From the IMG/VR virus record IMGVR_UViG_3300037231_000294, positions 1-39,593 of that record: 39,593 nt of DNA. The stretch is one strand, 5' to 3'. Shown here piece after piece: positions 1 to 39,593 of the stretch. Under the pieces are notes generated by a model. That model did no database searches and was not told where the DNA came from. It saw nothing but the letters and a program-made list of their open reading frames with translations. The position numbers and the translations under genes were made by a program. How positions within the stretch are numbered: the first letter of the stretch is position 1; each line of letters opens with the position of its first letter. This DNA is from a virus.

Positions 1-30
1 GATGTCCCAGCTCGGCAAGTCAGCGTGATG

Positions 31-76
31 TGGTGGGCCCACCAGGACTTGAACCTGGAACCAACGGATTATGAGT
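31..76 (-). other. attL: attL core: 3' half of a CAT-anticodon tRNA
   Basis: Read on the minus strand, this stretch has an anticodon loop CTCATAA, the 3' side of the anticodon stem (TCCG), the variable loop, a complete T arm with GGTTCAAGTCC, the 3' acceptor strand GGGCCCA and an encoded CCA end. The 5' half (D arm, 5' acceptor strand) is missing: after GAGTC the sequence departs from what the stem needs. A truncated 3' half is what a tyrosine integrase leaves at the end of a prophage distal to the intact tRNA. The type is tRNA-Met or tRNA-Ile2 (lysidine), both of which carry CAT. The T arm looks more like Ile2. The intact copy should lie just past the right edge, next to the integrase. Confidence 0.85.
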
Positions 77-101
77 CGCTTCGTACCTAGGTCGGCCTGA
101 C

Positions 102-127
102 CTGCGACGAACTGCGAGAAGCTGCGG
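102..127 (+). repeat. Three CTGCGA-type repeats on a 10-bp period next to attL
   Basis: CTGCGA at 102 and 112 and CTGCGG at 122 recur at exactly one helical turn, 26 bases from the tRNA core. Helically phased repeats beside an attachment core could be recombinase or accessory-protein contacts. Their closeness to the AACTGC repeats at 205-226 is suggestive only. Confidence 0.4.
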
Positions 128-204
128 AAGGCCCGTAAATAGTACCTATTTCGATACTCCGTTGCTGCGGGGGGCCGCGAGACGATGCCGCGAGACGCGA
201 ACCC

Positions 205-226
205 AACTGCCACCAGAACTGCCACC
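205..226 (+). repeat. Left pair of AACTGCCACC direct repeats (candidate integrase arm sites)
   Basis: AACTGCCACC occurs at 205-214 and 217-226, a 12-bp period. The same pair, with one difference in the spacer, occurs at 39563-39584 in the last codons of the integrase gene. In the excised circular phage both pairs would flank attP within about 200 bases. That is the geometry of integrase arm-type sites. The alternative is that the left copy is a relic of the 3' end of an integrase gene, because it can be read as a similar Thr/Ala-rich C-terminus. Confidence 0.5.
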
Positions 227-227
227 G

Positions 228-245
228 GGTACCTGAGTACCTAAG
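228..245 (+). repeat. Copy of the TACCTGAG/TACCTAAG gene-end repeat (left end)
   Basis: This is GGTACCTGAGTACCTAAG, two 8-bp units in tandem that also form the dyad GGTAC-CTGA-GTACC. The stop codon of the leftward gene at 241-846 lies inside it (TAG read from CTA at 241-243). Related copies lie at 1322-1341, 1371-1390 and 33993-34009, with degenerate units at about 34203-34250. Confidence 0.7.
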
Positions 246-846
246 CACCCTTCGCATAGGCGGCCTCCATCTGCTCCAGCTCTTCGAACATCTCCCGGAC
301 CTCCGAGTCGACGCGCCCCACCGGTTTCGACAATTCGAACCGCGCGGCGAACTCGTCGGTCTCGATCACCGTCGAGATGGCCAGCAACGCCTCAGTCGCT
401 TCCTCGCGAGTTCGGGCGTGGATCTCGATGACGCCGCGGCGCACCAGGACCGATTCGGGCAGGGAGGCGAGCGGCAGGGATCGCCGGGGGGTGAGCCGGA
501 TCGGCGATGCCAGGGGGAGGGGAGGCTGCTCGCGGGTCACTGGCGGGGCGCTGGCGAGGATCCGGCTGAAGAGGGCGGCCACAGCCTTGCCGGCGGCGTG
601 GTGGCCGCACCCAGGCGGCGCAGCGTCCACCACACGCTCCAGGAAGGCGATGAGGTCCTCGCGCGAGATCTCGAAAGTCCTGCCAATCTCGAAGCGCGGG
701 AGCATCTTCATCAGCGCCTGGGCCCGGCGCGGCATCAGGCCGAAGAGATCCTGGATGTCGCCGGCGCCATAGCGCGTACGCTTCTTGACTTTGACCTCGT
801 GGAGGATTGCGGGCGCGCGCTCAACCCAGGAAATGGGACGGGCCAT
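241..846 (-). CDS. Conserved-looking hypothetical protein, possible HTH segment near the N-terminus
   Basis: This 201-residue protein is not one I can name. Residues about 25-75 (GAGDIQDLFGLMPRRAQALM, then a basic turn, then ISREDLIAFLERVVD) look like a helix-turn-helix followed by a helix, as in small DNA-binding or excisionase-like proteins. The C-terminal 80 residues form an alpha/beta segment ending in an acidic helix. I chose the ATG at 846 because GAGAGG sits 8 bases upstream; an upstream in-frame GTG at 867 would overlap that ribosome-binding site. It is the last gene before attL, separated from the lysis genes by about 500 non-coding bases. That is a typical place for a lysogenic-conversion gene, but no such role can be read from the sequence. 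Its stop codon lies in the dispersed 8-bp-unit repeat. Confidence 0.75.
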   Translation of the reverse strand: MARPISWVERAPAILHEVKVKKRTRYGAGDIQDLFGLMPRRAQALMKMLPRFEIGRTFEISREDLIAFLERVVDAAPPGCGHHAAGKAVAALFSRILASAPPVTREQPPLPLASPIRLTPRRSLPLASLPESVLVRRGVIEIHARTREEATEALLAISTVIETDEFAARFELSKPVGRVDSEVREMFEELEQMEAAYAKGA

Positions 847-1384
847 GGGGGGAACCTCTCGAGTCACTAGACCAACATGGCGAGTAGTTTAGACTGTTTC
901 GATGGCGAAGGGAATTACTGCGGGTGCGGCTCCGGGGTCGCGCAATAATGGGTTAACTCGGAAGGCAACAGGGTTGACCGGTTCGTCAGGCGAAAGAACA
1001 GCGCAGTGTACATAATTATTCTTATCAGACGTTGATTCCGTGCGTCTGAACCCTCGAAAAGGCCCGCTTTTTCGACCCTCCAATCCACCCTGCAAATCCC
1101 CATGTTTTTATCAGAACGCCCGCAACCCCATGCGTCCAGGGGCACGTGCAGCTAACCCCGACTCTGGGAAGGCCACACCGAGTCCGGCATCGCGGTGCAG
1201 TGCCTCGTCACCCGGATAGCCGCATCGTCGCTCGACGACCTCGACCAGTTCGAGCGAGAGTTGGCCGGGCATCGTCCGCCCGTCCCTGGACCGCAAGCCT
1301 TCCCTCTCCGCCTCATCCTCTAGGCACTCAGGTACCTAAGCCGACATCTCAAAAAAGAGATGAGGACTATAGGTACTCAGGTAC
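847..1384. other. Gene-poor gap of about 540 bases
   Basis: No convincing gene is visible except a weak 53-codon ORF at 1111-1272. The stretch has an AT-rich patch at 1010-1030 (ATAATTATTCTTATCAG) that could hold the promoter of the leftward gene at 846. Two similar TTATCAGA-CG strings occur near 1020 and 1108. The right end holds the paired repeats and hairpin at 1322-1390. Confidence 0.6.
1111..1272 (-). CDS. Doubtful small ORF, 53 residues
   Basis: The reading frame starts at an ATG at 1272 and gives a plausible amphipathic start (MPGQLSLELVEVVERRCG). The codon third positions are only moderately GC-rich compared with the neighbours, and no clear ribosome-binding site precedes it. It could be a remnant of a longer gene or chance. 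I list it because it is the only candidate in the 847-1384 gap. Confidence 0.25.
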   Translation of the reverse strand: MPGQLSLELVEVVERRCGYPGDEALHRDAGLGVAFPESGLAARAPGRMGLRAF

Positions 1385-1390
1385 CTAAGC
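1322..1390. repeat. Two direct copies of the gene-end repeat flanking a perfect hairpin
   Basis: The copies at 1322-1341 and 1371-1390 match at 19 of 20 bases (AGG[C/T]ACTCAGGTACCTAAGC) and start 49 bases apart. Between them is a perfect inverted repeat, CATCTC-AAAAAA-GAGATG at 1345-1362. The right copy contains the stop codon of the leftward gene 1385-1753. The unit itself is dyadic (AGGTAC-TCAG-GTACCT), so on RNA the block could fold into three short hairpins just downstream of that gene. It may act as a transcript 3' end, although no T-run makes it a classic terminator. Confidence 0.65.
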
Positions 1391-1753
1391 GCCTGAGTTC
1401 CCTGCTACGCAGCCGGGATGGATCCAGCGCGCGTGGTCGACCTCGGCCGGGATCGCGGACAGCGCCCAGCGGAACTGGTATGCCCGCAACCGGTGATGGC
1501 CATCCTTCAGCACCACGCCGGTCCGCCTGGCGCCGATGCGCACCGGGTCGAAGGTTACCCCGGCGTCCATCATGGCGACGATGCTGGCGATGCGCTGAGC
1601 GCGGTTGGTGCGGCGGTGATGGGGGACGGCCGGGTCGTCGAAACGGAGGTGAGCCAGGGCGTCGGCGATCGAGGCGTCCGAGACCCAGCCATGCACGCAC
1701 GGCTGCACGTTGTGGCGCAGAGTCAGCAGGCTCCAATTGAGGGTGATCAGCAC
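1385..1753 (-). CDS. Small ParB/sulfiredoxin-superfamily-like protein
   Basis: This 122-residue protein contains VVLKDGHHRLRAYQF in its C-terminal half. This matches the D-G-x-H-R signature loop of the ParB N-terminal/sulfiredoxin fold, preceded by the usual short beta-strand segment (FDPVRIGARRTG). In ParB-type proteins this loop binds nucleotide; in stand-alone phage versions the role is often unknown. It starts at a GTG at 1753, 12 bases after the stop of the holin-like gene, with no strong ribosome-binding site, so translation may rely on coupling. A palindrome GGGCTCGAGCCC lies across its start region. It is the last gene of the leftward lysis cluster. The superfamily assignment rests on the motif alone. 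Confidence 0.6.
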   Translation of the reverse strand: MLITLNWSLLTLRHNVQPCVHGWVSDASIADALAHLRFDDPAVPHHRRTNRAQRIASIVAMMDAGVTFDPVRIGARRTGVVLKDGHHRLRAYQFRWALSAIPAEVDHARWIHPGCVAGNSGA

Positions 1754-1764
1754 GGGCTCGAGCC

Positions 1765-1998
1765 CTACTTCGCGTCCGCCGGCCGGAAGGCCGTGACGAC
1801 CTTGTTGATGCCATAGGGCGACGTCATCCACAGCGCCAGCGCGGCCAGCTCCGTGGGATCGGGTAGCGCACCCGTTCTCCGCACCAGGTGGATCACCGCC
1901 CAGCACCCCGTGAGGACGGTGCAGGCCGTGGCCCAGCGCGCGAAGCTGGCGCAGTTGTCTGCGCTGAAGATCGCCGCAATGTATTCGACGGGCTTCAT
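1765..1998 (-). CDS. Two-span membrane protein, holin candidate
   Basis: This 77-residue protein has two hydrophobic segments, about residues 21-39 (RWATACTVLTGCWAVIHLV) and 51-70 (LAALALWMTSPYGINKVVTA), joined by a short charged/proline loop. Size and topology fit a class II holin, and a T4-type lysozyme gene lies 2.5 kb upstream in the same transcription direction. Its ATG overlaps the stop of the preceding ORF (ATGA). Holin is an inference from size, topology and context; another small phage membrane protein is possible. Confidence 0.55.
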   Translation of the reverse strand: MKPVEYIAAIFSADNCASFARWATACTVLTGCWAVIHLVRRTGALPDPTELAALALWMTSPYGINKVVTAFRPADAK

Positions 1999-2180
1999 CG
2001 GCTGAATCCGTGCAGCTCGCCGACCGCGTCGTGCGCCGCCACAATCTCAATCGCCCGCCACTTCGCCGCAACCATCTCAAGGAAAGTCGTCGTCTCGTCG
2101 ATGAGGCAGAGGTAGATCTCCACTTCCCTGGGCCCCATCGGCGGCCCTACGAATCCGTCAGGCCAACCCGGCCGGTTCAT
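1995..2180 (-). CDS. Small hypothetical phage protein (61 aa)
   Basis: The sequence begins MNRPGWPDGFVGPPMGPREV and continues with an acidic helix (IDETTTFLEMVAAKWRAIEIV). I do not recognise it. It is bracketed by translational overlaps on both sides: its ATG at 2180 overlaps the stop of the upstream ORF, and its TGA overlaps the ATG of the holin candidate. These overlaps and the absence of an independent ribosome-binding site argue that it is read as part of the lysis-cluster message. Confidence 0.55.
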   Translation of the reverse strand: MNRPGWPDGFVGPPMGPREVEIYLCLIDETTTFLEMVAAKWRAIEIVAAHDAVGELHGFSR

Positions 2181-2374
2181 CGCGCACGCAACTTCAGGGC
2201 GGCTTTCGCATCGATGCGGCGCTGCTCCAGAATGGTCGGCGGCGGACCTGAATGAGGCCCGGTGCGGCGCTTCCGCGGTTGCGTCGCGACCGCGAGCGAC
2301 GTGCTCGTCTTTGCGTCGCCGCGGGAAGCCCACGCCGGGCTCGAAATCAACCGATGTGGAAGCAGGCTGCTCAC
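2177..2374 (-). CDS. Small basic hypothetical protein (65 aa)
   Basis: I set the start at the GTG at 2374, which overlaps the upstream TGA (GTGA) and has GAAGG 7 bases upstream. The product is basic and low in hydrophobic residues, ending in a helix (TILEQRRIDAKAALKLRAR). No family is recognised. It belongs to a run of four short coupled ORFs between 2904 and 1385. The confidence comes mainly from the coupling signals. Confidence 0.45.
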   Translation of the reverse strand: MSSLLPHRLISSPAWASRGDAKTSTSLAVATQPRKRRTGPHSGPPPTILEQRRIDAKAALKLRAR

Positions 2375-2904
2375 TTCGCGCCCTTCTTTGCCGGGGCGGT
2401 GGGCTCGACGTATTCGACCTTCAGCGATGGGGACCGCAGCCCGACCTTGTTGCACAGGGCCAGCAGCGACGTCATCTTGTCGCGGATCCGCGTGCCGAGG
2501 CTCAGTGTCTTCAGCACGTCATCTGGAGCGGCGACCAGGCTGTAGCTGGTGTGCGTGGTGAAGAACCGCTCGACCAGGTCCGGCATATGCGAGCTGTCGA
2601 GGTAGGTCTTGAAGGTGTCGACCGCAGTGCTGTCCGTCGACAGGGTCTTCCCTGTCGTAGTGGTAGCCCGGCCGTGGATTCCCTCCAGCCGCTTCGAGCA
2701 TTCAGTGTGGCGCACGCCGTAGGTCTCGACCATCACGGTGAGCTGAGCCTTCAGCTTGTTCGCGGCGCCGGCGGCAACCGAGGAGACAGTCTGCGCGGAG
2801 AGCATAACCTTCTGTGCGGCCGCGTATTCGACGATGAGCTTGTCGACTTCCTTCGGTGTGGGCGCGACGGCCGCGGTGAGTTCGGCTGCGAGTGTGTCGG
2901 TCAT
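2371..2904 (-). CDS. Helical hypothetical protein (177 aa), faintly Gam-like
   Basis: Residues 15-70 form a long helix rich in Ala, Lys and Glu. A mixed segment (MVETYGVRHTECSKRLEGIH, then TTTTGKTLSTDS) and a further helical part ending PTAPAKKGAK follow. The helix-plus-beta layout is loosely like the Mu Gam-type host-nuclease inhibitor proteins, but I see no diagnostic motif and treat this as a guess. The ATG at 2904 is supported by AAAGGG 5 bases upstream. The three-copy dyad element has a copy at 2929-2958, right upstream of this start. Confidence 0.65.
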   Translation of the reverse strand: MTDTLAAELTAAVAPTPKEVDKLIVEYAAAQKVMLSAQTVSSVAAGAANKLKAQLTVMVETYGVRHTECSKRLEGIHGRATTTTGKTLSTDSTAVDTFKTYLDSSHMPDLVERFFTTHTSYSLVAAPDDVLKTLSLGTRIRDKMTSLLALCNKVGLRSPSLKVEYVEPTAPAKKGAK

Positions 2905-2928
2905 GATTCCCTTTCGTTTTGTTCTCAC

Positions 2929-2958
2929 GCGCAAGCGTCAAGAACGGTGCGAAGCACT
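2929..2958 (+). promoter_or_regulatory. Copy 1 of the parA-associated dyad element
   Basis: This copy reads GCGTCAAGAAC followed by the dyad GGTGC-GAA-GCACT. It is about 31 kb from the two copies that flank parA (34293-34323 and 34978-35007). It sits between two leftward genes, touching the stop of 2957-3649 and ending about 25 bases before the start of 2371-2904. A role as operator or partition site is inferred from its similarity to the copies at parA. Confidence 0.6.
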
Positions 2959-3649
2959 AGAAAATGATTCCGGCGAATGCGTGGATCACTTTCAGCGTCC
3001 AGTCGGCGATCGAGACCAGAGGCTTGGGGTGGGTGAGCGAGTGAACCTCGGCCTGGCCATCGGCGGCGATCGCCTTCACACTGCCGGTGGTGGCCTTGAC
3101 GTCGCCCTCGATGGCAACCGCCTGGACCGCTCCAACTGCGAGCTGGATGCTCGCCTTGTCGAGGTTGGCGATGGAGTCGGGGATGAGCGGGTCCGCGATG
3201 AGTTGGTCGGCGTCCACCACCGTCTTAGCAGCTCCGACCTCGATAGGCTTGAGGTCGGCGATGCGGTTGGTGGCCTCGGTGGCCGTTCCTTTGAGCGCGT
3301 CGACCAGGTCCGTGACGTGCGCGCCGACCAGGTTTAGGTTGGCGGCGGTCGCGGTGATGAGCAGGCCTGTCTGTGCGACCTGGATGCGCATCTGGTTGGT
3401 CGCGTCGCCGGCGGCGATGGAAACCTTGTTGATCTGCGCGAGCGTGCCGCAGGCGTCGGGCCCCGCCGGTCCCTTGCACGGCCGGTTGATGTTGGTCAGC
3501 GTGCCGTTGATACCATCGAGCGCGGTGTTCAGCCGCGACGATGCCGTAATCACGGCGTTGTGGACGGGCCACAGCGCCCACACGATGCCCACCGACACCG
3601 GCAGGGTGCCCAGTGCGATGGCCAACGCGGTGGCGAGCAGTTTCTTCAA
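2957..3649 (-). CDS. Membrane-anchored hypothetical protein (230 aa)
   Basis: The N-terminus (MKKLLATALAIALGTLPVSV, then GIVWALWP) is a signal-anchor. The remaining 200 residues are Ala/Asp/Ile-rich with long predicted helices (SSRLNTALDGINGTLTNINR; TNRIADLKPIEVGAAKTVVD) and only two cysteines near residues 58-67. The layout of one membrane segment and a long helical outer part resembles phage proteins that reach into the periplasm, for example spanin-like or tail-associated factors. No family is named. Translation starts at a TTG at 3649 with GAGG four bases upstream. Confidence 0.7.
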   Translation of the reverse strand: MKKLLATALAIALGTLPVSVGIVWALWPVHNAVITASSRLNTALDGINGTLTNINRPCKGPAGPDACGTLAQINKVSIAAGDATNQMRIQVAQTGLLITATAANLNLVGAHVTDLVDALKGTATEATNRIADLKPIEVGAAKTVVDADQLIADPLIPDSIANLDKASIQLAVGAVQAVAIEGDVKATTGSVKAIAADGQAEVHSLTHPKPLVSIADWTLKVIHAFAGIIF

Positions 3650-3685
3650 AGGACCTCGTCAAAACGTAAAAACGTACTAATGCGA

Positions 3686-4300
3686 TTACGCGGTGGGCAG
3701 GGCCGTGGCGATCGCGCCGACTTCGCCGGCAATCTCCGCAACGGTGCTGTTGAGTTTGGCGACGGTTGCCGGGTCGGTGATCTGCGCGGCGGCTTCGATG
3801 GAGCTGAGGTTCGAAGTCACATCGGCCAGAATGCCGGGGACGGTGGGATCGTTGACCGCGCCCTGGATGAGGACGGAGCTTGTGACCAGGCCGGTCTGGA
3901 CCTTGGCGACGATTGCGGAGACGGCCGCGGCCGCGGGTGCGCCGGCGGTGAGGGTGAGGACGGTGGCGAGCAGCTTGGTGGCGACCGGCAGCGTGGCTGC
4001 GATCTTCACTTCAATCGCCGGCGCCTCGCCGACCAGCTTTTTGAACTCCGTGTCGAACTTCTCGAAAAACGTGGTGAGCTTGCTTGCCATTTGAATCTCC
4101 GGTGGAACTGGTGCGGTTGGGGCCGTCGGGATCGACGGGGTTGCAGCGGCGGGAATGGCGGGTGTTGCAACTGGCTCCGCGGCCGAAGCCGCGTGCGTGG
4201 CCGGTGTTGCGATCACGCGCAGCTTCTCGGCGAACTTCATGCGCAGCACGCGCAGCTCAGCCATCTCCTGGGCGGTGGTCGAGGTCGGGGGCGTGGCCAT
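3686..4300 (-). CDS. Ala/Pro-rich hypothetical protein with a second internal start (204 / 134 aa)
   Basis: The long form starts at the ATG at 4300 (AAAGGGAAG upstream). It has an N-terminal helix, a Pro/Ala/Thr linker (residues about 45-70) and a C-terminal domain rich in Ala, Val and Thr. A second in-frame ATG at 4090 (MASKLTTFFEKFDTEFKKLV) is preceded by CCGGAGATT at good spacing and would give a 134-residue product consisting of the C-terminal domain only. The C-terminal domain contains a hydrophobic stretch (VATKLLATVLTLTAGAPAAA) that could insert in a membrane. It precedes the anchored protein 2957-3649 in the lysis cluster. The function is not recognised. Confidence 0.65.
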   Translation of the reverse strand: MATPPTSTTAQEMAELRVLRMKFAEKLRVIATPATHAASAAEPVATPAIPAAATPSIPTAPTAPVPPEIQMASKLTTFFEKFDTEFKKLVGEAPAIEVKIAATLPVATKLLATVLTLTAGAPAAAAVSAIVAKVQTGLVTSSVLIQGAVNDPTVPGILADVTSNLSSIEAAAQITDPATVAKLNSTVAEIAGEVGAIATALPTA

Positions 4301-4337
4301 GGGTCTTCCCTTTCGGCTTACGAATAGCCTGGCGAAG

Positions 4338-4826
4338 CTAAGCACTGGTCTGGTTCTGCAGCACGCTCAACAGCGCCACGTTGTTTTGCACGCGGCCGGG
4401 AACCTCACTGGACAGCGCGGAGTCCTTGATGCCGGCGATTGCGCCGGACCAGTTGCGCGCCTTGAAGCAGGCGTCGGTGTTGTGGAACGCGAGGAAGCCT
4501 GCCTCGCCGAGTTCGAACCGCATGTCGCAGATGACCGCGCCGGCGTTGTCGGGGAAGGTGTCGATCGCCGGGAAGATGGCCCGCACGTCCTTCGCGACGA
4601 CCGCATACTGCTGGGCGAAGATGGCGTCGACCTGGTCGGGCCGAAGTGCAGCCCCGGCGCGGATGGCGGGATAGTTCACATTGGCCACCGCGCATACCTG
4701 GCTGGCGCCGGCGCCGTCGAGATTGAAGCCCACGCCGATGGTGAGGAAGCCGCGCGTGTCCTTGTACGCCACCAGGCGATAGCCTTCATGGCCGCGGATC
4801 AAAGTCTGGTTGAGCGTGTCGTTCAC
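4338..4826 (-). CDS. Endolysin, T4-type lysozyme (GH24 family)
   Basis: This 162-residue muramidase cleaves the MurNAc-GlcNAc beta-1,4 bond of peptidoglycan at lysis. The N-terminus RGHEGYRLVAYKDTRGFLTI, then GVGF, carries the GH24 triad at E14, D23 and T29. The spacings of 9 and 6 are the same as in T4 lysozyme (E11, D20, T26). The length equals that of T4 gpE. There is no signal peptide, so it should need a holin for export; the candidate is at 1765-1998. It starts at a GTG overlapping the stop of the upstream membrane protein (GTGA), which ties it to the lysis cassette. Confidence 0.9.
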   Translation of the reverse strand: MNDTLNQTLIRGHEGYRLVAYKDTRGFLTIGVGFNLDGAGASQVCAVANVNYPAIRAGAALRPDQVDAIFAQQYAVVAKDVRAIFPAIDTFPDNAGAVICDMRFELGEAGFLAFHNTDACFKARNWSGAIAGIKDSALSSEVPGRVQNNVALLSVLQNQTSA

Positions 4827-5110
4827 TGCTTGGCCTCGCGTGCGTTGGCAACTTTGTCGTTGATACGGTCGCGCTCGTACTCGTGCTGGAAATCGTCTAG
4901 CTTTTGCATCTGCGTGGCCTCCTGATCGGAGGTGGCCAGGTGCCGGATTTCGGTCTCGACCGTAGTGAGGCGCGCGCTATTGGAGAAACACCAGGTGCAG
5001 ACGGCGATCACCACGACAGCAAGGGGGCCAGCGACGGCGTAGGGGAGGTGGAAGCCGGGCTGCTCGGCGCTCACCGGAGCATCAGGCAGCGAATCGATAA
5101 CGTGCTCCAT
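4823..5110 (-). CDS. Single-span protein with C-terminal coiled coil (95 aa), lysis-associated
   Basis: One membrane segment (YAVAGPLAVVVIAVCTWCF, about residues 24-42) is followed by a charged helix with heptad-like spacing (TVETEIRHLATSDQEATQMQ). Size, topology and its position directly upstream of the endolysin fit an i-spanin (Rz-like) or a XhlA-type accessory holin. No overlapping o-spanin lipoprotein was found. The same frame stays open upstream to an ATG at 5215. I prefer 5110 because the upstream part overlaps an inverted-repeat element and has less GC-rich third positions. Confidence 0.6.
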   Translation of the reverse strand: MEHVIDSLPDAPVSAEQPGFHLPYAVAGPLAVVVIAVCTWCFSNSARLTTVETEIRHLATSDQEATQMQKLDDFQHEYERDRINDKVANAREAKQ

Positions 5111-5118
5111 TTCACTGA

Positions 5119-5245
5119 GGCCCCTTTCCCGCGAGAAGTTATGACCGGGCGGGGAGCCTCCAGTTGTGGAGGGCCTACCCCGCGGCTCCGCACGGGCGAC
5201 GGATTCCGGCTGCATGAGTCTTACTGCCCACGCGGGAAAGGGGTC
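5119..5245. repeat. Inverted-repeat element (MITE/REP-like) between tail and lysis genes
   Basis: The ends are inverted copies of CGCGGGAAAGGGGYC (5119-5133 and 5231-5245, 14 of 15 matching). The interior has a perfect hairpin CCTCCA-GTTG-TGGAGG at 5157-5172. At 127 bases with no gene of its own, it has the form of a small non-autonomous mobile element or a REP-type palindrome unit. No target duplication is obvious. It may also act as a structured leader for the lysis genes. Confidence 0.5.
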
Positions 5246-5259
5246 AAAATGGCGGGGTT

Positions 5260-5904
5260 TTAGGGGTTTGGCACAGTGCAGCTCAGGCTGAAGACCTGGC
5301 TGGTGTATGTCTGGCCGTAGGTGCAGGTCAGTGCCACGCCGTCGATGTCCAGCTCCATCTGCGTACCCTCCCAGGCGCTGGCCCCGCCGCCGGCCGGGGC
5401 GTTGACGAACGCGAACATCAGCTGCGACGACGCCGTGGTGTCGGTGTTGGCGAAGTTGGAGAAGGTGAGCACATGCGCCGAGCCGGGCAGCACCGGCAGC
5501 ACATTCTGCGTTGCGAGCCCGGGGACGATGCGCAGCACCGGAGCTGGCGGGGAGAGCGTGAGGTCGGAGACCGAGACGGTCTGCGGCGCGGCGGTCTCGA
5601 GCACGTCGAGTTCTTTGAGGGTTCCGTAGTCGGGATCGGGAAACGGGAAGGGGCTGGCGTCGGCCATCGTCACCGGGCTCAGCGTGGTGAGAACGGGAAC
5701 CATAACCGCCTGGCTCCAGAGATTGTTGGTGTAGTCGCCGAAGCGGTAGGTCGCGCCGGCCGGAAGTGTAACCGAGATGGTTGCGCTCTCCTGCGTGACG
5801 GTCACCCACACTGGAGCGGGCGCCGGATTGGTGACCGGCGTCTGCGAGGGCAGCGGCGCGGCGATGAGACAAGCGAGGAATGCAAGTGCGGCATTTCGAA
5901 TCAT
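5260..5904 (-). CDS. Secreted or virion-associated hypothetical protein (214 aa)
   Basis: The N-terminus MIRNAALAFLACLIAAPLPS, then Q, is a signal peptide, probably cleaved near residue 20. The rest looks beta-rich, with repeated Val/Thr/Ser strands and two late cysteines (LTCTYGQTYTSQVFSLSCTV) that could form a disulfide outside the cytoplasm. GGAAGG upstream supports the ATG at 5904. It lies directly downstream of the tailspike gene. A tailspike partner or a lysogen surface protein are both possible; no family is recognised. Confidence 0.7.
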   Translation of the reverse strand: MIRNAALAFLACLIAAPLPSQTPVTNPAPAPVWVTVTQESATISVTLPAGATYRFGDYTNNLWSQAVMVPVLTTLSPVTMADASPFPFPDPDYGTLKELDVLETAAPQTVSVSDLTLSPPAPVLRIVPGLATQNVLPVLPGSAHVLTFSNFANTDTTASSQLMFAFVNAPAGGGASAWEGTQMELDIDGVALTCTYGQTYTSQVFSLSCTVPNP

Positions 5905-5922
5905 CAGGGTGTTCCTTCCGGG

Positions 5923-8900
5923 TTACAGGGTGAAGCGCATGGCCGTGCCGGCGAGCTTGATCGAGAGCGCGCCGGCGTCGGTGGAGGAGAGGTAAAGCGC
6001 ATCGTTGGCCACCACAGAATCGGGAACGCTGGCGCCGGTCCCGAGCAGGCCAGCTCCCTTGATGGCCGTGATGTTGGCTGTGCCGTTGCTGTCGAACAGG
6101 GAGGTAAATTTATCGATGTCGAGGGCGTCGATCACCAACTCTGCCAAAGCCGTCGCCACGCTGAGAGCGTAGGGCATTGCCGCATAGCTTGACCCGGTTT
6201 GATCGACGACGGTGACCCCGCGGATAGTCAGCTTGGTCATCGACCCGCCGGCGGTGGCGTCCACGTCGACAATCCCACACGTTGCGCTGGCCTCCGGTCC
6301 GCGAACGATCGTCAGTCCATCGATGAGGATGTGGTCGGTCTGATATCCGTAGACGTGAACCAGCGAAAGGTCTGTCACCGGATGGTGAGTGTGGCCGTGG
6401 ATGGCGAGCGACCGAACGTTGCAGCAGCATAGAAACGCGGCGTAGGGCTGTCCGGAGAGCCCATGGACGATGTCGTTATTCGAGAAGGTGATGTCCTCGA
6501 TCTCATCGGTGTTGGTGTTGTTGCAGCCGCCTGCGGAGAGTCCCAGAGAAGCGACGCAGCTTGTCACCGACCCGGTGCAGCCCGTGACCGTCACGCTGGA
6601 TACTTTGACCATACTGACAGTGCTTCCGGCAGCCGATCCATAGGCACGCATCAGCGTCGCGGCCCCGTTGAAGACGCAGTTTGCGATGGCGACGTCGCTG
6701 ATGTTGCCGCCGTAGCCTTCGTGGGCATTCAAGGCGATGCCGTCGTCGCCGGTGGCGATGTAACAGTCGCTGATGTTGATATCCTCACTCGGTCCATCGA
6801 TGTGGATTCCATCGTGGAACTGCCCACCGGTGACGAAGTTGCAGCGCGAAATCTTGACGTTCCCCGCGTTGCTGAGGCACAAGCAGTAGTTGGCACAGTC
6901 GCCAAGGATGCTCAGGTTGTCAACCAGCACATAGGCGCAACTGGTGAGGATTACCCCATAGGTCGGCTGTACTGCGTTCACCTGACCATTCGGGTTGATC
7001 TGAAAGTCACGCAGCATGATGTTGACAGCGGTTCGGGCGGGCGGCGTGCCGGCACTTCCTTCGCTGTCCACTCCAGGAACAACTGGGCCAATGCGGAGCA
7101 CATCCTGAGTGGGTGCCACTCCGAAAGTTAGGCTAATCAAGATGAGCCCGGTGCCCACACCCAGGCCGCGAATCGAGGTATATCCGTTCGGTGAAATGTA
7201 AAGCCCGGTCGTCGCTGCGACGCCGTCGAGAATCAGCTCGATTGGGTTGGTTGCCGAGGCGGTGTTGAGAAACGCCTGCAGCAGGGCGGTATCGTCGTTG
7301 GCCCCGTTCATGTAGCAACCGAGGCCCGACCCCGTTTTCACCGTGGCGCGGGCGAATCCATTGATGACCTGCTTGCCATAGAACGGCGTCCAGGGTGAAG
7401 CTGCGCTCATCGCGTACACGGCCGCTCCCGGCTTAGCCAGGAAGACCATGACGTAAGCAGGCGAGGAACCTTGTACAGTGCCGGGCCCCCCGTCTATCGT
7501 GATGCGCATGTACGTCTGCGTGCCGGGGAGTGCAATAGATGTGAAGGTCGCAGGGCCAGCGGATGCAGTGTTGCCGAGGTAGTTTTTCTCTGCGTCGAAG
7601 AGCTGGATACAAACGCTTTCACCGATGCCATCGAAGTTGTCGGGAAGCACCGTAGCGTTGGTAGTGAATGCGGTCACCCCGGGGCACAGGATGAATCCGC
7701 TTACCGTCACTTCGCCACTAAAGTACGAGGTTGCGTATAGCGTTCCGTCGTCCTTGCCGGTGGACCCCACAGTGGCAGCACTTGCATCCCAGACGTTCGC
7801 ATTCTCAGGAATTATCAAGCCTAGCAGCCCACCATCGCCTTGTGATATGAGCCCCTTCACTGACGCCGCAGCCGCCGCAATGTTGGCGTCCACCGCGGTC
7901 GAGACATACGGTGCGAAGCTGGTGAATGCGCCGGGGATAGTTGGCGTCGACGTGCCCGCGTAAAACATCGCGAACGTCGGAGGTCCACCGGCTACGCCTT
8001 GCAGCAAAGTCACCCGCACATAAACCTGGGTGCCGGGGAGCGTGATCGCGGTGCCTGCCGCGATGTTCCAGCTCCCCATCGACGCCAGCACGGAGAGGAA
8101 GTCACCGTTCGCATCGAAGAGCTGGATGTAGGCCCCAGGACCGAACCCATTGTCGCCAAGCGGATAATTCGCCACCAACTCGGTCGCGCCGGGGCAGTAC
8201 ATCAGGTTCGAGACCCAGGACGGTCCGCCGCCGGCGCCTGTCTGGGCGACCACCGCACCCACGCTGTTTGTGATGAAGTTCTCTTGCGCGGCTGCGATGT
8301 TGAAGAGATTGCCTGGCGCGGGCAGCACACTCGCGGCAAGCGTGGTCACACTGCCTTCGGAACCCGCAGCCCCGGCCGCGCCGTTTGTGCCATTCGTTCC
8401 ATCGGTGCCGTCCGTGCCCGGCGGCCCTTCGGTGTACGGTGCCTGCGCTGGGACGTTGGGGGTGAAGGTGTCGAAGTCGAAGGTGGCACCGGTGGGCTGG
8501 ACGCCCTTGTAGACGGCGAGGGTGCGGCCCTGGGGATCGAGGATTGTGATCCGAAACGAGATGTTGACCGGTGAGGTAAGCGACGTGTCGGCGACGACAG
8601 CGCCCGCGCCAACCGAGCCGGCAGTAATGGGAATGGTCGCGGCGCTCACGATCATCTGGCCGCCCAGGCCTCCGGAGCTGGCCGTGATGGGAAGGTTGTT
8701 ATTGTCGGTCGGCTGCACCAACATCGAGCCGAGGGCAAGCGGTAGACCCGATGCATCCTGGATGTTGTTGGCGACGAACGCCGTGAAGCCAACCAGGGCG
8801 ACGGTGAGGGTGACGGTAGCGGCGGCGGTGGCGGCGGCCGAGAGAACCAGGGATGTGCGCGAAATCGAGACGATGGTCGTCGCGCTCGGGATGCCTGCTC

Positions 8901-9003
8901 CGCTGATCGCCTGGCCCGGCAAAAGGTGCGCAAGACTCGAAAGGGCGGTGACGGTGGTGCTGGCGGCGGTGGTGGTCCCGGTGACGGCGATCGGTGTAGA
9001 CAT
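5923..9003 (-). CDS. Tailspike / tail fibre with GH28-like beta-helix
   Basis: This 1026-residue receptor-binding protein probably degrades a surface polysaccharide. Residues 8-72 are the shared virion module (IPSATTIVSISRTSLVLSAA). Residues 193-218 are collagen-like Gly-x-y repeats (GPPGTDGTDGTNGTNG). Two similar beta-rich repeats follow (about 230-345 and 400-525, each with ALPGTQ/LPGTQ strands and IQLFDA). From about 555 to 960 there is a right-handed beta-helix with HDGIHIDG (730-737) and TGDDGIALN (751-759), resembling the Asp-containing motifs of GH28 polygalacturonases (NTDG, G-D-D). Whether it is an active hydrolase is uncertain, because the usual GHG motif is not evident. It follows the gpJ-like gene, the normal place for side or tip fibres. 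Confidence 0.8.
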   Translation of the reverse strand: MSTPIAVTGTTTAASTTVTALSSLAHLLPGQAISGAGIPSATTIVSISRTSLVLSAAATAAATVTLTVALVGFTAFVANNIQDASGLPLALGSMLVQPTDNNNLPITASSGGLGGQMIVSAATIPITAGSVGAGAVVADTSLTSPVNISFRITILDPQGRTLAVYKGVQPTGATFDFDTFTPNVPAQAPYTEGPPGTDGTDGTNGTNGAAGAAGSEGSVTTLAASVLPAPGNLFNIAAAQENFITNSVGAVVAQTGAGGGPSWVSNLMYCPGATELVANYPLGDNGFGPGAYIQLFDANGDFLSVLASMGSWNIAAGTAITLPGTQVYVRVTLLQGVAGGPPTFAMFYAGTSTPTIPGAFTSFAPYVSTAVDANIAAAAASVKGLISQGDGGLLGLIIPENANVWDASAATVGSTGKDDGTLYATSYFSGEVTVSGFILCPGVTAFTTNATVLPDNFDGIGESVCIQLFDAEKNYLGNTASAGPATFTSIALPGTQTYMRITIDGGPGTVQGSSPAYVMVFLAKPGAAVYAMSAASPWTPFYGKQVINGFARATVKTGSGLGCYMNGANDDTALLQAFLNTASATNPIELILDGVAATTGLYISPNGYTSIRGLGVGTGLILISLTFGVAPTQDVLRIGPVVPGVDSEGSAGTPPARTAVNIMLRDFQINPNGQVNAVQPTYGVILTSCAYVLVDNLSILGDCANYCLCLSNAGNVKISRCNFVTGGQFHDGIHIDGPSEDINISDCYIATGDDGIALNAHEGYGGNISDVAIANCVFNGAATLMRAYGSAAGSTVSMVKVSSVTVTGCTGSVTSCVASLGLSAGGCNNTNTDEIEDITFSNNDIVHGLSGQPYAAFLCCCNVRSLAIHGHTHHPVTDLSLVHVYGYQTDHILIDGLTIVRGPEASATCGIVDVDATAGGSMTKLTIRGVTVVDQTGSSYAAMPYALSVATALAELVIDALDIDKFTSLFDSNGTANITAIKGAGLLGTGASVPDSVVANDALYLSSTDAGALSIKLAGTAMRFTL
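8788..8982 (-). repeat. Virion module at the N-terminus of the tailspike
   Basis: Residues 8-72 carry the pattern TTVTALSSLAHLLPGQAIS, then GAGIPSATTIVSISRTSLVL, then SAAATAAATVT. Here the module is terminal rather than inserted in another fold. Confidence 0.7.
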
Positions 9004-9028
9004 GCAAGGGTGATAGAGCCAATTTCAA

Positions 9029-9040
9029 GAAATGGGCAAA
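9029..9040 (-). promoter_or_regulatory. Shared upstream element, copy ahead of the tailspike gene
   Basis: On the minus strand this reads TTTGCCCATTTC, 26 bases upstream of the tailspike ATG. Similar cores (TTTGMCC-ATTT) lie 23-29 bases upstream of three other leftward genes (15214, 23728, 26404). Promoter, operator or leader are all possible. Confidence 0.35.
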
Positions 9041-9046
9041 CTCCCC

Positions 9047-12000
9047 CTAGATTGGCGGCGTGTATCTCCCGGAGATGATGGTTCCGCTGCCACCGGGGCC
9101 ACTATCGCTAAAGCCGGAGGCTTGCGTGGTGATGGTCATGCCGCCAACCGTGAGCGGCACGCAACCGTCCTGTTTGCAGGCTGCGTCGGCTACGGCGTCG
9201 TAGGCCGCGGAGAGATACATCGGCGCGCCGCCGGCCGGCGTGCCCAGCGGTGTGGTGGGCACCGCAGCCTGGATCTGGCCGGCAACCACGCTCCAGAACA
9301 GGAAGCCGAAGTAGCCGGTACTCGCGGTGAGCGCCGTGACCTGGATTTCAGTCGACGCGTTGCTGTCGGCGACGTAGGTCTGCGATCCATCTGGCCACAG
9401 AATGACCAGCCCGGCCCAGGAGATGATTGCGCCGGCGTCGCCGGTGAAAACAGTCAGCGAGCCGGTAAACGTCGGCACGGCTGAACCTTGCACCCGCAGC
9501 CCGGTGCTGCTGCCGTTAGTGAAGTAGTCGAGCACCGCGCCCTGGACGTCGACGTCGGCCCACAGGCTGGGCAGCGTCTGCGTTGGGGTCGAGACCTCCA
9601 GCAGCAGGTGCGAGAAGGTGAGGACGCTGCCGACCTGCACGCTCAAGCTTCCGCCGGCGACCTGGATTACAACCGTCACGGCCGCGGTGAGTGCGGGAAC
9701 GACGGTCGAGGCGGTGTTGTACCTATTGAGCAGCGGAGCGAGGCCGCCCAGGGTCTCGGTCGCCGAGACGCTCGAGATAACGCCGCCGGCCGCATTGAGA
9801 AACCGGATCGAGGCCTGCAGGCTGCCGACGTTTGCGGTGGTGACGGCTGAGTCTTCGAGGTAGGCCGAGAGCATGAGATAGTCGCCGATCGCCCACTTGG
9901 ACTGCGGGATCGGCTGGAAGAGCAGCACCTGCGGCGCAGTGAGCGCGGTTCCGGCGACGGTGTAGGTGGCCTCGCCGTCGTCCGAGAGGTCGGGGACCAG
10001 CGCGTCACCCGCGCGCGGGGCGAGACTCCAGTAGGTGAATCCGGTCTGGAAGGTCGAGCCCAGCAGCAGGTTGGTGGTGATGCCCTCGCCCAGCACCGTC
10101 ACCGACGGCGCGGAGTTGAAGCCGGCATAATCGTCATTCACGTCGAAGCCGACCACGGTGAAGGTGGTGGCGATGCCGGGAGCAATCTGCGTCTGCCAGC
10201 TCGTCGCACCGTTGGTGAGCCGCGCGACCATCTGCGGAGTTGTTCCCCCGGTGGCCAGCGTCGCGTTACTCAGCACCGCATAGATGCCCACGCCGACCGT
10301 GTCCGGACCGTTGATCCAGGTGAGCGCGGCATACGGGATGTAGCTGCCCGCGACAAGCTGGATGACCTCGGCGCCGGTGAGTGTGGTGACGCCGGGGTTG
10401 GTGGAGGCCAGCGCGGAGGTCTCGCCGATGATCGGCGTCGCGTCAACGTACACGTCGGCGTTGTAATCTATCCACTCAATCGTCGCGCGAAACTCGCTGG
10501 CCTTGCGGATGGTGAGGATGCGGATCAGCTTCTGGGTTCCGACCGGCCCATAAAAGTACGTTGAATAGTCAGAAGGCGGCCCCGACAACGGGGTGCCGAG
10601 TCCAACGCTGAGGGAACCAGCGGATGCCGAGATGCCGCTCACCGTAGCTGTTTCGAGGACGTCGGTGTCGTAGAGGGTATAGCTCTGCCCCGCGGCCGCT
10701 GTGAAGCCCGCGACCGGCTGGATGACAACCAGGCCCGCTCCAGTGCTCATGATCGGAGAGTCGAAGCTCACCCCAGCGGAGGTGGCGACCACGGCCCGGG
10801 TGACACGGTTGGCGTTGTCGAAGCTCGAGAGACTGAGCTGGATGCCGAGCGTCGCGCCAGTGACATCGATGACGGGCGCCGCCGCAGTGACGGTGCCGGC
10901 GTACCTCTCTAACAAAGCGAAGAGGACAATCAGTGAATAATCTACACCCGCAACAAACGGCAGGTCATCTCGATCGACGGCGACATTCGAGGCGGTCGAC
11001 CCTGGCAAAGTTCTTCCACCCCAACCCCAGGAGGGAACGTCATGCTGCAAGATGGCCACATTGCCCGGGCGCGAAGCGATCGCGTCTACGTCGCATTTGA
11101 ACGAACCCGCGCGCAGCAGAAACTCGTTGCAGCGTTCTTTGAAGCGAGCCAGGTGCCAGGCCTGCGCGGGGATGGTGACGCCCTTGCCATCGATGCGCGT
11201 GTTCTTTATGACGACGCCAGCATTTTGATTGGCAGGGTCCATGTAGACCAGCGGGTTGTCCTGCCGGTAGTAGCGCGTGGAGTCGGCGAACTGAATCTCG
11301 ACCTGGTTGGCGCGCGAGTCGATGTCCAGCCAGGTCTCGTTGAAGCTGTCTGCGCCGATGTTGCCCATGGTGAAGATCTGCACGGGCACGTCGGGCTGGT
11401 CGAGGAAGACGCCGTAGTCGCGGCCTAGCGGGATAATCTGCGATCGCGACATGCGGCCGACCACGTTGATCTGGTCCCAGAGGTTCGACTCATTGTCGAA
11501 GACGCCGTTGAAGACGTGGCGGCGGATGCTTCCCCCGTTGCCGTCGTCGACGAGCTCGTCGTTGAGCTGAGCCCACGCCACCCACTCATCGATGAAGCGG
11601 TCGATGTTCGCGGCCGTAATTCCCGGCCACTGGCCTCCGCCATAGAGGCCGTCGAGCATCATGTCCGCAGCGACGCAGGCGGGGTTGTCCTCCTCGAAGG
11701 CCTGCAGCGCGCCGGGCAGGATGTTGTTGTCGAGCGTGCGTAGACCGTATTCGATGAGCGCGGTGATGCTTACGCTCGACCCGGAGAGCTGCCCGGTGGC
11801 CAGGGCGCGCACGCCGATCAGGATCATGTTGGGATAAGCCAGGTCGAGCAGCGAGATCTCGTTGATGTTGTGAACCCAGATGTCCTGGCCGATCTGCGGC
11901 GACCAGTTGTCGCCGGGCTGGATGGGTTCGGAGGAACCCCAGCGCGCGGATCCGTACTTGGTGATGCGCACGTCATACTTGCCCGGCGCGAGGCCGTAGA

Positions 12001-13486
12001 TGGTGGTGCGCTGATAGCAGGCCGTCTGGGTGCAGAAGGTCGCGCTCTGATACCCGGCCGACCAGCTCGAAACCTGCACCTGGTTGAGCGTCGGGTCGGT
12101 GAGCTGCCATTCCCCGACGCAGGTCTTGTCGTAGGTGCTGGTGCTGTCGTCCGCGTTGATGATCTCGACGCCCTCTGTGGTCGAGTACGGCTCGCCGGGA
12201 TAATGCGACCCGCTGTCGCTGTCGTAGACCACGCCCGAATTCGGGGGCAAGTCGGTGGCCACCGCAACCCACGTCGGATACGGGTTGGGGTTGCCGTCGA
12301 GCGCGTAGGTGACCACGTCTTCGGTCGTTAGCGGGAATAGCGCCGGCAGCCAGTTTCCAACCCCCTCCGCCGTGAATGTTCCGGACCCAGTTGCGGTCGC
12401 CGCCGCGGAGAGCACCAGCGTGCCATAGGCCCCGCCGACCGCGAAGCCGTCGACGGAGGTGCCGGTCGGAATGCCAGGACCCTCGATGATCGTGCCGATA
12501 TCCACTGCGCCGATGTAGGCGCCGGCCACCAGGTTGACGCTGCCCGAGGTGGTCGATCCCGCGAAGATCAGCGAAGAGCCGTCCTCCATGTACTCGACCA
12601 GCCAGGTGATCGAGGCGGGGATCAGGTTGTTGTCGTTGGTCAGCACCCAGACGCCATCCGGGAAGACAACGTCGACGTTGAGGATCTGGGTGAGGTCGCC
12701 GGTACCGGGAACGATGACGGGCACGCCCGCCAGGCACTGCGCGTCCTGCGGATAGCCGTTGACGACGCGGTTGAAATTGGGCAGCGGGGTCTGGGTGTTC
12801 GAGCCAAGCCGGGTATAGTACTGCACGTTGCCGTACTCGCCGATGTCCTTGTTGTTGATCTGGATGCCGGTGATCGAGCGCGCGGGGCCGTAGCCGTAGC
12901 AGACCAGGCAGTTGATGTATTGGTCGTTTCCTTCGACGTCGATGAAGCTGGCGATGATGTTGCCGCCGCTCAAAAATGTCCCGTAGCCCTTGGGGACTAC
13001 CGTGCCACTCTGCGCGAGCGAGGACGGCCCGTCGAACGCGTAGCTGGGTGAGCTGGCCTTCTGGCTCGGCGTGTTCAGAAACGCTGAGATGAGCAGGTTG
13101 CCGGCGACCGAGACCGCCCCGGCCAGCATCGATGCTGTGACTGCGGTGGAGAGACCCATCAGCGCGAAGCCCGCGCCGGCGGTCAACGCGCCCACTGCGA
13201 TGCTGGCAGCCATCACACCAACCGAAGCCATGGTGCGCAGCAGGCTGCCATTCCCGAGCGCCGGCGTGACGACCACACAGTAGTTATCGCGGACGCGGAT
13301 CTCGCTCCACAGCGAGCGCTCCCAGACGTGGCCGTTCAGCGAGACGGTGAGATGCTCGAGTATCTCCGGCGGTCCGAGGCTCAGGACCAGAAAAGAGAGC
13401 AGGGTCCCGCCGTCGTAATCGATCTCGCGCGTCACTCGGCCGACCGACGGCTGCAGCGGATTCTTGACCTCGATGAGGGTGATCAC
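9047..13486 (-). CDS. Central tail tip / host-specificity protein, lambda gpJ-like
   Basis: At 1479 residues this is the largest protein and sits where lambda J does, after the gpK-like gene. It has an N-terminal domain, an Ala/Gly-rich hydrophobic segment at about residues 85-135 (ASVGVMAASIAVGALTAGAG), then the hub-type region with PKGYGTFLSGGNIIASFIDV and long repetitive beta-rich C-terminal domains. The shared virion module is inserted at about residues 310-377 (GPGIPTGTSVDGFAVG, LVLSAAATATGSG). It starts at a GTG at 13486 overlapping the upstream stop (GTGA), with GAGG eight bases upstream. It should form the baseplate hub and contact the receptor together with the tailspike. The gpJ assignment is from size, order and N-terminal features. 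Confidence 0.8.
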   Translation of the reverse strand: MITLIEVKNPLQPSVGRVTREIDYDGGTLLSFLVLSLGPPEILEHLTVSLNGHVWERSLWSEIRVRDNYCVVVTPALGNGSLLRTMASVGVMAASIAVGALTAGAGFALMGLSTAVTASMLAGAVSVAGNLLISAFLNTPSQKASSPSYAFDGPSSLAQSGTVVPKGYGTFLSGGNIIASFIDVEGNDQYINCLVCYGYGPARSITGIQINNKDIGEYGNVQYYTRLGSNTQTPLPNFNRVVNGYPQDAQCLAGVPVIVPGTGDLTQILNVDVVFPDGVWVLTNDNNLIPASITWLVEYMEDGSSLIFAGSTTSGSVNLVAGAYIGAVDIGTIIEGPGIPTGTSVDGFAVGGAYGTLVLSAAATATGSGTFTAEGVGNWLPALFPLTTEDVVTYALDGNPNPYPTWVAVATDLPPNSGVVYDSDSGSHYPGEPYSTTEGVEIINADDSTSTYDKTCVGEWQLTDPTLNQVQVSSWSAGYQSATFCTQTACYQRTTIYGLAPGKYDVRITKYGSARWGSSEPIQPGDNWSPQIGQDIWVHNINEISLLDLAYPNMILIGVRALATGQLSGSSVSITALIEYGLRTLDNNILPGALQAFEEDNPACVAADMMLDGLYGGGQWPGITAANIDRFIDEWVAWAQLNDELVDDGNGGSIRRHVFNGVFDNESNLWDQINVVGRMSRSQIIPLGRDYGVFLDQPDVPVQIFTMGNIGADSFNETWLDIDSRANQVEIQFADSTRYYRQDNPLVYMDPANQNAGVVIKNTRIDGKGVTIPAQAWHLARFKERCNEFLLRAGSFKCDVDAIASRPGNVAILQHDVPSWGWGGRTLPGSTASNVAVDRDDLPFVAGVDYSLIVLFALLERYAGTVTAAAPVIDVTGATLGIQLSLSSFDNANRVTRAVVATSAGVSFDSPIMSTGAGLVVIQPVAGFTAAAGQSYTLYDTDVLETATVSGISASAGSLSVGLGTPLSGPPSDYSTYFYGPVGTQKLIRILTIRKASEFRATIEWIDYNADVYVDATPIIGETSALASTNPGVTTLTGAEVIQLVAGSYIPYAALTWINGPDTVGVGIYAVLSNATLATGGTTPQMVARLTNGATSWQTQIAPGIATTFTVVGFDVNDDYAGFNSAPSVTVLGEGITTNLLLGSTFQTGFTYWSLAPRAGDALVPDLSDDGEATYTVAGTALTAPQVLLFQPIPQSKWAIGDYLMLSAYLEDSAVTTANVGSLQASIRFLNAAGGVISSVSATETLGGLAPLLNRYNTASTVVPALTAAVTVVIQVAGGSLSVQVGSVLTFSHLLLEVSTPTQTLPSLWADVDVQGAVLDYFTNGSSTGLRVQGSAVPTFTGSLTVFTGDAGAIISWAGLVILWPDGSQTYVADSNASTEIQVTALTASTGYFGFLFWSVVAGQIQAAVPTTPLGTPAGGAPMYLSAAYDAVADAACKQDGCVPLTVGGMTITTQASGFSDSGPGGSGTIISGRYTPPI
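12359..12559 (-). repeat. Virion module inside the gpJ-like protein
   Basis: This encodes about 67 residues of the pattern G-S-x-x-V ... G-x-x-I-x-G-x-G-I-P-x-G-T ... L-x-L-S-A-x-A-T-A. Counterparts are found in the tailspike (8788-8982), the gpL-like protein (14025-14216) and the major tail protein (20469-20651). Confidence 0.7.
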
Positions 13487-13902
13487 GCGGGCACCTCGAT
13501 CACGAAGAAACCGAGGATGCGCCGCATCCACAGCGGCCCGAGGATCGACTCAATGACGACGCCTTTGGTCTGCGCAGTTGTGTGGATCATGCGGTACCGG
13601 GATACCATCACGCCGAGGTGATGCTCTTGAGCCCCCATTTTGATGAGCGCGACGCAGCCCGGTTCTGGTTCGCCCATGCGCTTGCAGTCGGCGATAAAGC
13701 CGCCTGCGGCGATCTGGCGGTGCAGCTCGGCTTCGGAGCTGAGGAAGTCGGGGACGTCGAACCCGCGCCGGCGCTGGATGACGGTGGCGAGACCGACGCA
13801 GTCGTAGCCATACGGCCCGCGGCCGCCCTCCACAAAAGGCTTGCCAACCAGGTCCGCGTAAAGCCGCGTCGGTAATAGGTGGTCGGTGAGCATTGGAGTC
13901 AT
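13483..13902 (-). CDS. Tail-tip NlpC/P60-type peptidase, lambda gpK-like
   Basis: This 139-residue cysteine peptidase resembles those at siphophage tail tips, which may cut peptidoglycan peptides during DNA entry. The nucleophile is Cys35 in GPYGYDCVGLATVIQRR. A histidine follows at H95 (EHHLGVMVS), and H107 (MIHTT) is a possible third member. The length matches the peptidase half of lambda gpK without its extra domain. Its ATG overlaps the stop of the gpL-like gene (TGATG), and its stop overlaps the gpJ-like start. The order L, K, J without a separate gpI is clear. Confidence 0.85.
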   Translation of the reverse strand: MTPMLTDHLLPTRLYADLVGKPFVEGGRGPYGYDCVGLATVIQRRRGFDVPDFLSSEAELHRQIAAGGFIADCKRMGEPEPGCVALIKMGAQEHHLGVMVSRYRMIHTTAQTKGVVIESILGPLWMRRILGFFVIEVPA

Positions 13903-14843
13903 CACGCCACGCTCGCTACGGCCGCGCCGTTGGTGTCGATGCCGGGGAAGGTCCCGATCCGGATCAGATTGTTGTGAGCGATGCAGCCGGTGACGCCGTC
14001 GATGGTGTGGCTGCAGGTGCTCATCGCGTCGGTCAGCGTGGTGCCATTGATCGTCGCGGTGGCATTGGCGGATATAGTCAAAGTGCTGCCCGAGATGGAG
14101 AGAACGGTTGTGCCGGCGGGGATTCCTGTCAGGCCCCAGATGCTGTCGCCGACGTTGATGCCGGTCATGCTGGAGATCGCAGACACCACCGCCGACCCGG
14201 CGGCAATGTTGCCGCTGAAGGCCGTTCCTCCATAGCCGCACTGTAGGCCCAGAGGATCCTTCAGCGGCGTTCCCGCCGTGATCGCCGCAAACTTCGCCTG
14301 CTGCAGCGCCGCCGAGTTGTACTGCCAGACGCAGAAGTTGGGGCGATACATATTGATCGGAAACAGCCGCCGCAGCGGCGAGCTGGCGCCCAGCTTGAAA
14401 TGAACCAGCTTGGCGTCGCTGATGGTTTGTTTGACCGAGAAGCTGAGGGTGAGGTCGGGCTCGCCCAGCGGGTTGGCAGTGTTCAGCGCGTAGAGATCGA
14501 GCGCCGCGCCGACCACTCCGGCATACTGCTCGATGGTCTGCTGCAGGGCGCGCATCACGTTCGAGGCCTGCACCTCGCAATCGGGGACGGAGCCGTTCGA
14601 AGACACAGCCAGGTCGCCCATCTGGAAGTTGAACGGCGTGTACGTCTGCAGCCCGCAGCCGTCGTTGGCGTCGAACTCGCACGGGTTGAGGTCGCGCACC
14701 AGGCGCACATGCGAATCGGTGATGGGGTTGACGCCAGGCCACGCCAGGTCCATCAGCAGCAGCCAGGGCTCGCCCGAGGCGAGCTTGTGCCGTTCGATGT
14801 TGCCGACGACTGAGAGCAGGGAGAAAGGAGGCCGCGTGGACAC
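13902..14843 (-). CDS. Minor tail protein L-like, Fe-S type, with inserted virion module
   Basis: This 313-residue protein has the gpL-type layout: an N-terminal beta domain and then a cysteine domain. Four cysteines (C171 in PNFCVWQY, C202 in LQCGYGG, C277 in STCSHT, C287 in TGCIAHNN) match the spacing style of lambda gpL, where four cysteines hold a 4Fe-4S cluster. The shared virion module (about residues 210-273, GLTGIPAGTTVLSISGSTLT) is inserted between the second and third cysteines. Translation starts at a GTG at 14843 overlapping the upstream TAG, with GGAGG four bases before it. Cluster binding is inferred from the family. Confidence 0.8.
   Translation of the reverse strand: MSTRPPFSLLSVVGNIERHKLASGEPWLLLMDLAWPGVNPITDSHVRLVRDLNPCEFDANDGCGLQTYTPFNFQMGDLAVSSNGSVPDCEVQASNVMRALQQTIEQYAGVVGAALDLYALNTANPLGEPDLTLSFSVKQTISDAKLVHFKLGASSPLRRLFPINMYRPNFCVWQYNSAALQQAKFAAITAGTPLKDPLGLQCGYGGTAFSGNIAAGSAVVSAISSMTGINVGDSIWGLTGIPAGTTVLSISGSTLTISANATATINGTTLTDAMSTCSHTIDGVTGCIAHNNLIRIGTFPGIDTNGAAVASVA
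14025..14216 (-). repeat. Virion module inserted in the Fe-S domain of the gpL-like protein
   Basis: This encodes AVVSAISSMTGINVGDSIWG, then LTGIPAGTTVLSISGSTLTI, then SANATA. It separates the cysteine pairs that should hold the cluster, so it must loop out of the domain if the fold is kept. Confidence 0.7.
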
Positions 14844-15214
14844 TAGACCTCCGAAAGTCCGAATGCCGCGTTCTGGCGGAACTCGGTGCCGACGAAGCCG
14901 GCGTCGGTGTAGGTGGGGACGGGATCGAAGCGCACACACAGCGACTGCGGGTTGCGCGGGTCGCGGTTGTCGGGAAAGATGAAGATCTGCGCGCCGTAGA
15001 CCGCGTCTTCCTGGACGAAGGTTTCGAGCCGGGTCCAATCGTCGTTGGTGAGAAAGTCGATGGTGACGGACCACTTGCGCCGGCGCCGGGTGAACTTGGC
15101 GCGGGTGGTCTCCATCCCGTTCTCCATGGGGTCGCGGAGCGTGGGATCGATCGTGCTGGTCTTGGTCCGCAGCGCCGGCGCCCGGCTCAGCTCGGGGAAG
15201 TTGGGGTTGCTCAC
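14843..15214 (-). CDS. Minor tail protein M-like (123 aa)
   Basis: This small tail-tip protein lies between the tape measure and the gpL-like gene, where lambda has M. It has beta-rich segments (KWSVTIDFLTNDDWTRLETF; GAQIFIFPDNRDPRN) typical of this class. I chose the GTG at 15214 (MSNPNFPEL) over a TTG at 15250, because the TTG would fall inside the shared upstream element at 15241-15252; there is no strong ribosome-binding site for either. Its stop overlaps the gpL-like GTG. The two + strand genes separate it from the tape measure, so it may need its own promoter. Confidence 0.7.
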   Translation of the reverse strand: MSNPNFPELSRAPALRTKTSTIDPTLRDPMENGMETTRAKFTRRRRKWSVTIDFLTNDDWTRLETFVQEDAVYGAQIFIFPDNRDPRNPQSLCVRFDPVPTYTDAGFVGTEFRQNAAFGLSEV

Positions 15215-15240
15215 GCGGGGATCATGGGGGATGTTGCCGG

Positions 15241-15252
15241 ATTCGGGCAAAA
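15241..15252 (-). promoter_or_regulatory. Shared upstream element, copy ahead of the gpM-like gene
   Basis: On the minus strand this reads TTTTGCCCGAAT, 27 bases before the GTG at 15214. The + strand text from here through 15280, including the start of the + gene at 15270, closely matches 23758-23800 upstream of the protease gene. This copy therefore lies in a divergent gene-start region. Confidence 0.4.
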
Positions 15253-15269
15253 CTCCGCAGAATCAGCGC

Positions 15270-16001
15270 ATGGCGGACCTGGTCAAACTAACGGTGAACG
15301 TCGACGGACCGCGCGCCGGCCTGAAGATGCTGAAGGACGAGCAGCTCCCGTTTACCATCGCGCGCACGTTGACGATGTGTGCCCAGGATGGCCAGGCGTC
15401 AACCCGGGTCGACGAGCAGACCCACTTCAAACTACGCAACGACTGGACCGTGCAGAACACTAAAATCACGCCGGCGACGAAGCAAAAGCTGGTCTCGGAG
15501 GTCTACACCGACACCGAGAACCGGGCCACCGGCGCGCCCGACTACCTGGAGCGCCAGGACGAGGGCGGCGAGCGCATCCCGATCGGCGGCCACACCTACC
15601 TGGCCATTCCCACCACGTACATGCGCAAGCTCACCGGCGACGGGCCCATCCCCGCGGAGCTGCGGCCGAAGGCGTTGCTCGACCTCGCCGGCAATGGCGG
15701 CCGCTACAAGACCCGCGGAGGCAAGATGCGCGGGCTGAGCGCGAAGGTCCGCGGCATGTACTTTTTCAAGGTGACGTTCAAAAGCGGCTCGTTGGGCATC
15801 ATGGGCCGCGAAGCCACCGACACCGACGCTTACCCGATGTACATCTTCGTCACCCACGCCAACATCCGCAAGCGAATCAGCGTCCTCGAAGACGTGCAGC
15901 AGACCCTGGACGCGAACCTCGATCGCAACTTCACCCGCGCCGCGGCCGAGACAATCAGCAACGACGCCCTGCGCGGCACCGGCCTCAGCGTAAAGTTTTG
16001 A
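15270..16001 (+). CDS. Phage structural-type protein, tail-completion candidate, on the opposite strand
   Basis: The 243-residue product has a basic N-terminal helical region (FTIARTLTMCAQDGQASTRV), a middle segment with KITPATKQKLVSEVYTD and a C-terminal helix ending near the stop. The plan of a helical start, A-T-K-x-x-L-x-x-E-V strand and YLxxQ/E segment resembles a family of phage morphogenesis proteins I know from head-tail/minor-tail (gpZ-like) positions, but I cannot give it a firm name. It is on the + strand in the middle of the leftward tail operon, so it cannot be read from the late message. The ribosome-binding site is weak. Its codon third positions are as GC-rich as the neighbours. 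Confidence 0.7.
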   Translation: MADLVKLTVNVDGPRAGLKMLKDEQLPFTIARTLTMCAQDGQASTRVDEQTHFKLRNDWTVQNTKITPATKQKLVSEVYTDTENRATGAPDYLERQDEGGERIPIGGHTYLAIPTTYMRKLTGDGPIPAELRPKALLDLAGNGGRYKTRGGKMRGLSAKVRGMYFFKVTFKSGSLGIMGREATDTDAYPMYIFVTHANIRKRISVLEDVQQTLDANLDRNFTRAAAETISNDALRGTGLSVKF

Positions 16002-16057
16002 GCAGCAATGTCGGGTGTGAGACCGACTCCGGCCCTGTGGCGTGAAAGGGTCGGGGC

Positions 16058-16447
16058 ATGAAGATACTCGGAGCCGCTCTCATCTTCGCCGTCGGCACGT
16101 CCTTCGCCCAGGCACAAACCCAGCCAAACCCCAACCATCTGCGAACCGTCTTTGTCGGGGGCGCGAAGTCCAACTATGCCGCGGTACCGATCTATGCGGG
16201 CGGAGGAGCCCCTTTTATGCTGGGGGCCACGGGAAGCTCAGCAGCCGACGTCAACATGTACTTTCGCAAGCGCTGCCACGTTGCAGTGACGGCGCCCACG
16301 CCGGAAGGAGCCGATTTTTCGCTCGCTCCGAACTACAAGGAATGGGATCTGCTGGATAAGACCGGCAAGGTGGTCTTCACCACGAAGGCCTTCCGCGAGG
16401 TCAACACCGCGAAAGATGTCTGCAATTACCTCAAGTCCAACCCCTAA
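16058..16447 (+). CDS. Secreted small protein, possible lysogenic-conversion gene (129 aa)
   Basis: The N-terminus MKILGAALIFAVGTSFAQAQ is a clear signal peptide with an AQA-type cleavage site. The mature part (about 110 residues) has two cysteines (RCHVAVTAP and KDVCNYL), which may form a disulfide in the periplasm. GAAAGGG upstream supports the ATG. It is the second gene of the + strand island and converges on the tape measure gene, their stops sharing CTAA (16444-16447). An exported protein in an inverted cassette inside a late operon is typical of phage morons. The function is unknown. Confidence 0.7.
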   Translation: MKILGAALIFAVGTSFAQAQTQPNPNHLRTVFVGGAKSNYAAVPIYAGGGAPFMLGATGSSAADVNMYFRKRCHVAVTAPTPEGADFSLAPNYKEWDLLDKTGKVVFTTKAFREVNTAKDVCNYLKSNP

Positions 16448-18981
16448 GACCCGGTCTTCAGCGCGGCCGAGATCGGGCCGCCCTGGTCGAGATCCTCGAG
16501 GATCACGTGGGTCATGTAGCTGCGGGTGTCTGAATCGAACGAGCTGCCCGTCTGGCGCGCCGTTACCGGCTGGCTGGAGGCATTGGTGACGTTCATGGTC
16601 ATCGAGGGCGTGTCGCCCCCGCCGGCCGTCTTGCCGAGGCTCTGCAGCGCATCGTTGGGCATGATGGTGCCGGGGCCGCTGGGGAACGCCAGCTCCGGAC
16701 CATTCTCACCCACCATCATCGGCGATCCGCCGGGGAAGTCGCCGCCGGCGGCATAGTGGATCAACCCCGACGTGTTCGAGGACGACCCTCCAAACCCCGA
16801 CGCGCCTGATAACCCTCCGCCGCCGCCGCCGGCCAGGCCGTTCAGCCAGGGCGTCATCCACTTCTGCATGGCGAACTTGACCGCCATCTCCAGGACGTCC
16901 TGCTCCATGCCCGTGGTCATTTTGTGGAACGATTCCCTGCCCTTGCCGGTGGCCTTCGCGATCTGCTCCGCCATCGACTCCATACCCTTGCCCAGAGTTT
17001 CGTAGGGCTGCATGTCCTGCTTTTTATTCGGAGTGTTGAGCGCGTCCAACTCCGCGTGCAACGCCCGCGCCTTCTCAATGAAGTCGCCGCCCAGCTCCAC
17101 GGCCAGCGCGTCATACTGCGCGGTCAGCGCCTGCAGCGACGCCGCGGTCTGCTTGTTGAGGGCGTTGATCTCCGTGGTAGCGGCCTTGCGCTGGGTGGGG
17201 TCGTCTTTTTCGCGGAGCTGCTGCGTGCCAACATTGCGCGCTCCGTCTTCCTTGACCTGGTTGATCTGGCGCTCGATGTCGGCGATCTGGAGCAGCTCGC
17301 GCTCCTGAGCCTGCAGCGCGGCCAGGGTTTTGACGTCGCCACCCTCGGAGGTAGTCTTCCGCATGGCCAGCCCCTGCTCGGCCTGCATCAGAGCCAGGCG
17401 CGCCTGGATGCCATTGTTGGTCTGGGTCTCCAGCTCCGCGGCCGCCTTCAGGCTCGCCAGGTGAGCGGTGTCGCCGCGCTCGATCGCGCCCGTCTTCGCG
17501 GCGATGTCCAGCTCGCCCTTCTTGGCTTCGAGGGCCGCAATCTTCGCCTGCACGTCGAGAATGTCTTTCTGTGTTTTCAGCTCCTCGGCCGAGTCGCCGC
17601 CTTTGTCGCGAACCAGCTTCTTATCGCTGTGCTGCTTGGCCTGGAGAGCCTGCAGGCTGGCGAGGTTCTCCCGCAGCGCGTCCTCCTCCTGGTTCAGCTC
17701 GAGCTTTTGCACCGCCAGCCGATCGCGATAGTAATCGGCGTCGGAGCTGAGGAAGAGTTTGTGATCGGCTTCCATCTGCGCCAGCTCCAGCGCGTCGGCC
17801 GACTTCAGTGCAGCCAGATGAGCGTTCGCGTTGGCTTGCTGCAGCGCCTCGTCCGCGCGCGCGATTCCATCGGTCCCAGGCTTTTTAGTCTTGGAGAGGT
17901 CCCCGACGCCTCCGAAGCCGCCCTTGCCGGAAGGCTGCGTCTCCGGCATGAAGGGCGCCTGCGCGCCGCCGGACATCCCGTTGCTGAGCTGGTTGCGCAG
18001 CTCCATAGCTTTCGTATTGTCTTTTTCGGCCTGGTCCCACTGGTCCTTGCCGAGCTTGGTGAATGTTCCCCCATCACCGAGCGCAGCTACCTGGTGCATA
18101 GCGGACAGCAGTGAATAGGTGGCCATCGCCGCGAACGTCATTCCCTTCCCCATCTCGAACCCGAACTCGCGCATTGAGTCCATCAGCGGCTTGCCGCCCG
18201 AGGCCACGCTGAGCATTTGAGTGAGGCTCGGCGTGAGGCCTTCGGTGAAGGCTAGGCTGGCACCGGAGAGGTGCTGCTTCAAATCTTCGAGGCGCTTATT
18301 GGTATCGGCCAGGGCGGCGGCTGTCTGGTCGTTCAGCATCATGCCAGCGTCGGTGGCCTTCTGCCGGAAGAAGTCCCAATTGTTACCCACTTCCATGAGC
18401 ACCGGGATCATCGTCGCGCCGGCCTTGCCCAGTAGCGACGTCGCCAGCTCGACCCGCCGCACCGGGTTCTCGGTTGCGGCCAGGGTCGCTGTGAACTTGC
18501 GGAAGGCAACCTCCGCGCCGTCGCTGCGTCCAGCCAGCTCCTTGGCGTTGAGGCCGAGCGTCTTCATAAACGCCTGAGCCTTTTTGTCGCCCTCGGTGGC
18601 CATGCCGATGGTCTTGTCCATCTTCGACACGGCCGAGGTGAGCGAGTCGAACTCGGAGCCGGTGATGGCGGCCGCGTAGTGCAGGGTGGAGAGCGTTGAG
18701 ACGGCAAGGCCGGTCTGCGCGTGCGCCTTCTCGATCGCCTCGCCAAACTCCAGCGTCGACGTTACCAGCTCCTTCAGCCCATCGACCGCGGCATAGATGC
18801 CCAGGTCGAGGCCGACGATCTCCAGCCGGCGCCGGATCGTCTCCATCGCCTCGGAGATATCCGAGGCGCTCTCTTTGCCGGCGGCGGCGGTCTCGCGCAG
18901 ATGCTGGTCGACCAGCTCGAGCGCCTTGGCCGCGCTCGCTCCATCGCCGGTGATCTGGATGACTACGCCTTTAGTGGCCAT
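16444..18981 (-). CDS. Tail tape measure protein
   Basis: At 845 residues, this protein sets tail length and is ejected with the DNA. The N-terminus (VIQITGDGASAAKALELVDQ) and the following helical region with SALTxxVxKMDK-like repeats are typical. A long coiled coil fills about residues 400-640 (LQQANANAHLAALKSADALE onwards). The C-terminal segment has the common tape-measure signature MMVGENGPELAFPSGPGTIM. It follows the G/GT chaperone genes, as in lambda, and its ATG overlaps the stop of the small ORF upstream (TAATG). By the usual rule of about 1.5 angstrom per residue, the tail would be around 125 nm; this is an estimate only. Confidence 0.92.
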   Translation of the reverse strand: MATKGVVIQITGDGASAAKALELVDQHLRETAAAGKESASDISEAMETIRRRLEIVGLDLGIYAAVDGLKELVTSTLEFGEAIEKAHAQTGLAVSTLSTLHYAAAITGSEFDSLTSAVSKMDKTIGMATEGDKKAQAFMKTLGLNAKELAGRSDGAEVAFRKFTATLAATENPVRRVELATSLLGKAGATMIPVLMEVGNNWDFFRQKATDAGMMLNDQTAAALADTNKRLEDLKQHLSGASLAFTEGLTPSLTQMLSVASGGKPLMDSMREFGFEMGKGMTFAAMATYSLLSAMHQVAALGDGGTFTKLGKDQWDQAEKDNTKAMELRNQLSNGMSGGAQAPFMPETQPSGKGGFGGVGDLSKTKKPGTDGIARADEALQQANANAHLAALKSADALELAQMEADHKLFLSSDADYYRDRLAVQKLELNQEEDALRENLASLQALQAKQHSDKKLVRDKGGDSAEELKTQKDILDVQAKIAALEAKKGELDIAAKTGAIERGDTAHLASLKAAAELETQTNNGIQARLALMQAEQGLAMRKTTSEGGDVKTLAALQAQERELLQIADIERQINQVKEDGARNVGTQQLREKDDPTQRKAATTEINALNKQTAASLQALTAQYDALAVELGGDFIEKARALHAELDALNTPNKKQDMQPYETLGKGMESMAEQIAKATGKGRESFHKMTTGMEQDVLEMAVKFAMQKWMTPWLNGLAGGGGGGLSGASGFGGSSSNTSGLIHYAAGGDFPGGSPMMVGENGPELAFPSGPGTIMPNDALQSLGKTAGGGDTPSMTMNVTNASSQPVTARQTGSSFDSDTRSYMTHVILEDLDQGGPISAALKTGS

Positions 18982-19166
18982 TACCGCCCTCTTCCTCTAT
19001 CGCCGTCGAGATCTTGCCATGGATGCCGAACTTCGCGCTCTGGCCAGAAAATACGCTCTGGGTCCGGGTAGATCTCCGGTGAATCGGGCAGCGGCCGCAG
19101 CGAATCGCACCGGTGCGTGCGGGCCTCGGCTTCCGCGCGGAATGCCGCCCAGGCCTCGGCCGTCAT
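18981..19166 (-). CDS. Small coupled protein between tail chaperones and tape measure (61 aa)
   Basis: The ATG at 19166 overlaps the stop of the GT reading frame (ATGA), and the TAA overlaps the tape measure ATG (TAATG). The product starts MTAEAWAAFRAEAEARTHRC and is rich in Trp, Arg and Pro. It is not recognised. The tight coupling on both sides suggests that it is translated, perhaps as a small tail-assembly factor or simply to couple tape measure synthesis to GT. Confidence 0.55.
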   Translation of the reverse strand: MTAEAWAAFRAEAEARTHRCDSLRPLPDSPEIYPDPERIFWPEREVRHPWQDLDGDRGRGR

Positions 19167-19965
19167 CGCCGCGCCTTCCGTGCCGCCAGCAGCTCGGTGA
19201 GTTTGAGATCGGCTTTTTTCGCGTCGGCCGACGTGGATTTTGCGGTGGTGATGAGGTCCCCCGGCGTGATGGACCTGGATCCTGCTCCGCGCGCGGCGAG
19301 CAGCTTCTGCATCGCCTCGAGATCCTGTTTGAGATCGTCGCCGGGCAGCTCCTCACCCAGCAATTGCTCCGGGGTGATGTCGCCGTTGACGTACTGGGAA
19401 TTGAGCAACATCGCCATCCACCCTGCTTTGTCCTTGCGCTCGCGCTCCAGGCGCCTCTCGTAACCCTGGCGCACCAGGTTGTACTCGCGGATTGTGGTCG
19501 ACCAGAACTGCGCGACGCCCTGGCCTAATGCACCGCAGAAGAATCGCTGGCCTTCGTCGTAGTCGAAGCCTTGCGACTCGCGACGCGCGGGCTCGCCGCC
19601 GTCGCCGGGCTTTTTCCCGGCAACACCGGGGTGGAGAGGCCGCCGGTAATTGCCATCACGGTCGCGTTGAAGATGGGCTCGAAGGTCCACGGCTTGATCA
19701 GCTCACCTACCTCCTCCTCGGTCAGGACCTCGTCGGTGTCGGAGATCTCCGCCTGCAGGCCGGCCCAGAGGAAGTAACGCAGCGCGTCCGGACTCGTAAG
19801 CGCCACGCGCCTGGCGTCGCCGGTGCCCTGGATCGTATAGAGAGAACGCACGAAGCTGGCGCCATACTTCTGTGCCAGCAGCCATGTGGCGGCGGTGTCG
19901 AAGAACAGAATGCGCGGGCGATCGAGCGTGATGGCGATGGCGCCGCGTGCTGCAGTGATCTTCAT
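19163..19965 (-). CDS. Tail assembly chaperone GT fusion, made by -1 ribosomal frameshift (about 267 aa)
   Basis: The second reading frame (ending AARKARR) has no ribosome-binding site of its own and overlaps the end of the G frame by 166 bases. Reading the G frame to the slippery heptamer at 19618-19612 and slipping back one base joins the two seamlessly as ...PVLPGKKPGDGG... The GT-type protein holds the tape measure during tail tube growth in lambda and its relatives. The C-terminal T-like part is helical and basic/acidic (RQGYERRLERERKDKAGWMA). Confidence 0.8.
19525..19965 (-). CDS. Tail assembly chaperone G (short product, 146 aa)
   Basis: This is the unshifted product. It begins MKITAARGAIAITLDRPRIL and has an acidic region (DTDEVLTEEEVGELI) and a Ser/Ala/Lys-rich tail encoded after the frameshift site. 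AAAGG lies 5-6 bases before the ATG. It comes straight after the major tail protein and its terminator, the usual G position. The poorly structured tail beyond the slip site is what is expected of the part that is only read when no shift occurs. Confidence 0.85.
   Translation of the reverse strand: MKITAARGAIAITLDRPRILFFDTAATWLLAQKYGASFVRSLYTIQGTGDARRVALTSPDALRYFLWAGLQAEISDTDEVLTEEEVGELIKPWTFEPIFNATVMAITGGLSTPVLPGKSPATAASPRVASRKASTTTKASDSSAVH
19612..19618 (-). promoter_or_regulatory. Slippery heptamer for -1 frameshifting (GGGAAAA)
   Basis: In the G frame the heptamer is read G-GGA-AAA, a canonical X-XXY-YYZ site close to lambda's GGGAAAG. It sits inside CCGGG-AAAAAG-CCCGG, a perfect inverted repeat, and very GC-rich sequence follows that could stall the ribosome. 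The -1 frame continues for 149 codons. Confidence 0.85.
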
Positions 19966-19976
19966 GGGTACCTTTC

Positions 19977-20010
19977 AAAAAAGGCCGGGCTGCCGGTGAG
20001 GGCAGCCCGG
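19977..20010 (-). terminator. Rho-independent terminator after the major tail protein gene
   Basis: On the minus strand a perfect 10-bp stem CCGGGCTGCC / GGCAGCCCGG with a 6-base loop is followed by CCTTTTTT. It lies between the major tail protein (ends 20049) and the tail chaperone start (19965). Partial termination here would raise tail tube protein over the downstream tail proteins. Confidence 0.85.
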
Positions 20011-20048
20011 TAATCTGCTGTGTGGATCCACGAGCGGTGCGAAGATGA

Positions 20049-20714
20049 TTAGTCTTCCGCCTGCTCGCCGGTGAGGGTGTTCGCGTTCGCAACCGGTGCG
20101 GCCTGCGAGCCGATGGTGAGAGGTCCGGTGCCCTTGAGAGAGCAGTCGAAGCCGATGATCTTGCCGACGCCGGCAGTGATCGGGATGCCGTCGATGAAGG
20201 CCAGCCCGCTCCAGCAGATGTCCGAGTTGACCGCGTCGGGGAAGAAATTCCACTTCTGCGGCTGCTGCGGGCTGCTGATCGCGGCCAGGATGAAGGTGGC
20301 CTGCGACGGGTCGCCGTCATAGAAGATGTACTTCGCCTTGGCCGTCCAGCTCGCGGTCGAGCCGAGCGAGGATTCGTAGGTCGAATCATCGGTGGTGGTC
20401 GCGTCGACCGTCTTGCGCTTCCAGTCGATCGACCATTCAGAGAGGCCGACAACCTGCACTTCAGTCTCGGAGACTGCGGTGCCGGTGCCCGCGGCGGTGG
20501 CGACGGCCGAGAGTGTGACTGTGTCGGTGCCGACGGCGATGATGGTGCTGTTCGCGGGAATGCCGGTGCCGGTCACGATCTGGCCGATTTGCAATCCTAC
20601 GACGCTAGAGACGGCAGAGAGCACCGCGCTGCCAACCGTGGTGGTTGCGGTGAAGTTGATGTTGGAGCCTACAGAGGTCTCTGCGAGGTCGCCGGTAAGT
20701 TTCTTGAAAGGCAT
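20049..20714 (-). CDS. Major tail (tube) protein with embedded virion module
   Basis: This 221-residue protein forms the tail tube by stacking of hexamers. It starts MPFKKLTGDLAETSVGSNIN and continues after the module with the tube-type fold (SEWSIDWKRKTVDATTTDDS; GLAFIDGIPITAGVGKIIGF). Residues about 22-82 are the shared virion module (GTGIPANSTIIAVGTDTVTL), placed so that it would decorate the tube. GGAGAAAA upstream of the ATG at 20714 is a strong ribosome-binding site. A strong terminator follows the gene and the G/GT pair lies downstream, as expected of lambda V-type genes. Confidence 0.88.
   Translation of the reverse strand: MPFKKLTGDLAETSVGSNINFTATTTVGSAVLSAVSSVVGLQIGQIVTGTGIPANSTIIAVGTDTVTLSAVATAAGTGTAVSETEVQVVGLSEWSIDWKRKTVDATTTDDSTYESSLGSTASWTAKAKYIFYDGDPSQATFILAAISSPQQPQKWNFFPDAVNSDICWSGLAFIDGIPITAGVGKIIGFDCSLKGTGPLTIGSQAAPVANANTLTGEQAED
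20469..20651 (-). repeat. Virion module inside the major tail protein
   Basis: This encodes GSAVLSAVSSVVGLQIGQIV, then TGTGIPANSTIIAVGTDTVT, then LSAVATAAGTG. Because the host protein is the tube subunit, this copy would be displayed hundreds of times per virion. Confidence 0.7.
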
Positions 20715-20724
20715 GTTTTTTCTC

Positions 20725-21156
20725 CTAACCGCACGCCACGCTCGGATCGCTCCGGGTCGTGGAAAATTCCGCTTGGTACAAAACGACGAGGGCGACGGTG
20801 TCGTATTCGCCCTTTTCCATCTCCCACTTCTGCGAGTTCTCACGCAGGAAGCGAACGAGGCCTCCAAGTGTGGGATCGGAGAGCAGGGCTTTACTGGCGG
20901 CGACGTAGACGGGATCGATCGCCGCGTCGCACTGGTCCACCGCCTGGGTGATGTGGCGGACCTTGAAGACAAACTTGCGGTCGATCGAATCGGTGTCGAG
21001 ATACTCGGCGTCGCCTTCGTCGGGCAAAATGTTGATCGCGGGCAGCTCCCCGGGGTTGAACGCGGCCATGCGCGTACGCCAGGACTGAGCGCCGGCGGCG
21101 CCGTTGGTCACTGCGACCGCCGCGGCCATGATCTGCGACTGGATGCTGGGCGTCAT
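20725..21156 (-). CDS. Tail terminator-like protein (143 aa)
   Basis: This small alpha/beta protein lies just upstream of the major tail protein, where lambda U and similar tail terminators are found. It has the expected short helix start, a strand segment (LPAINILPDEGDAEYL), and a central strand-helix pattern (RKFVFKVRHITQAVDQCDAA). Tail terminators cap the finished tail and join it to the head. The ATG overlaps the upstream TGA (ATGA). The identity rests on position and size more than on sequence. Confidence 0.6.
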   Translation of the reverse strand: MTPSIQSQIMAAAVAVTNGAAGAQSWRTRMAAFNPGELPAINILPDEGDAEYLDTDSIDRKFVFKVRHITQAVDQCDAAIDPVYVAASKALLSDPTLGGLVRFLRENSQKWEMEKGEYDTVALVVLYQAEFSTTRSDPSVACG

Positions 21157-21452
21157 GAGCGGGGCCCCAGGTTGACTGCCTTCAGCTCAAAACACACGAC
21201 GGCCCCATCGGCTTCTGCCGTGGGCTCGCTGATCGTGTAGTCCTTGCCGTCGACGTTCACTGCATCTCCCGATCTCGGCATCGGCCGAAACGCGTTGTAG
21301 GGCATCCGGACTGCGGGAATGGAAACGACGGCGTCGCCCCAGGCCTTCACATCCGCCGGCCGGTCGAAGTTGCCCAGCGCGGTGTTGCCTTGAAAAACCA
21401 CTGCGACGCCGAAGTCCGCAAAGAACGTGGGGAGATCGGCGTCGCCAAACAT
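21153..21452 (-). CDS. Head-tail joining-like protein (99 aa)
   Basis: It starts MFGDADLPTFFADFGVAVVF and ends with small beta strands (KDYTISEPTAEADGAVVCFE). Size, beta content and position between the capsid and the tail terminator match lambda FII-type head-tail connectors. It starts 3 bases after the stop of the 67-residue gene and overlaps the next gene by ATGA. The function is inferred from order. Confidence 0.6.
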   Translation of the reverse strand: MFGDADLPTFFADFGVAVVFQGNTALGNFDRPADVKAWGDAVVSIPAVRMPYNAFRPMPRSGDAVNVDGKDYTISEPTAEADGAVVCFELKAVNLGPRS

Positions 21453-21454
21453 GG

Positions 21455-21658
21455 CTACTTCTTTACCCCAGCGGCGGCTTCGTCTTCTTTGGTTACAAAC
21501 CTTGCCTGCGTACCGGAGACCAGCGTGTGTGCATCGGCTTCGGGAACGCGGACGGTCTGGCCCTTGGTGAGGACCACTCCGCCGGGCCCGAGGCACGGCT
21601 TGGTGACGAGGACGGTCTTCAGCTTTGTGCTGCCGGCCTGAACTGTGGTGATTGCCAT
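21455..21658 (-). CDS. Small hypothetical head-region protein (67 aa)
   Basis: The protein reads MAITTVQAGSTKLKTVLVTK and then PGGVVLTKGQTVRVPEADAH, a small beta-rich domain with a basic tail (AAAGVKK). GGAG lies upstream of the ATG. Genes of this size between major capsid and connector often encode capsid decoration or small connector proteins. I do not recognise the family. Confidence 0.6.
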   Translation of the reverse strand: MAITTVQAGSTKLKTVLVTKPCLGPGGVVLTKGQTVRVPEADAHTLVSGTQARFVTKEDEAAAGVKK

Positions 21659-21742
21659 TTGAAGGCTCCTGGTGCTGCTGAAAAGTGAGGTGGGTCGTTA
21701 TGCTGATGGCGCGGGCAGATACACCCGCGCCGCCGGCGGAGA

Positions 21743-23728
21743 CTAGACGAGCTGGTCGAGGAGCACCGAGAAGGCCTGCGGATAGGTGCAGTTGGAATCA
21801 ACCAGGAAGCTGGCGATGATGTTGATCATTCCCTGCCGTGCCGAGGTGTATGGGTCGAGGACGATCTCCATCGCGCCCCACTCGGCGATCGTGAGAGCGG
21901 AGAAACTTCCGCCGACGGCCGCGTGACAGTCTGCGGTGGAGGTGCCCTTGGTGAGCGTCTTCGGCAGCAAGTTCGACCATGCCGCGTCGTGCCCATTGAT
22001 GCGGCCCTTGCCGTCCGCCCCATAGGTGAAGGTGGGCAGCGCGATGGTGTTGCCGAGTTCCGGCTGGCCGGCGAGATAACCTGCAATCTCCGGGGTCAGC
22101 AGGTACTTCTGCTCGCCGATCGCAGCGTTGGCCACATAGCATGCGGTCAGCATGTCGATGTAGTTCTGCTTGTCCGGCGTGCCGCCGTTGGCGCCGATCG
22201 CCACAACATGGACGCCCGTGGTGCTGAGCAGGCCGGTGGGCTGTGTTCCGCCCGAGCCCTGCAACGCCGCGGTCTCGATGCCGATGGCCGCGCGCAGGAT
22301 AAGCGCGTTGCGCACCTTAGCCTCGATGTCGATCGAAGACTGGACCAGCAACTGGCGGGACCAGCTCGTCGAGCCGATCGCCTGGAGCGGGCTGAAGTAC
22401 ACCTGTCCGAAGGTCGGGTCGACATCCGCGTTGTTGGCACCCGGATTCTCCCCAACCCAGTTGAAGCCGGCATCGCCGGTCATCTTGGGCAGTGCGAAGT
22501 TCGCCGTGCAGCCGCCCATGAACTCCGCGCCCAACCCGGTGAGCCGAAGCGCCGGGCGGAGGAAGTCGAGGAAGCTGATCAGCTCGGTGGCCACAGTTGC
22601 GCCGCCGGCCGTGGACGTTCCGGTGTAGAGGCCCGCGCGGGTGCGCGATGCCTTTTCCTCGGAGGTCATACGGAAGATGTTCTGCATGGTGGGGACGAAG
22701 ATGCCGCCGGTGTCGCGGCCGAGAGACTTGCCGAGTGCCTGCGATACCTCACGCTCGAAGCTGGGCTTCTCCGCGTCGCGATCGCCGCGCATCACGGCCA
22801 GGAAGTCGTAGGCGCGGGCTTCCTTGTCGGTGAGGACCACGGGGCCGCCGGCGTTGGCGACGACTTCCTTCGCGCGCTTGCTTTCGAGGACCTGCGCGGC
22901 GACTGCGTCGCGGGTCAAGCCCTCGTTGATGGCCTTGTCGAAGAGTTCGCGGGTGAGAACGTCGGGAAACTGGCGGAGCAAAAGGCCGATGCCGGCAACG
23001 CGCTCTCGCTCGGTCTTGAGGGCTTCGGTGTGATCGGCGACGACTGCGATGATGGGTTCGGGCATGTGAATCTCCTGGGTGCTGCGTGCGGCCGGGGCCG
23101 GTGGATCCGCCGGCATGCCTGCAAAGCGCACCGGGTAAAGGGGAATTTTTGTGAGGTCGCGGCCGACGCCGACCGTTGGGTCCGCGGGCACTGCGACGAG
23201 AGAGACTTCGACCGGCTCCCATGAGCTGGCCTCGAAGGTTCCTAGATAGTCCGGATCCTCATCGTCGGCAGCGTTGAAGTCTTCAATGCGGTTTTCGTCA
23301 TGGACGAGGTAGCCGACTGAGACCCAGGGGAGAGTGGCTTCGCGGACTTCGGTGGCTGTGTCTTTGCCGAACTGAGTCGTGTTGAATCGAGCATTGCCGC
23401 GGCCTCCTTTGCTGTCGATAACGCCGTCCTGCAGGATGCCGGCGCGCTGGTTGGGATCGTGATTGACGAGCAGAGCGATGCCGGGGTCGGTGAGACGATC
23501 GGTGATGACCGCGCCGGCGGCGTGAGAGAGAATTTCGTTCCACCACATGCCTCCCCACGTCATCCGCTTTACCGGATTGGGTGAGGAGAAGGTGAGCGGG
23601 ACGAGGCCGCTGGCTTCGTCGGCGTCCGAGGCTTTGCCCGCGCGCACAGCGAAGGCCCGGTATTGCATGGGCAGCTTGTCAGGGAGAGCGCGCTTGATCG
23701 ATTTCGGAGCCACTGCGGGTTCGGGCAT
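21743..23728 (-). CDS. Fused prohead protease and HK97-type major capsid protein (661 aa)
   Basis: Residues about 20-200 are an HK97-type (S78/U35) prohead protease: His90 (LLVNHDP), Ser137 (PWVSVGY) and Glu174 (EPVEVSLVAVP) match its catalytic order. Residues about 222-320 form a helical scaffold-like region (EALKTERERVAG). From about 330 comes the HK97-fold major capsid protein (FRMTSEEKASRTRAGLYTGT; NWVGENPGANNADVD; GSTSWSRQLLVQSS). The ATG at 23728 has no clear ribosome-binding site. The in-frame ATG at 23065 (residue 222) has AGGAG at ideal spacing and would give the capsid part alone (440 residues). Both starts read MPEP. The fusion would thus be a minor product and free capsid protein the major one. 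Confidence 0.85.
   Translation of the reverse strand: MPEPAVAPKSIKRALPDKLPMQYRAFAVRAGKASDADEASGLVPLTFSSPNPVKRMTWGGMWWNEILSHAAGAVITDRLTDPGIALLVNHDPNQRAGILQDGVIDSKGGRGNARFNTTQFGKDTATEVREATLPWVSVGYLVHDENRIEDFNAADDEDPDYLGTFEASSWEPVEVSLVAVPADPTVGVGRDLTKIPLYPVRFAGMPADPPAPAARSTQEIHMPEPIIAVVADHTEALKTERERVAGIGLLLRQFPDVLTRELFDKAINEGLTRDAVAAQVLESKRAKEVVANAGGPVVLTDKEARAYDFLAVMRGDRDAEKPSFEREVSQALGKSLGRDTGGIFVPTMQNIFRMTSEEKASRTRAGLYTGTSTAGGATVATELISFLDFLRPALRLTGLGAEFMGGCTANFALPKMTGDAGFNWVGENPGANNADVDPTFGQVYFSPLQAIGSTSWSRQLLVQSSIDIEAKVRNALILRAAIGIETAALQGSGGTQPTGLLSTTGVHVVAIGANGGTPDKQNYIDMLTACYVANAAIGEQKYLLTPEIAGYLAGQPELGNTIALPTFTYGADGKGRINGHDAAWSNLLPKTLTKGTSTADCHAAVGGSFSALTIAEWGAMEIVLDPYTSARQGMINIIASFLVDSNCTYPQAFSVLLDQLV
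23063..23080 (-). promoter_or_regulatory. Strong internal ribosome-binding site and start for the capsid protein
   Basis: On the minus strand AGGAGATTCAC precedes an in-frame ATG at 23065 inside the protease-capsid gene. The upstream start at 23728 lacks such a site. Internal initiation would make much more capsid than protease fusion, the ratio a prohead needs. Confidence 0.7.
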
Positions 23729-23756
23729 GTCGCAGTGATGATTAGGGGCAACCCGT

Positions 23757-23769
23757 GAAATCGGTCAAA
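23757..23769 (-). promoter_or_regulatory. Shared upstream element, copy ahead of the protease-capsid gene
   Basis: On the minus strand this reads TTTGACCGATTTC, 29 bases before the ATG at 23728. The text from 23758 to 23800 aligns over about 40 bases with 15241-15280. Confidence 0.4.
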
Positions 23770-23847
23770 TTGCGGCAGAATTCAACGCATGGCTGGACCT
23801 ACAACGCGCCGCCGCGAGATGGGTGATGGGACAGCATGGCGAGATTG

Positions 23848-24060
23848 TCAGTGCTTGCGGCGGTTAGATCTCGATCGCTGCGAGGCGCTGCGCGCGCCGT
23901 GGGTGCGGCGAAACTGGAACGCGCGCATCTCGGTGGCCAGCTCAGCCCGGCCCATGTGACGGCGAACGCCGGGATCGGCCGGGACCGGAACAAACGAGCC
24001 GCCGAGGCTCTTCAAAATACTCATGAACGCCGCAAACATACCTGCTCTTACTCTTGCCAA
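23848..24060 (-). CDS. Small basic hypothetical protein (70 aa)
   Basis: The frame has GC-rich third positions and starts at a TTG at 24060 with GAGAGG six bases upstream; an internal ATG (MSILKSLGGSFVPVPADPGV) is the alternative. The C-terminus is strongly basic (RTHGARSASQRSRSNRRKH). It lies between the small membrane protein after portal and the protease. A + strand frame from 23790 covers part of the same bases but has poorer codon positions. No family is recognised. Confidence 0.5.
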   Translation of the reverse strand: MARVRAGMFAAFMSILKSLGGSFVPVPADPGVRRHMGRAELATEMRAFQFRRTHGARSASQRSRSNRRKH

Positions 24061-24079
24061 GTGGGGCCTCTCAGTTCGT

Positions 24080-24229
24080 TTAGTGCCCGACGCCGTTGAA
24101 GGTGCCGATGGGACGCGCCACCGGGTGGTGGGCGTCGATGATGATGCCGCGGTCGCTGTGGTGCGCGAGCAGCAGAGCTGCAGCCAGCGCGATCGCGGCG
24201 AATACCTTGAGCAGAAAAAAGTGGTGCAT
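24080..24229 (-). CDS. Small single-span membrane protein after portal (49 aa)
   Basis: The ATG at 24229 overlaps the portal stop (TGATG) and has GGAGG eight bases upstream. The product MHHFFLLKVFAAIALAAALL, then LAHHSDRG, has one hydrophobic helix followed by a His-rich hydrophilic tail. A membrane protein within the head genes is unusual. It could be a small accessory lysis or exclusion factor. It was found by following the coupling signal. Confidence 0.6.
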   Translation of the reverse strand: MHHFFLLKVFAAIALAAALLLAHHSDRGIIIDAHHPVARPIGTFNGVGH

Positions 24230-25797
24230 CAGTTTGCCTCCCCGTTGTCTTTCGGCTTGGTCCCGCCGGCTCCAGCCTCCGTGCTGTCGGCCGCTGTGTC
24301 GGTTGCGGTGTCGGCGATGCCCTTGGTGTCGGTGCCCAGCTTCGCGCCAGAGGCCTTGATATAGGCCTGCTCGTACGCGATCTGGTCGATGGTCGGTTCG
24401 AAGTCGTTGCCGTCCTCGGCCATCTGCTGCGATTGCGACTCGTAGCCGTTCTGCACCGCGAGCAGCGCTGCCTGCTGATCCTTGAGCGGATCCACCCAGG
24501 GCCAGCCGCGCGCGTGAAAGGTCGCGAATTCGAAGAGGTCCGAGGGCAGGCCGTCGAACTTGATCTCGCCAGAAAGCCAGGAATTCTCCAGCCATTTTTC
24601 GAAGATGGGGCGGAGCCAGTTCTCTTTGAAGACGTCCTGCTCGACGCGCCAGGTGTCGCGTTCATCGAGCAGGCCGGCGCGGATGGAGCTGTAGTTCACG
24701 CCCTCGCGATCGTTGGCCAGGCTCTCATAGCTCACGTCCAGGCCGGCGCCGGCGAGACGCATCAGCGACTTCATAAAGTAGGGGAAGGCCTGGGTGGGAT
24801 GATTCGCGTCCCAGGCCTTGAAGGTGACGCCGGCGGGGAGCTGCTCGAGCATGCCGGGCTCGGACTTCATGGCGATGTTGTTTTCGCCATCGCGGGGCCC
24901 GGTGTAGTTCTCATCGGTGGCCGCGGCGGATTCAAAGAAGCCCTGTTTCTCGGCGGCGGTGCGCGCGGCGATGATCTCGGCCTCGCTGTATTTGCCGATC
25001 ATGTGGATGGCAACCATCGAGGGCGCCATCTCCGGATAGCCGCGGGTCTGGCCGACGCGCTGCGAGAAGAACAGGTGCGACATTTCAGCGGCCGGGACCT
25101 GGATGCGGAACTGGGGCGCCGTGGAGTACTCGGCCGGGTGCCGCTTCCAAAGGTGGTAGCTGATCGGCTTGCCGAAGGGATCCGTTTCGATGCTCATGCG
25201 GATCTGGTTGCCGTTCGCCATCTGATACATGAAGTAGTTCAGGTCGAGCTGGTCGGGGTCGAAGAACTGCAGCGCGAAATTGAACGGATTCTGGTCGTAA
25301 GTGACCATGCGCGTGAGGCACTCGCCGTCGCGCTTCCACTGCTCGATCGCGAACCGCTGGGCCTGCGCCAGGCTCATTTTGCCGGTGACGGTGCAATTCT
25401 CTTTGCGGCTCCACTGCGCCCAGGCTTTCTCGATGTCCTGGCTCAGCTTTTTGTTGACTTTCTTCCCCTTTTTCATGGGGACCTTCATCTGCAACTGAAT
25501 TCCCTTGTCGCCGGCGATGTTCTTCTGGCACATGCGTAGGTATTTGCGGATGAGCGGGTTGTTTGTGCTGAGGCGTCGGGCGCGGCCACGCAAGCCATAG
25601 AGGTTGGCCCAGAGGTCGAGGTCGGCCGAGCTGTTGGACGTGCCCCAGTCTTCGGTAGTGCGGGTGACGCGTGCAGCTCTGAAATTGTTGTCGCGGGTGC
25701 GCGCGGCTGTAGCTGCTGCGGCGGCGAAGGTGTTGCGCTGCTCGGTCATTGCCGCGCGAGCGTCTGAAAGATCGATGACACAAAGGTCACTCGCCAC
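24229..25797 (-). CDS. Portal protein, lambda gpB-like
   Basis: This 522-residue subunit belongs to the dodecameric portal through which DNA is packed and leaves. Features of the lambda-type family are visible: the N-terminal RRLSTNNPLIRKYLRMCQKN, a middle section FDPDQLDLN followed by GNQIRMSIETDPFGKPISYH, then HLFFSQRVGQTRGYPEMAPS (typical family signature) and a C-terminal acidic Ala/Thr-rich tail. The start is the GTG at 25797, overlapping the gpW-like gene by 11 bases; an ATG 16 codons in is possible. The order terminase, W, portal matches lambda A-W-B. Confidence 0.92.
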   Translation of the reverse strand: MASDLCVIDLSDARAAMTEQRNTFAAAAATAARTRDNNFRAARVTRTTEDWGTSNSSADLDLWANLYGLRGRARRLSTNNPLIRKYLRMCQKNIAGDKGIQLQMKVPMKKGKKVNKKLSQDIEKAWAQWSRKENCTVTGKMSLAQAQRFAIEQWKRDGECLTRMVTYDQNPFNFALQFFDPDQLDLNYFMYQMANGNQIRMSIETDPFGKPISYHLWKRHPAEYSTAPQFRIQVPAAEMSHLFFSQRVGQTRGYPEMAPSMVAIHMIGKYSEAEIIAARTAAEKQGFFESAAATDENYTGPRDGENNIAMKSEPGMLEQLPAGVTFKAWDANHPTQAFPYFMKSLMRLAGAGLDVSYESLANDREGVNYSSIRAGLLDERDTWRVEQDVFKENWLRPIFEKWLENSWLSGEIKFDGLPSDLFEFATFHARGWPWVDPLKDQQAALLAVQNGYESQSQQMAEDGNDFEPTIDQIAYEQAYIKASGAKLGTDTKGIADTATDTAADSTEAGAGGTKPKDNGEAN

Positions 25798-26404
25798 TGA
25801 AATGCACCGCTACGGAGGTCGGCAGCTCATACTCGCCGCGGTCCGCCCTTTCCTGGCGCACGATGCTGGTGTACAGGCTGCGGAGCTGAGTCAGCTCCGG
25901 GACGCTGTAGCGACGCAGCATGCGGCCGTTGATGGTGTATTCCTGCACGCCGTCGTTGCCCCGGCCGGCGAGCATGAGGTTGATATTTTCGAGGGCCTTC
26001 TCGGCGTTCGATCGCGTGTCCTGGGGTGCGCTGGCATCGAGCAGGTCGAGGGCTATGATCACTCGGCCGAGCGCGACCGTGAAACGCTGTACGGGCACAT
26101 CGCCAGAGGCGGCGAGCTGGACCGCGGCGATCCACTGATACGGCCCGGCGGTCCAGGTCTGGGTCTCGGAGCTGGGGACGACGATGTTGAACTGGTCGCC
26201 GGTCGAGGTGATGTCGCCGGGCGAGACCACGAAACGCTTGGTGGGCGAGTTTAGGACATAGGTGAGCACCCATCCGGCCGTCGCCGGGTACTTCTCAAAG
26301 CTGCGCGCCCAGGAGAGGGTGTCGCCGGCGATGAAGTTGTGAGGTTCGGGCTCGCGGGGATGATCAACGAACTCGATGTTGTAAGGAAAATCCCCGATCG
26401 ACAT
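25787..26404 (-). CDS. Head-tail joining protein with gpW-like C-terminus (205 aa)
   Basis: It lies between terminase and portal, where lambda has W. The C-terminal half (VQEYTINGRMLRRYSVPELT, QLRSLYTSIVRQE) has the helix-hairpin-helix pattern of gpW (strand pair with R-R, then S-x-x-E-L-x-x-L). The N-terminal half is an added beta domain (GDTLSWARSFEKYPATAGWV), so the protein is about three times the length of lambda gpW. The start is the ATG at 26404; a TTG at 26431 lies inside the upstream element. The ribosome-binding site is weak. Confidence 0.65.
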   Translation of the reverse strand: MSIGDFPYNIEFVDHPREPEPHNFIAGDTLSWARSFEKYPATAGWVLTYVLNSPTKRFVVSPGDITSTGDQFNIVVPSSETQTWTAGPYQWIAAVQLAASGDVPVQRFTVALGRVIIALDLLDASAPQDTRSNAEKALENINLMLAGRGNDGVQEYTINGRMLRRYSVPELTQLRSLYTSIVRQERADRGEYELPTSVAVHFSGE

Positions 26405-26426
26405 GCCTGAGTTGATAGCGGTTATC

Positions 26427-26442
26427 GTCAAAAATGGTCAAA
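26427..26442 (-). promoter_or_regulatory. Shared upstream element, copy ahead of the gpW-like gene
   Basis: On the minus strand this reads TTTGACCATTTTTGAC, 23 bases before the ATG at 26404, in the only gap (about 90 bases) between terminase and the head genes. TTGAC is repeated within it. Confidence 0.4.
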
Positions 26443-26497
26443 GATGGGTGATTTGGGCACAAAGATCATGAAAAAGCGAAGGAATAGAGAATGCGAG

Positions 26498-28531
26498 CTA
26501 GCCGCGGTCCCAGTCGCCGGCCCAGCTCGTCGGCTTCGCGAGGGTGCTGCCTTTTTTGCGCACGCCTGTAATGATAGGAATGCCGTCGGCGGGGACATCG
26601 GGGGCTAGTGGGACAGTCTCGGGAGGGCTGGCCGACACGTCCCGCGTATCCCCAACCGACGGCTTCCCTGCTGCCTTCTGCAGATTGCCGGCGATCGCGT
26701 CCCAGTCGCGAGCCCGGATATTGAGGTCGTCGAGCGCGGCCATGGCCAGCACCCTGCAATCGAGCGCCTCGTTGCGCTCCTGCTTTTTGACCCACTTTCG
26801 AACCGGCGTCATCCCGTCCATCTCCGAGACCAGCTTCTCGGCGGTGAGCTGCCCGAAGTAATCGCGGTCGTAGGTCTTGCGCTCGATGACGGCGCCCTGC
26901 TCGTTGCGATACCCGGACGGAAAGTGGCAGTAGGCCGGTCCAATCTCCTCGACCTTCAGGTTGGCGTACAACGCCTCCTTGGCGGTGTCGATGCCGACGA
27001 TGCGTAGCTCCACGCGCGACGTGTGGGCCCGCTTGGCCCGCGGCCGGGTGAGAGGTACCGCCGGGCCCGCCATGCCCTTGGACGCGAACACGCGGCGCAC
27101 CTGGCGCGGCCGGCAGAACTTATACACCTGGGCGGTGTGATAACCGGAATCGATAAAACCGCACGCGATGCGGAGCCTGGCTCCGGACTCATGGAGGAAG
27201 GTGCGCTGCAGCAGCTCGTCGACCGGCGCCCACGCCTCAGCCATGGCGGGATTGCCGCGGAAGATGAAGTAGTCGATCGACCAGGATTGGCCATCGCGGC
27301 CCCAGCCCACAACCTCGCCCTCGATGCGATCGGCCTGGACGTCGATGCCGCAGGTGAGGACCAGGGCGCCGGCCGGAACCTCGGCGGCGTAGATGCCGCG
27401 GCGCTTCATCAGGGTGGTGTCGTCGACGCTTTCGCCGAAGGCCTCGTAGGTGCGCGCGAGCCGGGTGTTGATGAACGCCTTGCGCTGCTGCGGGTTTTTG
27501 TACGCCTTCAGCCAGTCGCCGATCAGGGACTCCCAGGTCTTCCAGGGCGAGTAGAGAACACTCAGCGAGAAGCCGGCCGTCTTACCATCGCCGCCGCCGG
27601 GGTTGGTCTTGCGCCAGCGCGCGGTACCGCCGGCCTTGGCGTCTCGGATCATGTCGGGCTTCTCGACTTCGAGGATTTCGCAGCCCTGTACGCACACGTA
27701 ATAACACTTACTCGGCTCATGCTTCGTCGCACTGCCGCCGCTGTTGGGGCCAGGCCACTTCAGCGACTCCCAGACAAACTCCTGGTAGGTGCCACAATGC
27801 GGGCATTGGACCTCGTAGACGCGCATATCCGAGTTGGCAAGCAGCTTTTCGATGCGGCTGCTGCCCTTGATGCCCGGCGTCGACGAGTAGGCTTTGAACC
27901 GGTTCCAGAAGTTCGTGGTGCGGGCGTCAGCGATGGTGATGGGGTCGCCCTTGGTCCCGGACGAGGCTGGGAAGTCGTCGACTTCATCGCAGAACAGGAT
28001 GCGCGCCGGCCGGCTGGCCAGCGTGCTGGGTGCGTTGGCGCCGGCCAGGGCTAGGAAGCCGCCGGGGAACTTTTTCTTCAGGATGGTCGCGTTGCTCTGC
28101 CGCGTCTTGGAGCTACCAAAGAGCGGGGCGAGCGCCGGGGTGTCGCGGATCGCGGTGGCGATGCGCTCCTTCGAGAGGTCCTCGGCCAGCGTCTTCGTCG
28201 GCATCACCCAGAGGATCGGGCTCGGCGCGTGGGCGACGAAGTACCAGAGCATATTCAGCTCTGAGGCGGTCTTACCGCACTGAGCGGCGATCATGTAAAC
28301 GGCGGATTCGATGCCTGGCTCGTTGGCGCAATCCATCATCTCGCGCTGGTAGGGCGCGCGGTCGGTGGACCACTGACCAGGCTCGGAGGCGCCTTCGGGC
28401 GGGAGGCGCGCGTTGAGGTCCGCCCACTCGGAAACTGTCAGCTCCGCCGGCGGAGTGAGTAGGGAGAGCGACAGGGCAACGGCGCGGCCGAGGGCGGCGA
28501 GCGACTCGGCGCTGGATTGGAAGCTAGGCAT
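26498..28531 (-). CDS. Terminase large subunit, lambda gpA family
   Basis: This 677-residue packaging motor and cos nuclease has a GpA-family start (VSEWADLNARLPPEGASEPG), a Walker A variant AAQCGKT at 82-88 and Walker B ILFCDEVDD at 178-186, with DE at 182-183. Two CxxC pairs (QCPHCG) follow. The nuclease domain begins at about 405 (CGIDVQADRIEGEVVGWGRD) and carries further acidic motifs (CGFIDSGYHTAQVYKFC). AGGAG lies four bases before the ATG at 28531, which overlaps the TerS stop by 8 bases. Membership of the gpA family predicts cohesive (cos) ends. Confidence 0.93.
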   Translation of the reverse strand: MPSFQSSAESLAALGRAVALSLSLLTPPAELTVSEWADLNARLPPEGASEPGQWSTDRAPYQREMMDCANEPGIESAVYMIAAQCGKTASELNMLWYFVAHAPSPILWVMPTKTLAEDLSKERIATAIRDTPALAPLFGSSKTRQSNATILKKKFPGGFLALAGANAPSTLASRPARILFCDEVDDFPASSGTKGDPITIADARTTNFWNRFKAYSSTPGIKGSSRIEKLLANSDMRVYEVQCPHCGTYQEFVWESLKWPGPNSGGSATKHEPSKCYYVCVQGCEILEVEKPDMIRDAKAGGTARWRKTNPGGGDGKTAGFSLSVLYSPWKTWESLIGDWLKAYKNPQQRKAFINTRLARTYEAFGESVDDTTLMKRRGIYAAEVPAGALVLTCGIDVQADRIEGEVVGWGRDGQSWSIDYFIFRGNPAMAEAWAPVDELLQRTFLHESGARLRIACGFIDSGYHTAQVYKFCRPRQVRRVFASKGMAGPAVPLTRPRAKRAHTSRVELRIVGIDTAKEALYANLKVEEIGPAYCHFPSGYRNEQGAVIERKTYDRDYFGQLTAEKLVSEMDGMTPVRKWVKKQERNEALDCRVLAMAALDDLNIRARDWDAIAGNLQKAAGKPSVGDTRDVSASPPETVPLAPDVPADGIPIITGVRKKGSTLAKPTSWAGDWDRG

Positions 28532-29120
28532 CGGGCTCCTGGCCGCTGGCCAGGTCGCTGCACAGAGCGCGCGCGGAGCTGGTGAGGACCCCGAAGAGCT
28601 GGTTGCGATCGCGCACGCCGAAGACCCGGCCGATCATCAGCGTCGGCCAGCCGAGGATTTTGGTCTGGAGGTTCTTCGAGGTGTCCTGCATGGCGCGCGA
28701 GACGTCCTCGACGGCGACCACCTGGCCGCGGCGCTCAGCCAGCTCCAGCTCGCGCAGGTCGGCAGTGGCGATGGCCGCGCGCAGGACCGCCTCCGCGCCC
28801 GCTTTGCGCAGGAGGTCCTGGCGGACGCGCTCGGCGTAGGTCTCGTCCCACTCCGGAGAATGGGTGGGCTCGGCGATCGGCGCCGGCGGCGGCCACGCGA
28901 GGACCTTTTTCCGTGCGTTTCCGTCGTCGTCGGCCTTCATCTTCACATACCAGGGGAGGACTTCGGACCAGGTGAATCGGCGTCCCCGCTCATCCTTGAC
29001 GGAGGGCATCGCTCTATCTTTCAGCCAGTTGCGAATCGTGCGCGGGTCGCACATGAGAAGTTCCGCGACGTCGTCGATCGCCAGAGCGTCGTGCTTCGCG
29101 GGCTGTTTGACCTTCGGCAT
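28524..29120 (-). CDS. Terminase small subunit, Nu1-like (198 aa)
   Basis: The N-terminal winged helix (IDDVAELLMCDPRTIRNWLK, then a wing with RGRRFTWSEVLPWYV) is the Nu1-type cos-binding domain, with a helical C-terminus expected to contact TerL. It is the first gene of the late leftward block and overlaps TerL. The ATG at 29120 has only a weak ribosome-binding site. The 400-base non-coding region directly upstream is where its binding sites should be. Confidence 0.85.
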   Translation of the reverse strand: MPKVKQPAKHDALAIDDVAELLMCDPRTIRNWLKDRAMPSVKDERGRRFTWSEVLPWYVKMKADDDGNARKKVLAWPPPAPIAEPTHSPEWDETYAERVRQDLLRKAGAEAVLRAAIATADLRELELAERRGQVVAVEDVSRAMQDTSKNLQTKILGWPTLMIGRVFGVRDRNQLFGVLTSSARALCSDLASGQEPDA

Positions 29121-29521
29121 CGTCGGAAACGGAAAAAACCAAAAAATAAAAATGTAGCTAAGCCAACACTGTGGTAGCGCGTCACCCGCAGCCGGCGATG
29201 TCTGGGGAGGACCCGTGCGCGAGCGGGATACTGAGGCCCTTCCTTGCATACACACACACTGTTGATGTGCGCTCATCTGCTAGCCAACACGGTGGTCTGT
29301 GTGGCTGAGTAGTTATGCCTTGAGCCTGGGAATCTGGGCAAGTGTCCGCGAACTCCTGTGGTCTCTGCATCTTTCGTGGTGTTCTCGTCCGCCGCCCGCA
29401 AAGGTATCGTGTGATCTGCCTGGCCTAATTCGCGGCCTTATGTTCGGCGCGCGGCAGTCAAACGCTTCACAACCCAACTACCCTCCTCCTATATGACGCC
29501 TTGTTCCGAACGACCTAGCGG
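29121..29521. other. cos: Non-coding region upstream of terminase: candidate cos site
   Basis: This is the longest gene-free stretch in the right two thirds of the window. It has AGCCAACACTGTGGT at 29161-29175 and AGCCAACACGGTGGT at 29282-29296 (14 of 15 matching, 121 bases apart, both followed by GT-rich text), a CA-repeat at 29249-29258 and a run of A just ahead of TerS. In lambda-type phages cos lies directly upstream of the Nu1-type gene and has spaced repeats bound by it. The nick site itself cannot be located from sequence. A late promoter may also be here. Confidence 0.5.
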
Positions 29522-29530
29522 GTGCCTCTG

Positions 29531-30055
29531 ATGGCGATGCCCGTCATGATCACGGTTGCGAAGCACGATCGCAGCTTTGTTCAACCGCAAGCTGGTCGCG
29601 TTTTGCGATCGAATCCTCAGCTCTTGTTCTGGCGTCGCTTACTCAATCACGCTGTGGATGAAGCGAAGAAAACAACCGATGGTTTGCCTTCAGATATGGC
29701 GATACTGGCGCGATGGTGGATCGCAGACCTACGTCCTGCACAGTCAGAGAAAGACGATTGGGAACGCAGTTTCGACTGCGCTTGTCACTGGCTCGATATC
29801 GATCCTGGAGCTGAGCGCAGGAAGCTGCTGCATGCGATCGATGTCGCTCTCAAAAAGGTCTGGCTGGAGATCTGGTTTCGGCTCACCTATCAGCGCCGCG
29901 CGATGGTGCTTAGCTGCGCGGGACGTCCTACAGCGATCGCTGGGCAGTTTCTTTTGCCGCTGTGCAGCGTCACCAGCTACGACGAGGTTGCTGGAATCGA
30001 GAAGCCGGATATGTTCGCCGAAATGGACGACGATTTAGAGTGTTCTCAAGTCTAG
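29531..30055 (+). CDS. Conserved-type phage hypothetical on the + strand (174 aa)
   Basis: The product is Trp-rich and helical. It contains DDWERSFDCACHWLDIDPGA, then ERRKLL, a pattern (W-x-x-S-F-x-x-x-C-x-x-L-x-x-D-P-x-x-x-R-R) I associate with small phage proteins near the early/late junction. A function is not known to me, though its position suggests late gene control. Candidate starts are a GTG at 29522 and ATGs at 29531 and 29537; I chose 29531. It converges on the early operon, overlapping the last early gene by 21 bases, and is the only + gene between 16.4 and 37.9 kb. Its base composition is less GC-rich than the late genes. Confidence 0.65.
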   Translation: MAMPVMITVAKHDRSFVQPQAGRVLRSNPQLLFWRRLLNHAVDEAKKTTDGLPSDMAILARWWIADLRPAQSEKDDWERSFDCACHWLDIDPGAERRKLLHAIDVALKKVWLEIWFRLTYQRRAMVLSCAGRPTAIAGQFLLPLCSVTSYDEVAGIEKPDMFAEMDDDLECSQV

Positions 30056-30802
30056 GTGCCACGCGATCAGGAAGCTGGTCACGCGTTCTCTGCTCCCCCA
30101 GCGCCGGACAATCTGCCCGAGGACGATCGGGTCAGCGTCCCGGCGCACGCTCTGCGGTACGATGCCGATGCGATCGAAGAGTCTCAGCGCCATCGCTGCC
30201 TGCGTGGCCGTCATCACCACTGGAACCGCCGCAGCGAGTGGAAAGTCAATTGCGGCGAATCCTGTAGGGATAATGGTGACGTGCCAACGCGTCGTTTTCC
30301 CGCCGTCGAGGGTTTCGGTCGCACGGGTTGTATTGATGGTTTGGATGGGAGATTCATACCGTCCTTCGCCAGCCGGCAGAAGCTGCTCTCGCTCATCTCG
30401 CATCGATCCGTTTGGCTTTCCATAGTCAGAGTGGCGATGGATAGCCTTCACTTCAGGGCGCGTTCGCGAGACACGAATGGCGAACTGATCGCAAGGCATG
30501 TTCGGCACCAGCGTATAGCCCGCGTCGAGCGCCATCACCAGCTTCTCGTAGTAAAGCTTCTGAGTGCTGAGCCGCTTCTCCATTCGCTCCAGCGCTCCGG
30601 GAGCCCATCCCTTCTCGGCCGCGATGTTCATCGATTCGCGCACGTCTGCCAACTCGCCTGCTAGAGCTGCGATCTTGACTTCCACATAGCTGCGGATCTC
30701 TGTGTTGGCCGCTGCCATCTCGGTTGCGTTGACGGCGACGGCGTGCAGCCGCGGTGATGGTTGAACCTCGGTTTCTTCGATGACTGCAAGTTCGTTATCC
30801 AT
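30035..30802 (-). CDS. Hypothetical early protein (255 aa)
   Basis: This is the last gene of the leftward early operon. It has an N-terminal helical region with a likely coiled coil (IRSYVEVKIAALAGELADVR), a middle segment (CDQFAIRVSRTRPEVKAIHR) and a C-terminal part with strands (TRWHVTIIPTGFAAIDFPLA). AAAGGAGAAG before the ATG at 30802 is a strong ribosome-binding site, unlike most genes in this operon. It overlaps the excisionase-like gene by 8 bases. It is not recognised and could be a recombination or host-takeover factor. Confidence 0.6.
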   Translation of the reverse strand: MDNELAVIEETEVQPSPRLHAVAVNATEMAAANTEIRSYVEVKIAALAGELADVRESMNIAAEKGWAPGALERMEKRLSTQKLYYEKLVMALDAGYTLVPNMPCDQFAIRVSRTRPEVKAIHRHSDYGKPNGSMRDEREQLLPAGEGRYESPIQTINTTRATETLDGGKTTRWHVTIIPTGFAAIDFPLAAAVPVVMTATQAAMALRLFDRIGIVPQSVRRDADPIVLGQIVRRWGSRERVTSFLIAWHLDLRTL

Positions 30803-31028
30803 GGTCTTCTCCTTTTTTTCGTAACTCCGCACTTCCGCTCTTTATCCACGCATCGAGCAGACTTCGCTTGAATCGCCAGCGGTTGCCCAGCCTGAACGCT
30901 GGGATGAAACCGGCCGCCGCGTAGCGGTATAAAGTGTCTGGGCTTATCCTCAGGTACTCCGCCGTCTGCCGGATGTCCATCACCTCGCGCAGCACAAACT
31001 CGGTGTCGTCCACAATTTTCATAGTCAT
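30795..31028 (-). CDS. Excisionase-family helix-turn-helix protein (77 aa)
   Basis: Residues about 18-62 (DIRQTAEYLRISPDTLYRYA, then a GFIPAFRLGNRWRFKRS wing) are the winged helix of the excisionase/MerR-like HTH_17 group: tyrosine after the recognition helix, basic wing, short C-terminal helix. Proteins of this kind bend DNA as Xis or act as small regulators (AlpA-like). It is far from the integrase but in the early operon, as with phages that make Xis from PL. The ATG overlaps the upstream stop (ATGA). A second HTH candidate for this role lies at 38147-38449. Confidence 0.75.
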   Translation of the reverse strand: MTMKIVDDTEFVLREVMDIRQTAEYLRISPDTLYRYAAAGFIPAFRLGNRWRFKRSLLDAWIKSGSAELRKKGEDHG

Positions 31029-31459
31029 GCCGCGCCTCTCCTACTCACTGCAGACACCCCAACACTCGCCACCGGCTTCTTATGGGGTCCGCGTTTGCGC
31101 GCGACTAAAATCTTGATCCGTTCGAGCAGCTCGGCCGCCGCCCAGCATCCCTTGGGGAGGTAAACGTCCGCGTGCGTGAGGAGGTTGCCATCGTAGCCCG
31201 CGAAGTCGCTGGTCACCAGCGTGTGCGTGAATGGATGCAGAATCTTCGCCGCGCGCAGCAGCGTCAACGCGTTCTCCAGCGGCGCGTGAATCAGCACCAG
31301 GTCCACCGTGTTCACCGTCATTTGTCGTAGCGCGGCCTGCGCCCGTTCCGCGCTCTCGGCCTTCACCACCCGGTACCCTCGCGTCTCTAGCAGGAACGCC
31401 CGCTGCGAGAGCAGCTGCTCGTCCGCGCAGACAACCAGGATGACCTTCTTCGGAGTCAT
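31025..31459 (-). CDS. Degenerate response-regulator receiver (pseudo-receiver) protein (144 aa)
   Basis: The fold pattern of a CheY-like receiver is visible: KKVILVVCADEQLLSQRAFL (strand 1, acidic pair D13/E14), then VDLVLIHAPLENALTLLRAA, where the phosphorylated Asp is replaced by His58, then HTLVTSDF (Thr83) and DVYLPKGCWAAAELL (Lys103). A basic tail follows (ARKRGPHKKP). Without the Asp it cannot be phosphorylated in the normal way and may work by constitutive dimer or partner contacts. Having one in a phage early operon suggests interference with host signalling or a repurposed DNA-binding partner. It is coupled on both sides by ATGA overlaps. Confidence 0.65.
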   Translation of the reverse strand: MTPKKVILVVCADEQLLSQRAFLLETRGYRVVKAESAERAQAALRQMTVNTVDLVLIHAPLENALTLLRAAKILHPFTHTLVTSDFAGYDGNLLTHADVYLPKGCWAAAELLERIKILVARKRGPHKKPVASVGVSAVSRRGAA

Positions 31460-31704
31460 GCCTGCGCCCTCGTCTTGTCCTGGCTCACGTAGTAGAGCGA
31501 CTCCTTCAGCATCTCATCCTGGATTGCGCTAAGCACAGCCTCGGCCTCGTCGATCGGCATCTCCGCAATCTCGATCAGCGCCGAATCCAGGCAGACCATT
31601 CCGGCGATGAACGCTCTCCTGGTCTCGGCAACCTGGACCTCGCCGGCGTCGGGCGGAAGGGTTCTGCGACGGTAGTCGTCCCACTTTTCAGCCGGCGTCT
31701 TCAT
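31456..31704 (-). CDS. Small early phage protein (82 aa)
   Basis: The protein (EKWDDYRRRTLPPDAGEVQV, AETRRAFIAGMVCLDSALIE) resembles a widespread family of small phage proteins of unknown function with the W-x-x-Y-R ... L-P ... V-Q-x-x-E-x-R-R-A-F-x-A-G pattern. The start is an ATG at 31704 overlapping the upstream TGA; the stop overlaps the receiver-like ATG. No function can be given. Confidence 0.65.
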   Translation of the reverse strand: MKTPAEKWDDYRRRTLPPDAGEVQVAETRRAFIAGMVCLDSALIEIAEMPIDEAEAVLSAIQDEMLKESLYYVSQDKTRAQA

Positions 31705-31862
31705 GGCAGTGGCCTCGGCCATTCGCGGCCTTTCGTGTCTTCGATTGAGATCCGTTTCACGTTGGGGTTCGTTCTGGCCCAGGCGACCCCGCCGTCGTCG
31801 CGGGTCAGGGCAACTACGAATTTATCGCCACGCATATACCCTTCGATGGAGATCTGCCTCAT
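31701..31862 (-). CDS. Small early protein (53 aa)
   Basis: A compact, beta-rich ORF (MRQISIEGYMRGDKFVVALT; WARTNPNVKRISIEDTKG) coupled by ATGA overlaps on both sides. It could be a small OB- or SH3-like fold, but this is speculation from strand pattern only. It is not recognised. Confidence 0.55.
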   Translation of the reverse strand: MRQISIEGYMRGDKFVVALTRDDGGVAWARTNPNVKRISIEDTKGREWPRPLP

Positions 31863-32326
31863 ACCGCCCTCCCAGCCGTTCGCAGCAAATTGTCCTGGAC
31901 GAACTGCTCCTCGCACTCAGGGTTTGAGCACACCGTGGCCTCAACGAACAGCCATCCGCAGGAGCGTCCGTCAGCAAGCCGGCACGCGCGCCGCTCGGTG
32001 CATCGGCAGTACCGGCACACGCCCGGCGTCGGGCCTGGCAGCTCCTCGTAGCCCAGCGAGGCGCGCCGCTCGATCCAGTCGCGGTGCGAGATATGGACAA
32101 CCTGGGGGACGCTCAGCGTCGGGTGCCAGGGATCCATGTCGCGCATGAAGTCCAGGCCTCCGCGCTCGGTCACAAACGTCGCCTCGATCGCCGGCTCGCC
32201 CTTCGGCCCCACCAGCTCGCCGCGCATGCTGATGCCCGCCACCAGCGCGTTGTAGACAATCTGCTGCTCGCCGCGATGCTCGATCACCAGCACCGCATCC
32301 CCCGGCGCAATCCCCATGGTCCTCAT
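31859..32326 (-). CDS. Cys-rich early protein with CRYCRCT zinc-binding domain (155 aa)
   Basis: The N-terminal part is beta-rich (GDAVLVIEHRGEQQIVYNAL). The C-terminal third holds CRYCRCTERRACR, SCGW and CSNPEC, enough cysteines for one or two metal sites. The same CRYCRCT...AC...C-W...C...C pattern recurs in the early protein at 36856-37173. The domain is familiar from small phage proteins without a known role. The ATG overlaps the upstream TGA. Confidence 0.65.
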   Translation of the reverse strand: MRTMGIAPGDAVLVIEHRGEQQIVYNALVAGISMRGELVGPKGEPAIEATFVTERGGLDFMRDMDPWHPTLSVPQVVHISHRDWIERRASLGYEELPGPTPGVCRYCRCTERRACRLADGRSCGWLFVEATVCSNPECEEQFVQDNLLRTAGRAV

Positions 32327-32601
32327 CGGCTTCGCCCGGCAAACACTTTCAGCCCGTCGCCAGGCGGCAATTTCCGCTTGCCGATCTCCCCATCAACCTC
32401 GAAGAACTCGCTGCCGCTGTCGACGTTCATGACCTCCAGGAACTGGACCTCGACCTTCGCCGAGTCAATGATGGTCTGCGCGACCTCGCTGATCGCGCGT
32501 GCCCGCGCCAGGTCCATCGGCTTCTCTTCGTCCCTCAGCCCCTCGATCGTCGCGAACAGGTGGTTACGCAGATCGTTCAATTTGTTTTTAGTGTTGCTCA
32601 C
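32323..32601 (-). CDS. Conserved small early phage protein (92 aa)
   Basis: A helical protein (LNDLRNHLFATIEGLRDEEK, then ARARAISEVAQTIIDSAKVE) matching a common phage pattern: L-N-x-L-x-x-x-L-F-x-x-I ... A-x-A-I-x-x-V-A-x-x-I-I-D-x-A-K. Its role is unknown. I set the start at the GTG at 32601 because GGAGGA lies six bases upstream; a TTG two codons earlier would overlap it. The stop overlaps the next ATG. Confidence 0.7.
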   Translation of the reverse strand: MSNTKNKLNDLRNHLFATIEGLRDEEKPMDLARARAISEVAQTIIDSAKVEVQFLEVMNVDSGSEFFEVDGEIGKRKLPPGDGLKVFAGRSR

Positions 32602-32620
32602 GGGCAATCCTCCTCATCTT

Positions 32621-33187
32621 TCATTTCAAAGCTCCGTTCATCTGGATCGCCAGCGCCAGGTCGCGCGGATAGCGGGTCCACATCACATTGCGCTGCGCCA
32701 GCTCGGCACGGGAGATGCACTCAAGGTTCTCGATCGCACAGTTGGTGCGCTTGCCGTCTCTGAAGCAGATCGCATGGCTCGGCGGAACCGGTCCTTTATG
32801 CTGCTCCCATACATGCCGGTTCAACAGCGGCCACACTTTCGTATTTCCAAACCCAGTTGCCTCTTTGCCGTATTTCGCCTCGCGAACCTTGATGCGCTGG
32901 AACCCCCCCTTATCGGTGCGGACCGTGCCGATTGGACACCAGTTCTGCGCGGCCTTCCCGGTGCGGCAGCCTTTTTTGAACTGCGTCTGGGCCATGCGCC
33001 CCGGCGCGTAGCCGGGCCTGCGCAGTCCCGCGAGAAATTCCTTGGTTTTGTGGAGGCCCATATTCCAACCAGCCGCATAGACCGCCGATATCTTTCGTCC
33101 GAGAATGGCCGCGAGCTTCTCCGTCCTGACGTGCGGATAGAGCCAGCGAACGATCTGCAAGTCCTCGGCTGCCCAGAAGCGGCTCAT
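32621..33187 (-). CDS. HNH endonuclease-like protein with N-terminal HTH (188 aa)
   Basis: Residues 1-60 (AEDLQIVRWLYPHVRTEKLA, AILGRKISAVYAAGWNMGL) form a Myb/sigma-like DNA-binding helix set. Residues about 125-180 are the HNH part: LLNRHVWEQHKGPVPPSHAI, then FRDGKRTNCAIENLECISRA, with ELAQRN at the end. The first His and the Asn are present, but the position usually His in I-x-H-x-D-G is Cys/Phe here, so catalysis is uncertain. Such proteins are common in phage early operons and may be homing nucleases or packaging/recombination factors. The ATG overlaps the upstream TGA. Confidence 0.75.
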   Translation of the reverse strand: MSRFWAAEDLQIVRWLYPHVRTEKLAAILGRKISAVYAAGWNMGLHKTKEFLAGLRRPGYAPGRMAQTQFKKGCRTGKAAQNWCPIGTVRTDKGGFQRIKVREAKYGKEATGFGNTKVWPLLNRHVWEQHKGPVPPSHAICFRDGKRTNCAIENLECISRAELAQRNVMWTRYPRDLALAIQMNGALK

Positions 33188-33396
33188 CGGGCATCCTCGT
33201 TTTCCTCGTCGAACAATCCCCGCTCCAGTACCGCCTCCGGCCAGCAGGCTGCTGCAGCTTCCCTCAGCTTCGGGTCCGCGATGGTGCGGGCCTGGATCGC
33301 GTCGATGAGGTCGACGGCTTCCTTGACAGAGAAGAACCGGCCTTCGATCTCGGTCCGCACGGTGTTGTAGTGCTGCAGGCTCAGTGTGTCGTTCAT
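33184..33396 (-). CDS. Small early protein (70 aa)
   Basis: The ORF starts MNDTLSLQHYNTVRTEIEGR and is mostly helical and acidic (FFSVKEAVDLIDAIQARTIA). The ATG at 33396 overlaps the upstream stop (ATGA), with GGAG about nine bases before. The same frame continues upstream of this ATG with well-coded codons to about 33560; see the frame-switch finding. No family is recognised. Confidence 0.6.
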   Translation of the reverse strand: MNDTLSLQHYNTVRTEIEGRFFSVKEAVDLIDAIQARTIADPKLREAAAACWPEAVLERGLFDEENEDAR

Positions 33397-33977
33397 CGTG
33401 TTGGCTCCCTCGCTCCATAGGGTGTTCCGGCCGGACTGCGCGCCCAGGCAATCGCGCGATCGTAAGCAAACTGCGTGCGCCCGCAGCTCGTCCTCGTGAG
33501 TCCACTCGTGGAAGTACCCGGGCAGGCACTCCTCGTCCGGGATGGCTCGCTCGCACACGCGGTCACCAAAACAATCAGCCGCTCCCACGGCGCCGGTTCA
33601 GGCACCCCGTGAAAGACAACAAAGCTGTGCATCAGGCCGGGCAGATTCAGCGACAGAGCAAGCGCCCAGACTCCCCGGCAAACCTTGCGCAAACCGAAGG
33701 CCACGTTGCCGCGCTCGTCGATCTGCGGGCTCAGATCCTCGGAGATGGGCAGCGAGATCACTGGCGGCTCGAGGCCCGTGCCGACGATGGCGAGCAGCAG
33801 CATCCGGTCTTTCGGGTCGAAGTCGGGCACCAGATCCCCGATATCGTCGTCGGCTGCTTCCCATGGAACGAACACCTGGCAAACGGCCGCGGAAGGATCG
33901 CCGGCGAGCTCGGCAACTCCGGCCAGGAATTGCCCCAGCTCGCCCGGCTCGGTCAACACGCTCGTTAGAATCTCCAT
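33393..33977 (-). CDS. Hypothetical early protein, C-terminal third possibly frame-disturbed (194 aa)
   Basis: The first 140 residues look like a normal globular protein (MEILTSVLTEPGELGQFLAG; VPWEAADDDIGDLVPDFDPK; HSFVVFHGVPEPAPWERLIV). Between about 33555 and 33460 this frame becomes Ser/Thr/Arg-rich with poor codon pattern, while the frame one base off gives a far better sequence (RAIPDEECLPGYFHEWTHED). After about 33460 the original frame is good again (FAYDRAIAWARSPAGTPYG). Two compensating indels, real or from sequencing, would explain this. AAGGAGG precedes the ATG at 33977. No family is recognised. Confidence 0.55.
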   Translation of the reverse strand: MEILTSVLTEPGELGQFLAGVAELAGDPSAAVCQVFVPWEAADDDIGDLVPDFDPKDRMLLLAIVGTGLEPPVISLPISEDLSPQIDERGNVAFGLRKVCRGVWALALSLNLPGLMHSFVVFHGVPEPAPWERLIVLVTACASEPSRTRSACPGTSTSGLTRTSCGRTQFAYDRAIAWARSPAGTPYGAREPTR

Positions 33978-33992
33978 GCCCCGCCTCCTTGC

Positions 33993-34280
33993 TTAGGTAC
34001 TCAGGTACTTCTGCAGCAGCGTCTCGACCAGGTCGCTGAAGTCGCCACCCTCGGCGTCCTGCCACTTGCGCGCGGCCGTCTTGTGGGTCTGCCGGCGCAC
34101 GAAGATCTTCACCGCGGTAAAGTCCGGATGGCTGCTCTTCGCCGTCCCCTGCAAGGGCAGCGGTGCGCGCCGGGGTTCGAGCTTCGGCCCTTGGGTGCTC
34201 ACCCGCTTAGGTGCCTGGGTACTTGGGCGCTCAGGTTCCCGCGCTTCCTTGATTCCCGCAAATGCCGATGCCAGGCTCAT
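33993..34280 (-). CDS. Ribbon-helix-helix-like protein next to ParA, partition partner candidate (95 aa)
   Basis: The C-terminal half (DFTAVKIFVRRQTHKTAARK, then FSDLVETLLQKYL) has the strand-helix-helix pattern of RHH (ParG/CopG-like) DNA-binding proteins, preceded by a flexible basic N-terminal arm, the layout of ParG-type centromere binders. The gene starts 43 bases after parA, with GGGGAGG before its ATG and one dyad element (34293-34323) in the gap. The arm (PSTQAPKRVSTQGPK) is encoded by degenerate copies of the 8-bp repeat, and the last residues KYLST and the stop by a clean copy. The role with ParA is inferred from pairing. Confidence 0.65.
   Translation of the reverse strand: MSLASAFAGIKEAREPERPSTQAPKRVSTQGPKLEPRRAPLPLQGTAKSSHPDFTAVKIFVRRQTHKTAARKWQDAEGGDFSDLVETLLQKYLST
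33994..34009 (-). repeat. Gene-end repeat copy at the stop of the RHH-like gene
   Basis: TACCTGAGTACCTAAG on the minus strand, identical to the left-end copy (230-245). Here it is read as ...Y-L-S-T-stop, so the repeat supplies a TAA. Degenerate 8-bp units of the same family run in tandem through about 34203-34250 in the same gene. Confidence 0.7.
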
Positions 34281-34292
34281 TTGATCCTCCCC

Positions 34293-34323
34293 ACGCGAAG
34301 CGTCCAGAACGGTACGAAGTACC
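34293..34323 (+). promoter_or_regulatory. Copy 2 of the dyad element, between parA and the RHH-like gene
   Basis: GCGTCCAGAAC followed by the perfect dyad GGTAC-GAA-GTACC. It abuts the parA stop and lies just ahead of the RHH-like gene. A site for the RHH-like protein (operator and/or centromere) is the natural reading. Confidence 0.65.
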
Positions 34324-34977
34324 TCATGCGCGCGCCTCCAGGTATGTGCCTTCGCGTGCGGCGTTCAGGATGAAACAGAGTTCCTTGCCGATTGCGACAT
34401 AAGCCGCCCACGCTCGCGCGGCCTCCGGATCCTTGGCCTTGTCGACGATGCAGCCTGCCAGCGCTGCTTTCTTGAAGGCCTCCAGCCGAGGTGTCTGACC
34501 TTCGAACACGGGAACGTTCGCTGTTGCCAGCAGCTTGCGCAAATTGGCGGCCGCGCTGGCTTCATACGAGGCCACGCAAGTCAGCAGCACGCGATAGTTC
34601 GCGCCGCCGATCTCCTGCAGCGCTCGGATCGTCTCACCCAGGCCGTTTGTGTTCTGCGCGCCCGGCATCGCGGGAATCACCAGCAGGTCGCATCCTTCGG
34701 CCGCGGCTTTCAGGTCCTCGCCGCTCGGCTTCTGCCCGGTGTCGATCACGAGGTGGTTGTAATTGCGTGCCAGCTTCGCAGCCTGCTCCAGCGCGGCCAC
34801 TTTGAAAGGGAAGCCACCGTTTTCAGCGTTGCCGCGTTCGCTCCACGCCCGCGCGTCCTTGGTCGTATCGCCGTCCAGCAGCAGCGTCGGCGCCAGGGTT
34901 TCGAGGTACGCTGCCAGATGCACGGCCGTCATGGTCTTGCCGACTCCGCCCTTGTAACTCGCTACCGTGATGATCAT
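34324..34977 (-). CDS. parA: ParA/MinD-type partition ATPase (217 aa)
   Basis: The deviant Walker A SYKGGVGKT at residues 7-15, with both the signature Lys9 and Lys14, identifies a ParA-superfamily ATPase. A switch region LLLDGDTTKDARAW (Asp near 38) and VIDTGQKP follow. The short length, with no N-terminal HTH, is type Ib-like (ParF), which pairs with RHH partners such as ParG, and an RHH-like gene follows. Such pairs position plasmids or phage-plasmids in the cell. In an integrating phage it may act in a transient replicative state or as a regulator. The ATG overlaps the upstream TGA (ATGA), and a dyad element lies across its start. Confidence 0.85.
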   Translation of the reverse strand: MIITVASYKGGVGKTMTAVHLAAYLETLAPTLLLDGDTTKDARAWSERGNAENGGFPFKVAALEQAAKLARNYNHLVIDTGQKPSGEDLKAAAEGCDLLVIPAMPGAQNTNGLGETIRALQEIGGANYRVLLTCVASYEASAAANLRKLLATANVPVFEGQTPRLEAFKKAALAGCIVDKAKDPEAARAWAAYVAIGKELCFILNAAREGTYLEARA

Positions 34978-35171
34978 GGAACTTCGTTCCGTTCTGGACG
35001 CTTTGCGGGAAGGCCCGCGGCCGGGGCTTGGGTTGTTTGGGTTGTTTGGGCGTTTGCATAATCGGGTGGGATATCCCAACATCCGAACACCTCGCACCCG
35101 GTGTCGTCGTAGCCGCAGATCGGGCATCGCGGCTTCACGGATTGCGGCGGTTTCCGGTTTCCCTCGCTCAC
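34974..35171 (-). CDS. Small Cys-rich (zinc-ribbon-like) protein ahead of parA (65 aa)
   Basis: The protein contains RCPICGYDDTGCEVFGCWDI, four cysteines in a CxxC...C...C arrangement, followed by a Thr/Gln/Pro-rich tail. The GTG at 35171 is chosen because GGAGG is 4 bases upstream and it overlaps the previous TGA (GTGA). The stop overlaps parA. Probably a small metal-binding early protein; no known function. Confidence 0.6.
   Translation of the reverse strand: MSEGNRKPPQSVKPRCPICGYDDTGCEVFGCWDIPPDYANAQTTQTTQAPAAGLPAKRPERNEVP
34978..35007 (-). promoter_or_regulatory. Copy 3 of the dyad element, at the parA start
   Basis: On the minus strand this reads GCGTCCAGAAC, then the perfect dyad GGAAC-GAA-GTTCC, which ends directly at the parA ATG. 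It lies within the end of the upstream coding region and is inverted relative to copy 2, so parA is framed by the two. Confidence 0.65.
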
Positions 35172-35224
35172 AGAACCTCCGTCCATCGATGCCAGTACTC
35201 CAGAACAATCCGAATCCAGCTCAC
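35168..35224 (-). CDS. Micro-ORF (18 aa) with its own ribosome-binding site
   Basis: A GTG at 35224 overlaps the stop of the 31-residue ORF (GTGA) and has GGAGG five bases upstream. The frame reads MSWIRIVLEYWHRWTEVL and stops overlapping the next GTG. It may be a real peptide with an amphipathic, Trp-rich helix, or a device that keeps ribosomes coupled along the message. Too short to judge from sequence alone. Confidence 0.4.
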   Translation of the reverse strand: MSWIRIVLEYWHRWTEVL

Positions 35225-35316
35225 CGTCGCCTCCGATTCCACCAGCGCCTCAGCCGCGGCCATGCCAGCCACACCAGCAAGCCGATGCAGGCTCCGATCG
35301 CGCCCAGCGCCGCCAT
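35221..35316 (-). CDS. Tiny single-span membrane protein (31 aa)
   Basis: An ATG at 35316 overlaps the stop of the rep gene (TGATG), with GGAGG about eight bases upstream. The product is one hydrophobic helix (AALGAIGACIGLLVWLAW) followed by a strongly basic tail (RLRRWWNRRRR), a positive-inside anchor. Small phage membrane peptides of this sort can act in exclusion or host membrane effects; no specific match. Confidence 0.5.
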   Translation of the reverse strand: MAALGAIGACIGLLVWLAWPRLRRWWNRRRR

Positions 35317-36464
35317 CACAATCGCCTCCGCTCTTCGAGCCGCTTCTCGTCGATCGCCCACAGCCCGGTCTCGCGCCAGATCGCCTCGCCGAAGAACCGC
35401 TCCAGCCGGTACGGCCCAATGCGCAGCAGGCCCGCGCGGCCGAGCTTGGAATACTCTCCACGCGCCTCGATCATCCGCTCGGCGATCGCATTCCAGTTCG
35501 GCCGCTCGTCGGTCATGCCCGCCTCGGCGCACATCGCCCGTTCGATCACCGCGGCGCGCCGGCGCCCGCTCAGCCCGCACTCGCGCAGCACCTTCGCCAC
35601 CGCCTCGCGCAGCCCGGCGATGGTCTCCGGCTCTTGCCCCTCATGGGAAAAGTTTTTGCCGTTGGGTTTGGCTTCGGCTTTTGCCGTGAGGATCGAAGCC
35701 GCGGCGCCCCCGCTTGCGGGGGTAGGGGGGGTACTTAAAGATTTTCTAGATAGATTAAGTACTTTAAAGGGGTCGTCTGTCGCGGACAGTACCCCCCCAT
35801 TTCGCGGACAGTTACCCCCCTTTTCGCGGACAGTACCCCCCTGTTTCGCGGACAGCACGAGGTCTACGATGGTCGTTTTCCTCAGAATTTCACCCACAGC
35901 CTCGAAATCAGCCCCACTGTCCGCCACGCGGACACCCCTCTCGCCAGAGCCTTCAGGAGCCGTCGCCTCCATATGTCCGTTCGTAGAGCCGTTCGGAGGC
36001 GCATCTCCGCTGCCGGGGCCCCCTTGCGGCCATCCATTCCCACCGTCTGGCGGCGGTTCAGACCCACCCCCCTCATCGTCACTGTCCGCCACGCGGACAC
36101 CCATCCGTCTGCGGATCTCCTTCTCGCCCAACTTCGCCAATTTGCGTAGATCGCCCAGCAGAAGCATCGGCCGCTCCTCCGTCCCACCCGGCTTTTCGAC
36201 GATCATCCCCACTCGCTCGAGGACCCTCAGGTACTTCGAGACGGTCGTCTTCGACATCATGGCGTTGTTGCCGATCACACGCAGGCTCAGGTCGAAGACC
36301 GGGTTGTTGGCTCGGGTTGGGATCAGGTAAGTCATCACTTGGTAGAGGTGCGTTGCCTCACGGCCGATGATCGGGAGGAAGAACGTGTAGAGGTCGTTTT
36401 GGACCCATGACCATCCCCCGTCCCGCTGGTCGCGCGCGTCAATTTTCTCGTCTTCTGGCTGCAT
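35316..36464 (-). CDS. Replication initiator protein with N-terminal winged helix (382 aa)
   Basis: Residues about 15-110 form a winged helix-turn-helix (FDLSLRVIGNNAMMSKTTVS, then KYLRVLERVGMIVEKPGG), as in phage and plasmid initiators. A Gly/Pro-rich low-complexity linker follows (about 125-235). A C-terminal helical domain (GLREAVAKVLRECGLSGRRR; WRETGLWAIDEKRLEERRRL) may recruit a helicase or loader. The gene contains four 22-bp iterons, an AT-rich patch and paired GTCCGC-CAC-GCGGAC dyads, so it probably binds and melts an origin inside itself, as lambda O does. No separate helicase or loader gene is visible, so the host DnaB pathway is likely used. Confidence 0.75.
   Translation of the reverse strand: MQPEDEKIDARDQRDGGWSWVQNDLYTFFLPIIGREATHLYQVMTYLIPTRANNPVFDLSLRVIGNNAMMSKTTVSKYLRVLERVGMIVEKPGGTEERPMLLLGDLRKLAKLGEKEIRRRMGVRVADSDDEGGGSEPPPDGGNGWPQGGPGSGDAPPNGSTNGHMEATAPEGSGERGVRVADSGADFEAVGEILRKTTIVDLVLSAKQGGTVREKGGNCPRNGGVLSATDDPFKVLNLSRKSLSTPPTPASGGAAASILTAKAEAKPNGKNFSHEGQEPETIAGLREAVAKVLRECGLSGRRRAAVIERAMCAEAGMTDERPNWNAIAERMIEARGEYSKLGRAGLLRIGPYRLERFFGEAIWRETGLWAIDEKRLEERRRL
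35707..35770. other. AT-rich patch beside the iterons, candidate DNA unwinding element
   Basis: In otherwise very GC-rich sequence, 35731-35770 is mostly A and T. It holds the perfect inverted repeat GTACTTAA (35731-35738) / TTAAGTAC (35755-35762). Directly left is a GC hairpin, CCCCCGC-TT-GCGGGGG at 35707-35722. The AT-rich patch touches the iteron array, as in lambda ori. Confidence 0.65.
35779..35866. repeat. ori: Four 22-bp iterons (phage origin) inside the rep gene
   Basis: The core CGCGGACAG recurs at 35781, 35803, 35825 and 35847, exactly 22 bases (two helical turns) apart, each of the first three followed by TACCCCCC-type text. Phased direct repeats within an initiator gene next to an AT-rich patch are the plan of lambda ori. 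They encode residues about 200-229 of the protein, where the sequence is low-complexity. Initiator binding is inferred. Confidence 0.75.
35919..35933. promoter_or_regulatory. Dyad GTCCGC-CAC-GCGGAC, first copy
   Basis: A perfect inverted repeat containing the iteron core half GCGGAC in both orientations, 53 bases right of the last iteron. It encodes GVRVADS in the protein, as does the second copy. Confidence 0.5.
36084..36098. promoter_or_regulatory. Dyad GTCCGC-CAC-GCGGAC, second copy
   Basis: This is identical to the copy at 35919-35933, 165 bases away. Sharing the GCGGAC core with the iterons suggests that the same protein binds it, perhaps for autoregulation or origin handcuffing. Confidence 0.5.
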
Positions 36465-36557
36465 CTAGTCCTTCACTGTGTACTTGCTCGATTCCCACAA
36501 CCACCCACGTTGCCGGTGGGCTTTATAGTTTTTTTGAGAGGGCGAGGCGTTCTCCAT
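36465..36557 (-). CDS. Possible leader peptide ahead of rep (30 aa)
   Basis: The frame begins MENASPSQKNYKAHRQRGWL and stops with TAG directly followed by the rep ATG (TAGATG). The ribosome-binding site is poor. Back-to-back stop and start suggests coupling of rep translation. Without the ORF, the 117-base gap between rep and the next gene would be the longest in this operon. Confidence 0.35.
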   Translation of the reverse strand: MENASPSQKNYKAHRQRGWLWESSKYTVKD

Positions 36558-36581
36558 TTTTGTTTCACGCCCCGTCCCCAT

Positions 36582-36875
36582 TCAGCTCTGGCGATTCTCC
36601 GCGGCCTCCTTTCCTCTCCGAACAACTTCGTCGGCGTCGATCGCTCGCGCGGCGTCCGCCTCATACTGGGCGACGAGGCCTTTGGTGTAGACCAACTCTT
36701 CTTCCGTCGTGGGGCCGCGCAAAGAGCTAACCCGGATCGGATCCGCATCCGCGAACAGGATGTTGTCGACGCCGTCATCGGCCAGCTTCGCGAAGCCCGC
36801 GCGGATCGCGGCCTCTTCGCTCTCCGCATCGTCGACCTCAACCGCACCGTTGAACTCAACTCGCCACTTTGGCAT
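36582..36875 (-). CDS. Small acidic early protein (97 aa)
   Basis: The protein starts with a beta strand (MPKWRVEFNGAVEVDDAESE) and continues as a helix (EAAIRAGFAKLADDGVDNIL), the pattern of small phage alpha/beta proteins of unknown role, then an acidic helical C-terminus. GGAGGTGCGCG before the ATG is a strong ribosome-binding site located within the end of the upstream gene (20-base overlap). It is not recognised. Confidence 0.65.
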   Translation of the reverse strand: MPKWRVEFNGAVEVDDAESEEAAIRAGFAKLADDGVDNILFADADPIRVSSLRGPTTEEELVYTKGLVAQYEADAARAIDADEVVRRGKEAAENRQS

Positions 36876-37173
36876 CGCGCACCTCCATCGCAAGTTCTTT
36901 ACGCAGCTCGTCGATGATGACGGCCGCCATGGAATAGCACGACAGGCGCTGCCCCTGTTGTTTCTTGAGTCCGATCCTCAGGAGCTTGCTGATCGCGTTG
37001 GCCAGCGCGAGCCGGAAGCGCGCGACACAAAGCGGAGAGTCGCAGACGGTGGCCTGATCGTCATACCAGCTGCAACCCTCAGGGCAGGCGCATCGGTCGG
37101 TGCACCGGCAGTAGCGGCATCGCCCAGGCTGAGCGGGCGCGAGGTTCATAGATGATCTAAACTTCCCCTTCAT
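36856..37173 (-). CDS. Cys-rich early protein with CRYCRCT domain (about 105 aa)
   Basis: The motif CRYCRCTDRCACPEGCSWYD, followed by CDSPLC, is the same metal-binding type as in 31859-32326. A helical C-terminus (FRLALANAISKLLRIGLKKQ; AAVIIDELRKELAMEVRDAK) follows. Two starts are possible: an ATG at 37173 with AGGAGG ten bases upstream, chosen here, or an ATG at 37149 directly ahead of the Cys domain. It overlaps both neighbours. Confidence 0.65.
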   Translation of the reverse strand: MKGKFRSSMNLAPAQPGRCRYCRCTDRCACPEGCSWYDDQATVCDSPLCVARFRLALANAISKLLRIGLKKQQGQRLSCYSMAAVIIDELRKELAMEVRDAKVAS

Positions 37174-37354
37174 AATCGCGATACCTCCTGGCGTACTCCG
37201 CGTCACTCGTCGTCGGCTGCAGGTTGACGGGTGGACCAAAGTGGCGCTCGCACATCACACACTGGCGCTTGTCCGGGTCGCACCGTGAGGAGCAATCGAC
37301 GCAGCGGCCTACTCGAGTCTCTGGGGGGAACCGCTTCTGTAAACTAGCCGACAT
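37157..37354 (-). CDS. Small zinc-finger-like protein, first gene of the leftward early operon (65 aa)
   Basis: CVDCSSRCDPDKRQCVMCER gives four cysteines in two CxxC-type pairs, probably one zinc site, with a basic Arg/Tyr-rich tail (AEYARRYRDYEGEV). AGGAG lies eight bases before the ATG. The PL candidate ends about 25 bases upstream, so this is the first product after induction, the place of lambda N. No antitermination signature is visible, and that role is only a positional thought. Confidence 0.65.
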   Translation of the reverse strand: MSASLQKRFPPETRVGRCVDCSSRCDPDKRQCVMCERHFGPPVNLQPTTSDAEYARRYRDYEGEV

Positions 37355-37380
37355 TTGTGGCGCTCCTAACTATACCGCTG

Positions 37381-37416
37381 GATGTTTTATTACACCATCT
37401 GTATGGCGTGTCAAGC
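37381..37416 (-). promoter_or_regulatory. PL/OL: leftward early promoter with operator dyads
   Basis: On the minus strand TTGACA (37414-37409) and TAATAA (37392-37387), 16 bases apart, form a strong sigma-70-type promoter pointing at the early operon. It overlaps GCTTGACACGC and the imperfect dyad GATGGTGT-AAT-AAAACATC (37381-37399). The 36 bases match PR/OR (37846-37881) at 33 positions in inverted orientation. Confidence 0.8.
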
Positions 37417-37460
37417 CATAGTCGCCGCGCAGGATTGCAAGGCGCTGCGTGGAGCTGCGG

Positions 37461-37799
37461 CTATGCGATGCGCGAACGATCTCCCAAAACGAAGAGAATG
37501 CGCTCTAACTTCGCCTCGACTGCGGCCAACGCCTGCGAGTTGTCGTTGGGTGCGGAACTCTTCGCAGCCCCAGCAGGTAGCCCACGTAGTGACGCCTTTG
37601 GTTCCTCAGTAAACAATGTGACCAAGCCGACATTCAGTGCCATGGCGATCCGTTCCAGATTCGTCTTGGTCCAGGTGTAGTCGCCGCGCTCAAGCTTCGA
37701 TAGATTGCTCGGGTTCATCTGGGCTAGATACGCGAGCTCCTTCTGCAGCAGGCCCTTTGAAAGCCTGATTTTTCGGATGTTCGCTCCCACTATGTCCAT
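37461..37799 (-). CDS. CI-like lysogeny repressor, short XRE type (112 aa)
   Basis: Residues about 5-65 are a classic XRE/HTH_3 domain (NIRKIRLSKGLLQKELAYLA, then MNPSNLSKLERGDYTWTKTN). The C-terminus is a short helical region (QALAAVEAKLERILFVLGD) probably for dimerisation. There is no LexA/CI-type protease domain, so RecA-driven self-cleavage is not expected; an antirepressor or another route would be needed for induction. The gene lies between PL/OL and PR/OR and is transcribed leftward, as cI is in lambda. No clear promoter of its own is visible; activation from OR is possible. Confidence 0.8.
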   Translation of the reverse strand: MDIVGANIRKIRLSKGLLQKELAYLAQMNPSNLSKLERGDYTWTKTNLERIAMALNVGLVTLFTEEPKASLRGLPAGAAKSSAPNDNSQALAAVEAKLERILFVLGDRSRIA

Positions 37800-37845
37800 A
37801 GGCTATTCTTTCAACGAATGGTGTGAGACGCCTTGCAATGGTAAC

Positions 37846-37881
37846 GCTTGACAAGCCATAATGATGGTGTAATAAAACATC
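37846..37881 (+). promoter_or_regulatory. PR/OR: rightward promoter with operator dyads
   Basis: TTGACA (37848-37853) and TAATAA (37870-37875) are 16 bases apart. The perfect dyad GCTTG-A-CAAGC (37846-37856) covers the -35, and GATGGTGT-AAT-AAAACATC (37863-37881) covers the -10. GGAGG at 37883 follows at once, so the leader is about 10 bases long. It is an inverted near-copy of PL/OL. Confidence 0.8.
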
Positions 37882-37892
37882 AGGAGGTTTTT

Positions 37893-38144
37893 GTGACGAC
37901 ACCATTGAAGGCCCATCGCGAGGGAAATAAGATGACCTCTCGACAGGTGGCACTCGACCTCGGCATCACTCCAAGCCACTACCGTCGCGTCGAAATTGGA
38001 GAGACTGCCGCGAGTCCCGAACTTGCAAACCGCCTCGCCAAATACTTTGGCAACGCAATCACCCGCGATCAAATCCTCTATCCCCAGGACTACGTCGACA
38101 CGCCGATCCGCGTATCCCGCGCAGCTCAACTCCAGGAAGCCTAG
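37893..38144 (+). CDS. Cro-like XRE DNA-binding protein (83 aa)
   Basis: An HTH (MTSRQVALDLGITPSHYRRV, then EIGETAASPELANRLAKYFG) in an 83-residue protein, with a short tail ending RAAQLQEA. It is the first gene after PR, divergent from the CI-like gene: the cro position. The GTG at 37893 has GGAGG six bases before. It is likely to bind the same OL/OR dyads and tip the lysis/lysogeny choice, or to control the integrase genes downstream. Confidence 0.75.
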   Translation: MTTPLKAHREGNKMTSRQVALDLGITPSHYRRVEIGETAASPELANRLAKYFGNAITRDQILYPQDYVDTPIRVSRAAQLQEA

Positions 38145-38146
38145 CC

Positions 38147-38449
38147 ATGGCCGCGACCAACCTCACCCGCATGCCCGTACCCCGGGTCGATCGCCGGTCC
38201 AAGCTGGCAGCCGTGCCCGACGCGAAGCCCGGCAACGGCAAGATCGAGAAGCTCTTCTACCGCCGCCACGAAGCCGCCTATGCCCTCGGCCTGCCGCTGC
38301 GCTCGATCGACTACATGATCGCCGACCATCGCATCCACACCCGCAAGTACGGCCGCAACGTGCTCATCCCCTCGTCCGAGGTCAAGCTCGCCGCCGAACG
38401 CATCATGCGCGACGAAATGTGCAGTGGAGATAGTGGCGTTCGCGTATAA
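38147..38449 (+). CDS. HTH protein next to integrase, excisionase candidate (100 aa)
   Basis: Residues about 38-85 (YRRHEAAYALGLPLRSIDYM, then IHTRKYGRNVLIPSSEV) show the winged-helix pattern of the excisionase HTH_17 group: E-A-A-x-x-L-G-x-S-x-x-x-I-x-x-x-I, then K-x-G-R-x-x-L-I-P. A basic N-terminal arm precedes it. It sits 2 bases after the Cro-like gene and directly before integrase, so it is co-expressed with Int and is a better Xis candidate than 30795-31028. AGGAAG lies before the ATG. Confidence 0.7.
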   Translation: MAATNLTRMPVPRVDRRSKLAAVPDAKPGNGKIEKLFYRRHEAAYALGLPLRSIDYMIADHRIHTRKYGRNVLIPSSEVKLAAERIMRDEMCSGDSGVRV

Positions 38450-38456
38450 CGGGTGG

Positions 38457-39593
38457 ATGGGCGCGGCACTGAAGCCAGAGAAAAAGCACCGCGGCGTCTA
38501 CGAACATCCCAAAGGCAGCAGGGTTTACTGGTGCCAGTACTTCGCCGACGGCAAGCGTCACCGCGAGCGCGCCGGCAACAAATCCACCGCCATCTCGCTT
38601 TATCAAACCCGCAAGGCCGCCATCCGCGCCGGCGAGAAGCTGCCCGTCCTGCGCAGCTCCCACACCGGCTTCGGCGAGCTGCTCGATGACCTGCTCCGCC
38701 ACACCCTCGCGCACAACAAAACCCACGCAGACTACGTCGAGAAAGCCGCCCTGGTGCGCAAGCAATTTGGATCGATGCGCGCCGCGAAGCTGACTGCCGA
38801 GGCGATCGAGAAGTGGATCGACGCGCGCGGCATCGAGGCCGCCACCTTCAACCGCTACAAGGCGTTCTTCAGCCTCTGCTTTCGCCTGGCTCTGCGCGCC
38901 GGAAAGGCCGACATGAATCCCGCCACGTTGATCTTTCACCGCCGCGAGCCGGCCGGCCGCAAACGGTACCTCACCCGCGAGGAATACGTAACTCTTTTAG
39001 GCCGCATTGCCCAGGTGCCGGAGCCAGGGACCGAAAAGCAGGCTGCCGTGGCGGCCACACGTGCGCTGGCGTTTCTAGTCTCCGTCTTCACCGGCATGCG
39101 GTCCGGCGAGCAATTCTCGATCGATTGGAGCCAGGTCGACTTTGAGCGCGGCGAGATCCATCTCACCAAAACCAAGAACGGCGAGGACCGCGACGTCCCG
39201 ATGGTGAGCCTGGTCCGCGGCGGCCTTGCGGCCGAGCGCGATCGGGTGCGGCCCAAGCGATCCGATAAAGTCTTTCCCCGGCCGCGCAAAGGGAAGGGAG
39301 CCTGGTCGACGGCCTGGTTCGAAGCGGCGGTAGAAGACTGCGGGATCGACGACTACACCTGGCACAACAACCGGCACACCTTCTGCTCCTGGCACGCGAT
39401 CGCGGGCACGCCGCTCAAGACCATCCAGGAGCTCGCCGGCCACAAGACCATCACCACCACCGCCCGCTATGCGCATCTCTGCCCCAGCCATCGCAGCACC
39501 GAGGCGGAGCGCATCGTCCAGGCGCCGCCGAAGAAGCGACGCAGCAACCCCGCCAACTTCGCAACTGCCACCAAAACTGCCACCGGCACATAA
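38457..39593 (+). CDS. int: Tyrosine-recombinase integrase (378 aa)
   Basis: This integrase inserts and excises the prophage at the tRNA attachment site. The N-terminal arm-binding domain (KHRGVYEHPKGSRVYWCQYF), the SAM-like core-binding domain (about 70-155) and the catalytic domain are complete. Catalytic residues: R215 (TGMRSGEQ), K240 (LTKTKNGEDRDVP), H303-x-x-R306 (HNNRHTF; the usual HxLR has Asn here), H329 (AGHKTITTT) and Y338 (ARYAHL). I chose the ATG at 38457, 7 bases after the upstream stop; an in-frame GTG at 38424 would add 11 residues. The last codons encode TATKTATGT from the AACTGCCACC repeats. Confidence 0.93.
   Translation: MGAALKPEKKHRGVYEHPKGSRVYWCQYFADGKRHRERAGNKSTAISLYQTRKAAIRAGEKLPVLRSSHTGFGELLDDLLRHTLAHNKTHADYVEKAALVRKQFGSMRAAKLTAEAIEKWIDARGIEAATFNRYKAFFSLCFRLALRAGKADMNPATLIFHRREPAGRKRYLTREEYVTLLGRIAQVPEPGTEKQAAVAATRALAFLVSVFTGMRSGEQFSIDWSQVDFERGEIHLTKTKNGEDRDVPMVSLVRGGLAAERDRVRPKRSDKVFPRPRKGKGAWSTAWFEAAVEDCGIDDYTWHNNRHTFCSWHAIAGTPLKTIQELAGHKTITTTARYAHLCPSHRSTEAERIVQAPPKKRRSNPANFATATKTATGT
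39563..39584 (+). repeat. Right pair of AACTGCCACC repeats, in the integrase 3' end
   Basis: Copies at 39563-39572 and 39575-39584 have the same 12-bp period as the left pair at 205-226. They are coding and at the prophage end facing attR. A candidate for the second integrase arm. Confidence 0.5.

Follow-up and report, generated by a model that had tools for sequence, protein, structure and literature searches.

The placement of a repressor gene between two operator regions (OL-cI-OR) is already known from phages lambda, P22 and Rhizobium phage 16-3. In lambda (NC_001416), OR1-3 are located between the divergent genes cI and cro, a second set of three sites lies over PL past cI, and the operators overlap both promoters; OL and OR are 2.4 kb apart with rexA/rexB between them, and the 237-aa CI belongs to the LexA family. 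The c2 region of P22 (NC_002371) is a compact OL-c2-OR arrangement with three sites on each side, in which the gene of the 216-aa repressor stands alone. Both phages have the integrase on the side of PL and the replication genes on that of PR. In case of 16-3 (immC, NC_011103), OL1/OL2 lie over PL and OR1/OR2 over PR, the promoters point outwards, and gene c (263-aa product) is the only gene between them; int/xis are on the PL side, and no cro is annotated beside PR. Partial parallels are provided by phage 933W, whose OL lacks a third site (PMC3317979), and by lactococcal TP901-1 CI/Mor, where a repressor without protease domain acts with several related operators (PMC11149083).

The window analysed here is the whole IMG/VR record (39,593 bases, 63 % GC), which may itself be a fragment. 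Genes for a GpA-type terminase, portal and major head proteins on its minus strand indicate a tailed phage. Its immunity region (Table 1) is very probably (estimated probability about 0.87) a bipartite OL-cI-OR switch of a temperate phage, as judged from the sequence. This agrees with the original prediction and is supported by three lineages with matching blocks, orientation and flanking genes, each with five sites of one class.

The annotated operator sets of lambda, P22 and 16-3 occupy places matching those in the window. The likeness to lambda comprises the position of both sets and their overlap with both promoters, that to P22 the compact layout, and that to 16-3 (the comparison covering organisation and block similarity) the paired sites over outward promoters. 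The original prediction of a very compact form thus holds with respect to compactness but not to uniqueness, since P22 and 16-3 also have the repressor gene alone between OL and OR. In contrast to these phages, CI of the window comprises only 112 aa, and the integrase is on the PR side; the operon polarity is the reverse of that in lambda and P22, and, differing from 16-3, a third predicted OR site and a cro-like gene are present. Three hallmarks of a lambdoid switch in the strict sense are absent from the window, namely a CI autocleavage domain, three OL sites and the int-PL/replication-PR order. The likeness to 933W, a lambdoid phage with a lambdoid repressor, concerns the OL layout, and TP901-1 differs in that Mor forms a complex with CI rather than being a DNA-binding Cro, and in that OL, OR and OD are arranged otherwise. 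Such a plan has precedents, but its combination with a short, peptidase-less CI, 3+2 operators, and operons that have the integrase at PR/cro and a DnaD-like gene at PL is new. The design hence extends beyond the classic lambdoid proteins to a 112-aa repressor without peptidase/cooperativity domain and to exchanged lytic operons.

Table 1 Predicted features of the immunity region and its flanks (window positions)
Feature	Position	Strand	Basis
DnaD-like replication (helicase-loader-like) protein, PL side	35316..36464	-	phrog_186 E=0.0016
First ORF under PL, 65 aa, Cys-rich	37157..37354	-	ORF position and translation
OL1 predicted operator	37381..37399, centre 37390	-	over PL -10; GATGGTGTAATAAAACATC on - strand; PWM 26.1, leave-out 22.3
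PL promoter, leftward	37386..37414	-	TTGACA 37409-37414, 17-bp spacer, AATAAA 37386-37391 after TGT
OL2 predicted operator	37402..37420, centre 37411	-	over PL -35; TATGGCTTGACACGCCATA; PWM 26.0, leave-out 22.8
CI-like repressor, 112 aa	37461..37799	-	Pfam HTH_3 E=2.4e-9; phrog_3 transcriptional repressor E=6.9e-12
OR3 predicted operator	37817..37835, centre 37826	+	adjoins cI start; leave-out PWM 16.8
OR2 predicted operator	37842..37860, centre 37851	+	dyad over PR -35
PR promoter, rightward	37848..37876	+	TTGACA 37848-37853, 17-bp spacer, AATAAA 37871-37876 after TGT
OR1 predicted operator	37863..37881, centre 37872	+	dyad over PR -10
Cro-like XRE protein, 83 aa	37893..38144	+	HTH_3 E=4.3e-10; GTG start after AGGAGG
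Excisionase-like HTH protein, 100 aa	38147..38449	+	HTH_17 E=0.009, phrog_33884 E=8e-4; weak
Tyrosine integrase, PR side	38424..39593	+	Phage_integrase E=3e-23, phrog_1 E=7e-56

Inverted blocks with predicted promoters in the window and in its relatives

The blocks at 37381-37416 and 37846-37881 match in inverted orientation at 33 of 36 positions, exactly where the original prediction had placed them, and share 19 identical bases in a row. The pair is the top inverted 36-mer anywhere in the window, and the best inverted 36-mers in 20 whole-window Markov shuffles reached only 25-28/36. The likeness of the two blocks is unusually high, since the lambda counterparts match at only 26/36 positions and those of P22 at 22/36, while the blocks of 16-3 are not detectably alike (best inverted 36-mer 17/36). 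As had been proposed, TTGACA is present in each block together with one dyad over the -35 and one over the -10 region; the dyad centres are 21 bp apart.

Searches with CI and Cro yielded three viral records of two further lineages (G001/G002 with L004/L005, identical across the region read; G003 with L006). Identities among the three lineages, the window included, are 50, 54 and 59 % for CI and 63-64 % for Cro. Each relative harbours two inverted blocks at matching places, i.e., in the cI-cro gap and on the far side of cI. A degenerate block pattern run over 2.9 million viral contigs matched only these three records, twice each and in opposite orientations; the scan possibly did not cover the record of the window itself, the PR block of which fits the pattern. 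Cro matches in L010/L011 (36 % over 39 residues) were dropped as weak, L010 being AT-rich there and devoid of a comparable block pair, and the single genome-contig match (L012, 36 % over 44 residues) reflects HTH likeness only. Literature searches did not turn up any publication on these phages.

The blocks are predicted to represent outward promoters PL and PR on either side of the cI-like gene. The motif TTGACA-16-TAATAA originally assigned to them can indeed be read in both, but its TAATAA part is not shared by the relatives, whose PR blocks have CGATAA at this place. Invariant in all six blocks of the three lineages is TTGACA-17-RATAAA with TGN before the -10, so that TGN-RATAAA with a 17-bp spacer is the better reading. 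PL and PR were not returned by a generic promoter scan, because the scan requires T at -10 position 6; its sole match (37833) is at chance level and was discarded. For a cI promoter (PRM), neither scan nor inspection revealed a consensus match in 37800-37870.

Comparison across lineages bears on the origin of the block likeness. PR blocks of G002 and G003 are alike at 33/38 positions, as are their PL blocks (33/38). In the window, PL resembles the phage's own PR (33/38) more than either block resembles those of the relatives (28-31/38). Given roughly equal distances between the three phages, it is reasonable, though unproven, that the window lineage homogenised its two inverted copies. Moreover, the 11-mer CGCCTTGCAAT occurs upstream of both blocks (37434-37444 and 37829-37839) in the window phage only, and 0 of 5000 flank shuffles reproduced it. 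One copy overlaps the right half of OR3, possibly a trace of OR3 having been copied to OL.

Such a long inverted repeat, with its 19 consecutive identical bases and the signs of homogenisation (33/38 within versus 28-31/38 to relatives, shared 11-mer), might also serve as recombination substrate for flipping the cI segment and thereby confer phase-variable immunity. This is, however, very improbable: the orientation of cI relative to cro is the same in all three lineages, OR3 is present on the cro side only, conservation tracks operator and promoter positions rather than the whole repeat, and no dedicated invertase was seen beside the repeat. Gene conversion would account for the homogenisation without any inversion.

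Predicted operator sites and regulators

Operators were modelled as symmetric 19-bp sites (half-site ATGGYKTR) from twelve promoter dyads, with OR3 left out of the training set. The model predicts exactly five strong sites per phage in all three lineages (OR1, OR2, OR3, OL1, OL2). OR1 and OL1 cover the -10, OR2 and OL2 the -35 of the respective promoter, both pairs with 21-bp spacing. OR3, which was absent from the original prediction, is situated between PR and the cI start; its position relative to OR2 is -25, -25 and -26 bp in the respective lineages. When the PWM was trained solely on the other phages, the window sites scored 22.8, 22.3, 22.3, 18.3 and 16.8 bits, the next best non-operator site reaching 9.9, and two other leave-out tests recovered five sites each. 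One site above 16.8 appeared in 2 of 20 shuffled windows; the prediction of OR3 therefore draws on position and conservation and not on the score alone. Near PL, no third site above -2.9 bits was found in any of the three lineages. The predicted layout is thus 3+2, with OR1-3 between divergent cI and cro and with OL1 and OL2, of the same operator class, over the outward promoter past cI in all three lineages.

The two kinds of dyad are not alike in every detail (GGCTTGACAAGCC versus GGTGTAATAAAAC), either kind obtaining its highest scores with the PWM built from that kind. Two regulators might hence divide them, CI binding one class (e.g., that over the -35) and Cro the other (that over the -10). 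This division is unlikely, since with the PWM of either class, OR3 and sites of the opposite class still come out among the best of the window, the outer half-site ATGG is common to both, and much of the difference follows from the -35 and -10 hexamers lying within the dyads. The recognition helices are nearly invariant in the three lineages (DPSNLSKLERG/NPSNLSKLERG in CI, PSHYRR[VI]E in Cro) and fit conserved operators. Cro of the window is about 40 % identical to the annotated Cro analogue of Fels-1, and its model displays an ordinary XRE fold with weak structure matches.

CI consists, in all three lineages, of a single N-terminal HTH and, behind a linker that varies, an amphipathic helix at the C-terminus. 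No peptidase/S24 domain was detected in CI of the window (HTH_3 being its sole domain) or of the relatives, which renders RecA-stimulated self-cleavage of the lambda kind unlikely. Induction would most likely depend on an antirepressor or on an altered CI level instead of such cleavage; PMC3121763 describes induction driven by an antirepressor. A role of CI as controller of a restriction-modification system, suggested by the nearest solved structures by sequence (C.BclI), was rejected, since the genes examined include no restriction-modification gene.

In the proposed switch, short CI dimers on OR1/OR2 and OL1/OL2 would shut off both lytic operons. The 21-bp spacing corresponds to two helical turns, so that neighbouring dimers would lie on the same face of the DNA, permitting cooperativity. 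Cro may act on the same sites, probably with the strongest effect at OR3, thereby turning off cI transcription and favouring lytic growth. By means of the doubled promoter block, a single repressor level would set both operons alike.

As in lambda, CI bound at OL and OR might in addition form a DNA loop needed for full repression. The original prediction had considered looping by the short repressor possible. It would be compatible with the distance of about 0.5 kb between the two operator sets, which are of one class, and with the C-terminal helix that follows a variable linker in all three CIs and could oligomerise. However, the OL1-OR1 spacing amounts to 482, 571 and 985 bp in the three lineages with no common helical phase, so that looping receives no support from comparison; OL3, the partner of OR3 in lambda, is missing, and CI lacks the lambda-type C-terminal domain. 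The AlphaFold model of CI (helix 87-111) is of low confidence and, with a mean pLDDT of 54, too poor to settle oligomerisation. A loop is therefore doubtful. Three divergent lineages with five predicted sites each would constitute a small system for probing the role of the second operator set, a question sharpened by the variable spacing and the absence of the lambda looping domain.

Going further, one may tentatively speculate that a minimal, non-cleavable repressor runs a lambda-type switch whose lytic promoters are kept nearly identical by gene conversion between the inverted copies, with swapped operons (cro-xis-int versus replication), both set by one repressor level, and induction independent of SOS cleavage.

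Proposed operons under PL and PR and adjacent genes

The gene order originally predicted, with the integrase at PR and replication at PL, was borne out in the window, and homologues occupy the same sides in the relatives. To the right of cI, cro, the excisionase-like gene and the integrase gene are tightly packed on the plus strand and would form the PR operon (cro-xis-int). In G002 and G003, extra genes, some on the opposite strand, are located between cro and the integrase gene, so that int would probably be transcribed together with cro in the window only. The PL operon would comprise small genes and the DnaD-like replication gene. The DnaD assignment is weak; every relative has a stretch homologous to this gene on its PL side.

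The first two ORFs under PL (37157-37354 and 36856-37239) encode CxxC-containing, zinc-binding-like products without family match, including the 65-aa Cys-rich protein, and may be considered as antirepressor candidates.

In G002, a 173-aa ORF between cI and OL (L005:3318-3839; no Pfam, PHROG or NCBIfam match) takes the place of lambda rexA/rexB and is a candidate exclusion gene expressed in lysogeny. Two adjoining ORFs of the same phage (L005:1050-1748), between cro and the integrase side, resemble by eye a HigB/HigA toxin-antitoxin pair.

The window phage, which also carries an integrase, encodes a ParA-like partition ATPase (34324-35208; phrog_164, E=1.8e-25). The arms of another strong inverted repeat (30 nt, 90 % complementary) are located directly behind the 3' end of this gene (34294-34323) and inside it (34978-35007); the repeat possibly represents a partition or regulatory site.
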